Of a stretch of DNA of 64,000 nucleotides, positions 1-64,000 are shown in pieces. The stretch comes from Halorubrum saccharovorum DSM 1137 (GTDB taxonomy: Archaea; Halobacteriota; Halobacteria; Halobacteriales; Haloferacaceae), in contig NZ_AOJE01000016.1 of the NCBI RefSeq assembly GCF_000337915.1, positions 1 to 64,000 of the forward strand, in the 5' to 3' direction. The position numbers were made by a program, and so were the translations under genes. Below the pieces are notes generated by a model. It saw only the letters and a list, made by a program, of their open reading frames with translations, made no database searches and was not told the DNA's origin. Numbering within the stretch: the first letter of the stretch is position 1; every line of letters begins with the position of its first letter.

Positions 1-99
1 ACGATGCTCCGGCGAGGAGACAGGACGATGCTCCGGCGAGGAGACAGGACGATGCTCCGGCGAGGAGACAGGACGATGCTCCGGCGAGGCGACGGGACG
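1..99 (+). repeat. 24-bp tandem repeat carrying in-frame ATGs
   Basis: Four head-to-tail 24-bp units cover 1-96. The first three are identical and the fourth differs at two positions. Each unit contains an ATG in the same frame as the downstream monooxygenase, giving start codons at 4, 28, 52, 76 and finally 100, and an encoded octapeptide MLRRGDRT. The array touches the window edge, so more copies may lie upstream. Because 24 is a multiple of 3, gain or loss of units keeps the reading frame. It may be a repeated leader or an expandable N-terminus. Confidence 0.9.
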
Positions 100-1047
100 A
101 TGACCGGTCCCGACGCGGGGGAGCGTCCCGACCACGCCAACGCCGGTTTCCGGCAGCTGTTCGGTGACGACGGACTCACGTTCGGACTCGGCCTCCCGCT
201 GACGGGCGAACGACGCGGAACGCCGGATCCCACCGAGGAGATCCGGCTCGCGGAGCGCGCCGAGGCCCTCGGCTTCGACGGGCTCTGGGCGCGGGACGTG
301 CCGACCCACTGGCCGAAGTTCGGCGACGCAGGCGGGGCGTTCGACCCGTGGGCGCTGCTCTCGCACGTCGCCGCCCGTACCGACGAGGTCGCGCTCGGCA
401 CGTCGAGCGTCGTCCTCCCGCTCCGGCACCCGATCCACCTCGCGAAGTCCGCAGCGACCGTCGACCGGCTCTCGGACGGGCGAGTCGTGTTGGGGGTCGC
501 CTCCGGCGACCGCGACCCCGAGTACCCGGCGTTCGGCGTCGACCCCGAGCGGCGGGGCGAGATGGTCCGCGAGCGGATCGCGGCGATGCGCGCGTGCTGG
601 CGAGCTGAGTTCCCCGAGATCGGCGGCGAGTGGGGCGAACTGGACGGCGACCTCGACGTGCTCCCGAAGCCGACGACGGAGACGCTCGCGGTGCTGCCCA
701 CGGGCAACGCCCGGCAGTCGACCGAGTGGATCGCGGAGCACGGCGACGGCTGGCTGTTCTACCACCTCCCGGACGAGACGCTCCGGAGCTACGTGGCGGA
801 GTGGCGCGAACAGGCGGGCGCGAAGCCGTTCGCGATCGCCGTCGGCGTCGAGTTCGCCGACGATCCGACCGCGGAACCCGAACACCTCCACCTCGGCTAC
901 CGCGCCGGCGCCGAGTGGTTCCGCGACTACTTTCGACGGCTCGACGAGTTCGGCGTCGACCACGTGATCGTCGGCCTGCGCGGCGACGACCCCGAGGCGG
1001 CGATGGAGACGTTCGCGGACGAGGTGTGTGGAGAGATCGGTAGGTAG
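100..1047 (+). CDS. LLM-class flavin-dependent oxidoreductase (BA3436-like)
   Basis: This is a bacterial-luciferase-fold flavin monooxygenase or reductase of about 315 residues, expected to bind FMN or F420 in a TIM barrel in the cytoplasm. The barrel core starts near residue 27 (LTFGLGLPLTGE). The family signature HPIHLAKSAATVDRLSDGR followed by VLGVASGD lies around residues 110-140. It best resembles the group known as the BA3436-type luciferase-like oxidoreductases; the substrate is unknown. I chose ATG 100 because the four earlier in-frame ATGs all lie in the 24-bp repeat and encode a repetitive basic peptide unlike the acidic remainder. A longer protein starting at 4 or outside the window cannot be excluded. 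Confidence 0.85.
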   Translation: MTGPDAGERPDHANAGFRQLFGDDGLTFGLGLPLTGERRGTPDPTEEIRLAERAEALGFDGLWARDVPTHWPKFGDAGGAFDPWALLSHVAARTDEVALGTSSVVLPLRHPIHLAKSAATVDRLSDGRVVLGVASGDRDPEYPAFGVDPERRGEMVRERIAAMRACWRAEFPEIGGEWGELDGDLDVLPKPTTETLAVLPTGNARQSTEWIAEHGDGWLFYHLPDETLRSYVAEWREQAGAKPFAIAVGVEFADDPTAEPEHLHLGYRAGAEWFRDYFRRLDEFGVDHVIVGLRGDDPEAAMETFADEVCGEIGR

Positions 1048-1530
1048 CGGAGCGATCGGTCGCACCCAACGGGACTCAGTAGCCGGTTCCGACGCCGGTG
1101 ACAGCGTGGCCGCGGTCGAGGGCTCGTTCGCGATTCGGTGCCCTGTTCGCCCGCTCGCACCGAGGAGGGGTACGCCCCTCGCGCTTGGGCGACCGCGAGC
1201 CGTCTGTCGACGCGAAGCGAGGGGCCGCGAAGCGAGCGGTCACCGTCCGATCGGCGAGAACGACCATCGCGGTTGCTTTATAACCTCCAGCGAGTATCTT
1301 CGAGCGTGGTGGCCATGACGATCCGTTACCCCCTCTGAGCCCCTTGTGACGATCAGTTTCCACCGAGCCACCACGTTCAAGCCGCCGAGCGACGGCGCTC
1401 GCGAGATACGTTTGCGGCCTCGTCGCCCGCGGCCGTGGCAACCGTGTCACGTCCGCGGTGAAAGTGGTTAAAAATGCCGATGAGCCGCCGCTGTCCCGCG
1501 GTCTCGACGAGAAACGGGAGGGTCGACCGC
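1048..1530. other. Intergenic region without a recognisable gene
   Basis: This gap lies between two convergent genes, so no promoter for either neighbour is expected. A TATA-like ctttataacc sits near 1275-1284 and is followed within 40 bp by ATG 1316, which opens only a seven-codon frame (MTIRYPL). I see no tRNA fold and no conserved protein. A short untranslated RNA remains possible but is unsupported. Confidence 0.5.
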
Positions 1531-2604
1531 TCAGTACGACGCGGCGCGTTTATCGAGGCCGGCGGCCTCGATGTCCTCGCCGTCGACGGAGGTCCGGAGG
1601 GCGTCCATCCCGTCGTCGCGGTCGATGTCGAAGTTGCGCGCGTACAGCTCCTGGACCCGGTCGTACTCGGCGTCGGAGAGGGACGGTACGTCGCTCGCGG
1701 CGCTCCACTCGGCGATGTCGTCGCCGTCGCGGAACGTCGGCGTGACGGAAGCGACCTCGTCGTGCGCGAGCAGCCAGCGGATCGCGGCCTGCGCCATCGT
1801 GCGAGTCCCATCGGCGTGGTCGGGGTCTTCGAGGAAGCGGATCGCCTCGACCTTCTCCCAGCCGGCTTCGTACCACTCCGCCGGGCGGTGCGAGCGGTGG
1901 TCGCCGTCTTCGAGGACGGTGTCGGGCGTCACCTGCTCGTTGAGGAGGCCGGAGGAGTGCGGGACGCGGGCGATGACCGAGGTTTCCGAGTCGCTCTCGC
2001 GGACGGTGTCGACGAAGTGGCGCCCCGGCTCCTGTTCGAAGAGGTTGAAGACGGTCTGGACCGCGTCGAACTCGTCGTACTCGACGGCGGCGTCGCCCTC
2101 GGCGAGCCAGCCGATCGAGGGACCGAGAGCCCACCCGAGCGCGCGGACGCGCCCGTCGGCCTTCCACTCGCGGAGGAGGTCCCGAACCTCGGGGGTGACC
2201 TCGTCGACGTTGGCGTTGTGGAGCTGGAGCAGGTCGACGTGGTCGGTGTCGAGCCGGTCGAGCGAGGCCTCGAACGCCTCGGTGAGGTACTCCTCGGTCA
2301 GCTCCTTGGGGAGTTCGCCGTGGCCGGCCTGCGGGTTGTCGTAGAAGTCGTAGCCGATCTTCGTCGCGAGCGTCACCTCGTCGCGCCGGCCGTCGATCGC
2401 CCGCCCGATGATCTCCTCGCTGTCGCCGTGGCCGTACACGTCGCCGGTGTCGACGTAGGTGACGCCCGCGTCCAGCGCGTCCTCGACCATGCCGACCGCC
2501 TGTTCGTCCGAGCGGTCGCCCCACCAGTCGGTGCCGACGACCCACGCGCCGAAGCCGATCTCCGAGACCTCGACGCCGGAGTTCCCGAGTTCGCGGTGCT
2601 GCAT
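1531..2604 (-). CDS. Aldo/keto reductase
   Basis: NAD(P)H-dependent (beta/alpha)8-barrel oxidoreductase of 357 residues, cytosolic, reducing carbonyl substrates that cannot be named from sequence. The catalytic tetrad is visible: Asp52 in YVDTGDVYG, Tyr57 in VYG, Lys82 in LATKIG and His129 in LLQLHNA. The start MQHRELGNSGVEVSEIGFGA is typical of the family (MxYRxLGxSGxxVSxxxxG). A TATA-like cgctaagtgt on the minus strand at 2625-2634 lies about 26 bp upstream of ATG 2604, so the message is probably leaderless. The upstream in-frame extension to 2628 is not needed. Neighbours give no pathway. Confidence 0.92.
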   Translation of the reverse strand: MQHRELGNSGVEVSEIGFGAWVVGTDWWGDRSDEQAVGMVEDALDAGVTYVDTGDVYGHGDSEEIIGRAIDGRRDEVTLATKIGYDFYDNPQAGHGELPKELTEEYLTEAFEASLDRLDTDHVDLLQLHNANVDEVTPEVRDLLREWKADGRVRALGWALGPSIGWLAEGDAAVEYDEFDAVQTVFNLFEQEPGRHFVDTVRESDSETSVIARVPHSSGLLNEQVTPDTVLEDGDHRSHRPAEWYEAGWEKVEAIRFLEDPDHADGTRTMAQAAIRWLLAHDEVASVTPTFRDGDDIAEWSAASDVPSLSDAEYDRVQELYARNFDIDRDDGMDALRTSVDGEDIEAAGLDKRAASY

Positions 2605-2670
2605 ACCCGTCCTTCGGGATCGGGACACTTAGCGGGTGCGGTCTCCCCCACGCGCCGGGACCGCGGATCG

Positions 2671-2680
2671 GATTTATAAG
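2671..2680 (+). promoter_or_regulatory. TATA box upstream of acyltransferase
   Basis: The sequence gatttataag is a strong archaeal TATA match. It predicts a transcription start near 2703, either giving a leader of about 60 nt before ATG 2764 or permitting a leaderless start at GTG 2707. Confidence 0.55.
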
Positions 2681-2763
2681 ACCGACCGCTCCCGGATAGG
2701 ACCGGCGTGACGCGCACGTCGCACAACCGAATCCCTTTGGGGCACGGCGACGAAGAAGCGACG

Positions 2764-3675
2764 ATGACAAAGCGACACGTCTCCCTGCCCGACGGTGCGG
2801 AGGCCGGGGTCCGAGGGTTCATCGATGAGGTAGATGAGCGGCTCTCCTCGGAGGAGGACACCTGTGAGGTCGTCCGAGACACGCTGATCGACCTCCACGG
2901 CGACCGCGAGCGCTGGGAGGCGTGGCAGGACGGCGAGTCCGTGTCGAAAGCCGAGCGCGTGCGCCTGCAGGGGTACGACCCGTGTAACGCCACGCTGGAG
3001 TCGGAGTACTACGCCGAGAAGGACGAGGACCGGTTCCAGCGCTCGAAGCACCTCCAGTGGCTCTGGCGGCAGTTCGACGCCACGCCGATGGCCGACAACG
3101 TCGAGTTCGCGCTCCGGTTCCGCCAGATGCTCGGCAACCACCTGTTCGCCGAGTGCGGGGACGACTGCCGCTTTTTCAAGGGGATCTCCGTCACCTACGG
3201 CCACAACATCGAGATCGGTGACAACGTCGTGATCCACGACGACGTGCACCTCGACGACCGCGGGAAGCTGACGATCGGCGACCGCGCGTCGGTCTCCGAC
3301 GGGGTCCACCTCTACAGCCACGACCACGACCTCGTCGACCAGACCGAGGTCCGGAACTTCCACACGATCGTCGAAGACGACGCGCGCGTCACCTACGACG
3401 CCATGGTGCGCGCCGGCTGCCGAGTCGGTGAGAACAGCGTCGTCGGCGCGCGTTCGGTCGTGCAGGGCGACGTGCCCGACCACCACGTCGTCGTCGGCTC
3501 TCCCGCCCGGAGCGTCCGCGTGAAACCGGGCTGGGAGGAGGTCGCCGACGAGCTGGAGGACGGCCGGCTCCCGGACAACCAGGACGAGCGCGAGATCGAG
3601 TACGACCTCCCCGACGACCTCGACCGGTTCGACGAGTTCCAGCGCGATCTGCAGCCGCCGACCCCGTCGCGGTGA
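2764..3675 (+). CDS. Hexapeptide-repeat O-acyltransferase (maltose acetyltransferase-like)
   Basis: This 303-residue protein carries a left-handed beta-helix acyltransferase domain. An N-terminal acidic helical region (1-100) includes a segment resembling the Mac capping region (CNATLESEYYAEKDEDRF). Hexapeptide repeats follow at about 120-265 (ISVTYGHNIEIGDNVVIHDD and HDHDLVDQTEVRN). The C-terminus VVVGSPARSVRVKPGW is the usual closing segment. Such enzymes transfer acetyl from acetyl-CoA to sugar or other hydroxyls; the acceptor is unknown. At 303 residues it is longer than the roughly 190-residue maltose acetyltransferases, mainly at the N-terminus. ATG 2764 starts a sensible acidic N-terminus; GTG 2707 would add 19 residues and sits 31 bp after a strong TATA box, so it is a real alternative. 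Confidence 0.82.
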   Translation: MTKRHVSLPDGAEAGVRGFIDEVDERLSSEEDTCEVVRDTLIDLHGDRERWEAWQDGESVSKAERVRLQGYDPCNATLESEYYAEKDEDRFQRSKHLQWLWRQFDATPMADNVEFALRFRQMLGNHLFAECGDDCRFFKGISVTYGHNIEIGDNVVIHDDVHLDDRGKLTIGDRASVSDGVHLYSHDHDLVDQTEVRNFHTIVEDDARVTYDAMVRAGCRVGENSVVGARSVVQGDVPDHHVVVGSPARSVRVKPGWEEVADELEDGRLPDNQDEREIEYDLPDDLDRFDEFQRDLQPPTPSR

Positions 3676-3717
3676 GCCGGACACCGCTCCGCCGGTGACG
3701 CGCCGCGCGGGAACCCA

Positions 3718-3727
3718 CTCTTAAGTC
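3718..3727 (+). promoter_or_regulatory. TATA box of pgi
   Basis: The sequence ctcttaagtc is centred about 27 bp upstream of ATG 3750, the spacing expected for a leaderless haloarchaeal transcript. Confidence 0.6.
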
Positions 3728-3749
3728 CCGGTCGCGCGCACGTCTCGGT

Positions 3750-5042
3750 ATGCACGTCGACCTCGGCAACGCCTTAGACACGACACCGGGGCTCACAGAG
3801 GAGACCCTGGAGCGCCTCGACTCGCGGGTCGCAGGCGCACACGACCGGATCGCCGCCGGCATGGCCGACGACGAGTTCGGCTACGCCGCCCTGAACCTGC
3901 CGGAGACGACCGACCCGGACGCGATCCGGGCGGCGACCGACCGGTTCGACCGCCCCGAGGCGGTCCTGACGGTCGGGATCGGGGGGAGCGCGCTCGGGGC
4001 GGCGACGCTCGCGAACGCCCTCGACAGCGACGTGGACGCGTACTTCCTCGACAACGTCGACCCGGACGCGGTCGACGCGTTGCTCTCCGACCTCCCGCTC
4101 GCCGACACCGTCGTCAACGTCGTCTCGAAGTCGGGAACGACCGCGGAGACGCTCGCGAACTTCCTCGTCGTCCGCGAGGCGATGACCGAGGCGGGCGTCG
4201 ACTGGACCGAGCGCACCCTCGTCACGACCGGCGAGGAGGGGAACCTCCGCGCGCTCGCCGACGCCCACGACCTCCCCGCGCTCGACGTGCCCGACGGGGT
4301 GCCGGGGCGCTTCTCCGCGCTCTCGACGGTCGGGCTCGCGGTGCCGGCGCTGCAGGGCCACGACGTCGAGGCGGTCCTCGCGGGCGGACGCGACGGGATG
4401 GCGAGCCTGTCGGGGTCGCTGTTCGAGACGCCCGCGTACGCCTACGGCGCGGCGGCGTACGCGCTCGCCGAGCGCGGCGCGCTCACCAACGCCGTGATGC
4501 CGTACGCGGAGTCGCTGGAGACGTTCGCGGAGTGGTTCGCCCAGCTGTGGGCCGAGAGCCTCGGGAAGGACGGGCTCGGCCAGACCCCCGCCCGCGCGCT
4601 CGGCGCGACCGACCAGCACTCGCAGCTCCAGTTATACCGCGCCGGCCCGCCGGACAAGCTCGTCTCCCTGATCCGGCCGACCGAGCGCGCCGAAAGCGAG
4701 ATCCCGGAGACCAACCTCGACGGGCTGGCGTACCTCGGCGGCTCGTCGCTCGGCGACCTGCTCGACGCCGAGTTCGAGGCGACCGAGGCGAGTCTCGCGG
4801 CCGCCGACGTGCCGAACCTCCGAGTCGAGATCGACCGCGTCGACGAGCGGGCCCTGGGGGAGCTCCTGTACGGGATGGAGGCCGCCTGCGTCCTGTACGG
4901 CGAGCTCGCGAGCGTCTCGACGTTCACCCAACCCGCGGTCGAGTGGGGGAAGAAGGCCGCCCGTGGACTGCTCGGCGGCGGCGACTTCCCCGAGGCCGAC
5001 GCCGTGGCCGACAAGCGCGAACTGCGCATCGACGGCTCCTGA
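3750..5042 (+). CDS. pgi: Glucose-6-phosphate isomerase
   Basis: The enzyme interconverts glucose-6-phosphate and fructose-6-phosphate in the cytosol, in haloarchaea mainly serving gluconeogenesis. It is 430 residues with two SIS-type sugar-isomerase folds. The phosphate-binding GIGGSA lies at 76-81 and SKSGTTAE at 126-133. A DQHSQLQLY segment near 288 and a C-terminal FTQPAVEWGKK with a conserved lysine near 404 match the PGI signature regions. Its length fits the compact prokaryotic form rather than the roughly 550-residue bacterial type. It has its own TATA box and is monocistronic as far as I can see. Confidence 0.95.
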   Translation: MHVDLGNALDTTPGLTEETLERLDSRVAGAHDRIAAGMADDEFGYAALNLPETTDPDAIRAATDRFDRPEAVLTVGIGGSALGAATLANALDSDVDAYFLDNVDPDAVDALLSDLPLADTVVNVVSKSGTTAETLANFLVVREAMTEAGVDWTERTLVTTGEEGNLRALADAHDLPALDVPDGVPGRFSALSTVGLAVPALQGHDVEAVLAGGRDGMASLSGSLFETPAYAYGAAAYALAERGALTNAVMPYAESLETFAEWFAQLWAESLGKDGLGQTPARALGATDQHSQLQLYRAGPPDKLVSLIRPTERAESEIPETNLDGLAYLGGSSLGDLLDAEFEATEASLAAADVPNLRVEIDRVDERALGELLYGMEAACVLYGELASVSTFTQPAVEWGKKAARGLLGGGDFPEADAVADKRELRIDGS

Positions 5043-5117
5043 AGTAGAGGTGGTCGATCCGATGCAATCGCGTGGGCTTCCGGAGCGCCTAACACACCGT
5101 GCGTCTAATCATCGCCG

Positions 5118-5840
5118 ATGACAGACGACCTCTCGGTTCCGGCCGAACTGATCCACGCCGCGAGCGCCGTCTTCGCGCTCGTTTTCGGGCTCGTCGTGGG
5201 CGGCCTGATCGGCCAACTGGCCACTTCTGTCGCGGTCGGCGTCGGGATCGTCGCACCCGAGACGAACGCGTTCACGCTCCTCCAGACCGTCGCCAACTTC
5301 GTTGGATTCCTCCCCGCCGTGGTCGGCTACCTCGTGATCACGGACCAGCAGGACCTCGTGTCGGTCTCCCTCCCGTCGCTCCGGGAAGCCGGGCTCATCG
5401 TGGGGTCCGCGGTCCTCCTCTACGGCCTCCAGATCGGCCTCCTCCTCACGCTCCGCGAGTTCGGGTTCCGGACCGGAGAGAACCCGGCCACGATCGCCGC
5501 CGGCGACCCGGTGGTCTACTACACGGCGATGATCGTCGTCTCGCTTTTCGTCGTGGGCCCCGCGGAAGAGTTGCTGCTCCGCGGCGTCGTCCAGGGCGGG
5601 CTCCGACGGTCGCTTGACGCCGCTCCGGCGATCCTCATCGCGGCCCTCATGTTCGGAGTGCTCCACGGGAACGTCGAGGGAAGCACCGTCGAACAGGTCG
5701 CGTACATGGGCGTGACGGTGATCCTCGGCGCGATCCTCGGCGTGCTCTACGAGCGGACGCAGAACGTCCTAGTGCCGGGGCTCGCGCACGGCCTGTATAA
5801 CGCGATAATCTTCGCGGGGCTCCTGCGGGGCGTGCTGTGA
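5118..5840 (+). CDS. CPBP family intramembrane glutamic endopeptidase
   Basis: Integral membrane protein of 240 residues with about six to seven hydrophobic segments. The CPBP (Abi/CAAX protease-like) motifs are intact: EELLLR at 150-155 supplies the two glutamates and the arginine, FGVLHGN places His183, and GLAHGLYNA places His224. Members cleave prenylated or other membrane-embedded substrates; several act in bacteriocin immunity. The substrate here is unknown. The sequence gcgcctaacac near 5086-5096 is a plausible TATA about 27 bp before ATG 5118. Neighbours pgi and nurA offer no functional link. Confidence 0.9.
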   Translation: MTDDLSVPAELIHAASAVFALVFGLVVGGLIGQLATSVAVGVGIVAPETNAFTLLQTVANFVGFLPAVVGYLVITDQQDLVSVSLPSLREAGLIVGSAVLLYGLQIGLLLTLREFGFRTGENPATIAAGDPVVYYTAMIVVSLFVVGPAEELLLRGVVQGGLRRSLDAAPAILIAALMFGVLHGNVEGSTVEQVAYMGVTVILGAILGVLYERTQNVLVPGLAHGLYNAIIFAGLLRGVL

Positions 5841-5867
5841 CCCCTCGCTGAGAGGCCCCCGCCCGAT

Positions 5868-7181
5868 TCAGTACGGCTCCTTTCCCCACCGCCGGTCGTC
5901 GTACGTCGCCTGCTGGTCGCTGTCGAAGCGCTCCTCGAACTTCCGACGGAGCGCGGCCTTCTCCGTCGCCGATATCCGCGCCAGTTCGTCGGCCTTGCCG
6001 ACCGCCTCCGGCGGCCCCCGCGTCGTCGCCACGTCGGCGAGGACCTGCCGGGTGAGCCGGTCGCGGACCTCGGGGTTGCGTGCGAACGCGTACGGCGCCT
6101 CCAGCTTGTAGGTCACGTCGGTCCGGGGGTCGTACACGACCATGAACGTCGGCTCGTACAGCTCCGGGTCGAGCTCGCGCTCGATCCCGAGCGCGTCGCC
6201 GTCGGCGGCCATCGTCGCGTCGGCGCCGCCACGACTGCGGAACCACGTGGTGAAGGTGAGCTCGTCGTCGACGCGGTCGGGTCGGCCGTCGCGGGCGCCG
6301 TCTCCAGGGGCGCCGCCGTCTCCAGAGGCGCCGCCCCGCTCGCCCTCCCCGTCGCCCTCGCGGCGCTCCAGGAGTCGGGTGAAAAGCGCCGTATCGTCGG
6401 GCCACGGCGGTTCGACCCCCTTCCGGGCCAGCGCACGGACGATCGTTCCGCTGGAGGGGTTCTTCACGAAGCCGGCCAGCGGCACGTCGCGCTCGACGAA
6501 CCGCTCGACGAGTCGGACGTACTTCTCGACCACGGCGCGGGGCTTCGCCTCGCGGGCGAGCGCGCCGAGTTCGGGGTTGCGGTCGTCCCACGTGAACAGC
6601 TCCTTCGGGTATATCGGACCGTCCAACACGAGCAGGTCGTCGACCTCGTTGGCGTGGTCGAGCGCGTGCGTCCCCTCGGCCAGGTACAGGGCGAGCGCGT
6701 GGACGACTCCCTCGGCGTACCGGTTCACCCGCGGGGCGTGGAGCACCCGCTGGCGGGTGTGGCCGTCGTCGCGCTCGCGCCACTCGCCGTCGAAGCTCGC
6801 GGTCGAGTCGCCGGCGTGGACCGTCGCGACGATCGTCCGGTCGCGGTGGAGATCCAGGTCGCTCGGCGCGCTCGCCATCGCGGCGTGGGCCACGTCGACG
6901 ACGAGGCCGTTCTTGAACGTGGTCGGGTTGATCGTGCCGGAGTCGAGCCCGTGGACCGTCTCGAACGGGCGGTCGGCGAGGGCGGCGTCGTCGATCGGCG
7001 CCCGCCGGCGCTCGTGCCCGTCGACGGGTTCGATCACGACCCGGCCGTCGCGGCGGAGCTCGGGGAGCCAGTCGCGCCACACCCGTCCCGCGAGGTCGTC
7101 GTGATCGGTCGTGTCCACGTCGCCCGCGATGCCGTACGCGAGCCGCGCGATGTTCTCGACGTGGATCGGATCGAGCGTCAC
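5868..7181 (-). CDS. nurA: NurA-domain DNA repair nuclease
   Basis: Predicted 5' to 3' nuclease of the NurA family (437 residues), which in other archaea works with the HerA translocase and Mre11-Rad50 to resect double-strand breaks. The N-terminal catalytic segment FETVHGLDSGTINPTTFKNG (from about residue 73) carries the acidic residue of the first NurA motif, and the C-terminal LTRQVLADV with neighbouring ARNPEVRDRL matches the family end. A low-complexity Gly/Asp/Glu insert (about 275-308, GDGEGERGGASGDGGAPGDG) interrupts the domain and shows an internal 18-bp repeat. No herA is present in the window. Translation starts at GTG 7181, 27 bp behind a TATA box. Confidence 0.8.
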   Translation of the reverse strand: MTLDPIHVENIARLAYGIAGDVDTTDHDDLAGRVWRDWLPELRRDGRVVIEPVDGHERRRAPIDDAALADRPFETVHGLDSGTINPTTFKNGLVVDVAHAAMASAPSDLDLHRDRTIVATVHAGDSTASFDGEWRERDDGHTRQRVLHAPRVNRYAEGVVHALALYLAEGTHALDHANEVDDLLVLDGPIYPKELFTWDDRNPELGALAREAKPRAVVEKYVRLVERFVERDVPLAGFVKNPSSGTIVRALARKGVEPPWPDDTALFTRLLERREGDGEGERGGASGDGGAPGDGARDGRPDRVDDELTFTTWFRSRGGADATMAADGDALGIERELDPELYEPTFMVVYDPRTDVTYKLEAPYAFARNPEVRDRLTRQVLADVATTRGPPEAVGKADELARISATEKAALRRKFEERFDSDQQATYDDRRWGKEPY

Positions 7182-7202
7182 GGCCGTACTGCGGGCCGAG
7201 GT

Positions 7203-7215
7203 GACTTAAAAGCGT
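7203..7215 (-). promoter_or_regulatory. TATA box of nurA
   Basis: On the minus strand the sequence gcttttaagtcac is centred about 27 bp upstream of GTG 7181. This spacing supports GTG as the true leaderless start. Confidence 0.6.
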
Positions 7216-7342
7216 TCGGCCGCGGCTCCGTCTCGCCGATAGACACGGAACCGCCTAAACGCGTTTGAGAGCGCCGGTCTCGGGATATCAGAATGAATAC
7301 TCGGGCACCAACCTTCTTTGCCGGATCCGCGCTCTCACGATC

Positions 7343-9283
7343 ATGGCCGAATCAACGGTCGGGTCGGAGGGGGGGAACCACAGCCCGTCGGGAATGAAGG
7401 AAGGGGGGCCGTCGGGGCCGGTAGCGAAGGTCCGAGAGATCATCCGGTACGTTCCGGACGGCACGTCCATGCCGTCCGCGATGTGGCGCGGACGCCACCG
7501 GAACATCCTGATCGCGATCGCCGTCCAGGTGCCGCTGCTCATCGCGCTGGGACTCTACTCGGGGACCGAATCGTTCACCGGCGCGCAGATCCCCGCGACG
7601 CCCGCGTGGATGCTCGGCGGGTTCACCGCCCTCATCTTCGGCACCGCGGCGCTGGCGAACTGGTCGCGGCTGGGGCGCCGTCAGCGGACCGTGCTCGCGG
7701 CGTTCAGCGCGATGACGGTGTCGATGGCGCTCGTCAAGCTCTCCGGGGGGTACATCGAGGCGCACTTCCACTTCTTCGTGTTCGTCGCCGTCCTCGCGCT
7801 GTACGAGGACTGGCTCCCGTTCGCCGTCGGCATGCTGTACGTCGCGCTCGGCCACGGCGCGTTCAGCCTCATCGACTCCAGTCTCGTGTACAACCACCCC
7901 GCCGCGATCGCGAACCCGATCGTCTGGGGCGGGATCCACGCGGTGTTCATCACCGGGCTCGCGCTCGCGCTGATGGTCAACTGGTACTCCATCGAGAAGT
8001 CGCGCGAGGAGGCGCAGCGCCAGCTCGATCTGGTGTCCGAGCAGAAGGCGGAGATCCAGGACGTCGAGGCGGCGAAGGCGGAGGTCGAGAAGCGCCGCGA
8101 GGAGGTCGAACGGCTGAACCGACACCTCGAACGGAAGGCCGACGACTACAGCGCGACGATGGAGCGCGCGGCCGACGGCGACCTCACGGCCCGGCTGGAC
8201 GCCGACGGCGAGAGCGAGGCCATGGAGCAGATCGGCGCGGCGTTCAACGGGATGATGGACGACATCGAGGCGACGATGCGAGACGTGCAGTCGTTCGCCG
8301 GCGAGGTGTCCGCGGGCAGCGAGAAGACGGTCGCGGGCGTGGACACGGCCGAGGCGCGCAGCGAGGACGTGAGTCGGTCGGTCGCGGAGATCGCCGAGGG
8401 CGCCGCCGACCAGCGCGAGATGCTCGAACGGGTCTCCGGCGAGATGAACAACCTCTCGGCGACGATCGAGGAGGTCGCCTCCTCGACCGAGACGGTCGCC
8501 GACGCGGCCCAGGAGACGGCGTCGATCGCCGACGAGGGACAGGACACCGCCGGCGAGGCGATCGACAGCGTCCGGGAGTCGCAGGACGCGATCGGCGAGA
8601 CGGCCGAGAAGGTCAGGGTCCTCGACGAGCGGATGGAGGACATCGGCGAGATCGTCGACCTCATCGGCGACATCGCCGAGCAGACGAACCTGCTCGCCTT
8701 GAACGCCAACATCGAGGCCGCCCGCGCCGGCGGCGCTGGCGGCGGGAGCGACGGGTTCGCGGTCGTCGCCGACGAGGTGAAACAGCTGGCCGAGGAGACC
8801 CAGGAGGCGGCCCAAGAGATCGAGGAGCTCATCGCCGGCACGCAGGCGCAGACGCAGGCGACCGTCGAGGAGGTCCGCACCGCCGAAGAGCACATGGAGG
8901 CCGGTGCCGGTGCGGTCGAAGACGCCGCCGACGCGTTCGCCGAGGTGGCGGCAAACGCCGGCGAGACCGACGACGGGATCCGCGAGATCAGCAAGGCGAC
9001 CGACGACCAGGCCGCGAGCACCGAGGAGACGGTGTCGATGGTCGAAGAGGTGGCGGGGATCAGTCGGTCGACCGCCGACGAGGCCGACGAGGTCAGCGCG
9101 GCGGCCGACGAGCAGCTCGCCGCGATGTCGCAGGCGACCGCCGAGGCCGGCTCCCTCGCCGAACAGGCCGAGCGGCTTCGGGCGCTGCTCCGGAAGTTCG
9201 AAGTCGGCGGGGAGTCGACCGACGACCCGTCGGCGGCGGGCGCGCGCAACGTCGCGATGGGCGACGGCGGGCGGTCGGACTGA
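7343..9283 (+). CDS. Membrane methyl-accepting chemotaxis transducer
   Basis: Haloarchaeal transducer (Htr) of 646 residues that relays a signal to CheA and CheW. The N-terminal 50 residues are cytosolic. About six transmembrane segments follow (roughly 55-235), containing histidines in AHFHFF, GHGAF and GGIHAVF. A HAMP-like linker lies near 280-340, then a long methylation helix and the signalling hairpin tip DIAEQTNLLALNANIEAARA near residue 455. The polytopic His-bearing sensor, lacking a large extracellular domain, recalls the oxygen-sensing HtrVIII type, so aerotaxis is a reasonable inference. After AARAGG the tip carries an unusual Gly-rich AGGGSD stretch. ATG 7343 begins the acidic N-terminus; a longer frame from 7265 is less likely. 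Confidence 0.88.
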   Translation: MAESTVGSEGGNHSPSGMKEGGPSGPVAKVREIIRYVPDGTSMPSAMWRGRHRNILIAIAVQVPLLIALGLYSGTESFTGAQIPATPAWMLGGFTALIFGTAALANWSRLGRRQRTVLAAFSAMTVSMALVKLSGGYIEAHFHFFVFVAVLALYEDWLPFAVGMLYVALGHGAFSLIDSSLVYNHPAAIANPIVWGGIHAVFITGLALALMVNWYSIEKSREEAQRQLDLVSEQKAEIQDVEAAKAEVEKRREEVERLNRHLERKADDYSATMERAADGDLTARLDADGESEAMEQIGAAFNGMMDDIEATMRDVQSFAGEVSAGSEKTVAGVDTAEARSEDVSRSVAEIAEGAADQREMLERVSGEMNNLSATIEEVASSTETVADAAQETASIADEGQDTAGEAIDSVRESQDAIGETAEKVRVLDERMEDIGEIVDLIGDIAEQTNLLALNANIEAARAGGAGGGSDGFAVVADEVKQLAEETQEAAQEIEELIAGTQAQTQATVEEVRTAEEHMEAGAGAVEDAADAFAEVAANAGETDDGIREISKATDDQAASTEETVSMVEEVAGISRSTADEADEVSAAADEQLAAMSQATAEAGSLAEQAERLRALLRKFEVGGESTDDPSAAGARNVAMGDGGRSD

Positions 9284-9300
9284 GGCGCCGAGCCGCGGCG

Positions 9301-9771
9301 TTACTCCCGGTTTCCGGTCGCGTCGACGACGGCCTCGAACACCGGCAGCGCCCGCTTCACCTGCGCGCCGTCCTCGACGAAGACCAGCGTCCGGGGCGGC
9401 CGGACCGCCTTCGGTCTGACCCGGAGGCCCTCCCGCTCGGCGGCGTCGGCGGCGACTGCGGGGAGGCCGGGGGCGTCGTCCGCATCGCGCGCGGCGGCTT
9501 CCCCACCGGCGCCCGCGACGAACTCGATCCGGAGCCGGTCCGGCTGGACGTACGCCTCGGCGACGAGGTCTCGGTCGGCCTCGTCGCCGTCCCCCGCGCC
9601 TCCCTCGCCGCCGCGGACCACCCGGTACGCGAGCGCGCCGTCGGCCGTCGGCTCCACGTCGGGGTCGGCGTCGGCGAGCGCGAGGTCCCGCAGGCGTCCC
9701 TCGTTGCCGGACACCTCCGAGGCGAGCAGCTGTCCGATCCGGACGCCGTCGGTCAGGCGGTCCGCGACCAT
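9301..9771 (-). CDS. Uncharacterised haloarchaeal protein coupled to DUF2240 gene
   Basis: Acidic soluble protein of 156 residues with no motif I can assign to a function. It opens with VADRLTDGVRIGQLLASEV and ends with a basic, more hydrophobic segment (RPPRTLVFVEDGAQVKRALP) that looks like a folded beta/alpha core. Its ATG at 9771 overlaps the TGA of the upstream DUF2240 gene by one base (TGATG), so the two are translationally coupled and likely work together. I infer only a shared pathway or complex. Confidence 0.7.
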   Translation of the reverse strand: MVADRLTDGVRIGQLLASEVSGNEGRLRDLALADADPDVEPTADGALAYRVVRGGEGGAGDGDEADRDLVAEAYVQPDRLRIEFVAGAGGEAAARDADDAPGLPAVAADAAEREGLRVRPKAVRPPRTLVFVEDGAQVKRALPVFEAVVDATGNRE

Positions 9772-10286
9772 CAGGCGTCACCCGCGGGATCGACCGCAGC
9801 GCTGGCGTCGTCGACGCTGCCGTTCCCGCTTCCCTCGGCGGCGGCCGAAAGCCCCTCGCGCACGTCGGTCGCGAGGTGATCGACCGCGGCGCCGTGCTCC
9901 TTCGCGACGAGGACCGCGGCCGCCTCGATGGTGATCGCGAGCGCGCGCTGCCGCTCGTTGATCTCGGCGACGGCGCGCTGCTTTTCAATCCCGGCCGCGA
10001 CGACGGCGTCGAGGGCGGTCTCGAAGGTTGACTGCTCGCGGAGGATCGACTCGTCGGGCGTGAACCCCTCGGGAACGAGCACCTCGTCCGGGTCGAACCG
10101 CGCGACGAGGTCGCCGTCCTCCTCGTCCACTAGCCCGCGACCGACCGCGACGTCGACGAGCCGCTTCGCCTGATCCGGCGAGAACCAGTCGCGATCGAGC
10201 GACAGCGCGACGACGAACTCGCCCTCTCCCAGCCGCTCCTTGGCGCGGTGTTTAAACGGAACGGCGACGGCGACCTCGAGGCTCAT
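9771..10286 (-). CDS. DUF2240 family protein
   Basis: Archaeal conserved protein of 171 residues. The first half resembles a winged-helix module (EFVVALSLDRDWFSPDQAKRL, then a VGRGLVDEEDGDLVARFDPD wing). The second half is helical (ESILREQSTFETALDAVVAA, AEINERQRALAITIEAAAVL). The role is unknown; a DNA- or RNA-binding function is only inference from the winged-helix look. A TATA-like aggtttaccg on the minus strand near 10311-10320 lies about 28 bp before ATG 10286. First gene of a two-gene operon with the 156-residue protein. Confidence 0.8.
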   Translation of the reverse strand: MSLEVAVAVPFKHRAKERLGEGEFVVALSLDRDWFSPDQAKRLVDVAVGRGLVDEEDGDLVARFDPDEVLVPEGFTPDESILREQSTFETALDAVVAAGIEKQRAVAEINERQRALAITIEAAAVLVAKEHGAAVDHLATDVREGLSAAAEGSGNGSVDDASAAVDPAGDA

Positions 10287-10435
10287 GTGCGAATGGCGGG
10301 GCGTCGACGGCGGTAAACCTACCGGACCACTCGCCGGCGCGGGAAGGGGATCCGAAGTCGGGCGGGCGGACGCGCGGTCTCGCGTTTCGGTCCCCGTGAA
10401 GATCCCGGGGCCGAGGATCTAGTCGGCGGCGGGCA

Positions 10436-10618
10436 TCAGTCTGAGCCGGTTTGCCAGCCGACGAACTTCTCGAACACTACCGTGACTCCGAGGAAGAGAA
10501 CGGCGAACACGAACCAACGGAACGCGTCGAACGTGCCCGTGAAGGCGAGGACGTTGAAGATGTACGATAACGACGCCCCGACGAACGCGGCCAGGTAGAG
10601 GTTTCGCCGGGTGTCCAT
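10436..10618 (-). CDS. Small two-helix membrane protein
   Basis: A 60-residue protein with two predicted transmembrane helices, roughly residues 6-27 and 34-54, and a basic start (MDTRRNLY). No family recognised. ATG 10618 is supported by a TATA-like gagttaagcc centred about 26 bp upstream; an upstream GTG at 10627 would add three residues. It stands alone between the DUF2240 operon and the antiporter. Confidence 0.65.
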   Translation of the reverse strand: MDTRRNLYLAAFVGASLSYIFNVLAFTGTFDAFRWFVFAVLFLGVTVVFEKFVGWQTGSD

Positions 10619-10702
10619 GGGAGACACTCGACGGAGTTCGGCTTAACTCCTTTCCCGAGCGCGCTCCCGTCTATCCGAGCCGCCGAGCGCCGCGACCACC
10701 CG

Positions 10703-12193
10703 TCAGTCGTCGTCGGTCGCCGCGGTCGGCTTGTCGGCGGCGGGCGCCTCGGTCGGCTTGTCGGCGGCGGGCGCCTCGGTCGGCGTCGGCGTCACGTCGA
10801 GCGAGTAGCCGGTCGCGGCCATGGCGAACAACACGAGCGGCGAGAGAAACGCGAACAGGTAGTACGGCGCGTACTCCAGCGTCGGGACCCCGGTGACGCC
10901 CGCCATGTAGACGGCGCCCGCGTGCCACGGGAACAGCGCGCCGGTCGGCGTCCCGGCGGCCTCGACCGCGCGGGAGAGCTGGTCGGTGTCGAGCCCGAAC
11001 TCGTCGTAGGTGTTCCGGAGCGTGACGCCGGGGAGGACGATGCTCATGTACTGCTGGGCCGTGAGCGCGTTGATGGCGATCGCCGAGACGCCCGTTCCGG
11101 CGACGAGCGCGCCCGGGCTCTTCACGGACGACGTGAACGCGTGGGCGATCACCGCCAGCACGCCCGTCCGCTCTAAGATCCCGCCGAGCGACAGCGCGGC
11201 GACGACGACCGTGATCGTCCACGCGGAGCCGGTGAGCCCGCCCGTCGCGAGCAGTTCGTTCACCAGGTCGGAGCCGGACTCCGGCGCGGTGCCGTACATG
11301 AACGTCTCCCACGCGGGGACGAAGCCGGACCCCTGTACGAGCAGCGTCGTGAGCACGCCGGCGAACACGCCGGCGACGAGGGTCGGGAGCGCGGCGTACC
11401 CGCGCAGCGCCAGCCCGAAGGTGACGGCGAGCGGGACGAACGCGAGCAGCGTGATCGCGTACGTCTCGCCGAGCGCGCCCTGGATCTCCGCGATCCGGCC
11501 CGTCGGGATGTCGCCGCTGGCGCGGAGACCGAGCGCGAGGAAGCCGAGTACCGCGAGCCCGAAGGCGACGGCGGTGCCGGTCCGCATCCGGCGGATGTGC
11601 GCGTACAGATCGGTGTTGGTGACGCCGGCGGCGAGGTTGGTGGTGTCGGAGAGCGGCGACTGCTTGTCGCCGGCGTACGCCCCCGAGAGGACGGCCCCGA
11701 CCGTCATCGGGGCGGGGACGCCGAGCCCCGCGCCGATGCCGACGAAGGCGACGCCGAGCGTCCCCACCGTGGTCCACGAGGAGCCGATGGCGAACGCGAC
11801 GACGGCGGCGACGACCGCTGCCGCGGGGAGGAACGTCGTCGGCGAGAGGATCTCCAGCCCGTAGTACATCAGCCCCGGAATCGTGCCGGCGCTGACCCAC
11901 GTCGCGATCAGCCCGTAGATGGTGAAGATGATGAGCAGCGCCTGCAGCCCCATCACGAGGCCGTTCGCGATCCCGTCGAACAGCTCCTCCCAGTCGTAGC
12001 CGAGCCACAGGCCGAACCCGCCGACGAAGGCGATGCCCCAGAGGAGCGGCGGGTGTGGATCGAGGCCGAGGACGGCCGAGCCGATGCCGAGGAACGCCAC
12101 GACGGCGAGGACCGGGACCAGCGCCAGCGCCAGGCTCGGGCGGCGGTCCGGGTCGAGGTCCTCGTAGGTCGTCGGCGTGAACGAGCGTGCCAT
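10703..12193 (-). CDS. nhaC: NhaC-family Na+/H+ antiporter
   Basis: Integral membrane antiporter of 496 residues with about 11-12 hydrophobic segments, expected to exchange Na+ for H+ and so support pH and sodium homeostasis in high salt. Conserved NhaC-type stretches include FAIGSSWTTVGTLGVAFVGI (near 160-180), AYAGDKQSPLSDTTNLAAGV (near 200) and TGVSAIAINALTAQQYMSIV (near 370). A related family member might carry another counter-ion. The last 35 residues are not membrane-like and contain a perfectly repeated nonapeptide (EAPAADKPT, 27-bp DNA repeat). ATG 12193 lies 28 bp behind a strong TATA box, so the in-frame extension to 12262 is rejected. Confidence 0.9.
   Translation of the reverse strand: MARSFTPTTYEDLDPDRRPSLALALVPVLAVVAFLGIGSAVLGLDPHPPLLWGIAFVGGFGLWLGYDWEELFDGIANGLVMGLQALLIIFTIYGLIATWVSAGTIPGLMYYGLEILSPTTFLPAAAVVAAVVAFAIGSSWTTVGTLGVAFVGIGAGLGVPAPMTVGAVLSGAYAGDKQSPLSDTTNLAAGVTNTDLYAHIRRMRTGTAVAFGLAVLGFLALGLRASGDIPTGRIAEIQGALGETYAITLLAFVPLAVTFGLALRGYAALPTLVAGVFAGVLTTLLVQGSGFVPAWETFMYGTAPESGSDLVNELLATGGLTGSAWTITVVVAALSLGGILERTGVLAVIAHAFTSSVKSPGALVAGTGVSAIAINALTAQQYMSIVLPGVTLRNTYDEFGLDTDQLSRAVEAAGTPTGALFPWHAGAVYMAGVTGVPTLEYAPYYLFAFLSPLVLFAMAATGYSLDVTPTPTEAPAADKPTEAPAADKPTAATDDD
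10730..10790 (-). repeat. 27-bp repeat in nhaC 3' end
   Basis: Two near-perfect head-to-tail copies of a 27-bp unit, with part of a third, encode the duplicated nonapeptide EAPAADKPT in the hydrophilic C-terminal tail of the antiporter. The copies are so similar in DNA that the duplication looks recent or is maintained by slippage. Confidence 0.75.
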
Positions 12194-12216
12194 GGCCGGG
12201 GTTATTCCTTTGAGGC

Positions 12217-12225
12217 ATAAATATA
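12217..12225 (-). promoter_or_regulatory. TATA box of the NhaC antiporter gene
   Basis: The sequence tatatttat on the minus strand is centred 28 bp before ATG 12193. It is one of the strongest TATA elements in the window. Confidence 0.7.
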
Positions 12226-12360
12226 TCTCGGAATATGAGCGGGAAAGATAATGATCGTTCATCGCCGTTCGCGGCCGGAGGGGGAGAACCGAGCGCTCGT
12301 CGCCGACACCCGCGCGTCCGACCGTGTGCCGCCGTGTCGCGGGGTCGCCGAACGGACGGT

Positions 12361-12368
12361 CTTATACG
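12361..12368 (+). promoter_or_regulatory. TATA box of NOG1-type GTPase gene
   Basis: The sequence cttatacg is centred about 29 bp upstream of ATG 12393 and supports that start over the in-frame extension from 12324. Confidence 0.6.
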
Positions 12369-12392
12369 CGTCGGCGGTCAAGTCGGGGCAAC

Positions 12393-13379
12393 ATGATATT
12401 TGAGGGCCTCCCAACGACCCCCCGCTCGGAGGAACTCGTCGACAAGGCGTTCTCGCGGGCGGCGCGCGCGGGGCGCGCCAAACACGGACACGAGGCGCAG
12501 GAGTCGATGCTGCGGACCGCCGGCAACGTGCTCTCCGACAACTTGGAGAACGTCGTCGTGTCGTGGCCCGACTTCGGCTTCGACGTGGACCCGTTCTACT
12601 ACGAGCTCGCCGACGCCATCGTCGACGTCGACCGCCTCCGGCAGGCGCTCTCGCAGGTGATGTGGGCCAGCCGGCAGATCGAGGACCTGCGCGACGAGTA
12701 CACGACGAAGGTCCGCAACTCCGACGTCGACACCGCGCGGAAACATCGCAAGCAGGCGTTCGCGCGCATGGCCGACGTGATGGACCAGATCGAAGAGGAC
12801 CTGCGGTACATCGGCGACTCGCGCGACCAGCTGAAGGTGCTCCCCGACGTCAAACCGGACGAGCCAGCCATCGTGGTCGCCGGCTACCCCAACGTCGGGA
12901 AGTCGTCGTTCGTCAACCGGGTCACCCGCGCCTCGAACCAGATCGCGGAGTACCCGTTCACCACGAAGGGCGTCCAGATCGGCCACTTCGAGCGGGACCA
13001 CATCCGGTACCAGATCGTCGACACTCCCGGCCTGCTCGACCGGCCGGCCGACGAGCGCAACGACATCGAGCGGCAGGCGGTCAGCGCCCTCGAACACCTC
13101 GCGGACGTGGTCGTGTTCGTGCTCGACCCCTCCGGAGACTGCGGCTACCCACTCGACGTGCAGCTCGAGCTGCGCGAGGAGGTACGGGCGCTGTTCGGCG
13201 AGGAGGTGCCGTTCCTCACGGTGGCGAACAAACACGACCGCTTCGACGCGGTACAGGCGGAGTCCGTCGACGCGACGATGAGCGTCACCAACGACGAGAA
13301 CGTCGAACGCGTGCTCGACATGGCGGTCGAGGCGGCCGCGTTCGAGCCCGATCTCCCGACGCGCGACGGCGAGGAGTGA
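12393..13379 (+). CDS. NOG1-type GTPase (TRAFAC, Obg-related)
   Basis: P-loop GTPase of 328 residues of the archaeal NOG1/GTP1 group, related to the eukaryotic nucleolar GTPase that acts in large ribosomal subunit assembly; a ribosome-associated role is inferred. The N-terminal 150 residues are helical (NOG1 N-domain). The G motifs then follow: G1 GYPNVGKSS near 167-175, G3 DTPGLLD near 210 and G4 NKHD near 279. The short C-terminus ends in an acidic tail (DLPTRDGEE). It is divergent from nhaC and has its own TATA box. Confidence 0.9.
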   Translation: MIFEGLPTTPRSEELVDKAFSRAARAGRAKHGHEAQESMLRTAGNVLSDNLENVVVSWPDFGFDVDPFYYELADAIVDVDRLRQALSQVMWASRQIEDLRDEYTTKVRNSDVDTARKHRKQAFARMADVMDQIEEDLRYIGDSRDQLKVLPDVKPDEPAIVVAGYPNVGKSSFVNRVTRASNQIAEYPFTTKGVQIGHFERDHIRYQIVDTPGLLDRPADERNDIERQAVSALEHLADVVVFVLDPSGDCGYPLDVQLELREEVRALFGEEVPFLTVANKHDRFDAVQAESVDATMSVTNDENVERVLDMAVEAAAFEPDLPTRDGEE

Positions 13380-13420
13380 GCGGTCGCTCGTAACGGTTAG
13401 CTGTCGAAAAACGGGGAGAA

Positions 13421-13825
13421 TTACTCAGTCTTAGTGTTGACCTCACGGTCTTTTTGCTCCTCGTGTTTTTCCGAGAGATCGGTGGCGGAAGCCGCGGTAT
13501 CGTTGGTGTGTTGGTCGTCGTTTTCCATGCTCTCGATTTCTTCTTGAAGTTTTTCCAGAAGCTTGCGCTGTTGTTCCTCGGTGAGACGTATCGATGAATC
13601 TGAGAAGGGGTTGCTGGTGGACGTTCTTTGGTACCTCACAACGGACCCCTGTTTTTCCTCGAGTCTGACAGCGCCGGCCCTGAAGACGACAGTGGCGATC
13701 CCGCCGGAGATCATCGCCCAAGAGGAGAGTTCAGGGAGACCCGCGAATTGGAACACCATCGCTATGACGAGGGCAAAAGAAAAGGCGAGTAGCGAAGTGT
13801 ATCTAAGATCTGCGGGGCTGACCAT
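13421..13825 (-). CDS. Hypothetical membrane protein with charged C-terminal tail
   Basis: A 134-residue protein with two hydrophobic segments near residues 10-28 and 33-50, then a long charged tail (LTEEQQRKLLEKLQEEIESM) likely to form a coiled coil, ending in EVNTKTE. No family recognised. Base and codon use are visibly more AT-rich than in the neighbours (many gaa, aaa, ttt codons), which suggests recent transfer. It overlaps the preceding small gene by 23 bp and is probably read from the same transcript. Confidence 0.7.
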   Translation of the reverse strand: MVSPADLRYTSLLAFSFALVIAMVFQFAGLPELSSWAMISGGIATVVFRAGAVRLEEKQGSVVRYQRTSTSNPFSDSSIRLTEEQQRKLLEKLQEEIESMENDDQHTNDTAASATDLSEKHEEQKDREVNTKTE

Positions 13826-13991
13826 ATTGGAATCCCGCGACGAAGCTGATATAGAGTGCAGCGACAGCGAAGACGATGAACAGAATGCTTTCTAGAGTAA
13901 GGAGGCCCGTGAGGCGGAGTACGCCGATGAGGGCGAGGGCAAGCCCGGCGAGTATCATGCCGAGGTCCTCAGTCGTCATGGCGTTCAGCAT
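13803..13991 (-). CDS. Small two-helix membrane protein
   Basis: A 62-residue protein, almost entirely two transmembrane helices (about 10-28 and 34-55), ending in GFQYGQPRRS. No family recognised. ATG 13991 lies about 26 bp behind a TATA-like ctataacc on the minus strand near 14013-14020. It shares 23 bp with the next gene and the AT-rich composition of this island, so the pair probably arrived together. Confidence 0.68.
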   Translation of the reverse strand: MLNAMTTEDLGMILAGLALALIGVLRLTGLLTLESILFIVFAVAALYISFVAGFQYGQPRRS

Positions 13992-14125
13992 AACTGGGCG
14001 TTACTCGGGAGCGGTTATAGATTTATTGGTGGATTTGAGGGTTGCGAGTGCAATTCAGGTGTTTCTGGAAGAGCGTTGTTAGAGGGGCTGTTGCGTCCGG
14101 TTTCAAAAGTCCCCCGAGCACCGCG

Positions 14126-14887
14126 TCAGGCCTGCTCGGCGGCGTAGACGACGTTGACGCTGACCTGCACGCTCACGTCGCCGGTCTCGATGCCGGTGGC
14201 GGCGCCGGCGTCCCCGCCCTCGGTCTCGGCCATCATGGCCGCGTCGGACACCCGGTACGGCGTCACGCCCGCGTTGGCGGTGGAGACGCTGTAGGCGCCG
14301 GCCAGCTCCAGTCCGCTGGAGCTCGCAAGCACGGTGGCGTCGTCCTCGGCGTTCGCCATCGCGTTCTCGATGGCGGCCTCGCGGACTTCGCGCTCCCGTT
14401 CCTCGCTCAGTCCGAACTCGATCCGCTGGACCTCGTCGGCGCCGGCGCCGACCGCGACGTCGATGACCTCGCCGACCGCCTCCACGTCGTCGAGCGCGAT
14501 CGCGTAGCGGTGGACGCCCTGATACCGCGTCAGGTCGGGGTTGTCGCGCGTCTCGTAGGACTCCCGCACGTCGTACTGGTCGGTCCGGATGTCGTCCTCG
14601 TCGATCCCCCAGTCGGTGAGCGCGGCGCGGAGCTCCTCGTCGCCGGCGGAGAGTTCGTCGCGAACGGCCGCGGAGTCGTTGCCGGTCGCGGTCACCGCGA
14701 CGCGGATCGTCGCGCGGTCGGGCTCGGCCGTGGCCTCGCCGTCCGCGACCACTTCGATGTTCCTGTCGAGTGTCGGTTCGTCGCCCGCGTCGACGCCGGG
14801 GCTTCCGGTCGAGCCGACGAGCCCCGAGCAGCCCGCGAGCGCCACGAGCAGCGCGACGCCGACGGCAGTCGCCAGTTTCCTGTTCAT
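14126..14887 (-). CDS. SIMPL-domain (DUF541) lipoprotein
   Basis: Exported protein of 253 residues. The N-terminus MNRKLATAVGVALLVALAGC carries a signal peptide and a lipobox (LAGC), predicting a lipid-anchored cell-surface protein. The rest is a SIMPL/DUF541 domain: EVVADGEATAEPDRATIRV at its start, the DIRTDQYDVRESYE strand pair, and AIENAMANAEDDATVLA near 180. Family members in bacteria and archaea have no settled function; some are linked to oxidative stress. The minus-strand sequence gacttatttga at 14911-14921 is a TATA about 29 bp upstream of ATG 14887, which rejects the longer frame to 14914. Confidence 0.85.
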   Translation of the reverse strand: MNRKLATAVGVALLVALAGCSGLVGSTGSPGVDAGDEPTLDRNIEVVADGEATAEPDRATIRVAVTATGNDSAAVRDELSAGDEELRAALTDWGIDEDDIRTDQYDVRESYETRDNPDLTRYQGVHRYAIALDDVEAVGEVIDVAVGAGADEVQRIEFGLSEEREREVREAAIENAMANAEDDATVLASSSGLELAGAYSVSTANAGVTPYRVSDAAMMAETEGGDAGAATGIETGDVSVQVSVNVVYAAEQA

Positions 14888-14975
14888 ACCCGACTCGTGG
14901 ACGGGAACCGTCAAATAAGTCGCTGAAAGGACAAAGAGACGTTTGCGCTATCGGGCGCGGGAGCAGTGACCGCGA

Positions 14976-17198
14976 TCAGGCGGACCCGGTGTCGTCGTCC
15001 ACCTCGTCGTCGTCAGCTCCCTCGTCGTCGCGATCCTCGTGATCGGTGATCACCGCGGGTTCAGGCGAGAGGTCGTTATCTCCCCCCTCCTCGTCTTCGT
15101 CCCCCACCTCGGGAGCATCGTGATCCGCGATCACCGTCCGGTCCGCGTCGTCGCGCTCCTCGCCGTCGCCGTCGCTCTCGTCCCCGCGATCGGCGGCGCG
15201 GGTGTCGCCGTCGTCAGCGCCGGGACCACCCTCGTCGTCACCGTCGCCGTTCCCCGACGTGAGATCGTCGGGGATGGATCCGGCGTCGTCCCACCCGTCC
15301 GAACCGCCGAGCTCCGCTCCGCTCGACGCGTCCGGGTCGCGCTCGACGCCGCCGTCCGGTGGCCCGGTTGCCCGCCGTCCCGAGCCGAACAGCCGATCTC
15401 GGAGCGAGCGGCTGCTCGGCCGCTCGGCGAGCAGCACCGAACAGTCGACATCGTGTATCACGTCGAGATGGAGGGAGTTCGAGACGAGCCGCGAGAGCAG
15501 CCCCTTCTCCGTCGCGCCGATGATGACGAGAGTGCTGTCCGCGGACTCCCGAGCGATGGCGCCCTCGACGTCGCCGGTGTCGTCGACGATCCGCTCCGCG
15601 TTCGAGAGCCCGTGCTCCGCGGCCCACGCGGTGAGGAACTCCTCGCCCTCGGCGCGGTCCTCGGGACCGTCGACGACGTGGAGCAGGCTCACCTCGGCGC
15701 CCGCGGTCCGAGAGAGCACGCTCGCGACCTCCGCGCCGAGCGTCGAGTCCGGGCCGCCGGAGGTCGGGAGGAGCACCCGCGAGGTGTCGAGGTCGCTCTC
15801 GCTCAGGATGAGGAAGTCGCAGGGGAGCTGGTTGGTCAGCTCGTCGATGGGGCGCTCCGCGCGGGCCGCGCTCCAGAGCTGGTCTTCGCCCCACCCCATC
15901 AACACGGCGTCGGGACGGGTCCGACGGGCCATGTTGAACACCTCCTCGAAGGAGCGGTGCGAGACGACCGTGGAGGTGGAGACGTCCACGTCGTACCCCT
16001 CGGCGGTCTCGCGGAGCCCGGACATCCCCTCCTCGGAGACGTCGGCGATCCGACCGGCGCCAGCCGACAGCGACATCCGCTCCGGCGCCTGCACGACGTG
16101 GACGATGTGGACGAGCCCGTCCTCGTGGTCGCTCGCGATCCGGCTCGCGAGTTCGACGATCGGGCCGTCAGTTCGCGGGTTCGTGATGGGGACCATGATC
16201 CGGTGGCCCTCGTTGGCGAACAGCGTCGCCTCCGTGGCGTCCAATATCGGGACGTACGAGCGCCCGGCGGCGCGGCCGAGCACCCACTCGGGCACCGTGA
16301 GCCGACGGGTCATCCCCTCGAAGCGCGCCTCCTCCAGCCGCTCCTCGCTGGTCTGGAAGTAGTTCACCAGCGTGACCAGGACCACCCCGCCGATGGTGTT
16401 CCCGAGCAACACCGGGATCACGAAGCCGACGATCCCGGAGTAGAGACTGATCTCAGCGCCGTACAGCGGGATGCTGTACTCGAAGAACAGGTAGAGGACC
16501 TCCGTGAAGGAGACGACCACGTGGAACAGGTCGCCGAGCGGGATCGCGAGGAACGCGAGGTAGACGACGAGCATCCGGCTCACGGAGTCGGTGGAGGCGA
16601 AGCCGACCCAGACGACGCCGGCGACGATCAGCCCCGCCATGGCGGCCTTGAAGAACAGCGGGACGGCGCCGACGCCGAATCCGCCCTCGGAGATGTACCG
16701 CGCCGCGTCGACGGTGTCGCCGGTGAAGACGCCGCCGTACGAGAGCACGAGCGCCCCGATCCCGCCGCCGACGAAGTTGCCCGCGAGCACGATCGTCCAG
16801 TGGCGGAGGAGCGTGGGGAGGCTCGCGAGCCGCTCTAAGGTCAGCGCCACCGGCGGCAGCGTGTTCTCGGTGTACAGCTGGTAGCCGCCGATGATGATGT
16901 AGATGAACCCGAGCGGGTAGAGGAGCACGCTCAAAATGGAATGGGAGTCGGTCGCGGCGGTCAGGGAGGCGTACAGCATGAAGGTGATCGTGATCGCCAG
17001 CCCCGCCGCGAGCCCGCTGAAGAAGAGTTCGCGGCTCCCGGACGTCACCTCCTCGTCCGCGGCCGCGATGATCCGCTGGAACACCTCGTCGGACGAGAAG
17101 CGGTCCCGAACGGCCTCGCCGACCGCGGGCGCGCCGCTGCGGGAGCGCTCGACGACTTCGCGCATCGAATCGTCGTCGGGTCGCTGTGAGTCGGTCAC
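14976..17198 (-). CDS. Formate/nitrite-type channel fused to two universal-stress domains
   Basis: A 740-residue fusion. Residues about 50-300 form a six-helix FNT (FocA/NirC) channel fold, with the family-like GNTIGGVVLVTLVNYF and a candidate pore histidine in GDLFHVVVSF. Two UspA-like alpha/beta domains follow, about 320-460 (IMVPITNPRTDGPIVELA) and 470-600 (VLLPTSGGPDSTLGAEVAS). The last 135 residues are a disordered, extremely acidic Asp/Glu/Gly tail. Transported ion unknown: formate, nitrite or another small anion is inferred from the fold. The stress domains could gate the channel by binding nucleotide. GTG 17198 is placed 26 bp after a TATA box. Confidence 0.85.
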   Translation of the reverse strand: MTDSQRPDDDSMREVVERSRSGAPAVGEAVRDRFSSDEVFQRIIAAADEEVTSGSRELFFSGLAAGLAITITFMLYASLTAATDSHSILSVLLYPLGFIYIIIGGYQLYTENTLPPVALTLERLASLPTLLRHWTIVLAGNFVGGGIGALVLSYGGVFTGDTVDAARYISEGGFGVGAVPLFFKAAMAGLIVAGVVWVGFASTDSVSRMLVVYLAFLAIPLGDLFHVVVSFTEVLYLFFEYSIPLYGAEISLYSGIVGFVIPVLLGNTIGGVVLVTLVNYFQTSEERLEEARFEGMTRRLTVPEWVLGRAAGRSYVPILDATEATLFANEGHRIMVPITNPRTDGPIVELASRIASDHEDGLVHIVHVVQAPERMSLSAGAGRIADVSEEGMSGLRETAEGYDVDVSTSTVVSHRSFEEVFNMARRTRPDAVLMGWGEDQLWSAARAERPIDELTNQLPCDFLILSESDLDTSRVLLPTSGGPDSTLGAEVASVLSRTAGAEVSLLHVVDGPEDRAEGEEFLTAWAAEHGLSNAERIVDDTGDVEGAIARESADSTLVIIGATEKGLLSRLVSNSLHLDVIHDVDCSVLLAERPSSRSLRDRLFGSGRRATGPPDGGVERDPDASSGAELGGSDGWDDAGSIPDDLTSGNGDGDDEGGPGADDGDTRAADRGDESDGDGEERDDADRTVIADHDAPEVGDEDEEGGDNDLSPEPAVITDHEDRDDEGADDDEVDDDTGSA

Positions 17199-17217
17199 TG
17201 CCGGATCACTGTCGGGG

Positions 17218-17229
17218 CAATAAAAAGTA
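17218..17229 (-). promoter_or_regulatory. TATA box of FNT-USP gene
   Basis: The minus-strand sequence actttttattg is centred about 26 bp upstream of GTG 17198, supporting a leaderless GTG start. Confidence 0.6.
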
Positions 17230-17396
17230 GTTCCTCTTTCGGCATACGGGACAGAAAACCCGGAGGCGGCAGTTATTTCGAGGAAAGCGAATCGAGCGTC
17301 GAAAGGGATTGGTCAGATCGCCACGCCCGTCACGTCGATCCCCCGGCGGCGACATCTCGGGCTCGCCGATCGCGTACCGGACTCGTGGACCGCGTC

Positions 17397-18689
17397 TCAG
17401 GCCCGGTCGATCGTCACGAGACGCACCTCGACGCGCACGTCGGTCCCGATCGTCGCCTCGATCCGGCGGTCGAGCGCGTCGGCCACGCCCTCGACGCCGC
17501 CGCCGGGCGGCGCCCCCACGGTGACGATCACGCGCTCGGTGGTGAGCGGCGGGACCGTCCCGCTGCGTTCGACCTCCAGCTCCAGCAGTTCGAGCCCGGG
17601 ATCGAGCGCGGCGAGCTCGTCGCCGGCGGCGGCCCGAATGTCGGCCTCGGTGGTCGAGGCGACGTACGAGTCGTAGGTGACGCCGCCGAGGAACACCGAG
17701 AGCACCGCGATGGCGGCCGCGAGCACCGCCGCGCGCTTCAGGAACGCCGCGCGCGCGTCGTCCTCGCGGAACCAGTTCCGGGGTCGGTACCCCTCGTACC
17801 AGAGCACGACCAGCGCGGAGAGGTTGATCGAAAGGACGTTCACCGCCACGATCACGCCAGCGCCGAGCACCAGCCGCGGAATCCGGAAGGCGATCCCGAT
17901 CCCGACGGCGGCCGCGGGCGGGATAAGCGCCACCGCGATCATCACGCCGACCAGCGTCGCGGAGACGCCCGTCATCAGCGAGACGATCCCGGCGACTCCG
18001 GCGCCGATCGCCACGACGAGCACTAAGACGTTGGGCGCGAGCCGCTCGGAGACCTCCGCGAGCTCCAACGGGTCGATCCCGGGCGGGACGAGCGCGAACC
18101 ACCGCAACGCGAACGCGAACAGCGTCGCGGCCGCGATCGCGACCGCGACGCCGAGAACCTGCATCCGAACGCCGCGTCGGAACATCTCCTCGTCGTCGAC
18201 GACCGTGCCGATCGCGGCCGACATCGCCGGGCCGATCAGGGGGGCGATCACCATCGAGCCGACGACGGTCGCCGGCGAGTCGAGCAGGAGCCCGGCTGTC
18301 GCGATCACGGCGGAGATCACCGTCATCAGCACGTACGTCCGGAGCCCGGAGGCGAGGTCGTCGGCCTTCGCCTGCAGCTCCTCCCGGGAGATCCGGTCGC
18401 TCCCGTGCTCGGCCTCCTCCTCGTACTCGTCTTCGAGCGCCTCGAACCGGCGGGAGATGACCGTCTCGGCCGCGACGATGACGGTGTACGTGCTCTCGTC
18501 GATCCCCGCCTCGCGGAGCCGTTCGAGGACCGGCTCGACGGCGGCGGTCGGGAGCGGGAACGTCGCGACCGCGGTGTACTCGCGGCCGCTCGTCTCGTCG
18601 GTGACGACGTAGTCGACGCCCTCGTCGTCGAGCGCGCGGATCACGGCGGCGCGCTTCCCCGCCGGGATCATGACCTGAACGAGTCGCAC
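17397..18689 (-). CDS. DUF389 / TIGR00341-type membrane protein
   Basis: A 430-residue protein. Residues 1-105 form a soluble ferredoxin-like alpha/beta domain (MRLVQVMIPAGKRAAVIRAL, then DDEGVDYVVTDETSGREY). Residues about 120-345 hold six or so transmembrane helices with the family signature TVVGSMVIAPLIGPAMSAAI near 165-185 and IPPAAAVGIGIAF near 255. A soluble C-terminal domain follows (about 355-430). The family is widespread and its transport or channel role is not established. GTG 18689 lies 27 bp behind a clear TATA box (cttataagtc on the minus strand). Confidence 0.88.
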   Translation of the reverse strand: MRLVQVMIPAGKRAAVIRALDDEGVDYVVTDETSGREYTAVATFPLPTAAVEPVLERLREAGIDESTYTVIVAAETVISRRFEALEDEYEEEAEHGSDRISREELQAKADDLASGLRTYVLMTVISAVIATAGLLLDSPATVVGSMVIAPLIGPAMSAAIGTVVDDEEMFRRGVRMQVLGVAVAIAAATLFAFALRWFALVPPGIDPLELAEVSERLAPNVLVLVVAIGAGVAGIVSLMTGVSATLVGVMIAVALIPPAAAVGIGIAFRIPRLVLGAGVIVAVNVLSINLSALVVLWYEGYRPRNWFREDDARAAFLKRAAVLAAAIAVLSVFLGGVTYDSYVASTTEADIRAAAGDELAALDPGLELLELEVERSGTVPPLTTERVIVTVGAPPGGGVEGVADALDRRIEATIGTDVRVEVRLVTIDRA

Positions 18690-18710
18690 GATCGGTCGTC
18701 TCGTCCCCTC

Positions 18711-18720
18711 GACTTATAAG
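18711..18720 (-). promoter_or_regulatory. TATA box of DUF389 gene
   Basis: The minus-strand sequence cttataagtc is centred 27 bp upstream of GTG 18689. Confidence 0.65.
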
Positions 18721-18808
18721 GGACGGTGACCGCTCGGGGACCGAACCGTCGCCCGTCCCGCGCGAAACGGAACTTTAATGCGCGAATCCCTCGCACGTTC
18801 AGACAAGA

Positions 18809-19060
18809 ATGCTCTCGCCGCTGTTCATCGACACGTTCCTGCTCGATTACCACCTCGGGCACGTCATACTGCTCGGGCTCATCGTCTCGCTTCTGGCGGC
18901 CGCGCCCCTGAAGTCCCAGAAGGTGATCGCGTCCATCGTCGCCGGCTTCGGGACGATCCTCCTGGTCGCCCCGTACACGACGATGCCGCAGGTGTACATC
19001 CTCGCGGGAATTCCGATGATCCTGATCGGCGCCCTGCTGTGGACGATGGCCGGAAACTGA
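18809..19060 (+). CDS. Small conserved-looking membrane protein
   Basis: An 83-residue protein with three hydrophobic segments, about 16-33, 38-54 and 60-80, and very few charged residues. No recognised domain. A TATA-like aactttaatg lies near 18770-18779. It is divergent from the DUF389 gene, and the short shared intergenic stretch must carry both promoters. Confidence 0.72.
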   Translation: MLSPLFIDTFLLDYHLGHVILLGLIVSLLAAAPLKSQKVIASIVAGFGTILLVAPYTTMPQVYILAGIPMILIGALLWTMAGN

Positions 19061-19123
19061 CGCCGTCCCCCGCTTCCGACTCCCGCTTTCTCCGTTCCCC
19101 CTCCGTTTTCTCTTCCCCGACAG

Positions 19124-19191
19124 CGCCGCCGCTCCGTCACCCCCGCCGCTCCGTCACCCCCGCCGCTCCGTCACCCCCGCCGCTCCGTCAC
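19124..19191. repeat. 17-bp tandem repeat, four copies
   Basis: Four head-to-tail copies of a 17-bp C-rich unit (ccccgccgctccgtcac) lie at 19124-19140 (one mismatch), 19141-19157, 19158-19174 and 19175-19191. A partial fifth start follows. The array is non-coding and lies 73 bp upstream of thrB. The period is not a multiple of three and there are no spacers, so it is not CRISPR. Confidence 0.85.
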
Positions 19192-19263
19192 CCCCGTCGT
19201 TCGGCCTCACCGCGCCGCCGCTCGATCCGGCCTCTTTTTGCACCCCGAGCGACACTCCCCGCC

Positions 19264-20145
19264 ATGGTCACGGTACGGGCACCCGCCACGAGCGCGAACC
19301 TCGGCAGCGGGTTCGACGTGTTCGGCGCGGCCCTCACGCGGCCGGCGGACGTCGTCACCGTCGAGAAGGCGTCGGAGACGACGATCGAGGTCACCGGCGT
19401 CGGGGCCCAGTACATCCCCGAGGACCCCGAGAAGAACACGGTCGGCGCCGTCGTCGAGGCGCTCGACGCGCCCGCGCGGATCCACATCGACAAGGGTGTC
19501 CGCCCGGCGTCCGGGCTCGGCTCCTCGGCGGCCAGCGCCGCCGGCGCCGCGGTCGCGCTCAACCGGCTGTACGACCGCGGGCTCTCCCGCTCGGAGCTGG
19601 TCCCCATCGCCGCCGAGGGCGAGGCGGTCGTCTCCGGGGTCGCGCACTCGGACAACGTCGCCCCCTCGATCCTCGGCGGGTTCACGGTGACGACGAGCGA
19701 GGGGACCCACGCCGTCGACGCCGCGATCCCCCTCGTGGTCTGTCTCCCCGACGTCGCGGTCTCCACCCGCGACGCGCGCCGGGTCGTCCCCGAGACGGCC
19801 TCGATGGACGACCTCGTCGAGACGGTCGGTAACGCCGCCACCCTCGCGGTCGGGATGTGCCGATCCGACCCCGGCCTCGTGGGCGCCGGCATGAGCGACC
19901 CCGTCGTCACTCCCGAGCGCGCGCGCCTGATCACGGGGTACGACGACGTGCGCGCGGCCGCCTTCGACGCCGGCGCGGCCGGGGTCACCGTCAGCGGCGC
20001 CGGTCCCGCGATCCTCGCCGTCTGCCGCGACGAGCGTCGCCGCGGTGTCGCCGCCGCGATGCTCGACGCCTTCTCCGAGGCCGGCATCGACGCCCGCGCC
20101 TACCAGACGCGGATCGGGAAGGGGACGACGGTGCTGGAGGAGTGA
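19264..20145 (+). CDS. thrB: Homoserine kinase
   Basis: GHMP-family kinase of 293 residues that phosphorylates homoserine with ATP, in threonine biosynthesis. The N-terminus MVTVRAPATSANLGSGFDVF is characteristic of ThrB. The nucleotide-binding GHMP motif ASGLGSSAASAAGAAVALN lies at about 81-99. The third GHMP motif, GVTVSGAGPAILAVC, lies near 240-254. ATG 19264 matches the conserved start; the frame continues upstream through the 17-bp repeats but encodes low-complexity peptide there. No other threonine gene is adjacent. Confidence 0.93.
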   Translation: MVTVRAPATSANLGSGFDVFGAALTRPADVVTVEKASETTIEVTGVGAQYIPEDPEKNTVGAVVEALDAPARIHIDKGVRPASGLGSSAASAAGAAVALNRLYDRGLSRSELVPIAAEGEAVVSGVAHSDNVAPSILGGFTVTTSEGTHAVDAAIPLVVCLPDVAVSTRDARRVVPETASMDDLVETVGNAATLAVGMCRSDPGLVGAGMSDPVVTPERARLITGYDDVRAAAFDAGAAGVTVSGAGPAILAVCRDERRRGVAAAMLDAFSEAGIDARAYQTRIGKGTTVLEE

Positions 20146-20239
20146 GGCGACGATAGCGTAGCGGTGCCGTCACTGCGCCACTCCTCTCCCAGTCCATCCA
20201 AATATTGATTCCCGCAGAGCGTCAACGCTGTCAACGAGA

Positions 20240-20470
20240 ATGTCACATCAGGTTCGCTTAGAAGACGACGTGTACGAACGGATCAAGGCGAACAAACGCG
20301 ACGACGAGTCGTTCAGCGACGCCGTTTCGCGGCTCATCGGAGGCCGATCGCTTCGAGATCTCCGGGGCGTCTTCGACGAGGAGCAAGTGAGCGAGATGCG
20401 AGACGCCATCGAGACCGCGGACCAGAGAGACCGTGAGGAGGTCCGCGAGGTCGCGGACCGGTTCGAATGA
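20240..20470 (+). CDS. vapB: VapB-type antitoxin
   Basis: A 76-residue protein of the archaeal VapB-like antitoxin family: MSHQVRLEDDVYERIKANKR, then SFSDAVSRLIGG, then a charged helical C-terminus that would wrap the toxin. The N-terminus looks like a ribbon-helix-helix DNA-binding module, so it probably autoregulates the operon. The stop overlaps the start of the PIN-domain gene by four bases (ATGA), the usual toxin-antitoxin arrangement. Confidence 0.85.
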   Translation: MSHQVRLEDDVYERIKANKRDDESFSDAVSRLIGGRSLRDLRGVFDEEQVSEMRDAIETADQRDREEVREVADRFE

Positions 20471-20913
20471 TCGTCGACACGAGCTTCGTTTTGGACGTTA
20501 TCGACGGCAACGACGCGGCCGTCGCGAAGGAACGAGAACTCGAAGCCGAAGGCGTCCCGCTCGTCATCCCCTCGATGACCGTTCTGGAGCTGTACATCGG
20601 CGTCGGGAAAGTGGCGACCACCCGAGAAGAGCGACGGAAGGTGGGATCCGTACTCGACTCCTACCCGGTGGTGGAGATGACGCCGAGCATCTTTCGGCGC
20701 GCCGGCCGGCTACTCGGGGAGCGCATGGCCGACACAGACGACGGCGAGGGACCGGGGATCGGAAAGAGTAACGCGGCGATCGCTGCGACAGCGATAGAAC
20801 GCGACGAGCCCGCTCTCGCCGGCGACAGGCACTTCGAGGCCATTCCGGGAGTCGTCCACGAGAGCTACGGTGAACGCACCGCAAGACGATGTATAGAGAA
20901 ACAGCACTGTTGA
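20467..20913 (+). CDS. vapC: PIN-domain ribonuclease toxin (VapC-type)
   Basis: A 148-residue PIN-domain protein. The acidic active-site residues are recognisable: Asp4 in MIVDTSF, the glutamate in TVLELYIG (about 41) and the aspartates in the C-terminal DEPALAGDRHF (about 115-121). Family toxins cut tRNA or other RNA and are neutralised by the partner antitoxin. The C-terminal tail after GVVHESY is basic. It is translationally coupled to vapB; neither gene looks truncated, so the pair is probably active. Confidence 0.87.
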   Translation: MIVDTSFVLDVIDGNDAAVAKERELEAEGVPLVIPSMTVLELYIGVGKVATTREERRKVGSVLDSYPVVEMTPSIFRRAGRLLGERMADTDDGEGPGIGKSNAAIAATAIERDEPALAGDRHFEAIPGVVHESYGERTARRCIEKQHC

Positions 20914-20976
20914 ACTCCGCTTTTTCAGACAGGTTCTCGTCCGAAACGACAGATCGGTGAAGAATTCTCGATCGCG

Positions 20977-21549
20977 CTACGGCGCGCGGGCGATCACGGC
21001 GAACGTCTCGGTGCGCTCGGAGGCGAGAAGGACCTCGAACCCCGTCGCCTCAAGCGCCGCAGCCGCGTCGCCCGCGTCGAACCGCTCGTCGGTCGAGGGG
21101 CCGTGCTCGCCGTCGCCCGCGGCCGACCAGTCGAAGAGCGCGAGCCGGCCGTCGGACCGGAGCACGCGGGCCAGCTCCGCGACGGCCGCGTCGCTCGCGA
21201 ACTCGTGGTACGTCATGGTCGAGAACGCGGCGTCGAGCTCGCCGTCCTCGAAGGGGAGCGTCGCCACGTCGCTCTCGACGAGCTCGACGTTCTCGGGGAC
21301 GCCCTTCTCGCGGTAGAACGCGTGCATCTCGGCCTGCACGTCGACGCCGTAGACCGTCTCGACGTGGGGCGCGACCGCGTCGGCGTAGAAGCCGGTTCCG
21401 CTCCCGAGGTCGGCGACGGTCGTCGCCTCGCGATCGGCGCGCTCGGCCGTCAGCGCGCCGATTACCTCCTCGGCGGACACCCAGCGGTACCGGGCCGCGG
21501 GACGCTCCAATCGGTCGGCCTTCTCGGCGTCGAACGTGTGATATCCCAT
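20977..21549 (-). CDS. Class I SAM-dependent methyltransferase
   Basis: A 190-residue Rossmann-fold methyltransferase. The SAM-binding motif I VADLGSGTGFYADAV is near residues 42-57, the acidic end of strand 2 is in VYGVDVQAEM, and the later strand ESDVATLPFEDGELDAAFST near 95 is typical of UbiE/Methyltransf_11 enzymes. Substrate unknown. A TATA-like gcgttttagtg on the minus strand lies about 26 bp before ATG 21549. Confidence 0.88.
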   Translation of the reverse strand: MGYHTFDAEKADRLERPAARYRWVSAEEVIGALTAERADREATTVADLGSGTGFYADAVAPHVETVYGVDVQAEMHAFYREKGVPENVELVESDVATLPFEDGELDAAFSTMTYHEFASDAAVAELARVLRSDGRLALFDWSAAGDGEHGPSTDERFDAGDAAAALEATGFEVLLASERTETFAVIARAP

Positions 21550-21594
21550 GCCCAGTCTTGTGCGCAGAGCACTAAAACGCGTCCGGTCCCTCGC

Positions 21595-22734
21595 TCACCA
21601 CTCGGCGGCGAGGGCGTCGATCAGCCGGTCGATCTCCGACTCGGTGGAGACGGCGTGGACCGAGGCCCGGACGCCGTCAGGGTGCGGCAGCGAGCGGACG
21701 ACGATCCCCCTCTCGGCGAGCCGCTCGACCGTCGCCTCCGGGTCGTCGACGTCGACCGTGACGAGCCCCGACTCGTACTCGCGGGGGCTCAGCAGGCGGT
21801 CGTCGGGGACCCCGTCCTTGAGCCGGTCCGTGAGCGACGCGATCCGGTCTTCGATCGCCGGGAGGCCGACCGCGTCGATCGCGTCGAGCGCCTCGGACAG
21901 CCCGGCGTGGGCGGCCGGAGTCGTCGTCCCGACCTCGAAGCGCCTCGCGCCGGGCTTGAACGCGATCGCGTCGCCGTCGGGGTCCTCGACGCTCCGGTAG
22001 CCGACCGCGCGCGGCGCCAGCTCGGCCGCCGCCTCGCGGTCGACGTAGAGGAATCCGGACCCCCACGGGCCGAGCAGCCACTTGTGGCCCGCCGCCGCCA
22101 CCGCGTCGGCGCCCCACGCCGACACGTCCATCGCGACCTGGCCGGGCGACTGGACCGCGTCGACGAGGGTGAACGCGCCCGACTCGTCCGCGATGTCGAC
22201 GAGGTCCGCGACCGGGAGCCGCGTCCCGTGAGTCCACGTGATCGCGCTGAAGCAGACGAGCCGCGCGTCTGCCACGGCCTCCGCGTACGCCTCGCGGTCG
22301 ACTCGACCGCCCTCCGTCTCGACGACGCGCACCTCGACGCCCTCGCGTTCGAGCCGCTTCCACGGGAGGACGCCGGCGGGGTGTTCGAGGTCGGTCCGGA
22401 CGACGGCGTCGCCCGGCTCCCAGTCGATCGCGCCCGCGATCCGGGTGATCCCGTCCGTCGTGCTCTCGGTCAGCGCGATCTCGTCGGGGTCGGCGCCGAC
22501 GAAGTCGGCGACGCGCTCGCGCACCGTCTCGTACGTCCCGAAGGCGTGCTCGTACGGGTCCGTCGTCGCCGAACCGAACTCGTGGTCGGCGACGAAGTCT
22601 GTCGCGGCCTCGACGACGGACTTGGGGCTCGGCCCGTGCGCGCCGAAGTTGAAGTACGCGGCCTCGCCGAGCGCCGGCACGTCCGCGCGCAGCTCGCGGG
22701 GGGCCATCCCGTCGTCGGCCTCGGAGTCGGTCAT
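21595..22734 (-). CDS. Class V PLP-dependent aminotransferase
   Basis: A 379-residue fold-type I PLP enzyme of the class V (cysteine desulfurase/isopenicillin epimerase-like) group. The Schiff-base lysine is in AAGHKWLLGP near residue 218. TDGITRIAGAIDWEPGDAVV near 90-110 gives the phosphate-binding region, and VDAVQSPGQVAMDV near 200 precedes the lysine. A desulfurase, epimerase or lyase activity cannot be decided from sequence. ATG 22734 overlaps the stop of the thioredoxin gene by one base (TGATG), so the two are coupled, which hints at a redox or sulfur link. Confidence 0.88.
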   Translation of the reverse strand: MTDSEADDGMAPRELRADVPALGEAAYFNFGAHGPSPKSVVEAATDFVADHEFGSATTDPYEHAFGTYETVRERVADFVGADPDEIALTESTTDGITRIAGAIDWEPGDAVVRTDLEHPAGVLPWKRLEREGVEVRVVETEGGRVDREAYAEAVADARLVCFSAITWTHGTRLPVADLVDIADESGAFTLVDAVQSPGQVAMDVSAWGADAVAAAGHKWLLGPWGSGFLYVDREAAAELAPRAVGYRSVEDPDGDAIAFKPGARRFEVGTTTPAAHAGLSEALDAIDAVGLPAIEDRIASLTDRLKDGVPDDRLLSPREYESGLVTVDVDDPEATVERLAERGIVVRSLPHPDGVRASVHAVSTESEIDRLIDALAAEW

Positions 22735-23072
22735 CAGGCGGTGTGTTCCGCGATCGCGTCGGCGAGCGCCTCCTCCGTCTGCGCGCCGACTATCCGATCC
22801 GCCAGTTCGCCGCCGGCGAACACGAGCAACGTCGGGATGCCCTGCACGCCGTACTCGCTGGCCAGCCCCTGGTGCTCGTCGACGTCGACCTTCAGGACGG
22901 TCGCGTCGGTGTCGCTCGCGACCGCTTCGACGGCCGGCTCCATCATCTGACACGGGCCGCACCAGTCCGCGTGGAAGTCGACGAGGACCACGCCGTCGGC
23001 GACGTAGTCGTCGAACTCATTGGGGTCGGCCAGCTGAATCGGTTCCGTGGGAACGGCGTCGGTTGAACTCAT
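22734..23072 (-). CDS. trxA: Thioredoxin
   Basis: A 112-residue thioredoxin with the classical active site WCGPC (Cys38, Cys41), cis-proline strand YGVQGIPTLLVF near 78-90 and a short acidic N-terminal extension. It is a general dithiol-disulfide oxidoreductase in the cytosol. A TATA-like accattatcc on the minus strand near 23099-23108 lies about 28 bp upstream of ATG 23072. It leads a two-gene operon with the class V aminotransferase. Confidence 0.93.
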   Translation of the reverse strand: MSSTDAVPTEPIQLADPNEFDDYVADGVVLVDFHADWCGPCQMMEPAVEAVASDTDATVLKVDVDEHQGLASEYGVQGIPTLLVFAGGELADRIVGAQTEEALADAIAEHTA

Positions 23073-23197
23073 CGCGTCAGTCTACGTGTCCGACGCGGAT
23101 AATGGTTTTGAACAGGACACACAATACCACGGGGTCGGCCGAACGGGAGGGCGGCGCGGGTCCGAGGCTTCAAATCCGGGGGCGACGAACCGCGTCC

Positions 23198-23728
23198 ATG
23201 TACGCGGTCGTCGGCTGCAACGAGTGCGCGGCGATGTGGCTCCTCACGGACCCGCGGGCGAGCGACAGCGCGCGGTGTCCCCGCTGCGGGAAGACGCATC
23301 AGACGGCGAAGCTCAAGCGGTTCTTCGAGTCGGAGGACCGCGACGCGGCCCGCGAGGCCCGGGCCGCGCTGCTCGCGAAGAAGCGCGACGAGAGCGCGGC
23401 GTTCGCCGAGCTCGACCACGTCTCGGAGCTGGAACGCGCCGTCGAGGACGCCGGGATCGACGACCGCGAATATCTGGAGGCGTCCGGGATCGACGCCGAC
23501 GCCGTCGACGAGGCGGGCGCCCGAGCCGAGGGCGGCGGCTCGGGCTCGCGAAGTCGGACCGAGATCGTCCGCGACGCGGTCGAGGCCGTCGACGAACCTA
23601 CGGAAGGGAACGTGGTGGCGCACGCGAGCGAGCGCGGGGTCCCCGTCGAGGCGGCCCGAGAGATCCTGACGCGGCTCGCGCGTCGCGGGGAGCTCTCCGA
23701 GTCGGGCGGGCGGTACCGGACGCTCTGA
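23198..23728 (+). CDS. DUF5817-like zinc-ribbon and winged-helix protein
   Basis: A 176-residue haloarchaeal protein. A zinc ribbon at the N-terminus uses Cys7, Cys10, Cys27 and Cys30 (CNEC and CPRC). A helical middle (FESEDRDAAREARAALLAKK) follows, and the C-terminal 60 residues look like a winged-helix module (IVRDAVEAVDEPTEGNVVAH, then ILTRLARRGELSESGGRYRTL). I infer a nucleic-acid-binding or regulatory role. ATG 23198 is supported by a TATA-like ttcaaatccg about 27 bp upstream; the frame upstream belongs to no recognisable protein. Confidence 0.82.
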   Translation: MYAVVGCNECAAMWLLTDPRASDSARCPRCGKTHQTAKLKRFFESEDRDAAREARAALLAKKRDESAAFAELDHVSELERAVEDAGIDDREYLEASGIDADAVDEAGARAEGGGSGSRSRTEIVRDAVEAVDEPTEGNVVAHASERGVPVEAAREILTRLARRGELSESGGRYRTL

Positions 23729-23810
23729 CCGAACCGACGCGCCGAGCGGTGCTGCCCTTCGACCCCGATGCCTGACAAAGCACTTATGTTGTCGTTTCGA
23801 CGTTCCAGGT

Positions 23811-24830
23811 ATGGACACCCGAACTGCCCTCCTGGCGGCCGCCGCCGCGCTCTTACTCGCGGGCGCGATCGGTGCCGTCGCCGCGCCGGACGCGATCGTC
23901 GACCCGCGCGAGGACGACGAGCGCCCCGGCGACGTGCGCATCGTCGACACGGTCGTCTCGCCGGGCGAGGTGCGCGGCGAGACGGCTGAGCTCCGGCTCG
24001 GAGTCGACCTCCGACACCGGGGGTCGACCGTCGAGAACGTCACGGTCCGCCACCGCGCGATCGGCGCCGACTCGGGGCTGCTCGTCGACGAGACGACGGT
24101 CGACGTCGGCGATGTGGACGGCGGCGGCGAACGGACGATAAACGGCTCCGTCGACGTGGAGCGCGAGGGGAGCTACCGGATCGAGACCGTCGTCTTCGCC
24201 GACGGCGAGCGGCGCGCGGCCCAGACGACCCGCGTCGGGGGCGTCGCGGCGCTCACTCCGGACTACGCCGACTCGCGCGTCGGCTTCACCGAAAGCAACG
24301 TCTGGCCGACCGTCGCGGTCAGCGTGAGCGAGGCCGACAACGAGACGGCGACGCTGTCGGTGTCGATTTCGGTGACGAACCGCGGCGACGCCGTCTCGGA
24401 GCCGATCGACCTCCGCGTACTGGTCCGGCAGGCGGAGTCGAACGTGATCGCCGACGAGGCGAGCGAGACGGTCGGGGAGGTCCGGCCCGGTCGGACCGAC
24501 ACCGTGACCACGACCGTCGAGGTGCCCGCGAACTACAACTACTACGTCGACGCCGCGCTGTGGAGCGACGACGTGCTCATCGACGAGACGCAGGGCGTCG
24601 CCAACCTGAACCCCCGGGAGACGATCAGCACGAACCAGACGACCGAGGAGGTGGAGTTCGCCGTCGAGGACTTCACGCGCGGCGAGGGCGGCGACGACGT
24701 GGGGGGCGACGGCGCCGACGCGCCTGATCGGGGCGCCGACGGCGCCGGAGACTCGACGCCCGGCTTCGGCCCCCTCGTCGCGCTCGTCGCGCTCGTCGCC
24801 GCGGCCCTCGTCGCACGGAGGCGACAATGA
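23811..24830 (+). CDS. PGF-CTERM-anchored surface protein
   Basis: A 339-residue exported protein with an N-terminal signal or anchor helix (TALLAAAAALLLAGAIGAVA, about 4-23) and a C-terminal archaeosortase signal: PGF at about 315-317, a hydrophobic helix and the basic end ARRRQ. The body has two beta-sandwich repeats, about 40-140 and 155-270, each rich in ENVTVRHR or ETATLSVSISVTNRG-type strands, like CARDB or Ig-type surface domains. The cargo is expected to be lipid-linked at the S-layer after cleavage. Its stop overlaps the next ATG by four bases. Confidence 0.82.
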   Translation: MDTRTALLAAAAALLLAGAIGAVAAPDAIVDPREDDERPGDVRIVDTVVSPGEVRGETAELRLGVDLRHRGSTVENVTVRHRAIGADSGLLVDETTVDVGDVDGGGERTINGSVDVEREGSYRIETVVFADGERRAAQTTRVGGVAALTPDYADSRVGFTESNVWPTVAVSVSEADNETATLSVSISVTNRGDAVSEPIDLRVLVRQAESNVIADEASETVGEVRPGRTDTVTTTVEVPANYNYYVDAALWSDDVLIDETQGVANLNPRETISTNQTTEEVEFAVEDFTRGEGGDDVGGDGADAPDRGADGAGDSTPGFGPLVALVALVAAALVARRRQ

Positions 24831-25285
24831 CCGACGAGCGCGACCGCGGCGGCGCGAACGACGGCCCGGACGCCACCGACCGCAGCGGCACCGATCACAG
24901 CGACACCACGGACTCACCCACCCGACCAATGACCGCCACCGACACCGACGACGACCGCGCACCGCGCACGACCGACCCCGAGAGCGACGCGGACGAGACC
25001 GCGAACGAGGGAGGCGGTCGCTTCGACCGGCTCTCGACCGACGACCTCCGAGGGCTCATCGACCGGATCGGACTCGCGGCGCTGATACTGCTCGCGCTGA
25101 TCGCCGGCTGGAGCTTCTACAGTCAGGCGGGCCGCGCGATCCGGACGTGGCTCGACCCGGCGTACCATCCGATCGCTCTCGCGGCGTTCAACCTCGCGGT
25201 GCTGCTCGTCGCGCTCGCCGGCGTCACCCACCAGCTCTACCGGATCCGCCGGAGCGAGCGTGGCGACCGAGGAGGGACCGAGTAG
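24827..25285 (+). CDS. Two-helix membrane protein coupled to PGF-CTERM gene
   Basis: A 152-residue protein. The first 65 residues are an Asp/Thr-rich disordered segment. Two transmembrane helices follow, about 81-98 and 118-137, and the end is charged (RRSERGDRGGTE). No domain recognised. The ATGA overlap with the upstream surface-protein gene implies a shared transcript and perhaps a joint membrane complex. ATGs further downstream at residue 35 would give a shorter form. Confidence 0.72.
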   Translation: MTDERDRGGANDGPDATDRSGTDHSDTTDSPTRPMTATDTDDDRAPRTTDPESDADETANEGGGRFDRLSTDDLRGLIDRIGLAALILLALIAGWSFYSQAGRAIRTWLDPAYHPIALAAFNLAVLLVALAGVTHQLYRIRRSERGDRGGTE

Positions 25286-25309
25286 CGGTCACGTCGCCCT
25301 CGACGGCGC

Positions 25310-25654
25310 CTACTCCTCGGGCAGGTCCTCGGTGCTGGCCGGGATCCGCTCGACTTGGCCCGCGAGCGTCGCCGCGTCGCCCGCGACGGTGGAGGCGTCG
25401 ACGCCCGCCTCGTTCGCGACCAACCGGACGTGCGCGGCCAAGAGCGCGAGCGCCCGAAGCCCCTCGCCCTCGCCCCCCGAGTCGCCGTCGCTCCGCTGGG
25501 CGAAGGTGGTGTCGACCTCGCCGTCGCGGACGACGCCGACGTGAACCGCCTCGATCCCGTCGCCGTCGAGGAGGTCGCGGGCGCGGTCGATCTCCGCGGC
25601 GAACGGGTCGTCGTCGGCCGTCGATCCGTCTGCGGGAACCTCGTCGTCGCTCAT
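25310..25654 (-). CDS. Hypothetical acidic alpha/beta protein
   Basis: A 114-residue acidic protein with no recognised motif. The core IEAVHVGVVRDGEVDTTFAQ followed by LRALALLAAHVRLVANEAG reads as a beta hairpin plus a long helix. It is probably a small cytosolic haloarchaeal family member. No operon partner; it faces the PGF-CTERM operon convergently. Confidence 0.62.
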   Translation of the reverse strand: MSDDEVPADGSTADDDPFAAEIDRARDLLDGDGIEAVHVGVVRDGEVDTTFAQRSDGDSGGEGEGLRALALLAAHVRLVANEAGVDASTVAGDAATLAGQVERIPASTEDLPEE

Positions 25655-25753
25655 GGGGGACCGTACGCGAAGCGGGGAGAAAAGCGCGGCGCCCGTCGGG
25701 GCGCGCGGTTTCGGCGGTTTCGGCGGTTTCGCTGATCCCGCCGGTCGCGTCGG

Positions 25754-26596
25754 TTACTCGTCCGGACGGGGCCGGGCGATGAACAGCGACTCTTCGAGCG
25801 TGAACGGGTCGTACGTCGACTGGTGACAGACGCAGTAGGTCCCGTTGGCGGCGTCGTAGCGGGCGGACTCTTCGAGTACCTTGTAGTCGGGGATACAGCA
25901 GAAGTGCGTACAGACGTTGAGGTACGCGACGAACCCCTGGTCGGTGGATGCCTGGAGCCACTCGTCGTCCGAGTTCTGGACGGCTTCCTCGATCCGCGGC
26001 GAGCGGATGACGATGGCGTTGAGGTCGGCGTCGGCGTCCTGGGAGCGCCACGAGACCGATGCCGGCTTCCCGACGCCGTCGTCGCCGATCCCGTTGCCCC
26101 ACTCGGCGTAGTTCTCGAAGTCGTCGATGTGGATCCGGTCGCCGTCCTCGTACGTCTCGTCCTGCCAGTCGTACTTGCCGGGGGCCGCCCGGAACAGGTT
26201 GTCCGACTCGAAGTCCGGGGCGATGTTCTCCTGCGACTCGACGCCGCAGTACTGGAACCACGCGCCGGAGTACGTCCGGCCGCCGAGTTGCTGTTGTGCG
26301 ACCTGGATCTCTTGGCCCTCCTGCGTGACGGTCTGCGTCTCTGGCCAGATACCGCGGATGTACCCGTCGTCGGTTACCTCTACCGGGATCTGGGGGAGCC
26401 CGCGCGGCGCCGGGCCGCCGGTCTGGGCGATCGACATCGCGACGGTCGACCCGCCGCCGACACCACCGGAGGTCGTCAGGGTGTTCACCGTCGCCGACCC
26501 CATCGCACCGACCCCCGCGAGGGCCGCGCCGCCGACGACGCCCTTGACGAAGCGGCGCCGGCCGGACTCGGCCGGATACTTGTCGGACTGACTCAT
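25754..26596 (-). CDS. Rieske iron-sulfur protein (cytochrome bc-type)
   Basis: A 280-residue Tat-exported, membrane-anchored Rieske protein. The twin-arginine signal GRRRFVKGVVGGAALAGVGA is at residues 12-31. The [2Fe-2S] site is seen in CTHFCCIP near 228 and CVCHQSTYDPF near 252 (Cys and His of each loop), with two extra cysteines that can form the structural disulfide. It should take electrons from a quinol in a bc1-like complex; no cytochrome b gene is adjacent in this window. ATG 26596 gives a normal Tat signal and lies 26 bp after a TATA-like ccctttttacc on the minus strand, so the extension to 26677 is rejected. Confidence 0.9.
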   Translation of the reverse strand: MSQSDKYPAESGRRRFVKGVVGGAALAGVGAMGSATVNTLTTSGGVGGGSTVAMSIAQTGGPAPRGLPQIPVEVTDDGYIRGIWPETQTVTQEGQEIQVAQQQLGGRTYSGAWFQYCGVESQENIAPDFESDNLFRAAPGKYDWQDETYEDGDRIHIDDFENYAEWGNGIGDDGVGKPASVSWRSQDADADLNAIVIRSPRIEEAVQNSDDEWLQASTDQGFVAYLNVCTHFCCIPDYKVLEESARYDAANGTYCVCHQSTYDPFTLEESLFIARPRPDE

Positions 26597-26759
26597 ACCC
26601 GTTGTTCGGGTTGGGCCGGTAAAAAGGGTGACGAACCCTCCACCCGAGCGGAAGACGCGGGGATCGCCGGCGATCACCGCTCGGGCTCGTCCGCGGGGTG
26701 TCGAACGATCGATCGAGATGTTTACTCAAAACCGAGGCAAACATTCGTTCGGGCACCGG

Positions 26760-26768
26760 CTTTAACCC
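26760..26768 (+). promoter_or_regulatory. TATA box of ppc
   Basis: The sequence ctttaaccc is centred 28 bp upstream of ATG 26792, indicating a leaderless ppc transcript and fixing the start. Confidence 0.6.
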
Positions 26769-26791
26769 ATCCCGACGGGTGTATCTGTGGT

Positions 26792-29494
26792 ATGGTGTTG
26801 CACAATCGAGACGTGCGGACAGACGTGCGCGAGCTCGGTGCGCTCGTGGGAGACGTCTTAGCCGCGCAGGCCTCGACCGAGGCGTACGAGACCGTCGAGG
26901 AGCTCAGAAACGCGGCGATCGACTATCGGCGCGGCGACGCGGCGAGCCGGGAGGCGCTCCACGAGTCCGTCGACGGGCTGTCGACGACCCGAGAGGGGAT
27001 CGTCGCCCGCGCGTTCACGACGTACTTCGAGCTGATCAACCTCGCCGAGGAGCGCGAGCGAGTCCGCGCCATCCGGGACGCCGACGAGGAGGGATCGCTT
27101 CACGACTCCTTCGACGCCACGATCGCCGAGTTCTCCGAGGCCGGCGTCGAGGCCGACGAGCTACGGGAGCTGTTGCAGGACGTGCTCATCGAGCCGACGT
27201 TCACCGCCCACCCCACCGAGGCCCGGCGGGCCACCGTGAAAGCGAAGCTCCGGTCGATCGCCAATCACCTGGAGGAGCTCGACGAGCGCAACCTCACCGA
27301 GCGCGAGCGCGACGGGATCTGGCGCGACGTCACCGCCGAGGTGACCAGCCTCTGGGGCACCCGACAGGTGCGCCAGCGCAGCCCGGAGCCGGAAGACGAG
27401 GCGCGAAACGTCCAGTGGTACCTGGAGAACACCCTCTTCGACGTGGTGGGCGACGCCTACGAGGAGTTCGAGGAGACCATCTCGAAGGAGTACGACGACG
27501 TGGACTGTCCCAAGCTCTTCGAGTTCCGCTCGTGGGCGGGGTCGGACCGCGACGGCAACCCGTTCGTCACGCCGGAGGTCACCGACGAGACGCTGGCGCG
27601 CCAGCGCGAGGTCGCGATCGAGAAGTACCGCGACCGGTGTAAGCGTCTCTCGGCCGTGTTGAGCCAGGACGGCGAGCGCTACGCGGTCGACGACCGGCTC
27701 GCCGACTCGCTGGCGGCCGACGCCGAGCGGTTCCCAACGGTGGTCGAGGAGGCTCGCGAGCGCTACCCCGACGAGCCGTACCGCCAGAAGCTGCGCCTGA
27801 TGCGCGAGCGACTCGACCGCGTCGACGACGTGCGTCCCGGCGAGTACCCCGACGGCGACGCGTTCCTCGCGGACCTGAACGTGATCGCCGACTCGCTGGC
27901 GGCGGACGGACAGGACGCGGTCCGCGAGTCGTTCGTCGAGCCGCTCCGCCGGCAGGTCGACACGTTCGGGTTCACGCTCGCGTCTCTCGACCTCCGCGAC
28001 CACCGCGAGAACCACACCGAGGCGGTCGCCGAGGCGGTCGCGACGGAGGGCGTCGACTACCGCGAGATGGACGAGGACGCCCGGCAGGAGTTCCTTACCG
28101 AGGCGATCCTCCAGGACGACCCCGTCGTCGACGCCGACGAGCCGGGCGATGTCTCGGAGACCACCGAGCGGGTGCTCCGCCGGTTCCAGGAGCTCGCCGA
28201 CTGGCAAGAGGAGTACGGCGCGCAAGCGATCGACACCTACTGCATCTCGATGACGGAGGAGCCGAGCCACGTGCTCGAAGTGCTCTTCCTGGCCGATCAG
28301 GTCGGCGTCGTCTCGCTGCCGGACCACTGCGGGCTCGACGTGGTCCCCCTGTTGGAGACCGAGTCCGCGCTCAACGGCGCCGAGCGCATCCTCGGCGCGC
28401 TGTTCGACAACGAGGCGTACGCGACCGCCCTCGAAGTCCGCGGGGAGGTCCAGGAAGTGATGCTCGGCTACTCCGACTCCAACAAGGAGAACGGGTTCCT
28501 CGCCGCGAACTGGGACCTCTACGAGAACCAGCGCCGGATCGCGCGGTTCTGTCGCGAGGAGGAGGTCACCCTCCGGCTGTTCCACGGCCGCGGCGGCTCC
28601 ATCTCGCGCGGCGGCGGCCCGATGAACGAGGCGCTGCTCGCGCTCCCCAACGAGACCGTCACGGGACAGGTGAAGTTCACGGAGCAGGGCGAGGCGATCG
28701 CCGAGAAGTACGCCAACCCCCGGATCGCCGAGCGCGAGCTCGAACAGATGCTCGACGCGCAGATCCGCGCGCGCCAAGAGGCCAACGAGGAGCCCACCGA
28801 GGACGTGCCCGAGGAGTGGGTCGACGCGATGGAGACGATGGCGCCCGCTGCCCGCGAGACGTACCGCGATCTCCTGAACACGGACGGGTTCGTCTCCTAC
28901 TTCGGGCAGGCGACGCCCATCTCGGTCGTCGAGGACCTCAACCTCGGCTCGCGGCCCGCCTCGCGATCCGGCGAGCGCACCGTCGAGGACTTACGCGCCA
29001 TCCCGTGGGTGTTCTCGTGGACGCAGACCCGGCTCATCCTCCCGGGCTGGTACTCGCTCGCGTCCGGGCTCGACGCCTACCTCGACGCGGTCGGCGAGGA
29101 GGAGGGCGTCGAAACGCTCCAGGAGATGTACGCGGAGTGGCCGTTCTTCCGCACCACCCTCGACAACGCCGCGCTCGCCCTCGCTCGCACCGAACCGGAG
29201 ATCGCCGCCGAGTACGCCGACCTCGCCGATGACGACCTCCGGGAGCGGTTCTTCCCCGAACTGATCGGCGAGTACGAGCGCGGCCGCGAGCTCGTCTTGG
29301 CGATCAGCGGGCGCGACGATCTGATCCGCCGCGAGTGGCTCGAAGAGAGCCTCGACCGACGGAACCCCTACGTCGACCCGCTGAACCTGTTGCAGGCGAA
29401 CCTGCTCGGGCGGACTCACCGCACCGAAGAGGAGGAGCGGACCCTCCGGCTCACCGTCAACGGCATCGCCGCCGGGATGAAGAACACCGGATAG
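26792..29494 (+). CDS. ppc: Phosphoenolpyruvate carboxylase
   Basis: A 900-residue, bacterial-type PEPC that forms oxaloacetate from PEP and bicarbonate for anaplerosis. The catalytic His140 is in TFTAHPTEARRATVK. The second signature, with GYSDSNKENGFLAANW near 560, precedes FHGRGGSISRGGGP near 596-609. The C-terminus ending MKNTG matches the conserved PEPC terminus. Halophilic acidic surface throughout. The frame extends upstream to 25823, but that part is antisense to the Rieske gene and is rejected. Divergent from the Rieske gene, with the promoters packed in about 195 bp. Confidence 0.96.
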   Translation: MVLHNRDVRTDVRELGALVGDVLAAQASTEAYETVEELRNAAIDYRRGDAASREALHESVDGLSTTREGIVARAFTTYFELINLAEERERVRAIRDADEEGSLHDSFDATIAEFSEAGVEADELRELLQDVLIEPTFTAHPTEARRATVKAKLRSIANHLEELDERNLTERERDGIWRDVTAEVTSLWGTRQVRQRSPEPEDEARNVQWYLENTLFDVVGDAYEEFEETISKEYDDVDCPKLFEFRSWAGSDRDGNPFVTPEVTDETLARQREVAIEKYRDRCKRLSAVLSQDGERYAVDDRLADSLAADAERFPTVVEEARERYPDEPYRQKLRLMRERLDRVDDVRPGEYPDGDAFLADLNVIADSLAADGQDAVRESFVEPLRRQVDTFGFTLASLDLRDHRENHTEAVAEAVATEGVDYREMDEDARQEFLTEAILQDDPVVDADEPGDVSETTERVLRRFQELADWQEEYGAQAIDTYCISMTEEPSHVLEVLFLADQVGVVSLPDHCGLDVVPLLETESALNGAERILGALFDNEAYATALEVRGEVQEVMLGYSDSNKENGFLAANWDLYENQRRIARFCREEEVTLRLFHGRGGSISRGGGPMNEALLALPNETVTGQVKFTEQGEAIAEKYANPRIAERELEQMLDAQIRARQEANEEPTEDVPEEWVDAMETMAPAARETYRDLLNTDGFVSYFGQATPISVVEDLNLGSRPASRSGERTVEDLRAIPWVFSWTQTRLILPGWYSLASGLDAYLDAVGEEEGVETLQEMYAEWPFFRTTLDNAALALARTEPEIAAEYADLADDDLRERFFPELIGEYERGRELVLAISGRDDLIRREWLEESLDRRNPYVDPLNLLQANLLGRTHRTEEEERTLRLTVNGIAAGMKNTG

Positions 29495-29779
29495 CTCGAT
29501 CGGGGGCTCGATCGACCCGGTTCGCCTGACGTACCGCTTGCACCGGTTTTTCTCGGACGCACCGATAGCCGAGGCCCTGCGATCCGATCACGACGGCCGA
29601 TCGCCGCTCGACAGATTCTATATAGCGATACGAGATATATGTCGGCGAGCGCAGGAGAACCGGCACGGATCACCGACACGAGAGAAGAACCGCCAGCGTC
29701 GGCGATATCGGACAGAGAGAAGCCCGACGGGGCCGCGGCTCACGGTGCGAGCGCGACGTACAAAAATCGAATCGGCGAT
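29495..29779. other. ppc-rps19e convergent intergenic region
   Basis: This gap separates convergent ppc and rps19e. A T-run (ttttt) at 29547-29551 and a poly-A stretch near 29760-29766 (poly-T on the minus strand) could end the two transcripts. A TATA-like ctatatag lies near 29617-29624, with further atat sequence to 29640; no convincing gene follows it. Confidence 0.4.
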
Positions 29780-30235
29780 CTACGCGTAGCGTTCGAGTTC
29801 CGGCCGATCGAGGTCCTCGAAGACCTCAGTGGCGACCTCGGAGAGGAAGGCCTCGCCCTCGTCGGAGACGCGGCGTCCCTCGCCGGCGGCGGTCGTGACG
29901 AGCCCCTCGTCTTCGAGCGCCTGCAGCGACGTGCGGATGAGCTTGCGGGAGCCTCCCTCGTGCTCGCCGGGGCGGACGGAGTAGCGGTTCGAGCCGCGCT
30001 TCTTCGAGCCGTACTCGGTCGCGAGCCGCTCGATGCCGATCGGCTCGTTCTGGGCGACCTTCCGGAGGAGGCTGGCGGAGCGCACGTACCAGAAGTCCTC
30101 CTGTTCCGGCGGGAGCTCCTTGCCGGCGCCGCTCTTGGTGAACTCGACCCAGTCGGGCTCGTCGATCCGGTCTTCGAGTCGTGCGGCGACCTCCTCGATG
30201 AGGGCGTCGGCCGGCACGTCGTAGATGGTTACCAT
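29780..30235 (-). CDS. rps19e: 30S ribosomal protein S19e
   Basis: Archaeal/eukaryotic ribosomal protein of 151 residues of the small subunit, absent from bacteria. The start VTIYDVPADALIEEVAARL, the tryptophan-containing EDFWYVRSASLLRKV, and GSKKRGSNRYSVRPGEHEGG with the conserved GS(K)R tract are diagnostic. It is a winged-helix rRNA-binding protein needed for late maturation of the small subunit in eukaryotes. ATG 30235 matches homologues and lies 28 bp behind a TATA box (ggtttaaac on the minus strand), which rejects the extension to 30271. Confidence 0.95.
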   Translation of the reverse strand: MVTIYDVPADALIEEVAARLEDRIDEPDWVEFTKSGAGKELPPEQEDFWYVRSASLLRKVAQNEPIGIERLATEYGSKKRGSNRYSVRPGEHEGGSRKLIRTSLQALEDEGLVTTAAGEGRRVSDEGEAFLSEVATEVFEDLDRPELERYA

Positions 30236-30259
30236 TGAGGTGAATTTCAGCCTAACGTC

Positions 30260-30268
30260 GTTTAAACC
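30260..30268 (-). promoter_or_regulatory. TATA box of rps19e
   Basis: The minus-strand sequence ggtttaaac is centred about 28 bp upstream of ATG 30235, supporting a leaderless transcript separate from the upstream HMG-CoA synthase gene. Confidence 0.6.
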
Positions 30269-30361
30269 CATCGTATTCGAGAGGCGTCGTGTGACCCGTT
30301 TTCACGGGCCAGCGGCGCCACGGAACCGGAGGGCGACTCCCGCTGGCTCCCGGCCGAGCAG

Positions 30362-31705
30362 CTACTCGACGTACTCGTACTTCCGCTCGTTCATCCGGCC
30401 CCAGCCGGTGAAGACGAACTCCGCCTCCGGCTGCGTGAACTCCTCGATCTCGCGTTCCACGTCCATGTCGTACTCGTGAACGTCGTGTACGTCCTCGTAC
30501 TCGTCCCAGGTGAGGTCGTAGCGATCGGCGAGCTGGCCGTCGATATCTAGTTCCTCGATCTCCGCGCGCCAGCCCTCACGGACCGTCTCCGAGTGGATCT
30601 CCGCCTGCGCACCGGAGCCGTAGGAGGCGACGAGCAGCGTGTCACCGACGAAAGATCGGTCGCGGGTCAGCGCGTCTCGCAGCGCGCTGACGCGGGCGAT
30701 ATGGACCGAGCTGGTGTACCAGTTGCCGACCTCCCGCGAGAGCCCGAGCGTCGGCTCCACGGCGGTATCGTACCACGTCTGGTACTGCTCGGTGGTCTTC
30801 AGGTCGTCCATGTAGTCTCTGATAGCCCCCTCGTAGGCCTCGCGGTCGGCGAAGTCTGCCTCGCGAGGCTGGCGGCCGATCTCGTCGGCGAGCTCGTCTT
30901 CGTACTCCGTGTCGCGGATGACGTGTCTGTACGCTAACAGCGCCGCCTTCCGGACCATGCCGGGGAACGGCGTGTGGAAGGGGGCGTACGCGAAGTCGTC
31001 GAGCGAGATGTCGTCGGTGACGGATTCGTAGTCTTCGAGGGCCTCGCGCATTCGGGAGAGGTACACCTGCACGGAGCGTTTCCCGTCGACGCTGGGGAAC
31101 TGCTGATTCGGCTTCAGAAAGTCCGTCTCGTCCTTCGAGCCGTACCCCTGATCGGTCGAGAGCGCGACGATCGAGGGGTCCTCGTCGATCAACATCGCGA
31201 CGGCGCCGGCGCCCTGCGTCGCCTCGCCGGGGTCGCCACGAGCGTAGAGGGCGGTGTCCGTCGTGATCACGATCGCCGGACGGTCGCGGTTCCGCCCCGC
31301 TCGAATCCAGTTGTAGGCGTCGTCGATCGCCTGCGTACCGGCCAGACAGGCGAACTTGCGCTCGCCCTTGTTGGCGTGGGTGAAGTCGCCGTCGTACACC
31401 TGTTCGAGGCAGCCGGCGATGTACGTCGACACCGGCTTCGAGTGGTCGAACGCCGACTCGGTCGCCACGTCGATCCGGCCGATGTCCGCCGGCTCAAGCC
31501 CCTTCCGGTCCATCAGCCGCTTCGCGGCGTTCGCGCCCATCGTGACGATGTCCTCGTACACGTCCGGGAACGAGGAGTTGTTGAGCCCGAGCCCCTTGGT
31601 GTACTTCTCCGGGTCGTCGCCCTTCTCCGGCGCGAACGTGCCCGGCAAGTCGAGCTTGAGATTTCCGGTCCAGATCTCGACGGCGTCGATCCCCACTGCA
31701 GTCAT
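30362..31705 (-). CDS. hmgB: Hydroxymethylglutaryl-CoA synthase
   Basis: A 447-residue thiolase-fold enzyme that condenses acetyl-CoA with acetoacetyl-CoA to HMG-CoA, the entry to the mevalonate pathway for archaeal isoprenoid lipids. The catalytic triad is visible: Glu83 in ATESAFDHS, Cys120 in KFACLAGTQA and His244 in APFHTPFPGM. The N-terminus TAVGIDAVEIWTGNL is typical. It resembles bacterial and haloarchaeal HMGS more than the type in other archaea. A TATA-like ccatatgg on the minus strand lies about 27 bp before ATG 31705. It is followed by rps19e on the same strand, which has its own promoter. Confidence 0.95.
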   Translation of the reverse strand: MTAVGIDAVEIWTGNLKLDLPGTFAPEKGDDPEKYTKGLGLNNSSFPDVYEDIVTMGANAAKRLMDRKGLEPADIGRIDVATESAFDHSKPVSTYIAGCLEQVYDGDFTHANKGERKFACLAGTQAIDDAYNWIRAGRNRDRPAIVITTDTALYARGDPGEATQGAGAVAMLIDEDPSIVALSTDQGYGSKDETDFLKPNQQFPSVDGKRSVQVYLSRMREALEDYESVTDDISLDDFAYAPFHTPFPGMVRKAALLAYRHVIRDTEYEDELADEIGRQPREADFADREAYEGAIRDYMDDLKTTEQYQTWYDTAVEPTLGLSREVGNWYTSSVHIARVSALRDALTRDRSFVGDTLLVASYGSGAQAEIHSETVREGWRAEIEELDIDGQLADRYDLTWDEYEDVHDVHEYDMDVEREIEEFTQPEAEFVFTGWGRMNERKYEYVE

Positions 31706-31864
31706 ACACGGACCTTCATGCGGCCGCCATATGGCTTTGTCGATGGGCGTTTACGTCGATCGTTGTACTATCGGTCGTTCGACTCGACCGTCTGATCCGG
31801 GTCGAAGACCGCTCCGGTCGCGGTGACGGTCCCGCCGCCGTGAACGTCTCGCCGACAGAGCCGG

Positions 31865-33718
31865 CTATCGCTGTTGGACGAGCCGCTGGTAGTCGATATC
31901 GAGGTCGTCGTTCTGCCGGTTGCCCTCGTACCGGACCGTGATGTCCTGTTCGGGGTCTATCGTCCCCAGATCGAGGGTAACGTCGCTGTTCGAATCCGCA
32001 TTGGTAAGCGTCGTCGAGCCGAGAGCCGTCCCGTCCTCCCCCTCGACGGTGACATCGATGCCGGCCGAGCCGCCCTGAAGGCTGACCGTCTCGATCCCCA
32101 GCTCCAACGTGTAATCGCCGCTCGGGACGGACTGAGTCGTCGTCTCGACGTCGAACGCGTTCGGTCCGGAGCCGTCCAGAACGGCGACCGTGCCGTCCTC
32201 GTTTTGCATGTTGGGGAAGTCGCTGATCGTTCCCGCGTTCTGCGCGGCGGTGTCCGGATAGAGCCTCGTGAGCGTCCCCGGCTCGACGATGTTCACCACG
32301 ATCCGGTCCACGTCGTCGCCGGCGGTCGCGTACAGGTCGAACGAGTCCCCGGCCGCCGCCCCGTTGGGGTCGAAGGTGTCGACCGTCGTCATCCCGTCCG
32401 GACCCGTTTCGGGCGGGTCGGGAACGCTCGGGAGGTCGCTCACGCTCCCGCGAGGGGCGAAGGAAGCGTCGACCGCGGCGCCGTCGATCCCCGTTCCCGA
32501 CGCCGCGTCGGACACCCGTACGTCGAGCGGCCGGCTGGACCCCTCTTCGATAACTATCGGGTCCGCCTCGTCCCACTCGACGTCGAACGCTCGGTTCGTA
32601 CCCGCACCATCGTCGATCTCGAAGCTCACCGACTCGTAGTCCGGCCCCCCTGTCCCGTTGATCGCGGCGAGAAGCGACCCCGTCTCGTTCGGCGTGAAAG
32701 CGGCGCGCCCGTCGTCGCCGGTCGTGCGGTTCGTGCGGGTCGTTCCGTCGAAAAGGACCGTCGCGTCCGGGACCGGGTTGTTGTATCGGTCCCGGACCTC
32801 GACGCGGACCTGCTCGCCGGGAGCGACGTTCCCGTCGCCGACGGGGACGACGTACGCCGGTTCGGTCGTTCCGCTGGTGTCGAGCGACACCTCCGAGAGT
32901 CCCAAGCGGTACCGGAGCGGATCTGAGCCGTTGGCCAGCGTGATCCGCACCGTCCCGTTGGCCTCGGCGGCGGCCGCCGTCGCGCCCGCCGGAAGCCGTT
33001 CCTCCCAGCGGGTCGCGAGCGCGGCCGGGTCCGCCACCGCCGTCGGGAGTTCGAGGGTGATCGGCCCGTTATCGGGGACGATCGGGACGGTGGTGTCGCT
33101 CGCCGAGACGGCCCGCGCGTCGACGCTGCGTCGGGTGATCCCGTTCTCGGAGACGGTCCCAGTCAGCGCGGTCAGGGAGATCTCCCCGTCCTCCGACAGG
33201 ACGGTCTGTCCCGAGCGCAGGAGGAGCGCGTCGTCGAACTCGGCGGCGACGACCGAGTGCTCGTAGGTGAGCCGCGGAGCGTTCCGGAACTCGTTGTATC
33301 TCGCGTCGTACCGGAGCGATCGCGTCTCGTACGCCGGGTTCGTGCCCCAGTACAGACCGACGTTCTCGTGGGGGCCTCCGCCGATCGTCGCGTTCCGAAC
33401 GCGTATCTCGCCCGTCTCCTGCGTCGTGAGCGACCCGGAGACGGGCGGGGGGTTCACGAAGAACGTCCGGGAGGGATACCGCGTCCCCAGCGGGATCTGC
33501 GTCGATCGCGTCGACCCCGTGGCGGCGGCGTCCAGGACGGCGTTGCGGAGGTCGCCGAGCCCGTCTTCGACCTGCTGGCTGTGTTCGTACTCGACGTCCG
33601 CGTTCTCGGTCGGGACGACCTGTACCTGATAGATGCCCAGCGCGAGGATCAAGAAGCCGAACAGGATCACGGTCCCGACCACGACCGACTGACCTCGACG
33701 GTCGCGACTGAAGCGCAT
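31865..33718 (-). CDS. Pilin-like secreted protein with Ig-like domain
   Basis: A 617-residue haloarchaeal protein. After a short basic N-terminus (RFSRDRRGQS), a single hydrophobic helix at about 12-32 resembles archaeal type IV pilin or related class III signals. The large exterior part is beta-rich. An invasin/Big-1-like Ig repeat is seen at about 295-350 (VRVEVRDRYNNPVPDATVLF, then TTGDDGRAAFTPNETG), and another similar segment runs at about 395-460. The C-terminal 150 residues are Asn/Asp/Thr-rich strands. The protein is too large for a main pilus subunit, so it may be a minor pilin or membrane-tethered adhesin. A strong TATA (attttatacc on the minus strand) lies 28 bp before ATG 33718. 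Confidence 0.75.
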   Translation of the reverse strand: MRFSRDRRGQSVVVGTVILFGFLILALGIYQVQVVPTENADVEYEHSQQVEDGLGDLRNAVLDAAATGSTRSTQIPLGTRYPSRTFFVNPPPVSGSLTTQETGEIRVRNATIGGGPHENVGLYWGTNPAYETRSLRYDARYNEFRNAPRLTYEHSVVAAEFDDALLLRSGQTVLSEDGEISLTALTGTVSENGITRRSVDARAVSASDTTVPIVPDNGPITLELPTAVADPAALATRWEERLPAGATAAAAEANGTVRITLANGSDPLRYRLGLSEVSLDTSGTTEPAYVVPVGDGNVAPGEQVRVEVRDRYNNPVPDATVLFDGTTRTNRTTGDDGRAAFTPNETGSLLAAINGTGGPDYESVSFEIDDGAGTNRAFDVEWDEADPIVIEEGSSRPLDVRVSDAASGTGIDGAAVDASFAPRGSVSDLPSVPDPPETGPDGMTTVDTFDPNGAAAGDSFDLYATAGDDVDRIVVNIVEPGTLTRLYPDTAAQNAGTISDFPNMQNEDGTVAVLDGSGPNAFDVETTTQSVPSGDYTLELGIETVSLQGGSAGIDVTVEGEDGTALGSTTLTNADSNSDVTLDLGTIDPEQDITVRYEGNRQNDDLDIDYQRLVQQR

Positions 33719-33741
33719 TACGAGGTGTCGGCGTCGGACAG

Positions 33742-33751
33742 GTATAAAATC
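33742..33751 (-). promoter_or_regulatory. TATA box of pilin-like gene
   Basis: The minus-strand sequence gattttatac is centred about 28 bp upstream of ATG 33718, fixing the start with its basic MRFSRDRRG N-terminus. Confidence 0.65.
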
Positions 33752-33808
33752 CTCCGTCCGACCTCTCAGTGGCGATAACCACCGCAGTCGAGGGCGAAAT
33801 CGGCGGCC

Positions 33809-34006
33809 TCAGTCGGCGGCCGTCCGCCGCGCCGTCAACCACGACGACGCGACGGCGACGGAGCCGGCGAACCCGCCGATCAGCACGGCCTGCGTCCAGT
33901 TGTACCCGAGCAGGGTTCCGGCGATCGGCGTGACGAGGAGGAACGTGACCGCGAGCGCGCCGATCGACGACGCGAGGGAAACGGCTGCTTCGTCGGAGTC
34001 GCTCAT
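33809..34006 (-). CDS. Small two-helix membrane protein
   Basis: A 65-residue protein with an acidic start (MSDSDEAAV), two transmembrane helices at about 13-32 and 37-55, and a basic end (TARRTAAD). No family recognised. ATG 34006 is supported by a TATA-like cggtttatcg on the minus strand at about 34030-34039; the longer frame to 34123 is rejected. Confidence 0.68.
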   Translation of the reverse strand: MSDSDEAAVSLASSIGALAVTFLLVTPIAGTLLGYNWTQAVLIGGFAGSVAVASSWLTARRTAAD

Positions 34007-34192
34007 GGCCGCCCCTGGCGGGGACCGGCGATAAACCGGGCGATCCGGCGGCGTCGACGTCACCGTGGGAATGACCGGCTCGGTCGTACTGCGCCCGAGA
34101 TAAATTACATTCCGCGATATCAAATCCGATCCGCACCGCTACCCCGCCGCCCGACCGGTCCGTTTTTGCGCGCGGCGCGTGGACCCGCTCGT

Positions 34193-34918
34193 ATGGCGAA
34201 ACAGCCGCATCTGCTGGTCGAGGAGGGCGACGTCCACGAGATCGCGATCATCCCCGGCGACCCGGGGCGCGTCGACCGGATCGCCGACCTGTGTGACGAC
34301 AGCGAACTCGTCGCGCAGAACCGCGAGTACAAGGTCGTCAACGCGAGCTACGAGGGCACCGACCTCACGATCTGCTCGACCGGGATCGGCTGCCCGTCGG
34401 CGGCGATCGCGGTCGAGGAGCTCTCGCGAGTCGGCGTCGAGACGTTCCTCCGGTGTGGCACCTGCGGCGCGTTGCAGGCCGACATGGAGGTCGGCGACAT
34501 GGTGGTCGCGACGGGCGCAGCCAAAGAGGAGGGGACGAGCAAGCGCTACGAGTCGGTCGAGTACCCCGCGGTCCCCGACTACGACGCGCTCACCGAGCTC
34601 GTCGGCGCCGCCGAGGACAACGGCGAAGAGATCCACGTCGGCCCGATCGTCTCCGACGACGCGTTCTACAACGAGAGCGACGCGTACATCGACGACTGGG
34701 AGGACGCCAATCTGCTCGCGATCGAGATGGAGGCGGCAACCGTCTTCGCGCTCGCGCGCCGCAAGGGGCTCCGCGCCGGCGCGATCTGCACCGTCGACGG
34801 CAACCTCGTCGCGGGCACCCAGAAGGGCGCTGACTCGGACGACGAGCTCCCGGAGAAGGCCAAGGACAACGTCGAGCGCGCGATTCGGATCACGCTGAAC
34901 GCGGTCACGGAGTTATAG
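34193..34918 (+). CDS. udp: Nucleoside phosphorylase (uridine phosphorylase-like)
   Basis: A 241-residue NP-I family phosphorylase that splits nucleosides with phosphate for salvage or catabolism. The phosphate-binding IIPGDPGRVDRIADL is at about 17-31, TGIGCPSAAIAVEEL at about 64-78 and RCGTCGALQ near 92-100. The ribose-contacting LLAIEMEAATVFALARRKGL near 178-197 holds the Glu-Met-Glu motif. The exact base is uncertain; uridine phosphorylase is the closest guess, since purine enzymes of this size share the same motifs. ATG 34193 begins the conserved MAKQPHLLVEEGDVH. Confidence 0.88.
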   Translation: MAKQPHLLVEEGDVHEIAIIPGDPGRVDRIADLCDDSELVAQNREYKVVNASYEGTDLTICSTGIGCPSAAIAVEELSRVGVETFLRCGTCGALQADMEVGDMVVATGAAKEEGTSKRYESVEYPAVPDYDALTELVGAAEDNGEEIHVGPIVSDDAFYNESDAYIDDWEDANLLAIEMEAATVFALARRKGLRAGAICTVDGNLVAGTQKGADSDDELPEKAKDNVERAIRITLNAVTEL

Positions 34919-34938
34919 AAGCGGCCGCCTGCGTCCCG

Positions 34939-35388
34939 CTACCCGTCTTCCGCCCGGAACTCCACCAGCGTCAGGTCGCGGTCGAGCGCGCACTCGTCGT
35001 GTGGCGGTTCGCCGAGCACCTGATCGATCACGCGCTCGTCGTCGAAGTCGGCGCCGTCGGGGACGCAGTACCCGTGGCTCGGGCACTCGGTGTGCGGGCA
35101 CGGGCCCGCGAGCGACACGCGTCCGCCGGCGTACGCCTGCTTCGACGGGACGTTCGCGGGGACGGGCGCGGGTTCGACCTCGACCGCGCGGACCCCGGAG
35201 TCGTGGACGGCGCAGTCGAGCGTCTGCGCGTTCTCGCGGATCCCGGTCACGCGGTACCGGGTCCCCTCGGAGAGGTTGAGGCACTGACTCCGGTAGGGAC
35301 ATCCCTCGCAGTCGGGCGACTCTCCCTGATAGACGAACTCGCGCCCCGTGTCGGCAAGCCGCGTGCCGATGAGCGTGACCGTGGTCAT
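34939..35388 (-). CDS. UPF0179 cysteine-rich protein
   Basis: A 149-residue archaeal protein of unknown function. Nine or so cysteines occur in the pattern CEGCPYRSQC near 30-39 and CPHTECPSHGYC near 102-113, suggesting one or two metal or iron-sulfur sites. The start VTLIGTRLADTGREFVYQGE is conserved in the family. ATG 35388 sits about 25 bp behind a TATA-like gacgcttacgg on the minus strand; the in-frame extension to 35487 is low-complexity and rejected. Confidence 0.85.
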   Translation of the reverse strand: MTTVTLIGTRLADTGREFVYQGESPDCEGCPYRSQCLNLSEGTRYRVTGIRENAQTLDCAVHDSGVRAVEVEPAPVPANVPSKQAYAGGRVSLAGPCPHTECPSHGYCVPDGADFDDERVIDQVLGEPPHDECALDRDLTLVEFRAEDG

Positions 35389-35516
35389 ACCCGGAGAGAC
35401 GCGCCGGGCGTCCGTAAGCGTCCCGCCTCGCGCGGCGGGTGAGAGCGCCGGCGCGGAACGCGGTGCGCTCCGGAGAGTAAGACACATCCGCTCCCCACGG
35501 TAACGACGAGCGAACG

Positions 35517-37874
35517 ATGATCGCGGCGCTGGCGCGGGACGCGAAACGGGAGGCGGAGGCGGCGAACGAGCGGCGCGTCCTGGTGCTCGCCGGCGACCGC
35601 GACCGCGGGTTCGACGCGGCTTACGACGCGATCGAGGCGGTCGACCCCACGTCGACCGCCGTCGTCTCCACGCGCGATGGGTTCCGGTTCGAGGAGCATC
35701 GCCCGCGAAGCGCCGACGAACTGCTCGGCCGCACCCGCGAGGTCGTCGTCCTCGATTGCCACGAGCAGTTCGTCCCGAACGCGGTCGGTCGGTGCGTCGG
35801 CGCGGTCGACGGCGGCGGGCTCCTGATTCTCCTGACGCCCGACCTCGACGCCTGGCCCGCGGTCCGCGACCGATTCGACGACTCGCTCGCGGTCCCGCCG
35901 TACGGCATCGAAGACGTGACGGGGCGGTTCCGCGAGCGCTTCGTCGGAACGCTTCGGTCGCATCCGGGGATCGCGCTCGTCTCTCTCGGAGCGGACGGCC
36001 CGGGGGGTGACGCGATCGAGCGCGACGGCCTCACCGGCCCTCCGGACGACGCGACCGCAGATTCGGGGGGTCGGAGCGCCGAAACCCCGACCGCTCCGCC
36101 GAACGCGACGTTCCTGGAGACGGCCTACGAGGCGTGTCTCACGGGGGATCAGGTCCGGGCGGTGACGGCGTTCGAGTCGCTCGCGACGCCCGGCCACGCG
36201 GTCGTCGCCGAGGCGGATCGCGGGCGCGGGAAGTCGAGCGCGGCGGGGATCGCGGCGGGCGCGCTCGCGCTCGCCGGGAGGGACGTGCTCGTGACGGCGC
36301 CGGCGTTCCGCAACGCGGCTGAGGTGTTCGCGCGGGCGAGGGAGCTGATCGAGGGGAGAGCCCGGGACGGGGACGAGGACGGGGACGGGGACGAGAACGG
36401 GGACGGGGACGGGGACGAGAACGGGGACGGGGACGACGCCCATCGCCTCGACGCGCCGGGCGGGGGGCGGGTGCGCTTCCTCTCACCGGCCGACTGCGCG
36501 GACCTCCCCGACGACCCGGACGCGGTGATCGTCGACGAGGCGGCCGCGCTCCCGGTGCGGCTGCTCGAACGGTTCCTCGACGCGCCGGCGGTCGCGTTCT
36601 GCACCACCGTTCACGGCTACGAGGGGGCCGGTCGCGGCTTTTCGATCCGGTTCAGAGAGCGCCTGCGCGCGAGCCGGTTCGCGGTGCGGGACGTGCGCCT
36701 CGACGAGCCGATCCGGTATGCCCGGAACGACCCGGTGGAGGCGTGGGCGTCGCGGGCGCTCCTGTTGGACGCGCGTCCGGCGGTCGACGAGGCGGTCGCG
36801 GGCTCGGCGGTCGGGGACGCGACGTACCGAAGGCTCACTCCCGGCGACCTGCTCGCGGACGAGCCCCTGCTTCGAGAGACGTTCGGGCTGCTCGTCGCCG
36901 CCCACTACCGGACGGAGCCGAACGACCTCGCGCGGCTGCTCGACGCGCCGAACCTGACCGCGCGGGCGCTCGTCGCCGAGGGGCGGGTGGTCGCGGTCGC
37001 GCTGCTCGCGCGGGAGGGCGGGCTCGACGCCGACATCCGCCGGCGGATGTACGAGGGCGAGCGCGTCCGGGGCAACATGGTGCCGGACGTGCTCACGAGC
37101 CAACTGCGCGACGAGGCCGCCGCCGAGCCGCGGGGGCTGCGGACGGTCCGGATCGCGTCCCACCACGCGCTCCGAGACGAGGGGTTCGGGTCCCGCCTGC
37201 TCGACGAGGTACACGGGGAGTTCGCCTCCGCCGTCGACTACTTCTCGGTCGGCTACGGCGCGACGCCGCGCCTGCTCCGGTTCTGGCGGCGCGCGGGCTA
37301 CCGGACGGTCCACCTCTCGACCTCCCGCAACGACGCCTCCGGCGAGTACTCCGCGATCATGCTCCGGCCGACCGGCGACGACGGACCGGGGAGGGATCTC
37401 CTCGACCGCCACGCCGCCGCCTTCCGCGACCGCGAGCGCGACGGGCTCTCGGACGCCCACCGCGACGTGGACCCCGACGTGGTCGCCGGCGCGCTCCGCG
37501 CCTGTCCCGCCCCCGCTCCGATCGACCTGACCGAGGCCGAGTGGCGCTCCGTGGTCGGCGCGTCGTCCGGTCCGGGTATGTACGACAGCGCGCCCGGCGC
37601 GTTCCGGGACCTTGCGCTCGCGGCGCTGATCGACGGGGCCGAGAGGGGCGAGAGGGGCGAGACGAACGACGCCGAACTCCTCGACGACCGCGAAGAGCGC
37701 CTGCTCGTCCGGAAGGTCCTGCAGGGCCGTCCGAGCGATTCGGTCGCCGACGAGCTCGGGTACGTGTCGCCGGGCGCCTGCATGCGCGCGCTCGGCGACG
37801 CCTACGAGCCCCTCGTCGAGCGGTACGGGACCGACTTCGCGCTCCGAGAGCGGGAGCGATTTATAAGCGATTGA
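35517..37874 (+). CDS. tmcA: tRNA(Met) cytidine acetyltransferase TmcA
   Basis: A 785-residue enzyme that makes N4-acetylcytidine in RNA (elongator tRNA-Met in bacteria; many sites in some archaea) using acetyl-CoA and ATP. In order it has an N-terminal DUF1726-like domain (1-190), a RecD-like helicase domain with Walker A ADRGRGKSS near 234 and Walker B VIVDEAAALP near 337, a GNAT domain (RIASHHALRDEGFGSRLLDE near 545) and a C-terminal tRNA-binding region. Between the helicase motifs (about 282-308) it carries an Asp/Gly/Glu/Asn repeat absent from a normal helicase core. The homologue is the eukaryotic NAT10/Kre33. Confidence 0.93.
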   Translation: MIAALARDAKREAEAANERRVLVLAGDRDRGFDAAYDAIEAVDPTSTAVVSTRDGFRFEEHRPRSADELLGRTREVVVLDCHEQFVPNAVGRCVGAVDGGGLLILLTPDLDAWPAVRDRFDDSLAVPPYGIEDVTGRFRERFVGTLRSHPGIALVSLGADGPGGDAIERDGLTGPPDDATADSGGRSAETPTAPPNATFLETAYEACLTGDQVRAVTAFESLATPGHAVVAEADRGRGKSSAAGIAAGALALAGRDVLVTAPAFRNAAEVFARARELIEGRARDGDEDGDGDENGDGDGDENGDGDDAHRLDAPGGGRVRFLSPADCADLPDDPDAVIVDEAAALPVRLLERFLDAPAVAFCTTVHGYEGAGRGFSIRFRERLRASRFAVRDVRLDEPIRYARNDPVEAWASRALLLDARPAVDEAVAGSAVGDATYRRLTPGDLLADEPLLRETFGLLVAAHYRTEPNDLARLLDAPNLTARALVAEGRVVAVALLAREGGLDADIRRRMYEGERVRGNMVPDVLTSQLRDEAAAEPRGLRTVRIASHHALRDEGFGSRLLDEVHGEFASAVDYFSVGYGATPRLLRFWRRAGYRTVHLSTSRNDASGEYSAIMLRPTGDDGPGRDLLDRHAAAFRDRERDGLSDAHRDVDPDVVAGALRACPAPAPIDLTEAEWRSVVGASSGPGMYDSAPGAFRDLALAALIDGAERGERGETNDAELLDDREERLLVRKVLQGRPSDSVADELGYVSPGACMRALGDAYEPLVERYGTDFALRERERFISD
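36365..36437 (+). repeat. Short-period acidic repeat inside tmcA
   Basis: Runs of ggggacg- or gagaacg-type 6-bp units, with an 18-24-bp higher-order repeat, encode an Asp-Gly-Asp-Glu-Asn tract inserted between the Walker A and Walker B motifs of TmcA. It is in frame, so the protein stays full length. Confidence 0.8.
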
Positions 37875-38216
37875 ACCGAAGGCCGGGAGCGAATACATAA
37901 AAACCGCCTGCGGTGGCGCGCGCCTCCGAGCGGGCCGTCGGCCCGTGAGGAGCGCGTGCGAGGTCGCCGGCGCGTAGCGCCGGCTGCCAGAGGGACCTCT
38001 GGTCCCTCGCTGGAGTCGGCCGACCGGAGCGAAGCGACGGGAGGCCGACGAGGCTGGGGCTTTGGCGGTGTTCACCGTCGATCGCTTATAATCGCGCGGC
38101 TGGAGATTTGACGGTTTTCATCGCCGATCCGTCGGTGGCCGCTTATAAACAAGCGACGGAGATCGTGAAGAATCCCACCGCGCCACCAGCGCCAACATCA
38201 GCCTGAGAGCGTCGAT
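37875..38216. repeat. Non-coding hairpin cluster, dispersed-element copy A
   Basis: No gene was found in this gap. It holds consecutive inverted repeats with 3-nt loops: 37931-37945 (6-bp arms), 37966-37984 (8-bp arms) and 37991-38007 (7-bp arms). A larger one at 38015-38049 has 7-bp arms. At 38054-38081 (minus strand) lies a 28-nt core matching 53666-53693 with three differences, containing ccaaagccccag. Two TATA-like cgcttataa sequences follow near 38084 and 38141. It looks like a dispersed haloarchaeal non-coding module rather than a terminator. Confidence 0.65.
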
Positions 38217-38578
<362 letters not shown>

Positions 38579-38639
38579 CCCCGCGGCAGCCGGCCGATGA
38601 GGCGCTCCGCGGACCGCGCGACGCGCCCGGAAACGCGGA

Positions 38640-40412
38640 CTACGGATGCGCGTAGTACGCGAGCAGGTCCTCCGAGCCGCCGGGGCCGTCCGGCTCGTCG
38701 GTCGCCTCGGGGTCGAACCCGTCGATCCGGGCGAAGCCGACGCGCACGAACTGGACGACCGTGTCGGGGTCGACCTCGGCGAGCGCGGGCTCCGCGATCC
38801 CCCGCACGTCGCCGGAGACAGTCCGGAGGAGCGTGTCGAGCCCCTCCTCGGCCGGCGCCCAGTGGACCACGTCCACGTCGCCCTCGCGGACCACGTCGAT
38901 GTCGGCGTCGACGAAGACCAGCTCGTCGCCCTCGTGCCGGACGCAGCCGTACCCCTTGAGCCAGACGCGCTCGCCCTCGCTCGGGAGGTCCGGGGACTCG
39001 ATCGCGATCCGGCCGGCGGGCACCTCGCGGTCGCCGCGGTCGTCGTGGTCGGGGTGGAGCGGCGGGTGGCCGGCCGCCGGCGCGGGCGCGTCGCCGTCGA
39101 CGACCGGGAGCTCCACGGCGGGAGCGTCGTCGCGATCGCGCACGAGGAAGTAGCGGTTCGCCTCGTCGTCGACCAGGTCGCGGTTGTTGGCGTACACCGA
39201 CGACATCGCGAGGTCGACGTCGGAGGTGGACATGCCGAGCTCGGTCATCGAGTCGACGAGGGCCTGGCCCCGAATTCCGCGGCGGCGCATCGACCGAATG
39301 GTCGGCGCGCGCGGGTCGTCCCAGCCGGTCAGCTCGCCGGTCTCGATCAGCTCCTTGATCGTCGACGTGGAGAGTTTCACGTCGTACTCGTCGACCTGGA
39401 CGTGGCCCCAGTGGAGCACCTCGGGGTACTCCCAGTCGAAGTAGTCGTAGACGAACCGCTGGCGCTTCGCGGAGTCCTGCAGGTCGATGCCGCGGATGAT
39501 GTGGGTGACGCCCGTGAGGTGGTCGTCGACGCCCGACTGGAAGTCGAGCATGGGCCAACAGCGGTAGTCGGCCGCCGCCTCGCGCGGGTGCGGGGTGTCG
39601 ATCATCCGGAAGGCGACCCAGTCGCGGAGCGCGGGGTTCTTGTGCTCGATGTCGGTCCGGACGCGGAGGACCATCTCGCCGGCGGAGAACTCCCCGTTGA
39701 CCATCGCCGAGAACTCCTCGTGGACGGTCTCTGCGTCCTTCTCGCGGTGCGGACACGCCTCGCCCGCGTTCTTCAGCTCGGAGAAGCCGTCACCGGAACA
39801 CGAGCAGGTGTACGCGCCGCCGGCGTCGATCAGGTCGCGGGCGTGGTCGTAGTAGGTCTCCAGCCGGTCGGAGGCCCGGAGCACGCGGTCGGGCTCGAAC
39901 CCGAGGTACTCGATGTCTTCGAGGATCGCGTCGTACGCGTCCAGGTCGGGCCGTTTCGTCTCCGGGTCGGTGTCGTCGAACCGGCAGATGAACTCGCCGT
40001 CGTAGCGCTCCTTGTACGTGCCGATGACGGCGGGCATGCGCGCGTGGCCGACGTGCCACGGGCCGTTGGGGTTCGGCGCGGCGCGCATCACGACCTCGCC
40101 CTCCTCCGCGTTCGGGAGGTCGGGAAGGACGCGCTCGTCCTCCTCCTCGTCGGCGTCGAGCTCCGCGAGCTTGTCGGGCGCGAGCTCGCCGAGCCGCTCG
40201 CGGCGCTCGGCCTCGTCCATGCCGGCGACCCGGTTCACGACCGGCGCGACGACGCCGGGAATCTCGTCGCCGTGCGGTCGGAAGTCGGGGTTCTCGCCCA
40301 TGAGCGGCCCCATGATGGCGCCCACGTCCGGGTCGTTGCCGTGTTTGAGCGCGTTGAACAGCGCGGCGGCCTCACCGGCCGCCTCGACGCGCTCGCGGAG
40401 TTCGTCGTCCAT
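38640..40412 (-). CDS. gltX: Glutamyl-tRNA synthetase (archaeal type)
   Basis: A 590-residue class I synthetase charging tRNA with glutamate. In archaea it is usually non-discriminating and also makes Glu-tRNA-Gln, later amidated by GatDE. The HIGH motif is HVGH at 120-123 (PNPNGPWHVGHARMP) and the KMSKS equivalent is VKLSTSTIKE near 344. An acidic helical N-terminal domain of about 100 residues precedes the catalytic core, as in the archaeal/eukaryotic GluRS/GlnRS group. The C-terminus is a beta-barrel anticodon-binding region. ATG 40412 is 27 bp behind a TATA-like gcttttgag on the minus strand; the long in-frame extension to 40625 is rejected. Confidence 0.95.
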   Translation of the reverse strand: MDDELRERVEAAGEAAALFNALKHGNDPDVGAIMGPLMGENPDFRPHGDEIPGVVAPVVNRVAGMDEAERRERLGELAPDKLAELDADEEEDERVLPDLPNAEEGEVVMRAAPNPNGPWHVGHARMPAVIGTYKERYDGEFICRFDDTDPETKRPDLDAYDAILEDIEYLGFEPDRVLRASDRLETYYDHARDLIDAGGAYTCSCSGDGFSELKNAGEACPHREKDAETVHEEFSAMVNGEFSAGEMVLRVRTDIEHKNPALRDWVAFRMIDTPHPREAAADYRCWPMLDFQSGVDDHLTGVTHIIRGIDLQDSAKRQRFVYDYFDWEYPEVLHWGHVQVDEYDVKLSTSTIKELIETGELTGWDDPRAPTIRSMRRRGIRGQALVDSMTELGMSTSDVDLAMSSVYANNRDLVDDEANRYFLVRDRDDAPAVELPVVDGDAPAPAAGHPPLHPDHDDRGDREVPAGRIAIESPDLPSEGERVWLKGYGCVRHEGDELVFVDADIDVVREGDVDVVHWAPAEEGLDTLLRTVSGDVRGIAEPALAEVDPDTVVQFVRVGFARIDGFDPEATDEPDGPGGSEDLLAYYAHP

Positions 40413-40489
40413 GCCCTCCGGTTGTCGGGGTCGGCTCAAAAGCGCCGCGGAACGGCGGCCGACGAGGCGACTCGTCGGGACGCAGCCGG

Positions 40490-40533
40490 CGCAGTCCGAA
40501 CCGGTTCGGCCTGCCCGGCCGGTTCGGACTGCG
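40490..40533. repeat. Perfect 15-bp inverted repeat
   Basis: The arm cgcagtccgaaccgg at 40490-40504 and its exact reverse complement at 40519-40533 flank a 14-nt spacer. It sits 78-121 bp upstream of the gltX start, between divergent genes. It may be a dimeric-regulator site or the hairpin of an upstream transcript; no T-run follows either arm. Confidence 0.8.
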
Positions 40534-40615
40534 TCGAGGAAGCGGGGCCGCGGCGGAGGGATCCGCGCGGGTAGGGGCACGTGACACCTGCGCGCGGACG
40601 AAGTTAAACGGCCGA

Positions 40616-40657
40616 GACCGTTCACGACGTGAGACGGCGGTACCGCCGCGAACGGTC
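40616..40657. repeat. Nested inverted repeat with 14-bp palindrome
   Basis: Outer arms gaccgttc (40616-40623) and gaacggtc (40650-40657) enclose the perfect palindrome cggcggtaccgccg at 40635-40648. It lies midway between gltX and the small membrane-protein gene. Function unknown. Confidence 0.65.
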
Positions 40658-40827
40658 GATATCTTTATTGGGATGCGAAGACAGAGGTGTGCGGATAGTT
40701 CTCGAATAACACCGACGCCCGACCGGCTCCGCCGGGTTGATATCGGGGCGAGCCGTGGGTCGCCCATGGACACGGGAGCGATCGGACGCCGAGCGCGGAC
40801 CGCGGGGTGGTCGACGTGGTAGGACCC

Positions 40828-41055
40828 ATGTCGGAGGCGGAGCGCGACGCCGGAAACCGGCGGATAAAGGCCGTCATCCTCTGCATCGTGGCGGTGTCAC
40901 CGCCGCTCATCGCGCTCCAGTTCGGCCCCTCTCCGATCGAACTGCTCGCGGCGCTCGCCGGCGGGACGGCCCTGGGTCTGCTCGTCGTGTGGTATCTCGG
41001 ACGGTTGGGCAAGGAGTTCACCGGCGGGTCGCGTCGGTCGGGCCGACGGCGCTGA
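40828..41055 (+). CDS. Small membrane protein
   Basis: A 75-residue protein: acidic start (MSEAERDAGNRRIK), two transmembrane helices at about 14-32 and 37-55, and a basic Arg/Gly-rich tail (GGSRRSGRRR). No domain recognised. ATG 40828 gives the more natural start; GTG 40807 would add seven residues. Confidence 0.65.
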   Translation: MSEAERDAGNRRIKAVILCIVAVSPPLIALQFGPSPIELLAALAGGTALGLLVVWYLGRLGKEFTGGSRRSGRRR

Positions 41056-41085
41056 GACGGCGTAACCGCGGAGGGGTCTTCCCGG

Positions 41086-41997
41086 TCAGTCCTGTTCGAC
41101 CCGTGAGGCCGCCGACTCGGGTGCCGCCGGGCCCTCGACGACCTCGCCGGCGCGGTCGCTCGCGACCGACCGCGACGACGACAGCGGCGAGATGCTCACC
41201 TCGCCCTCGACGGCCGCGAGCCGGTCCGATCCGGGGTCGTCCGGAACGTCGCCGCGGAGGAACTCCCGCCAGAAGCGGTCGCGGAGCTCCATCCCCATCT
41301 CCCCACGCCGCTCGCCGAACTCCCAGCCCTCGGGGACGTTCTCGTCCTCCGGACCGTCCTCCCCCGGCCGGAACTCGATCACGTCGAAGCCGCGCGCGGG
41401 CTCGGTCAGTCGGTAGGTCGGGTCCGTGGCCGCCTCGTCGTCGGCCGCGGGGACATTGACGTTCAGCACGTCCGCCCCGAACGGGAGGGAGAGGCCGTCG
41501 TCTCCGTCGCCATCGCTCGCGGTCTCGGCGCGGTCGAGCAGGTCGGCGACGACCTCGCCCGCGACCGCGAAGTCGTCGTTGTCGAGCGTCGGCGGGACGG
41601 GGAGGTTGCCCCGGTCGTACAGCGACACCGCGATCGCCGGGGTGCCGAGAAACGACGCCTCCATCGCGGCGCCGACCGTCCCGGACTGCCCGAGGATGTG
41701 CGCGCCGATGTTCGGCCCGTGGTTACAGCCGGAGACGACGGCGTCGGGGTCGAGCCCGAGCGCCACGTCCGCGACGGCGACGCAGTCGGCGGGGGTCCCC
41801 TCGACCGCGTAGCCGAGGTCGGTCTCGGCGTACTCAACCGTCGTGTCCCACCACGAGCGCGCGCCGCCGACGCCGGACTGGTTGCTCTCGGGCGCGACCA
41901 CCGTCACCTCGTAGTCGTGCGAGAGCGCGTCGGACAGCGCCCGGATCCCGACGGAATCGATACCGTCGTCGTTGGTGAGGAGGATCTCCGTCGTCAT
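41086..41997 (-). CDS. surE: 5'/3'-nucleotidase SurE
   Basis: A 303-residue metal-dependent phosphatase acting on nucleoside monophosphates. The N-terminal ILLTNDDGIDSVGIRAL has the metal-binding Asp10 and Asp11, SGVGGARSWWD near 40-50 supplies the Ser loop, and SGCNHGPNIGAHI near 89-101 holds the metal-binding Asn. The core ends near 265. The C-terminal 40 residues after GEVSISPLSS are low-complexity and extend beyond the typical 250-residue SurE. Also plausible is a broader phosphatase or exopolyphosphatase role seen in this family. Confidence 0.92.
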   Translation of the reverse strand: MTTEILLTNDDGIDSVGIRALSDALSHDYEVTVVAPESNQSGVGGARSWWDTTVEYAETDLGYAVEGTPADCVAVADVALGLDPDAVVSGCNHGPNIGAHILGQSGTVGAAMEASFLGTPAIAVSLYDRGNLPVPPTLDNDDFAVAGEVVADLLDRAETASDGDGDDGLSLPFGADVLNVNVPAADDEAATDPTYRLTEPARGFDVIEFRPGEDGPEDENVPEGWEFGERRGEMGMELRDRFWREFLRGDVPDDPGSDRLAAVEGEVSISPLSSSRSVASDRAGEVVEGPAAPESAASRVEQD

Positions 41998-42045
41998 GAG
42001 TGTCCCTGCGAAGGGGCGGGGGAAAACGTCGCCGGTCGCGGACGG

Positions 42046-42141
42046 ACCGCGAGCGACGGGCGGGCGTGAAAGGGGTGAGAAGGGACCGCGGGCGTCGGGC
42101 GGGCGTGAAAGGGGTGAGAAGGGACCGCGGACGTCGGCCGG
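42046..42141. repeat. 39-bp tandem repeat, about 2.5 copies
   Basis: Units of 39 bp lie at 42046-42084 and 42085-42123, with a partial copy from 42124. They contain cgggcgtgaaaggggtgaga and vary slightly near accgcg. The array fills the gap between surE and carA, which lie on the same strand. It is non-coding, purine-rich on the plus strand and not CRISPR-like (no spacers). Confidence 0.8.
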
Positions 42142-42229
42142 ATGGTACTCGGGTGGTCAGCGAGAGGGCTCGGAGAGCGGGACGAGTGGTTCGCGGAAAT
42201 TGGTACTTCGCGGGGCGCCGAAGGCGGCG

Positions 42230-43291
42230 TCAGTCGGCCGCGACTGACGGCGCCGATCGTGCCAGCTCCAGCACCTCGTCGAAGAAGCCGAGCGAGTCGT
42301 GCGGGCCGGGGTTCGCTTCGGGGTGGTACTGGCGAGTGATGACGTCGAGGGCATCGCTGTCGAGCCCCTCGACGGTGTCGTCGTTGACGTTCACCTGCGT
42401 CACCTCCAGCGGACCGGTGTCGTCGACCGTGTAGCCGTGGTTCTGGGTGGTCATCACGACCTTGTCGGTGCGGAGGTCCTTGACGGGCTGGTTGACGCCG
42501 CGGTGACCGAACGCCATCTTCTCGGTCGAGCCGCCGAGCGCGCTCGTGATCACCTGCTGGCCGAGGCAGATGCCGGCCATCGGCAGGTCGCCGGCGACGG
42601 CGTCGACGACCTCCTGCGCAGCGACGAAGTTCTCCGGGTCGCCCGGGCCGTTCGAGACGAACAGCACGTCGGGGTCCACGTCGGCCACGTCCTCGGGGGT
42701 CGCGTCGTACGGGAGGACGTGGACGTCCGCGCCGCGCTCGGTGAGCGAGGAGATGATCGAGCCCTTCGCGCCGCAGTCGAGCAGGGCCACGTCGGCGTCG
42801 CCGCCGCCCTCGTGGACGGTCGGCTCCGTGACGGAGACCTGCGCGCCGATGTCGACGTGGTCGCTCATCGGCTTGCACGCCTCCATCTCCTCGACCGCGT
42901 CCTCGGGGGTCGCGTCCGGGCCGGCGGCGATCCCGCAGGCCATCGCGCCCTCCTCACGGACGGTCGTGACGATCTCGCGGGTGTCGACGTGGTCGACGGC
43001 GGGCACGTCCTCGTCGGCGAGCCACTCGGCGACGTCGTCGGTCAGCTCGCGGGCGATCGCCGCGCGCGGCTGGACCGACTCCGACTCGAATCGTTCGCTT
43101 CGGACGCCGTAGTTCCCGATCAAGGGGTACGAGAAGGTGAGAATCTGTTCGGCGTAGGAGGGGTCGGTGAGCGACTCCTCGTAGCCTGTGTACGCGGTCG
43201 TGAACACCAGTTCGCCACGGGTGCGCCCCGGCGCACGAGCGCGCGCTTCGAGCACGCGTCCGTCGGCCAGCGCGATGTAGGCGTCCGACAT
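42230..43291 (-). CDS. carA: Carbamoyl-phosphate synthase small (glutaminase) subunit
   Basis: A 353-residue subunit that hydrolyses glutamine and passes ammonia to CarB for carbamoyl phosphate (arginine and pyrimidine synthesis). The N-terminal CPSase_sm domain (1-140) holds TTAYTGYEESLTDPSYAEQI. The class I glutamine amidotransferase domain (165-345) has the nucleophile Cys242 in GICLGQQ and His323 plus Glu325 in YHPEANPGP. carB is not adjacent within this window. ATG 43291 starts 29 bp behind a TATA box; the much longer frame to 43843 is antisense to the Lrp gene and rejected. A palindrome upstream suggests control by that Lrp regulator. Confidence 0.94.
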   Translation of the reverse strand: MSDAYIALADGRVLEARARAPGRTRGELVFTTAYTGYEESLTDPSYAEQILTFSYPLIGNYGVRSERFESESVQPRAAIARELTDDVAEWLADEDVPAVDHVDTREIVTTVREEGAMACGIAAGPDATPEDAVEEMEACKPMSDHVDIGAQVSVTEPTVHEGGGDADVALLDCGAKGSIISSLTERGADVHVLPYDATPEDVADVDPDVLFVSNGPGDPENFVAAQEVVDAVAGDLPMAGICLGQQVITSALGGSTEKMAFGHRGVNQPVKDLRTDKVVMTTQNHGYTVDDTGPLEVTQVNVNDDTVEGLDSDALDVITRQYHPEANPGPHDSLGFFDEVLELARSAPSVAAD

Positions 43292-43315
43292 TACGAGATA
43301 CGTACGCGCAAAGGG

Positions 43316-43324
43316 TAATAAATG
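43316..43324 (-). promoter_or_regulatory. TATA box of carA
   Basis: The minus-strand sequence catttatta is centred about 29 bp upstream of ATG 43291. Adjacent to it, farther upstream of carA, lies the palindrome at 43341-43357. Confidence 0.65.
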
Positions 43325-43340
43325 CGTCGTTCGTAGCTTC

Positions 43341-43357
43341 GTTACGATATTCGTAAC
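43341..43357. promoter_or_regulatory. Candidate Lrp operator palindrome
   Basis: Perfect 7-bp arms gttacga and tcgtaac surround a 3-nt spacer (tat) between the divergent carA and Lrp/AsnC genes. It is about 20 bp upstream of the carA TATA box and abuts the TATA box of the regulator gene. The size and symmetry fit an Lrp-family dimer site. The assignment to this regulator is inferred from position. Confidence 0.55.
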
Positions 43358-43366
43358 GAGTAAGTC
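43358..43366 (+). promoter_or_regulatory. TATA-like box of Lrp gene
   Basis: The sequence gagtaagtc is centred about 26 bp before ATG 43388 and directly abuts the palindrome, so a bound regulator could block its own promoter. Confidence 0.45.
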
Positions 43367-43387
43367 GACCGGGTGAAACAGACGGAT

Positions 43388-43801
43388 ATGGACGACCTCG
43401 ATCGCCGGATCCTCTCGATACTGCGACGGGACGCGCGAACCCCCTACACGGAGATCGCGGACCGCGTGGGCACCTCGGAGGGGACGGTGCGCAACCGCGT
43501 CGACCGCATGACCGACGAGGGGATCATCGAGCGGTTCACAGTCACGACCCGCACCGGCAACGTGAAGGCGATGATCGAGATCTCGGTGGAGATGAACGTC
43601 GACACCGCCGCCGTCGGCGAGCGGATGGTCGACTGGGAGGAGGTGGACTTCGTCTGGCAGGTCTCCGGCGAGGACGACATCGTGCTCGTCGTCGACGCCG
43701 TCGACACGCGCGCGGTGAACGAGCTTATCTCCCAGGCGAGGGAGATGGACGAGGTCAAGTCGACGAAGACGCGGCTCATCCTCGACGAGCGGTTGGGGTG
43801 A
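43388..43801 (+). CDS. Lrp/AsnC-family transcriptional regulator
   Basis: A 137-residue regulator. The N-terminal winged helix-turn-helix (MDDLDRRILSILRRDARTPY then ADRVGTSEGTVRNRVDRM, 1-50) is followed by an AsnC/RAM ligand-binding domain (about 60-135; WQVSGEDDIVLVVDAVDTRA). Such proteins sense amino acids and often control the neighbouring gene. Here that is the divergent carA, which suggests regulation by glutamine, arginine or another amino acid. The ligand cannot be read from sequence. ATG 43388 begins at the conserved DDLDRRIL; a GTG at 43373 would add five residues. Confidence 0.9.
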   Translation: MDDLDRRILSILRRDARTPYTEIADRVGTSEGTVRNRVDRMTDEGIIERFTVTTRTGNVKAMIEISVEMNVDTAAVGERMVDWEEVDFVWQVSGEDDIVLVVDAVDTRAVNELISQAREMDEVKSTKTRLILDERLG

Positions 43802-43929
43802 GCGCGGCGGCGAACGAGGTCTCCGGCTCCGTTCCCGAGACACGCTGACTGCGGTGGGTCCCCGGCGTCACCGGAGGGGATCGAGTCCGAACTGACGGCC
43901 AAAAATTCCGCTCGAACCGAGAGCGCCGA

Positions 43930-46674
43930 TCAGGTCGACTCCGACCCGGCGGCGGTTTGGGTCGATCGCGTCGTCCCGTCGGTTCCCGTCGCTTCGCCGC
44001 CCTCGGCGTCGAACTTCCGTCGGTTCCGGAGCGTGAACAACACGAACAGAACCAACCCGACGCCGCGCAGGGTCACGTCAAGCAGGAGCGCGTTGACGGA
44101 GACGGTCACGTCGACGAGCGCCAGCGCGTCGAAGACGGCCGTGGAGAGCATTCCCGGCGCCATCAGAAGCAGGGAGCTGAGCGCGAACGCGACCCGGCCG
44201 AATCGGTCGACGCGGGCGTACAGCGTCCCGATGATGGTGGCGCCGAGCGCGATCACGCCGAGGAAGACCCCGACGATGGGGACGAGGATCTCGGGAACCG
44301 AGTACGACAGCTCCGCGAGGTCGCTGAAGTTGACCACGCGGTATCGGTCGCGGAGCGGGAGATCGGCGGCGTTCGCCTTCTCGCGCAACAGGACGATCCC
44401 CGGCGCGAGCACGAACGCGAAGGGAACGATCGCCTTGTTCAGCGACAGCGAGAACGCCTTCACCCCGGTCTCGAACGGGTCCGACTTGGCGACGCCGCTC
44501 GCGGCGTACGCCGCCACGGCCACCGGCGGCGTGATGTCGGCGATGACGCCGAAGTAGAGGATGAACAGGTGTGCGGCCAGCTCCGGGATACCGAACTCGA
44601 CGAGCGGCGTCGCCAGCATCGAGATGAGGATGATGTAGGTGACCGTCGTCGGCATCCCCATCCCGAGGATGATGCTCGCGACGGCCGTCACGAGCAGCAT
44701 GACGACGATCGACCCCCCGGAGAGCGCCAAGAGGAGGGAGGTGAGGTTCGGACCGAGCCCGGAGACGCTGATGACGCCAGGGATGATCCCGGCGGCCGCG
44801 ACCGCGACGACGACCGGGACGGCCGTTCGCGCGCCCTCCTCCATCGACTTGACGACGAACGTGCCGACCCGGAACAGCTGATTGTCGCCGACGTCTCGTC
44901 CGGCCGTCGAGCCGGCCGATTCGGCCGCGCTCTGGACGGTGGGATTGAGGTCGAGCACCTTGGACTGGACGTCCGAGTACACGAGCATTGTCACCGCGCC
45001 GGCGAGCATCGCGTACCAGCCGATCCGCGGACCGACGATCGCGACCGCCTCCGCGAGCGGGACCCCCGCGCCGGCGTTCCCGCCAACCAATCCGCTAACC
45101 GGAACGCCAGCGACGACGTAGGTCGCTAGCTCGACGCCGAAGATCACCGCGATCGAACTGAGGAGGAACGTCCGGGTTTCGTCGCTGTACGCCGCGATAA
45201 ACGTGATCAGCGAAACCAGCGCCACGAGCGTGAACCAGGCGGATCGAGACACCGAGAGCCGCGCACCGATGAGGTAGTAGAGGAGGAGCACGATCGGCAC
45301 GAGGTAGAACCAGCCGCGCGCCAGGTGCGTGGCGAGCGACTCGGAATCCGCGTCGTCGATCCCCCCGATACCCTCCTGGACCGCCTTGAGGTGGACCATC
45401 ACCCAGACGCCGAAGAAGAAGACGACGGCGGGAACGGTCGAGAGGATGATGATCTCTCGGAACGGCGTGCCGGTGTACTGGACCATGAGAAACGCCGCCG
45501 CCCCCATCACCGGCGGGAGGATCTGTCCGCCGGAGGAGGCCGAGGCCTCGACCGCGCCGGAGAACTCGGGCGAGTACCCCGATCGCTTCATGAGCGGTAT
45601 CGTGAACGCGCCCGTGGTGACCGTGTTCGCGATCGACGAGCCCGAGATGGTCCCCATGAAGCCGCTCGCGAGGATACTCGCCTTCGCGGGGCCGCCCTTC
45701 CGGTGGCCGGTGACGGCGTACGCGAGGTCGATGAACCACTGGCCCGCGCCGCTCATCTCCAGGAACGACCCGAAGAGGATGAAGATGTAGATGAAGCTGA
45801 CGGAGACGGTAACCGGAATACCGAACACCCCGTTTTCCGTGTTGTACCAGAGGTTCTGGACGATATCCGGCCAGGTCAGTTCCGGGATCGCGAGCAGGCC
45901 GAGGAACGGCGTGTTGCCGCTTATCAGGTAGCCCCACCGGGCGTAGACGATGAAGCTGGCGACGATGAGCATGAGCGGAAGCCCGAGCGTCCGACGAGTG
46001 GCTTCGAGCACCAGAAGGACGCCGAGAACGCCGAGAATCATCGCGTACGAGTACTCGCTGACGAACGGAACCCCACCGAGGATCGGTTCGAGGAAGGGGT
46101 AGACGCCCGTGATCGGGCGCCCGCCTTCGAGGCCGAAAAAGCGCATGTCCTGGATCTCCGAGAACTCCGTCAGGAAGTAGAACGCGGAGAGCCCGGAGGC
46201 GATCATACAGAGCACGTCGAAGGGGGTAACGCGGCTCCGATCGGGATCCAGGAACATCCAGCGGAACGCACCACGAAGCCCGTCGAACGCGGTCGCGACC
46301 GGGTTGTCGGACCCGAACGCGTCCTCGACCGCGTCGACGAAGCGACCCAAGTTCCGCGAGACGAACCCGTCCCCCATGCTGGCGGGGAACATCAGGAACG
46401 TGAGCACGAGCGCGAACGCGACGTGGATCGCGTTCGCCTGCAGCAGCTGTAACGACACCTGAAAGCCCTCGACGAACGGGAGGGGGATCACGAACGTGAA
46501 GCTCCGCGCCGCGAGCGCCAGCTGGAACAGCGAAAAGCAGATCCCGATCACGGCGACGGCGAGGGCGGCGAGTCCCTGTAGCGACCGCCGGCGCTCGATC
46601 TCGTCGATGATCTCCTCGGCCTCTTCTCTGGAAATCTCCTCGTCTCCGCCGGGTTGTGCGTTGTTCGTGCTCAT
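43930..46674 (-). CDS. TRAP transporter fused permease (TAXI type)
   Basis: A 914-residue integral membrane protein that fuses the small (DctQ-like) and large (DctM-like) TRAP permease parts, with around 18-20 transmembrane segments. An acidic cytosolic start (about 1-30, EISREEAEEIIDEIERRRS) leads in. The DctM signature is seen in ASILASGFMGTISGSSIANT near 322-341, SASSGGQILPPVMGAAAF near 371 and GMGMPTTVTYIILISMLATP near 663. It would use the Na+ gradient to import an organic acid delivered by the TAXI binding protein. Start ATG 46674 overlaps the stop of the DUF1850 gene by four bases. Confidence 0.93.
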   Translation of the reverse strand: MSTNNAQPGGDEEISREEAEEIIDEIERRRSLQGLAALAVAVIGICFSLFQLALAARSFTFVIPLPFVEGFQVSLQLLQANAIHVAFALVLTFLMFPASMGDGFVSRNLGRFVDAVEDAFGSDNPVATAFDGLRGAFRWMFLDPDRSRVTPFDVLCMIASGLSAFYFLTEFSEIQDMRFFGLEGGRPITGVYPFLEPILGGVPFVSEYSYAMILGVLGVLLVLEATRRTLGLPLMLIVASFIVYARWGYLISGNTPFLGLLAIPELTWPDIVQNLWYNTENGVFGIPVTVSVSFIYIFILFGSFLEMSGAGQWFIDLAYAVTGHRKGGPAKASILASGFMGTISGSSIANTVTTGAFTIPLMKRSGYSPEFSGAVEASASSGGQILPPVMGAAAFLMVQYTGTPFREIIILSTVPAVVFFFGVWVMVHLKAVQEGIGGIDDADSESLATHLARGWFYLVPIVLLLYYLIGARLSVSRSAWFTLVALVSLITFIAAYSDETRTFLLSSIAVIFGVELATYVVAGVPVSGLVGGNAGAGVPLAEAVAIVGPRIGWYAMLAGAVTMLVYSDVQSKVLDLNPTVQSAAESAGSTAGRDVGDNQLFRVGTFVVKSMEEGARTAVPVVVAVAAAGIIPGVISVSGLGPNLTSLLLALSGGSIVVMLLVTAVASIILGMGMPTTVTYIILISMLATPLVEFGIPELAAHLFILYFGVIADITPPVAVAAYAASGVAKSDPFETGVKAFSLSLNKAIVPFAFVLAPGIVLLREKANAADLPLRDRYRVVNFSDLAELSYSVPEILVPIVGVFLGVIALGATIIGTLYARVDRFGRVAFALSSLLLMAPGMLSTAVFDALALVDVTVSVNALLLDVTLRGVGLVLFVLFTLRNRRKFDAEGGEATGTDGTTRSTQTAAGSEST

Positions 46675-47186
46675 TGGAATACGTCCGTTAGCGTCCGGTG
46701 CTCGACGTGAATGCGAACGTCGGTGGCGTTCGTCTCTGCAACCAAGTCATACTGCTGGTCCTCAACGACGAGGGTGTGGTTCGCGATTCGGCCGGGTGAG
46801 ACCGAAAGCGCTTCGAGCGTCGTGATCGGTCCCGGCGGATCGTACACGAAGGTCCCGTTGACGTTCGTCACGTTCACCCTCGACGGAAGCCCCCAGCCGT
46901 ACGACTCGAACTCCATGCGCGTGTTTACGAGGGCGTCGCCCTCCACGCGGTACTTGTCGTACACGGGCGTCTTCTCGACGCTGTGGGTGTACTCCAGCGC
47001 GACCGTGCTTCCGTCGTCGACGGGTTGCGTTACGTAGCGTTCGCCCGTGTCGATGTCCTCGACGACGAGGACCTGCCCGGTCGGCGCAGCGACGGCGACG
47101 CCGGCGAGCGCCACGACCAGCGCGATCGCTACCACCGCCAGCGCCGGGGCAAGACGGTCTCGTGAGAGCGTGTGACGTGTCACCAC
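46671..47186 (-). CDS. DUF1850 protein of TRAP operon
   Basis: A 171-residue exported or membrane-anchored protein: an N-terminal hydrophobic helix (about 12-32) followed by a beta-rich DUF1850 domain with VALEYTHSVEKTPVYDKYRV near 64-83 and EFESYGWGLPSRV near 92-104. DUF1850 proteins are regularly found between the TAXI binding protein and the fused permease, so a part in ligand handoff is inferred. GTG 47186 is the start (alternative GTG at 47183). An own TATA-like box (caatactcac on the minus strand) lies about 27 bp upstream. Confidence 0.85.
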   Translation of the reverse strand: MVTRHTLSRDRLAPALAVVAIALVVALAGVAVAAPTGQVLVVEDIDTGERYVTQPVDDGSTVALEYTHSVEKTPVYDKYRVEGDALVNTRMEFESYGWGLPSRVNVTNVNGTFVYDPPGPITTLEALSVSPGRIANHTLVVEDQQYDLVAETNATDVRIHVEHRTLTDVFQ

Positions 47187-47306
47187 GTATAGCTAGTTGG
47201 GTGTGATAGTGAGTATTGCGGCATCGAGCGGGATGCAGGTGCGCCGCGTCTCGCGGTCGAGGCGCGGGCGCGAAACGGTGCGTCAGTGCGGATCGATCGC
47301 CGCCGA

Positions 47307-48365
47307 TCAGGCGTCGAAGTACGCCGCCGCTCCCTCGTGAAGCTCGATCGACATCCCGTCCTGCGCGCTGTCGGCGGTGATGAAGTCCGTCTTGATCGAC
47401 AGCTCGCCGAGGTTGTCGAAGAGGGCCGCCGTCACCGTCTCGACGGTGTCGGCGGGCACGCCCGAGTGCGTGGCGATCATCGCCTGCACCGCGACGGTCT
47501 CGACGGCCTCGTCGATGCCGGTGTACGTGCCGGCGGGGATGGTGTCGTCGGCGAACCACGAGGCGGCGTCCTTGACGGCCGCGCGGTTATCGCCCGCGAT
47601 GGGAACGATGTTGACGTCGTTCGTGTTCGCGAGGTCTTCGATGGCGCCGACGGGCCAGCCGCCGACGACGAACGCGGCGTCGATGTCGCCGTTCGCGAGC
47701 TGCTCGGAGGCCTGCGAGAACCCGGCGTTCTGCTCGTTGTAGTCGGTGATCCCGACCGCTTCGAGGATCTGGTTCGCGTTGACCTGGGTCCCGGAACCGA
47801 GGTCCCCGGTGTTGATCGTCGCGCCGCTGAGGTCGCTCAGGGTCTCAATTCCGGAGTCTTCCAGGGTGACGACCGTGATCGTCTCGGGGTACAGCGTCGC
47901 GACGCCCTGGAGGTTGTCGATCGCGTTGTCCTGGAACGTCTCGATCCCGGTCCCGTTCTTCGCAAAGTACGCGATGTCGTTCTGGATGAGCGCGAAGTCC
48001 GCGGACGAGTCCGCGAGGCTCCCGACGTTCTCGACGCTCGCGCCCGTCGACTGGACGTTCAGCGAGAAGTCCGTGTTCGCCTCGACGATGGTCTTGATCT
48101 CGTTCGAGAGCGGGTAGTACGTGCCACCGGTACCGCCAGCGTGCCAGCTCAGTCGGCTTGCGGTGTCGCCGCCGTCGCTGCCGTCGGACCCGTCGGAGCC
48201 GTCCATCCCGTCTCCGCCGTCGGAGCCGTCGCTCCCGTCGCCGCCGTCGCCGCCGTCGCCGCCGTCGCCGCCGTCGCCGCCGTTTCCGCTACAGCCGGCG
48301 AGTGCGACCACGCTAGCGACGCCTGTCGCTTCAAGGAATCTACGTCGTGTTCGGTGTGATGACAT
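47307..48365 (-). CDS. TAXI-family TRAP substrate-binding lipoprotein
   Basis: A 352-residue exported binding protein. The N-terminus RRRFLEATGVASVVALAGC combines a Tat motif and a lipobox at Cys25, so it is anchored at the outer face. Next comes a linker of about 45 residues made of GGDGGDGSDG-type repeats. The TAXI domain (about 70-350) has LSWHAGGTGGTYYPLSNEIK at its start and LQGVATLYPETITVV near 155. Bacterial and archaeal relatives bind carboxylates such as glutamate or succinate; the ligand here is unknown. It is the first gene of the transporter operon, with a strong TATA at 48389-48398. Confidence 0.9.
   Translation of the reverse strand: MSSHRTRRRFLEATGVASVVALAGCSGNGGDGGDGGDGGDGGDGSDGSDGGDGMDGSDGSDGSDGGDTASRLSWHAGGTGGTYYPLSNEIKTIVEANTDFSLNVQSTGASVENVGSLADSSADFALIQNDIAYFAKNGTGIETFQDNAIDNLQGVATLYPETITVVTLEDSGIETLSDLSGATINTGDLGSGTQVNANQILEAVGITDYNEQNAGFSQASEQLANGDIDAAFVVGGWPVGAIEDLANTNDVNIVPIAGDNRAAVKDAASWFADDTIPAGTYTGIDEAVETVAVQAMIATHSGVPADTVETVTAALFDNLGELSIKTDFITADSAQDGMSIELHEGAAAYFDA
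48225..48290 (-). repeat. 9-bp GGD repeat in TAXI linker
   Basis: Repeated gccgtcgcc-type 9-bp units encode Gly-Gly-Asp triplets just after the lipidated cysteine. They form a flexible acidic tether between the membrane anchor and the binding domain, and are likely to vary in copy number between strains. Confidence 0.8.
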
Positions 48366-48562
48366 ACGTTACGCAAATGAGAACACGAGTATATATATCT
48401 GAGGATATCGCAGACGGATCTTCTCATCTACACAGTAATCGAGAACATATTAGTATGAAGACATAATGCAGTTAATAATAATTAACAATGTGCACTCTCG
48501 ATGAGATTTCACCCGGTCGAAGCGCCTGATTCGGGCGGTTTTCCGGGCGCCCGAACGCTCGC
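48366..48562. promoter_or_regulatory. AT-rich TAXI-operon promoter region
   Basis: This 197-bp gap is unusually AT-rich. It has the TAXI TATA box (atatatatac on the minus strand, 48389-48398), about 29 bp before ATG 48365, and an array of A/T tracts such as ttaataataattaac near 48473-48487. No open reading frame is credible. The AT block could hold regulator sites or the end of icd. Confidence 0.6.
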
Positions 48563-49825
48563 TTAGGCGAGTTCGTCGATCTGCTCGACGACGGCGTCCG
48601 CGAACTCGCTCGTCGCGAGCTTCTCGCCGCCCTCGATCTGCCGGTGGAGGTCGTAGGTGACCTTGCCGGACGAGATGGTCTCCTCGACGGCGTCGCGCAC
48701 GAGATCGGCGGCGTCGGACCAGCCGAGGTAGTCGAGCATCTCGCGTCCGGAGAGGATCATCGCGGTGGGGTTCACCTTGTCCTCGCCGGCGTACTTGGGC
48801 GCGGAGCCGTGGACCGGCTCGGCGAGACAGCGACCGTGCCCGAAGTTGGCGCCGGGCGCGATACCGAGACCACCGATCTGCGCGCCGGCGGCGTCGGACA
48901 TGTAGTCGCCGTTGAGGTTCATCGTCGCGATGACGGAGTACTCGTCCGTCCGGGTCAACAGCTGCTGGAGCATGTTGTCCGCGATGCGGTCCTTGACGAC
49001 GACGGTGCCCTCGGGCCGCTCGCCGTCGTACTCGTCCCACAGCTCGTCCTCGGTGATCACGTCCTCGCCGTACTCCTCCTCGGCGACCTCGTAGCCCCAG
49101 TCGCGGAAGGCGCCCTCGGTGAACTTCATGATGTTGCCCTTGTGGACGAGGGTGACCGAGTCGCGGTCGTTTTCGAGCGCGTAGTCGATCGCCTCGCGGA
49201 TGAGGCGCTTCGAGCCGAACTCGGAGATGGGCTTGATGCCGATGCCGACGGGGCCGTCGTGGATCACGTCGGCGACCTCCATGTCGTCCTCGAGGAAGTC
49301 GCGTACCTCCTCGACCTCGTCGGTGCCGGCCTCCCACTCGATGCCGGCGTACACGTCCTCCGTGTTCTCACGGAAGGTGATCATGTCCATCGCCTCGGGG
49401 TTCTTGACAGGCGACGGCACGCCGTCGAGGTGGTAGGTCGGGCGGACGTTCGCGTACATGTCGAGCGTTTGCCGGAGCGCGACGTTCAGCGAGCGGAAGC
49501 CGGCGCCGACGGGCGTCGTCAGCGGGCCCTTGATCGCGACGCGGTGGCTGCGGATCGCCGAGACGGTGTCCTCGGGGAGGTTCTCGTCGTACTTCTCCCG
49601 GGCGCTCTCGCCGGCGTAGACGCGCATCCACGCGATGGAGCGGCCGGTCGCCTCCGCGGCCGCGTCCAGTACCTTCTGGGCGGCCGGTCCGACGTCGGTG
49701 CCGATCCCGTCGCCGTGAATGATCGGGATGATCGGGTTCTCGGGAACGTTCAGCTCGCCGGTCTCCTCGTCGGCGAGCGTGATCGCCTCACCGTCGTCGG
49801 GGACGTCGACCTTGTCGTAGCTCAT
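48563..49825 (-). CDS. icd: Isocitrate dehydrogenase (NADP+-type)
   Basis: A 420-residue TCA-cycle enzyme converting isocitrate to 2-oxoglutarate with CO2 release. The substrate loop FRSLNVALRQTLDMYANVRP (Ser112 is the phosphorylatable serine in E. coli-type enzymes) is at about 110-129. The metal-binding aspartates and the loop of LVHKGNIMKFTEGAFRDWGY near 228-247 are present, along with the nucleotide region HGSAPKYAGEDKVNP near 337-351. Its length and order match the bacterial-like ICDs used by haloarchaea. A TATA-like cactttacg on the minus strand lies about 28 bp before ATG 49825. Confidence 0.95.
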   Translation of the reverse strand: MSYDKVDVPDDGEAITLADEETGELNVPENPIIPIIHGDGIGTDVGPAAQKVLDAAAEATGRSIAWMRVYAGESAREKYDENLPEDTVSAIRSHRVAIKGPLTTPVGAGFRSLNVALRQTLDMYANVRPTYHLDGVPSPVKNPEAMDMITFRENTEDVYAGIEWEAGTDEVEEVRDFLEDDMEVADVIHDGPVGIGIKPISEFGSKRLIREAIDYALENDRDSVTLVHKGNIMKFTEGAFRDWGYEVAEEEYGEDVITEDELWDEYDGERPEGTVVVKDRIADNMLQQLLTRTDEYSVIATMNLNGDYMSDAAGAQIGGLGIAPGANFGHGRCLAEPVHGSAPKYAGEDKVNPTAMILSGREMLDYLGWSDAADLVRDAVEETISSGKVTYDLHRQIEGGEKLATSEFADAVVEQIDELA

Positions 49826-49949
49826 GAACGTCCCTGCGTTGTCGGACCCGCGTAAAGTGCCTGCCGCTTTGCCGCTGGCCGCCAGATCCCCCGGAATCGG
49901 CGGATGTTGCCGGACTTACGCGGGAGCCGGACGCACCGGAAACGCGCCC

Positions 49950-50888
49950 TCACACGGGGAGCACCTCCACGTCGAACAGCGACCGCCACCGGTAGCGCCG
50001 CCCGCCCCAGACGAACGTCCGGCGCGCCAGCGCGTACGCGAGGAACAGCGGCAAGACGATCACTGCCGGACCGGCGAGCAGGAACGTCGCCCGGCGGACT
50101 CCGAACCGGGCGTAGACGGCGGCCGAGACGGCGGTGGCGAGCGCCACGCCAACCACCGGTGCGAACAGGCACAGCGCGGCGAACGCGACCGCGAAAGCGA
50201 CGTCGAACGCGGCCGCGCGGGGGGCGTGGAACCGCACGATGTGGAGGAACCGAACGAACCGCTCCAGCGATCCGCGGAGAGAGCCGCCGCACGGGACGGT
50301 CCGCGTCCGGTCCGCGGCCGTCACGTCGACGTGTTCCGTGAGGGTCCCGTCGTCGCTGACGGTCCGGCGGAGGTCCGCGAGGAACGCGTCCTCTCCGTGC
50401 CGGAAGTCGTCGCGCTCGAAGACGACCGCGCCGCCCCAGGCAATCTCGCCCGCGGACACCGCCGCGGTCCCGCCGAGCGCGTACGCGGGCTCGAACAGCC
50501 GAGCGAGGGGATCTCTCCCGACGAAAACGGGAATCTCCGTCGTCGGGCCCTGTCGCTCGTAGTCGGCATTGAGCGTCGCGAGCCAGCCGTCCGGGTGGGC
50601 GAAGTCGTCGTCGGTCCAGACGATCCGGTCGTGGTCGGCCGCCCCCATCCCCGCGGCGATGGCGTTCGCCTTCCCGGAGCAGCCCTCGGGCTCGCCGGCG
50701 AGGACGATACGGACGCCGTCCGGCGTCGTCCCGCGACGTTCGGCGACCGGATCGCCGCCGGTGTCACAGATCACGAGCAGCTCGTCCCGCTCGCCGAGCT
50801 GTCCGGCCACCTCGTCGCAGGCGTCGGTCCAGCGCACGGTCGGGAGGAGGACGGAGGTCGGCGGGCGGTCCTGGTCCGTGCTGGTCAC
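49950..50888 (-). CDS. Membrane-anchored family 2 glycosyltransferase
   Basis: A 312-residue glycosyltransferase. The GT-A domain (about 1-220) has PTSVLLPTVRWTDACDEVAG at its start, a GKANAIAAGMGAADHDRIVW segment and the metal-binding WTDDDF near 87-92. Two or three transmembrane helices (about 225-290) follow, and the C-terminus is FVWGGRRYRWRSLFDVEVLP. That order and a W-rich tail recall ceramide glucosyltransferase and hopanoid HpnI, so a lipid or polyprenol acceptor is inferred. GTG 50888 overlaps the stop of the upstream HTTM gene by four bases (GTGA), which favours it over ATG 50915. Confidence 0.83.
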   Translation of the reverse strand: MTSTDQDRPPTSVLLPTVRWTDACDEVAGQLGERDELLVICDTGGDPVAERRGTTPDGVRIVLAGEPEGCSGKANAIAAGMGAADHDRIVWTDDDFAHPDGWLATLNADYERQGPTTEIPVFVGRDPLARLFEPAYALGGTAAVSAGEIAWGGAVVFERDDFRHGEDAFLADLRRTVSDDGTLTEHVDVTAADRTRTVPCGGSLRGSLERFVRFLHIVRFHAPRAAAFDVAFAVAFAALCLFAPVVGVALATAVSAAVYARFGVRRATFLLAGPAVIVLPLFLAYALARRTFVWGGRRYRWRSLFDVEVLPV

Positions 50889-52498
50889 GTCGCCAGCTTC
50901 GCGTGGAGGACCCATAAGTGGTCAGTCAGAAGTGTGAGCGCCCAGTCAGAAGCGATCAAGTCGGCCTTCCGGTCGCTCCCCTCGCGACACTCTCGCGCGC
51001 CGACCGTCCGAACCCGGACCCCGCCGCTCCCGGAGACGTCGACCTCGACCGACGAGACCGTTACCGATTCCGTCTCCGTACCGGAGAATCCCGCCGCGCG
51101 GCCACAGAGGTGCGCGAGCGTCGCGTCGACGCGGTCGGCGTCGTCGGCCGGCAGCAGGGAGAAGTGCTTCCGCCAGCGGGCGGTGGGATAGCCTCGGGCG
51201 TCCGAGGGCGGACGGTCGGCCGCGATCGGGTCGCCGTACAGCGCGTCGATCCGGTCGCCGTCGGCGGTCGTCGCCGTCGCGAGCACGAGGTCGTCGGCCG
51301 ACGGCGGCTCCGGCGCGAACATGTCCCAGTCGCTCTCGGCTGGGTCGGACACCGCCGCGACGGGCTCGGGCGCGTCGACGACCCCGAGCCCCATCGCGGT
51401 CCACGCGAGCAGCGAGACGAGGAGGACCGCGGCGACGGCGGAGAGGGCGGGGTCTCGGACGGCTCGGGCGGCTCGGGCGGCTCGGGCGGGGAGCAGTCTG
51501 CGACTCGTTGCGGCCGATCCGACGCCCGGGGACGTGGCGCGCCGCTCGACCGCCGACCGGAATCGCCCGATCGCCGGGGCGGCCAGCGACTCGGCTCGGT
51601 CCCAGACGAACGGCGGGAGGAAGGGAAGAAGCGCGGTCGCCGACACCGCGGAGAAGACGCCGATCTGGAGCGTGAACGCCATCGAGAGGTGCGCGACGAC
51701 GAGGGTGCCGGCGAGCGCCGTCCGAATCCGCCCGGCTGCCGCGACGAGCAGCGGCGACGCGACGAGCAGCGCGAGCCAGCCGTAGGTCGCGGCCGCGAGC
51801 AGCGCCGGACTTTCGGGCACCAGACCCCCGAGCGGGCCGTGGAGGTACGTGAGCCGGAAGACGGTCTCGACCGCCTCGCCAGCGGGCCACGCCTCGCCGC
51901 GGAGCTTCACGACCGCGTTCGAGACGTAGACCGAGAGGACGACGGCCAGCAGGAGGGCCGAGGCGGGACCGGCGAACCGGGAGCGCCCGGTCGGGGATCG
52001 GCCTTCCAGCGCGGCACCCCGCCTCCGAACGGCGTCCACCGACCAACGCGCGCCGAGGGGACACAGCAGGCCCGCCCCGAGCGCCTGCCAGAGCAGCGTG
52101 TCGCCGGCGTTGAGCACGAACGGGTTCCGCGCCTGCAGCGACGCGAGCAGGACCAGCGAGGCCGCCGCCGCGAGTCGGGTCCGGTAGCCGATCGCGAGCG
52201 CGGCGGCGGCGAGCGCGGCGAGGAGGAACAGCAGGCCGACAGCCCACGCGTCGCCCGAGAGCGCGTGCAACGAGAAGCGAGCGAGGGGATACGACTCCGC
52301 GAGCAGCGATCGGGGGAGCACGCCGGCGTCGGTGTAGAACGCCGTCAGGTTCCGGGCGCGCAGCGCGAGGTCGACGAGGAGCACGACGCCGAGCGCGATA
52401 CGGAACGCCGCGAGCGCTCGCGGGTCGATTCCGATCCGGCGCCGGAGCGCCGCGCGGAGGCGGTCGGTGAGCGAGGGCTCGGACGGGGAGTCCGGCAT
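50885..52498 (-). CDS. HTTM-domain membrane protein (VKGC-like)
   Basis: A 537-residue protein with about ten hydrophobic segments and an HTTM (horizontally transferred transmembrane) domain at about 20-310: RIGIDPRALAAFRIALGVVL, DAGVLPRSL, and ARNPFVLNAGDTLLWQALGA around 148. HTTM resembles the membrane part of vitamin K-dependent gamma-carboxylase, but no carboxylase activity is known in archaea. A soluble C-terminal domain (about 380-537) has the segment SDWDMFAPEPP seen in related archaeal proteins. ATG 52498 is chosen; GTG 52555, 30 bp behind a weak TATA-like box, would add 19 residues. It is coupled to the downstream glycosyltransferase. Confidence 0.82.
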   Translation of the reverse strand: MPDSPSEPSLTDRLRAALRRRIGIDPRALAAFRIALGVVLLVDLALRARNLTAFYTDAGVLPRSLLAESYPLARFSLHALSGDAWAVGLLFLLAALAAAALAIGYRTRLAAAASLVLLASLQARNPFVLNAGDTLLWQALGAGLLCPLGARWSVDAVRRRGAALEGRSPTGRSRFAGPASALLLAVVLSVYVSNAVVKLRGEAWPAGEAVETVFRLTYLHGPLGGLVPESPALLAAATYGWLALLVASPLLVAAAGRIRTALAGTLVVAHLSMAFTLQIGVFSAVSATALLPFLPPFVWDRAESLAAPAIGRFRSAVERRATSPGVGSAATSRRLLPARAARAARAVRDPALSAVAAVLLVSLLAWTAMGLGVVDAPEPVAAVSDPAESDWDMFAPEPPSADDLVLATATTADGDRIDALYGDPIAADRPPSDARGYPTARWRKHFSLLPADDADRVDATLAHLCGRAAGFSGTETESVTVSSVEVDVSGSGGVRVRTVGARECREGSDRKADLIASDWALTLLTDHLWVLHAKLAT

Positions 52499-52676
52499 CT
52501 CGACACCGGTTCCGGAGTCGGCGGCGGATTCGGCGTCATCCCGGCGTTCGGCCACGATGGTGGGATTCCCCGAGCGGCGTGGATAGGTCTTGCGGCGGGA
52601 GGAAGTGAAAGGCCGAGGACGGACCGACCCCACCGCTTTCCGGGCGCTTATTGGGACGCCATGGCGATCCTCGCCT

Positions 52677-53573
52677 ATGCGCGTCATCGCTCACGGCGGC
52701 GCCGGGGGGATCCCGGACGAGCCGGCTCCCAGACAGGCGACGCTCGACGAGGCGACCCGCCGCGGCGTCGACGCCGACACGACCCTCGGCGCGGTCGAGG
52801 CGGCGCTCGGCGTCCTCGAATCCGACCCGCGCTTTAACGCCGGCGTCGGCGGCGCGGTCCAGTCCGACGGGGTCGTCCGCACCGACGCGGGCGTGATGAC
52901 TTCGGACCGCGAGATCGGCGCGGCCTGCTCGATGCCCGGCGTCGAGCGCGCGGCGAGCGTCGCCCGCGTCGTCCACTCGGAGACGCCCCACGTCTTCGTC
53001 TCCGGCGAACACGCGGTCGACCTCGCCGACGAGTTCGGGATCGAGACGGGCGTCGACCTGCTCACCGACGAGAACCGGGAGCGGTACGAGGAGGAGGACC
53101 CGCCGCGGGGCGGTCCCCGCGAGCACCTCGACTGGCTCGCGACGCGGTTCGGCTCGGGCGAGGATCAGGCGGGGGGAACGGGCGAGAAAGACACCGCCCC
53201 CGACCACGACACGGTCGGCGCGGTCGCGACCGACGGCGAGACGTTCGCGGCGGCGACCTCCACCGGCGGGCGGTCGTTCGCGCTCGCGGGGCGCGTCGGC
53301 GACGTGCCGCAGGTCGGGTCGGGCTTCTTCTGTACCCCGGCCGGCGGCGCGAGCGCGACGGGCGCCGGCGAGGACATCGCGCGCGTCACGCTCTCGCGGC
53401 GGGCGGTGGGGTATCTCGAAGACGGAATTGGGGCGCAGGAGGCGGCCGACAGGGCGATCGACGAGTTCGAGGCGATCACCGGGTCGGGCGCCGGCGTGAT
53501 CGTTCTCGGGGAGGAGGGCGCCGGGAGCGCGTTCAACACCGACGGGATGCAGACGAGCATCGCTTATAAGTAG
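52677..53573 (+). CDS. Isoaspartyl peptidase / L-asparaginase (Ntn hydrolase)
   Basis: A 298-residue precursor that self-cleaves before Thr179 in HDTVGAVATDG to expose the N-terminal nucleophile. The alpha chain starts with RVIAHGGAGGIPDEPAPRQA and has ESDPRFNAGVGGAVQSDG near 48-65. The beta chain holds TSTGG near 196 and FFCTPAGGASATGAGEDIAR near 225. It hydrolyses asparagine or beta-aspartyl dipeptides, cleaning damaged isoaspartyl residues. A TATA-like cgcttattgg at 52645-52654 lies about 28 bp upstream of ATG 52677. Confidence 0.92.
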   Translation: MRVIAHGGAGGIPDEPAPRQATLDEATRRGVDADTTLGAVEAALGVLESDPRFNAGVGGAVQSDGVVRTDAGVMTSDREIGAACSMPGVERAASVARVVHSETPHVFVSGEHAVDLADEFGIETGVDLLTDENRERYEEEDPPRGGPREHLDWLATRFGSGEDQAGGTGEKDTAPDHDTVGAVATDGETFAAATSTGGRSFALAGRVGDVPQVGSGFFCTPAGGASATGAGEDIARVTLSRRAVGYLEDGIGAQEAADRAIDEFEAITGSGAGVIVLGEEGAGSAFNTDGMQTSIAYK

Positions 53574-54095
53574 ACGATGGTGTGCTGGTCGATCGTGTAT
53601 AAACGACCAACACCGCGATGACCACTTCCGAAGCCCCAGCCGCTCGGCTATACGCGATCGGTGACTCGACGGCGAACACGTCCAAAGCCCCAGTCGCGAG
53701 GACTCGATGGGCTCGCTGCGGTCCTCGGTCGCTCGCGTTGCTCGCTCTCTGTGGTCCTTGCGTCGCCCGTCTTCGTCCTTCCGGGAGACTCCGTCTCCCG
53801 TTTTTCCGCTCGCTTCGCTCGCGAAAATCGCGACTACCCCTTTGAGTCCCGCCCCGCACAGCACCGCAGCCTCACACCTCCCCAGCCTCGTCGGTCGCCC
53901 TCCGCGTTGCTCCGGGCGACCGACTCCCTCGCGCCGTCGGCTCGCGGCCCTGCGGGCCGCTCGCCGGGGCGCGCCACCCGGAAAGATCGGCTGGGCATCG
54001 CCGATCAGTTATAAACGAATCCGCTGCGTCCACCCCGATCGGCCTCGTCGCTCGCGGAGGCGAGGATACAAATCCGCCCGCCGCCTTGCGCCGGT
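53574..54095. repeat. Non-coding hairpin element, dispersed-element copy B
   Basis: This 522-bp gap holds no gene. It contains the 28-nt core (53666-53693) shared with copy A near 38.05 kb, and a related aagccccagcc near 53625. Inverted repeats with 3-nt loops occur at 53782-53800 (8-bp arms), 53820-53832 (5-bp arms) and 53944-53960 (7-bp arms); an 11-bp perfect one is at 53890-53924 with a 13-nt loop. The cofD promoter (atacaaatc near 54066-54074) lies at its right end. Confidence 0.7.
53782..53805 (+). terminator. Hairpin followed by T5
   Basis: The perfect 8-bp stem cgggagac / gtctcccg with a 3-nt loop is followed at once by ttttt. It looks like an intrinsic terminator on the plus strand, about 210 bp after the asparaginase stop. 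The surrounding 3-nt-loop hairpins lack T-runs, so this could be coincidental. Confidence 0.35.
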
Positions 54096-55106
54096 ATGGT
54101 CACGTTCCTCGCCGGCGGTACGGGGACGCCGAAGCTCCTCGACGGGGCGACCCGCGTGTGGGACCCCGCGGAGGTCGCGGTCGTCGCCAACACGGGCGAC
54201 GACGTCGAGCTCGGCGGCCACCTCGTCTGTCCCGACGTCGACACCGTGCTGTTCGCCGGCGGCGGCGTCCTCGACCGCGAGACGTGGTGGGGGATCGCGG
54301 ACGACACGACGGCGACTCACGAGGAGCTCCGCCGGCTCGCCGACGAGGTCGGGCTCGAAACGGGCCCCCGCTACCTCGACGACGAGGCGCAGACGGCGGG
54401 CCGCGAGATCGCCCGCTGGCGGCGCTTCTCGGGCGTCGGCGAGTTCATGGAGATCGGCGACCGCGACCGCGCGGTCCACGTCGCGCGCACGAGCCTGCTC
54501 GACGAGGGGAGGTCGCTCACCGAGGCGGTCCGGACCCTCGGGGACGCGTTCGACCTCGACGTCGACCTCCTCCCGATGTCCGACGACCCGGTCGCGACGC
54601 TGATCCACACCGAGGCGGGCGAGACGATCCACTTCCAAGAGTACTGGGTCGCGCGCCGGGGCGAGCCAGCGGTCGCGGACGTGGAGTTCCGGGGCGCGGA
54701 CGACGCAGAGCCGACGAATGCGGTCCTGGAGGCCCTCACCGATCCGGTCGTTATCGGCCCCTCGAACCCCGTGACGAGCGTCGGTCCGATGCTGGCGCTC
54801 CCGGGCGTCGAGGCCGCGCTGTCGGCGACCCCGGTGGTCGCCGTCTCCCCGTTCGTCGGCGAGGAGGTGTTCTCCGGGCCCGCCGCCGACCTGATGGCGG
54901 GCGTCGGTCGCGAGCCCTCGACCGCGGGCGTCGCCGACGCGTACCCGTTCGCGGACGCGTTCGTCCTCGACGACGCGGACGGCACCGACCTGCGCGACCG
55001 GCACCCCGACCTGCACGTCGAGCGCACCGACACCCGCATCGACGACGAAGACGACGCAGAGCGCGTCTCGCGTGCCTGTGAGCGCGCGCTGGGGGCGGTC
55101 TCGTGA
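54096..55106 (+). CDS. cofD: 2-phospho-L-lactate transferase
   Basis: A 336-residue enzyme of coenzyme F420 biosynthesis. It joins the lactyl- (or related) phospho group from LPPG to the deazaflavin Fo, giving F420-0. The nucleotide loop [15 protein letters not shown] is at about 3-17, [20 protein letters not shown] at about 28-47, and [20 protein letters not shown] near 230. The Fo-binding region is intact and full length. It heads a compact operon whose members overlap by 1-4 bases (GTGA with the DUS-like gene), which ties F420 or another cofactor to the three downstream genes. TATA-like atacaaatc about 27 bp upstream. Confidence 0.93.
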
Positions 55107-55945
55107 GCGACCCCGCGTCCGGCGGCGACCCGTTCCTCGCCGCGGCCAGCCTCAGCGGCGCGGCCGACGCCGACTGGGCGCGGGCCGCGGCCCCGCACGT
55201 CGACGCCGCGATCCTCGGGGGGATCGCGCTCGACCCGGCGAGCCGGTCCGCGGCGCGCGATCTCGTCGCCCGCGACCGCTCGGAGTTCCTCCCCGCGGAC
55301 CCGGTCGCGTGGATCGACCGCCAGCTCGGCCGGCTCGCCGACGCCCCCCTGCGCCCCGGCGTCAACGTCCGGAGCGCGACCCTCGCTCCGGTTCGCGAGG
55401 CGGCGGCGGTCTGCGCCGAGCGCGGCGCGGTCTGCGAGGTGAACGCGCACTGCCGACAGCCCGAACTGCGCGCGGTCGGGTGCGGCGAGTCGCTGCTCCG
55501 GGACGCCGACCGACTGGCCGCGTACGTGGCCGCGGCCGCCGAGACCGGCGCGGCGACGAGCGTGAAGGTCCGCGCCGAGGTCCCCGGCGTCGACCTCGTC
55601 GCCGTCGCGGACGCGGTCGCCGACGCGGGCGCCGACTGGCTCCACGTCGACGCGATGGACTCCGAAGGAGTCATCTCGGATCTGACCGCCGGGCGGGAGC
55701 GCGACGCGGGCGACGCCGGCGAGCCCCACCGCCCCCGCGACGACCTCACCGTGATCGCCAACAACGGCGTTCGCGGGCGGGAGACCGTCGCGGAGTACGC
55801 CGCGTACGGCGCCGACGCCGTGAGCGTCGGCCGGCCCAGCAAACTCCCGCCATCCCTCTCCCGGGTCGCCGACGCGGTGGCGGCGTGGCGGGAGGGAGAA
55901 CTGCTCGCGGGGGGCTCGGGGGTCGCACCGGAGGCGCCGCCGTGA
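55103..55945 (+). CDS. tRNA-dihydrouridine-synthase-like FMN protein
   Basis: A 280-residue FMN-binding TIM barrel of the DUS type. The segment [20 protein letters not shown] near 113-132 corresponds to the catalytic VNxGCP...G.G..L of DUS and keeps the cysteine (NAHC), but the following proline is Arg. [19 protein letters not shown] near 154-172 and [12 protein letters not shown] near 215 supply the FMN sites. The C-terminal tRNA-binding helical domain of normal DUS is shortened to about 40 residues. A redox step in a cofactor pathway is therefore as likely as tRNA modification. GTG 55103 start; GTGA overlap with cofD. Confidence 0.8.
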
Positions 55946-56892
55946 TGTCGAGCCCCGTCGACGACGCGACCCTCGCGCTGCTGCTGGAGGTGGCCGGAAC
56001 CCCCAAACCGGGCAACGTCGACCGACACCGGGACCTCGACGACCTCCGGTTCGAGGCGTTCCTCGGCGGGGCGGTGGGCGCCCGCGAGGGCCTCGAACCG
56101 GCCGTGGACGAGGAGACGGGGATCGGCCGCGCCTTCGAGCGCGGCGTCGCGGGGATGGCGTCGCGGGCCGGGACGAACACCCAGTTCGGCTGTCTGCTCC
56201 TGCTCGTCCCGCTGATGCGAGCGACGGTCGATCGCGCGGAGCCCGGCGGGGCGCCCTCCCCGGAAGCGGTCGATCGCGCGGTCCGAGCGACGACCGTCGA
56301 CGACGCCGTCGCGTTCTACCGCGCGTTCGAGCACGTCGACGTCGCGGTCGGAGACCCACCCGCGGACGCCGCCGATCTCGACGTGCGACGCGGAAGCGAC
56401 GCGGCTCCGGCGCTGCGCGAGCGAGGCGCGACCTTGCGGGACGTGATGGCGCTCTCCGCGGACCCGTCCGATCCCGACCGCGTCCCCGACCGCAACGCGC
56501 GGGAGTGGGTCGAGGGGTTCCCGCGGGCGTTCCGCGCGGCCGAGTGGATCCGGAGCGACGAGGGTCCCCTGACCGACCGCGCGGCCCGGGCGTTCCTCGG
56601 GCTGCTCGCGGCCGAACCCGACACCCTGGTCGCGGCGAACCGCGGCCCGGATGCGGCGCGCGCGGCCAGCGAGCGCGCGGCCGCGCTGCTCGGCGGGCCG
56701 GGCGAGACACCCGACGCGCTCGCCGGCGTCGACGGGATCGACGCGGCGGCGGTCCACGGCGCCGACCTCGACGCCGCGGAGGGGTTGGCGACCGCGTTCG
56801 TCGACGAGGGGATCAACCCCGGGACGACCGCCGACCTCACCTGCGCCGCGCTGTACGTCGTCCTCCGGCGGGGGGCGGAGGTGGCGCCGTGA
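55945..56892 (+). CDS. CitG-like triphosphoribosyl-dephospho-CoA synthase family protein
   Basis: A 315-residue helical protein of the CitG/MdcB family. The motif EVAGTPKPGNVDRHRDLDDL near 16-35 is the family phosphate/metal signature, MASRAGTNTQFGCLLLLVPL near 70 is a second conserved block, and EGINPGTTADLTCAALYVVL near 286 matches the family C-terminus. Bacterial CitG attaches a ribosyl group to dephospho-CoA. Archaea without citrate or malonate lyase have this paralogue, so another nucleotide acceptor is inferred. ATG 55945 overlaps the previous stop by one base, and its stop overlaps the next GTG. Confidence 0.83.
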   Translation: MSSPVDDATLALLLEVAGTPKPGNVDRHRDLDDLRFEAFLGGAVGAREGLEPAVDEETGIGRAFERGVAGMASRAGTNTQFGCLLLLVPLMRATVDRAEPGGAPSPEAVDRAVRATTVDDAVAFYRAFEHVDVAVGDPPADAADLDVRRGSDAAPALRERGATLRDVMALSADPSDPDRVPDRNAREWVEGFPRAFRAAEWIRSDEGPLTDRAARAFLGLLAAEPDTLVAANRGPDAARAASERAAALLGGPGETPDALAGVDGIDAAAVHGADLDAAEGLATAFVDEGINPGTTADLTCAALYVVLRRGAEVAP

Positions 56893-57530
56893 GCGGGACC
56901 GACCGCGACGGCTCCGACGCCGTCACGCCCCCCGGTTGGCCCGTCGCCCTCCGGGGCGTCACCGAGTCGGTCGTGACGACGCTCGGACCGAACGACCGCT
57001 GGAACGTCGCGGCGCTCGGGCTTCACGCGCCGGACGACCCGAGCGACCCCGTCACGGCGCGGACGTACGGTCGCACCCGGACGTGGCGGAACTTCGCGGA
57101 GCGCGGCGGCGGCGTCGTGCAGTTCGCGCCCGACCCGCGGACGTTCGTCGACGCCGCGCTGACGGTCCACGAGGTCGACGAGCCGGTGCTCCCGACCGCC
57201 GACGCGTGGGTCGAGGTGACGGTCGAGGAGATCGGACGCGAGACCGAGGGCGACACCACGGTCCGGACGTGGGCGCTCGACCCGGTCGAACAGGCGGTCG
57301 TGAGAGAGCGCGTTCCGACGATCAACCGCGGGTTCGGAGCGGTCGTCGACGCGACGGTGGCGGCCTCGCGGCTTGACGTACCGGAGTTCGACACGGCCGA
57401 GCTCCTCGATCGGCTGCGGTACTTCGCGGACGTGGTCGAGCGGTGCGGCGGACCGGCGGAGCGCGAGGCGTTCGCTAGAATCGACGAGGCGACCGGGTGG
57501 CGGGAGCGCGCGGACGGCGACGAGGAGTAG
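56889..57530 (+). CDS. DUF447 flavoprotein-like
   Basis: A 213-residue archaeal protein of the DUF447 family. The N-terminal half resembles a flavin-reductase-type split barrel (SVVTTLGPNDRWNVAALGLH near 24-43, TRTWRNFAERGGGVVQFAPD near 62-81). The C-terminal half is helical (VPTINRGFGAVVDATVAASR near 137-156). It may bind FMN. Homologues sit beside CitG-like genes in archaea and some methylotrophic bacteria, which hints at a shared cofactor pathway. GTG 56889 overlaps the CitG stop by four bases. Last gene of the operon. Confidence 0.82.
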   Translation: MSGTDRDGSDAVTPPGWPVALRGVTESVVTTLGPNDRWNVAALGLHAPDDPSDPVTARTYGRTRTWRNFAERGGGVVQFAPDPRTFVDAALTVHEVDEPVLPTADAWVEVTVEEIGRETEGDTTVRTWALDPVEQAVVRERVPTINRGFGAVVDATVAASRLDVPEFDTAELLDRLRYFADVVERCGGPAEREAFARIDEATGWRERADGDEE

Positions 57531-57592
57531 CCCTCGGCCGTGAAGACGATCGACGCGAGCGCGCCTGCGGCCCGCTCGCGGCGTAACGAACC

Positions 57593-57600
57593 CTTTTAGT
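57593..57600 (+). promoter_or_regulatory. TATA box of rps17e
   Basis: The sequence cttttagt is centred about 27 bp upstream of ATG 57624. Confidence 0.55.
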
Positions 57601-57623
57601 TCGGGCCGGAGGTATTGCCCGAT

Positions 57624-57818
57624 ATGGCTATCAAACCCAAGTACATCAAGCAGCTCGGGAAGGTCCTGCTTGAGCGGTACCCCGACTCGTTCAACACGGA
57701 CTTCGAGACGAACAAGGAGAGCGTCACCGCGCTGACGACCGTCGAGTCGAAGGGCGTCCGCAACCGGATCGCCGGCTACGTCACCCAGAAGAAGGCGCAG
57801 GCAGCCCAGAAGGCGTAA
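57624..57818 (+). CDS. rps17e: 30S ribosomal protein S17e
   Basis: A 64-residue archaeal/eukaryotic ribosomal protein of the small subunit. The start AIKPKYIKQLGKVLLERYPD and KGVRNRIAGYVTQKKAQ are diagnostic. Archaeal S17e is half the length of the eukaryotic protein, as seen here. ATG 57624 rather than the in-frame GTG nine bases upstream, supported by the TATA box. Confidence 0.95.
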   Translation: MAIKPKYIKQLGKVLLERYPDSFNTDFETNKESVTALTTVESKGVRNRIAGYVTQKKAQAAQKA

Positions 57819-57955
57819 GCGGGTCGAGTTCTCTCCGTTCGTTCCGTCCGCCGTCGAGCCGCGACTCTCGCCGTTGCCGCCGTCGCTGGCGGCGGTGAGC
57901 CGATATCTCTCCCGCTCCCCAGGTTTATCCCCGAAGCCGCGGCCACCTCGTCGCG

Positions 57956-59191
57956 ATGGACGCGCTGGTCCGACCTGTCGTCGACCCGGGATTCGCGGCG
58001 ACGGCGCTGGCGTTCCTGTGTGGGGGCGTCGCGCTCGGGACCGCGAGCGGGCTCGTTCCGGGGCTCCACGCCAACAACTTCGCGCTGCTTCTGGCCGGGC
58101 TGGCTCCCTCGATATCTGCCGACCCGCTGCTCGTCGGCGTCGCGATGCTCGGGGCGGGCGTGGTCCACTCCTTCCTTGACATCGTGCCCGCGCTCGCGCT
58201 CGGCGTCCCGGACGCGGCCACGGCGGTCGCCGCGCTGCCGGGCCATCGGCTCGTGATCGCGGGACGCGGCCGCGAGGCGGTCCGGCTGTCCGCGGTCGGA
58301 TCGGGGCTGGCGGTCGCGCTCGCGGTCCCGCTGGCGGTCCCGATAACGTGGATCATGATCCGCGGCTATCCCGTCGTCAGAGAGCATCTCCCGCTGCTTT
58401 TGGGCGTCGTCGTCGCCTTTCTCGTGGTCACCGAGTCGTCGAAGCGAGCCGCGCTCGGCGGGCTCGTCGCCTTCCTCGCGAGCGCGGCGCTCGGCCTCGC
58501 GACGCTCGACGCCGATCCCTCCGCACCGCTCGACGCGGGGGGCGTCCTCGCGCCGCTTTTCGCCGGGCTGTTCGGCGCTCCGGTGCTCGTCGACGCGATG
58601 GGCGGCGGGGGCGTACCGCCGCAGGGCGACGCCCGGATCGCGATGAGTCGCCGCGGGCTCGGCGCCAGCGCGGGCGGCGGGTCGCTCGCGGGCGCGGTCG
58701 TCGGATACGTGCCCGGCGTCTCCGCGGCCATCGCGGCGGTCGCGGCGCTACCGGCGGTCCCCCGAGAGGAGTCGGACCGCGGATTCGTCGTCGCCACGAG
58801 CGGCGCGAACACGGCGAACACGATATTCGCGCTGTTCGCGCTCGTCGCGCTCGGGACCCCGCGGACGGGCGTGACCGTCGCGATCGACCGCGCCGAGGTC
58901 CCCTTCGCGCTCCCGATCCTGCTGGTCGCGGCCGCGACCGCCGCCGCGTGCGGGTTCGCGCTCGTGTTGCTGGTCGGCGACGCCTATCTCCGGGTCGTCG
59001 GAAACGCGGACTACACGCGGCTGTCAGTCGGTGTCTTGGCGCTCCTCGCGATGATCTCGTACGCGTTCGCGGGCCCCTTTGGGGTTGGCGTGTTCGTCGT
59101 CGCCGGGGGACTGGGACTCGTCCCGCCGCGGGTCGGCGCCCGACGGGTCCACCTGATGGGGGTGTTGATCGGACCGCTCATCGTTGGATGA
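57956..59191 (+). CDS. TctA/DUF112-type tripartite tricarboxylate permease
   Basis: A 411-residue membrane protein with about 10-12 helices. The duplicated TctA signature is seen as ASGLVPGLHANNFALLL near 30-46 and AGAVVGYVPGVSAAIAAVAA near 246-265. DUF112 is the archaeal branch of the large permease of tripartite tricarboxylate transporters. It normally works with a small TctB membrane protein and a TctC binding protein; neither is adjacent, so it may act alone or with distant partners. TATA-like aggtttatcc lies 30 bp before ATG 57956. Confidence 0.88.
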   Translation: MDALVRPVVDPGFAATALAFLCGGVALGTASGLVPGLHANNFALLLAGLAPSISADPLLVGVAMLGAGVVHSFLDIVPALALGVPDAATAVAALPGHRLVIAGRGREAVRLSAVGSGLAVALAVPLAVPITWIMIRGYPVVREHLPLLLGVVVAFLVVTESSKRAALGGLVAFLASAALGLATLDADPSAPLDAGGVLAPLFAGLFGAPVLVDAMGGGGVPPQGDARIAMSRRGLGASAGGGSLAGAVVGYVPGVSAAIAAVAALPAVPREESDRGFVVATSGANTANTIFALFALVALGTPRTGVTVAIDRAEVPFALPILLVAAATAAACGFALVLLVGDAYLRVVGNADYTRLSVGVLALLAMISYAFAGPFGVGVFVVAGGLGLVPPRVGARRVHLMGVLIGPLIVG

Positions 59192-59244
59192 ACCACGGTA
59201 CCGCGCCTCAATCGGTCGTGCGGAGGGCGAAGGCAAAGAACAAC

Positions 59245-59253
59245 GGTTAAAAG
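59245..59253 (+). promoter_or_regulatory. TATA box of zinc-finger/EF-1beta operon
   Basis: The sequence ggttaaaag is centred 27 bp upstream of ATG 59276 and drives both genes. Confidence 0.6.
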
Positions 59254-59275
59254 TCGCGCGGTGGTGGTTTACTGT

Positions 59276-59455
59276 ATGAGCGAGAGTGAAACGCAGGGCA
59301 CCCGGCAGTGTGTCTCCTGTGGCATCCAGGTGGCCGGGATGAACGCCGCGCGGTTCTCCTGCCCCGACTGCGGAGAGACGATCCACCGGTGCGCCAAGTG
59401 CCGGAAGCAGAGCAACCTCTATGAGTGTCCCGACTGCGGCTTCCGAGGGCCCTAA
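59276..59455 (+). CDS. HVO_2753-type zinc-finger micro-protein
   Basis: A 59-residue protein, the same length as the Haloferax volcanii protein HVO_2753, whose loss is known to affect swarming and biofilm. Four CxxC pairs are at 12/15, 29/32, 39/42 and 51/54 (CVSC, CPDC, CAKC, CPDC), which can form two zinc sites. It has the two CPxCG boxes of the family. It is cotranscribed with EF-1beta; only two bases separate the stop from the next ATG. A role at the ribosome is inferred from this pairing. Confidence 0.9.
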
Positions 59456-59457
59456 CA

Positions 59458-59724
59458 ATGGGAGACGTCGCCGCCAAGATCAAGGTCATGCCGAACAGCC
59501 CCGACGTGGACCTCGACGACCTGCAGGACCGGCTTGAGGAGTCGCTCCCGCAGGGCGCGAAGATCCGCGGCTTCCAGCGCGACGACGTCGCGTTCGGACT
59601 CGTCGCCCTCCTGCCGACCGTCATCGTCCCCGACGGCGCGGGCGGCACCGAGGCCGTCGAAGAGGCGTTCAAGGAAGTGGACGGCGTCGAGTCCGTCGCC
59701 GTCGAGAACGTCGGTCGCCTCTAG
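59458..59724 (+). CDS. ef1b: Translation elongation factor 1-beta
   Basis: An 88-residue archaeal EF-1beta that exchanges GDP for GTP on EF-1alpha. The core [20 protein letters not shown] and [20 protein letters not shown] with the C-terminal [15 protein letters not shown] match the family, including the aromatic residue used for exchange. It follows the zinc-finger gene with two bases between, sharing one promoter. Full length. Confidence 0.95.
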
Positions 59725-59847
59725 GCGACTACGTCCTCGTCGTCAGCGACGAAAAAGCGGCTTTTCCGCGTTCGACCGTCCGCCCGGAGAGCGACGGCTA
59801 CGTGGTCGTCCGGGGAGTGTGACCCTGTCCGTCCGGAGATGTTCAGG

Positions 59848-60216
59848 CTACGCGAGGCGGTCCGTGATCCACTCGGTGAGGTCGTCGCCGGGGATGAATC
59901 CCTCCGCGCGGCGCGCGACCGGCTCGCCGTCGACGAACAGCACGAACAGCGGGACGCTCCGCACGTCGAACCGCTCGACGAGCGGCGGGTCGTCTCGGGG
60001 GTTCACCGTGGCGACCGCGATGTCGAGCTCGCGGGCGACGTTGCCGAGGACGGGTTCCATGCTCGCGCAGATGCCGCAGCCGTCCGTGTAGAACTCGATC
60101 ACGGCCGTGTCCGCGTCGTCGACGAACGCGTCGAGCTCGGCAGCGTCGGCGAGGGATGTCGGTCGCCGGACCTCCGCGGCGGATCCGGTGTTCTCTGAGT
60201 CGGTCTTGGGCACCAT
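59848..60216 (-). CDS. Thioredoxin-fold protein with CGIC site
   Basis: A 122-residue thioredoxin-like protein. The active site is CGIC (Cys47, Cys50) in EFYTDGCGICASMEPVL instead of WCGPC, lacking the Trp and Pro that set normal thioredoxin redox potential. The cis-proline strand FDVRSVPLFVLFVDGEPVAR is near 81-100. It is probably a specialised disulfide reductase or electron donor. ATG 60216 or 60222 are equivalent; the former is 27 bp behind a TATA-like gcctttatg on the minus strand. It lies next to the large helicase gene on the same strand but with its own promoter. Confidence 0.87.
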   Translation of the reverse strand: MVPKTDSENTGSAAEVRRPTSLADAAELDAFVDDADTAVIEFYTDGCGICASMEPVLGNVARELDIAVATVNPRDDPPLVERFDVRSVPLFVLFVDGEPVARRAEGFIPGDDLTEWITDRLA

Positions 60217-60276
60217 ACACATTATTGTCGTCGAAGGGTCATAAAGGCTCGTATCGGGGTCGTGACGGTGTCGTCC

Positions 60277-63200
60277 TCACCGGTCGAGGAGCCGTCGCAG
60301 CCGTCGGTGAACGATGTCGGGCGGCCACGAGGACGCCGTCGTCTCGCGCGCGGCGCCGAACGTCTCGACGGTACGGCGGACGGACGCGTCCGTCGCGCCG
60401 CTCTGTTCCGCGAGGAACGCGTACGCCGCGATCTGGAGCTCGTACCGCCGCCGCGTCTCGGGGGTCGGCTCGGCCAAGGCGATCTTCACGTCCGTCACGA
60501 ACCGCTCCCCGGTGGGGGACTCGACGACGAAGTCCGCCCGCCCGTGGATCTCGACCACCAGATCGCCGACTTCCACCAGCCCGTCCAGCGAGCGTTCGAT
60601 GCCGACCTCGGTTTTCGGGTCCGCGATCCGCTCCCACAGGTCCGAGTCGAGGAAGTCGCCGAGAACGGCCTCGAAGAACGCGAACATCCCCTCGCGTTCG
60701 TCCACGCCGACCGACTTCGGGAGCGCGTTCACGGCCTCGTCGAAGGCGGCGCGGGCTTCCGAGCCCGTCGTCCGGATCGCCCGTTCGTCGACGCCGCGGG
60801 CGACCAGCCCCGTGAGTGCGTCGTGGAGACACGTCCCCACCTCCTCGGGACCGAGCCGGTCGAATCGCAGGGGGAGATCGCCGGAGACCTCGTTCGTTTC
60901 CGTGTGCAGCGGCTCGCCCAACAGGTGGGCGAGCGCGTGCCGGTCGGCGTCCTCCGTCAGCGGATACATCGTGCTGGGGCTCAGGAACCGGGGGACCCAC
61001 GGGTCGAGCCGATCGCGGCGCGGCGGAGACTCGGCGACCCGGTTGTGTCCGAGTCGGGGGGTCTGGCGGTCGCGTCGGGCGAACAGGTCCGCGTCGTTGA
61101 CGCCGATATCGATCGCGTCGCGGTTAGGATCCGCGTCGAGGCGTAGACCGTAGGAATCGGTGCCGCCGCGCGGGAACGCCAGCCCGTCGCGGATCGCGTC
61201 GAGCCACCGGTCCCGGGTCAAATCCGTCTCCGCGCCCGAGCGCGGCAGCGGAACGACGAGGTGGTCTCGTGCTCGCGTCAGGGCCACGTACAGCAGCCGC
61301 CACGCCTCGGCGCGCTCGTTCCCCGCGACGCGGCGGAGCCGGTCGGGACCGACGAGCGCGTCACGGTCCGGGGAGTCGCTCGGGGAGTCGGACTCGGAAT
61401 CGACCGCGGAGTCCCGCCAGCGAGCCGTCGCCCAGCGGGGCCCGGCATCGCGGCCCCACCCGTCTCCGGCGTCGTATAGCCCCCCGTCGAACGGCGGGAC
61501 GGGTACGTCTCCGGGTACCTCCGTGTTCGTCGGCGGGGCGAGCCCCGCGACTTCCCCCTGCGCGACGAATCGGCGAGTGTGGGGGCCGCGCGACCAGACG
61601 TCGAACCCGGGGTCCGCGACGACGACGACGTCGTCCTGGTCCCCTTTGGACCGGTGAACCGTGCGGAACTCGACATCGTAAGCGGCGCCCGCCGCGCTCG
61701 GCTGCGACGGGCCGACACCGGGGTCCTCGCGGAACGGCTCTACGAGGTCGATCAGCTCCGAGGGCGGGTAGCGGCCGTCTCCCTCCCACTCCGAGAGCGT
61801 CTCGACGAGCGCGTCCAGGTTGGCGACCCGCTGGTCCGGATCGGTCTCGTCGGCGCAGCCGTGCGTGTCGGCTCGCAGCGCGAGCGCCTCGATGACCTCC
61901 TCGGCGTACGCGCTGGCCGGGAGCCGGCCGAACGCGTCGCTCCGGTCGCGGAGCCGGGCGAGCCCGCGGAGGATTCGCCGCTGTGCCTCCCCGACTGCGG
62001 CCGGGTCGTCGTCGAACACCCGGTCGAGGTCCCACGACCGGGCCTCGAACGAGGCCGCGTCGAAGACGGCGCACAGCGGAGACTCGGTGAGGAGCTTGGC
62101 CGTTCGCTTCGGGGATCCGGGCGCGATCAGCCACTCGCAGACGGCGAGCACCGTCTCGACGGCGGGACAGTCGAACAGCGCGTCGGTCGCGGTGCGGACC
62201 CGGAGACCTTCGGCGGTAAAGGCCTCCTCGTACTCGGCCATCCGCGTCCCGCGGCGGAACAGCACCGTGACCCCGAGCGGATCGCCGTCATCGTCACGGA
62301 AGGTCCCGTCGGCGAGCCCCCGTGAGAGGTGAGTCGCGAGCATGTTCGCCTCCCCGACCGCCCCGTCGGGATTCGCCCACGTCGCGGACCCGGGGTGACC
62401 GACGCCGTCGAACGACGAGACGTGTACCGCCGGCTCGTCGTCACCGTCGCGGGCCGCGTCCAACCGCGGGTACGAAGCGTCGAAGTCGCCGAGATCACCG
62501 CGAGCCGGATCGGCGAACACCGGCTCGGCGATGGCGTTGATCCCCGCGGCAACGTCGGGCACGCACCGATACGAGGTGGTCGCACTCCGGTTCTCGTGGG
62601 TGTCCCAGTCGACGCCGAGGTACGTCCCCTCCGTCGTCGCGGCGGCGAACCACCGCGGGTCGGCGTGTCGCCACAGATAGATCCCCTGAAGCCCGTCTCC
62701 GCAGGCGAACACGCGCGATTCGCTCGTCACGACGTGCGAGAGCGCGGCGTGCTGGACGGCCGAGACGTCCTGCGCCTCGTCGACGACCAGGCTCCGGATC
62801 CGCGACCTGTACGTCCGGAGGACTCGCTCGCGGTGCGAGTCGTCGACCGAGCGGAGCGGCTCGGACAGGTCCGCCCGCTCCTCGGGCCCGTCGAAGTACG
62901 CGTCGACGAGGTAGGCGACGTCCGTGTGCGAGACGGCGCCGTACTCCCGGACCGCGTCCCGGTAGCGGGTGCGGTACGCCGAGAGGACGCGACAGAAGTC
63001 GTCGATGCGCGCGTCCCACGCGTCGTACAGGTCGCGGTCGGCGCCGAGCAGGCGGTCTCGGTCCGAGCCGGTCACCGCTTCGCGGACTCGCTCGCCGGCT
63101 TCGCTCTCGGGTTCGCCGCCGTCCTCGCTACCGTCCCCGCCGCCCTCGACGAACCGCTCGACGGATCGCGCGATAGCGTCGAAGGAGTCGGGTTTCCCGT

Positions 63201-63882
63201 CGGGATACGCCGCGTCGCGCGTCCGCTCCAGTTCCGATCGGAACGCCTCGGTCGAGAGGCGCCGATCGCGGCAGTACGTCAGCGCGTCCGAAAGCATCTC
63301 GCCGACGCCCTCGTCGTACTCGCCGTCGGGGTACGCGGCTTCGAGATCGCGGAGCCGTTGGTCGTGCTCCGCGTCGTCGCGGAGCGACTCGTAGCAGTCG
63401 CGGTGGACTCGCTTCAGGAGCGCGTCGTTCCCGACCGACGGCGTCTCGTCGAAGCCGATATCGCCGGCGAACTCCCGGAATATCCCGCGCAGGAACCCGT
63501 CGATGGTGCCGGCGTAGGGGGCCTGTCCCACCCGCTGCTGGAGGTATCGCAGCTCCGCCTCGGAGACGTCCGCCGCGGCGGGGACGATTTCGTGTTCGAC
63601 GATCGCCCGCAGCCGATCGCGGATCGCCGGCACGATGTCGGCCGCCTCGTCGCGGTTGAACGAGACGACCGCGACGTGTTGCTCGGGCGTCGGGTCCCCG
63701 GCCGCGTATCGGCGGAGGATGTCCTCGGCCGCGATGTGGTGGGCGACGACCGATTTGCCGGCCCCCGGAACGCAGTCGAGGGTGAACAGCCCGGCGTCGG
63801 ACGCGAAGTACGCGTCCCTGATCTCCCGCTGTGCGCCCCGCAGTCTGAGGGGGGCAGCGTCTCCGCCACCGCCGTCACTCAC
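60277..63882 (-). CDS. UvrD-type helicase fused to RecB-like nuclease (AddA-like)
   Basis: A 1201-residue SF1A helicase-nuclease. It has a Q motif at Gln18, Walker A PGAGKS at 39-44, Walker B VVDEAQDVSAVQ near 369, GDGLQGIYLWRHA near 397, VHRSKGDQDDVVVV near 735 and LLYVALTRARDHLV near 866-879. The C-terminal PD-(D/E)XK domain retains GRADFVVE, TDVKIAL and LQIAAYAF (near 1110-1150), the RecB/AddA set of metal, DxK and QxxxY motifs. This order matches a resection nuclease for double-strand breaks. GTG 63882 overlaps the end of the upstream gene by eight bases. Confidence 0.87.
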   Translation of the reverse strand: MSDGGGGDAAPLRLRGAQREIRDAYFASDAGLFTLDCVPGAGKSVVAHHIAAEDILRRYAAGDPTPEQHVAVVSFNRDEAADIVPAIRDRLRAIVEHEIVPAAADVSEAELRYLQQRVGQAPYAGTIDGFLRGIFREFAGDIGFDETPSVGNDALLKRVHRDCYESLRDDAEHDQRLRDLEAAYPDGEYDEGVGEMLSDALTYCRDRRLSTEAFRSELERTRDAAYPDGKPDSFDAIARSVERFVEGGGDGSEDGGEPESEAGERVREAVTGSDRDRLLGADRDLYDAWDARIDDFCRVLSAYRTRYRDAVREYGAVSHTDVAYLVDAYFDGPEERADLSEPLRSVDDSHRERVLRTYRSRIRSLVVDEAQDVSAVQHAALSHVVTSESRVFACGDGLQGIYLWRHADPRWFAAATTEGTYLGVDWDTHENRSATTSYRCVPDVAAGINAIAEPVFADPARGDLGDFDASYPRLDAARDGDDEPAVHVSSFDGVGHPGSATWANPDGAVGEANMLATHLSRGLADGTFRDDDGDPLGVTVLFRRGTRMAEYEEAFTAEGLRVRTATDALFDCPAVETVLAVCEWLIAPGSPKRTAKLLTESPLCAVFDAASFEARSWDLDRVFDDDPAAVGEAQRRILRGLARLRDRSDAFGRLPASAYAEEVIEALALRADTHGCADETDPDQRVANLDALVETLSEWEGDGRYPPSELIDLVEPFREDPGVGPSQPSAAGAAYDVEFRTVHRSKGDQDDVVVVADPGFDVWSRGPHTRRFVAQGEVAGLAPPTNTEVPGDVPVPPFDGGLYDAGDGWGRDAGPRWATARWRDSAVDSESDSPSDSPDRDALVGPDRLRRVAGNERAEAWRLLYVALTRARDHLVVPLPRSGAETDLTRDRWLDAIRDGLAFPRGGTDSYGLRLDADPNRDAIDIGVNDADLFARRDRQTPRLGHNRVAESPPRRDRLDPWVPRFLSPSTMYPLTEDADRHALAHLLGEPLHTETNEVSGDLPLRFDRLGPEEVGTCLHDALTGLVARGVDERAIRTTGSEARAAFDEAVNALPKSVGVDEREGMFAFFEAVLGDFLDSDLWERIADPKTEVGIERSLDGLVEVGDLVVEIHGRADFVVESPTGERFVTDVKIALAEPTPETRRRYELQIAAYAFLAEQSGATDASVRRTVETFGAARETTASSWPPDIVHRRLRRLLDR

Positions 63883-64000
63883 GGTCTCCCCCCGACCCGC
63901 CGTCAACGATCTCCCGCAGTGCCGGCGGAAGCTCCTGATCTGCTCCGATCAGCCGTCGCCGGGCCTCCTCGGAGACCCGCCGCGTGTCGACGTGGTCGAG
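63875..64000 (-). CDS. 3' end of upstream gene (cut by window edge)
   Basis: Only the last 41 residues are inside the window; the rest lies beyond 64000. They run HVDTRRVSEEARRRLIGADQ, then ELPPALREIVDGG, and end at TGA 63877-63875. The last eight bases (GTGAGTGA) overlap the GTG start of the helicase-nuclease, so the two are translationally coupled. A helicase-associated nuclease, AddB-like, is a natural guess for the partner, but the visible part carries no diagnostic motif. Confidence 0.7.
   Translation of the reverse strand, partial: LDHVDTRRVSEEARRRLIGADQELPPALREIVDGGSGGDRE

Follow-up and report, generated by a model that had tools for sequence, protein, structure and literature searches.

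It was found that a four-gene locus of the haloarchaeon Halorubrum saccharovorum consists of two modules rather than one, cofD with a DUS-like gene and a CitG-like gene with a DUF447 gene. The CitG-like and DUF447 proteins probably make a methanopterin-type cofactor together with a distantly encoded RFAP synthase, and the product would be the methyl carrier between Mer and the split MetE. On balance, I also lean to the wider view that, in addition to folate, most haloarchaea may have another carrier of one-carbon units, a methanopterin-like pterin that derives from RFAP, was inherited from methanogen-like ancestors, and is used by the F420-dependent Mer and the split MetE for methionine, and that in all these organisms CitG-like and DUF447 proteins may carry out methanopterin biosynthesis steps that have no enzyme assigned. 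Methanopterin is the one-carbon carrier of methanogens and some bacteria. If true, this would overturn the published picture of haloarchaea as having lost methanopterin and relying on folate alone, explain the haloarchaeal retention of F420 and Mer, name the likely methyl donor of the split MetE, and place two uncharacterised families in the tetrahydromethanopterin (H4MPT) pathway, which is still incomplete. CitG-like and DUF447 could then be tested in Haloferax volcanii, which is genetically tractable, instead of in a strict anaerobe. Literature searches returned nothing tying DUF447 to Haloferax or methanopterin, CitG to methanopterin, or RFAP to haloarchaea.

Table 1. Features of the four-gene locus and its 3′ neighbour in the window, the whole 64,000-nucleotide stretch that was analysed.
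Feature	Position	Strand	Remarks
cofD, 2-phospho-L-lactate transferase of F420 biosynthesis	54096..55106	+	TIGR01819 match; module 1
DUS-like FMN-type barrel, MJ0144/methanogenesis-marker-9 family, without the marker-9 Cys-rich tail	55103..55945	+	module 1
CitG-like, proposed ATP-dependent ribosyl transferase of methanopterin-type cofactor synthesis	55945..56892	+	Pfam CitG; module 2
DUF447, FMN split-barrel protein, proposed reductase of methanopterin-type cofactor synthesis	56889..57530	+	DUF447_N/_C; module 2
Small ORF just 3′ of DUF447, reads as ribosomal protein eS17	57624..57818	+	read from sequence; outside module

As shown in Table 1, the four ORFs overlap as the initial annotation described (by 1-4 bases): the cofD/DUS-like and CitG-like/DUF447 junctions are both GTGA with a 4-base overlap, and the DUS-like/CitG-like junction is TGATG with a 1-base overlap. 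In Natrinema thermotolerans, too, an eS17 gene is annotated directly after DUF447. A Mer-like match inside the window (343-759) turned out to be a different, luciferase-type protein. CofD passes its equivalog model (TIGR01819, 374.6 bits; cut-off 257.45). The CitG-like protein matches Pfam CitG with 184.2 bits and scores only 14.1 and 15.2 bits with the CitG and MdcB equivalog models (cut-offs 272.3 and 282.35). Its confident predicted structure (mean pLDDT 91.6) matches Archaeoglobus 3h9p, a fold that it shares, together with the Pfam CitG domain, with the triphosphoribosyl-dephospho-CoA synthases CitG and MdcB. In contrast to the situation of those enzymes, the CitG-like gene has neither citrate lyase nor malonate decarboxylase genes nearby, as had been pointed out initially. 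The DUF447 protein has both Pfam domains (DUF447_N, 77.4 bits; DUF447_C, 62.7 bits), and its model, also confident (mean pLDDT 92.3), matches the FMN-bound structures 2nr4 and 2ptf and the riboflavin-phosphate-bound 2iml; these matches come from Archaeoglobus, Methanosarcina (MM1853), and Methanobacterium. FMN binding is predicted here, which agrees with the earlier description of a flavin-barrel-like protein.

Is the CitG-DUF447 arrangement common in Halobacteriota? Of 147 evenly sampled Halobacteriota genomes, 142 have DUF447, 141 have CitG, and 139 have both; CitG immediately precedes DUF447, in the same orientation, in 126 of these 139 (25/25 haloarchaea and 101/114 other Halobacteriota). 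The pairing of CitG-like with DUF447 is ancient, and the linkage is beyond chance. The DUS-like gene lies upstream of CitG in 22/24 haloarchaea and 57/76 other Halobacteriota; scattering of the genes in most haloarchaea, which would have spoken against a linked set, is therefore not the case. An AfpA/dihydromethanopterin reductase relative is encoded after DUF447 in 16 methanogen-type genomes. DmrX of Methanosarcina mazei, a characterised reductase, is MM1854 and would adjoin MM1853, the DUF447 protein of 2nr4.

CitG-like and DUF447 genes also occur in the H4MPT gene clusters of other organisms. Aquabacterium and Phyllobacterium have plasmid-borne H4MPT islands that hold RFAP synthase, CitG-like, and DUF447 genes together with mtdB, mch, a RimK ligase, folB, an AfpA-type flavoprotein, a dihydropteroate-synthase-like protein, methanofuran genes, and fae; bacterial H4MPT islands also hold pabB. 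No F420 genes were seen in the bacterial H4MPT islands containing CitG and DUF447. The CitG-like proteins of these islands share the KxGN and NPGTxAD motifs with the Halorubrum protein. The gene orders mch-orf5-orf7-fae and afpA-orf21-orf22 have been reported for methylotrophs (PMC3615186). The island orders mch-RimK-CitG-fae and afpA-DUF6513-DUF447 parallel them, and from this matching gene order I infer that CitG-like is Orf7 and DUF447 is Orf22. The methylotroph H4MPT islands (mch-orf5-orf7-fae; afpA-orf21-orf22; mptG) have the same RFAP synthase, CitG-like, and DUF447 families as haloarchaea, whereas in haloarchaea the three enzymes are dispersed (RFAP synthase lies elsewhere), AfpA/DmrX is absent, and F420 genes are the neighbours. 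That CitG- and DUF447-type genes are found together in the C1-cofactor clusters of archaea and methylotrophs, as stated in the initial annotation, is confirmed by these neighbourhoods, and so is the involvement of a cofactor pathway.

Of the 119 Planctomycetia genomes, 114 have DUF447 and 115 have RFAP synthase. Both genes are missing from four genomes, and the fifth DUF447-less genome has only a 100-residue RFAP synthase fragment. In 103 of the 114, RFAP synthase is the next gene downstream of DUF447; in Rhodopirellula europaea the two come after a pabA-like gene, with 4-base overlaps. The bacterial islands and the Planctomycetia pairing suggest that the common product is of the methanopterin type.

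beta-RFAP synthase, the committed enzyme of H4MPT synthesis, couples 4-aminobenzoate with PRPP. Its family was found in 190 of the 194 Halobacteriales, as was DUF447 (190/194), and its gene is distant from the CitG-DUF447 locus in haloarchaeal genomes. The high-quality genomes without RFAP synthase and those without DUF447 are the identical three (G028, G074, and G129), and CitG is missing from them as well; absences were otherwise noted in two fragmented drafts, G211 and G275 (94% and 92% completeness), the former without Mch too. Coincidence on the same 3 of 184 genomes has a chance of about one in a million if the absences are independent; however, two of the three losers are of the same genus, which leaves at most two independent losses. 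Mch is present in all three losers and was ruled out as a co-lost enzyme. Thus, at least Mch does not need the CitG-DUF447 module.

The haloarchaeal RFAP synthases score 167-175 bits with the strict equivalog NF040726, below its cut-off of 328, and pass the broader TIGR00144 (151-168 bits; cut-off 113.5). The RLHFG, GLGSGTQ, GRGGxSGxG, and QSSWGPxVY motifs are kept with small variations. In a midpoint-rooted tree, they are sister to the methanogen enzymes (support 99/98) on a long stem. The motifs and the tree would fit vertical retention with some change; the same tree, with methanogen enzymes as the sisters, does not support borrowing from bacteria.

On a plasmid of Halobellus limi, a row of genes consists of mer, which overlaps DUF447, then DUF447, RFAP synthase, and two methionine synthase genes, and lies near npdG and glycine cleavage genes. 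The Halobellus Mer passes the methylene-H4MPT reductase equivalog NF002619 (447.8 bits; cut-off 276) and is slightly under TIGR03555 (331.6 against 348.7 bits). The first MetE gene product matches both Meth_synt_2 (53.9 bits) and Meth_synt_1 (40.3 bits), and its role as a pterin-binding subunit is uncertain. In the complete genome of G074, the one loser read for these genes, Mer, RFAP synthase, CitG, and DUF447 were all searched for and not found, and the first Halobellus MetE gene, which encodes one split-MetE subunit, has no ortholog there. The genome has cofD, DUS, npdG, one catalytic MetE, FolD, and Mch. It also encodes corrinoid proteins and a methyl-THF:corrinoid methyltransferase-like protein, which are a plausible alternative methyl source. 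The absence of Mer and the MetE subunit refers to one loser, and their presence in genomes that keep the module to one plasmid operon and publications. It has been predicted that the methyl donor of the split MetE is methyl-THF or another methyl pterin (PMC7857596).

Gene content, gene order, and co-loss suggest the following route, in which the cofactor, the two chemical steps, and the methyl-carrier role are all putative. H4MPT contains an alpha-linked ribose phosphate as well as an aminophenyl-ribitol chain that derives from RFAP. RFAP synthase would form RFAP from 4-aminobenzoate and PRPP. DUF447, predicted to be an FMN enzyme near the RFAP step, would perhaps open the ribofuranosyl ring to give the ribitol chain; since it is an FMN split-barrel protein adjoining RFAP synthase, it is apt for a reductive ring opening, and this assignment is possible, if tentative. 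CitG forms an alpha-riboside on its substrate, dephospho-CoA, by using ATP and releasing adenine, so the CitG-like protein is stereochemically apt for the alpha-ribose bond. By analogy, it may use ATP as the ribosyl donor and add the alpha-linked ribose, for which I consider the chances about even. The haloarchaeal product would be an RFAP-derived pterin bearing one-carbon units and could be without the final tail. Searches of haloarchaea for an AfpA/DmrX-type reductase gave only weak matches (about 1e-6 to 1e-9, the level of CoaBC-type proteins), and thus pterin reduction could use a dihydrofolate-type reductase. The F420-dependent Mer would reduce the methylene form of the product to the methyl form, the split-MetE methionine synthase would take the methyl group from it, and folate would cover the other one-carbon reactions. 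Action of the F420-dependent Mer on the product would give a reason for the sharing of an operon by F420 and CitG/DUF447 genes. To my knowledge, methanopterin has never been reported from haloarchaea, and haloarchaea contain folate; both count against a methanopterin-type cofactor.

It is unlikely, though a serious alternative, that RFAP synthase, CitG-like, and DUF447 cooperate but have drifted to another ribosylated aromatic cofactor, while Mer and MetE use folate. A 2021 review of the Haloferax annotation gave methanopterin-specific enzymes as absent, doubted that HVO_2628 is an RFAP synthase, and assigned Mch and Mer to folate (PMC8305020). With respect to Mch my data agree with that review; on its other statements they point the opposite way. 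The score of the haloarchaeal RFAP synthases under the strict cut-off, their long stem, and the persistence of Mch in the losers would also suit a drifted product. On the other hand, the RFAP family motifs are kept, G074 is without Mer, a MetE subunit, and the trio while the folate enzyme FolD is retained, and the Halobellus operon joins Mer, DUF447, RFAP synthase, and methionine synthases. These observations argue against a drifted product.

The initial annotation had taken the overlaps to imply a single functional unit and had suggested a modified F420 or a phosphoribosylated cofactor; in this reading, all four genes would form one pathway to a modified F420 or another F420-linked nucleotide. 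The overlaps themselves, and the full cofD-DUS-CitG-DUF447 set together in the non-haloarchaeal genome G030, speak for one pathway. However, the overlapping cofD-DUS pair persists in the three losers, where CitG and DUF447 are gone from that locus, so the unit is not single. CitG and DUF447 occur without any F420 gene seen in the bacterial H4MPT islands, and DUF447 stands beside RFAP synthase in Planctomycetia. A modified F420 is thus very improbable, and it was rejected as the product on the separation of the two pairs in the losers. Equally improbable is ordinary operon packing of unrelated genes under a common promoter with functionally meaningless overlaps; short overlaps are frequent where archaeal genomes are compact and GC-rich, and a ribosomal gene lies directly downstream, but for CitG-DUF447 this is already contradicted by the conservation of the pair across the phylum, its joint absence with the distant RFAP synthase gene in Halobacteriales, and the tie of DUF447 to RFAP synthase in a bacterial class.

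All three losers retain the DUS-like gene, which rules it out as a member of the H4MPT module. The DUS-like protein is closest to the archaeal MJ0144 family, scoring 127.1 bits with TIGR00736 (cut-off 218.7), and is a diverged relative of that family. It has barrel similarity and the VKxR motif in common with the tRNA dihydrouridine synthases (Dus; 25.3 bits with Pfam Dus), while the DusC equivalog model gives 22.7 bits against 395. It differs from Dus in the Cys motif and falls below even the MJ0144 cut-off. The NAHCR motif noted initially is present, but it is not an alteration in this gene: NAHCRQ is invariant across all DUS-like versions compared. Similarly, the supposedly shortened C-terminus is the absence of a domain that methanogen versions carry; the methanogenesis-marker-9 domain (TIGR03277) is C-terminal on the DUS-like proteins of both methanogen-type loci scanned and missing from the haloarchaeal ones. 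The methanogen cluster mmp9-CitG-DUF447-(DmrX-like) has the same CitG/DUF447 gene order and the same DUS barrel family as haloarchaea, whereas in haloarchaea the DmrX-like gene is absent and a DUS-like gene without the marker-9 domain is paired with cofD.

It was found that, in the methanogen-type loci L047 and L056, the gene directly upstream of the CitG-DUF447 pair encodes the methanogenesis-marker-9 protein, which consists of a DUS-like barrel and a Cys-rich tail. This position may hint at the role of the protein.

Halorutilus salinus (G025, L086), a deep-branching haloarchaeon, has both DUF447 and RFAP synthase, the committed enzyme of tetrahydromethanopterin (H4MPT) synthesis, and no match for the C1 enzyme Mch was found in this genome. 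Another haloarchaeon (G331) has an extra, methanogen-like RFAP synthase (287.8 bits) alongside the usual haloarchaeal copy. In Natrinema thermotolerans, the cofD-DUS, CitG-DUF447, and S17e (ribosomal protein) locus shares a replicon, CP031304.1, with RFAP synthase and a MetE subunit encoded elsewhere on it; the content of this replicon looks chromosomal, although it is labelled a plasmid. Large plasmids of Rhizobiales and Burkholderiales (L174, L175, and L176) bear complete or near-complete H4MPT/methanofuran islands. In G074, a haloarchaeon lacking the CitG-DUF447 pair, two loci (L266 and L269) encode corrinoid proteins, together with a protein that resembles a methyl-THF:corrinoid methyltransferase.

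The luciferase-type oxidoreductase encoded at the start of the window is probably F420-dependent; it is distinct from Mer, the F420-dependent methylene-H4MPT reductase. A 24-base repeat, present fourfold and encoding TMLRRGDR, forms the first codons of this ORF.

Coordinates of the window ORFs and of the loci in other haloarchaea
Feature	Location	Strand	Remark
LLM-class luciferase-type oxidoreductase ORF	window 1-1047		
Candidate isoaspartyl peptidase/L-asparaginase type 2 ORF	window 52590-53573	+	upstream of cofD; resemblance read from sequence (MRVIAHGGAGG...)
Extra RFAP synthase	G331:C1:131130-131960		
Natrinema thermotolerans locus (L173)	CP031304.1, 5309-10899
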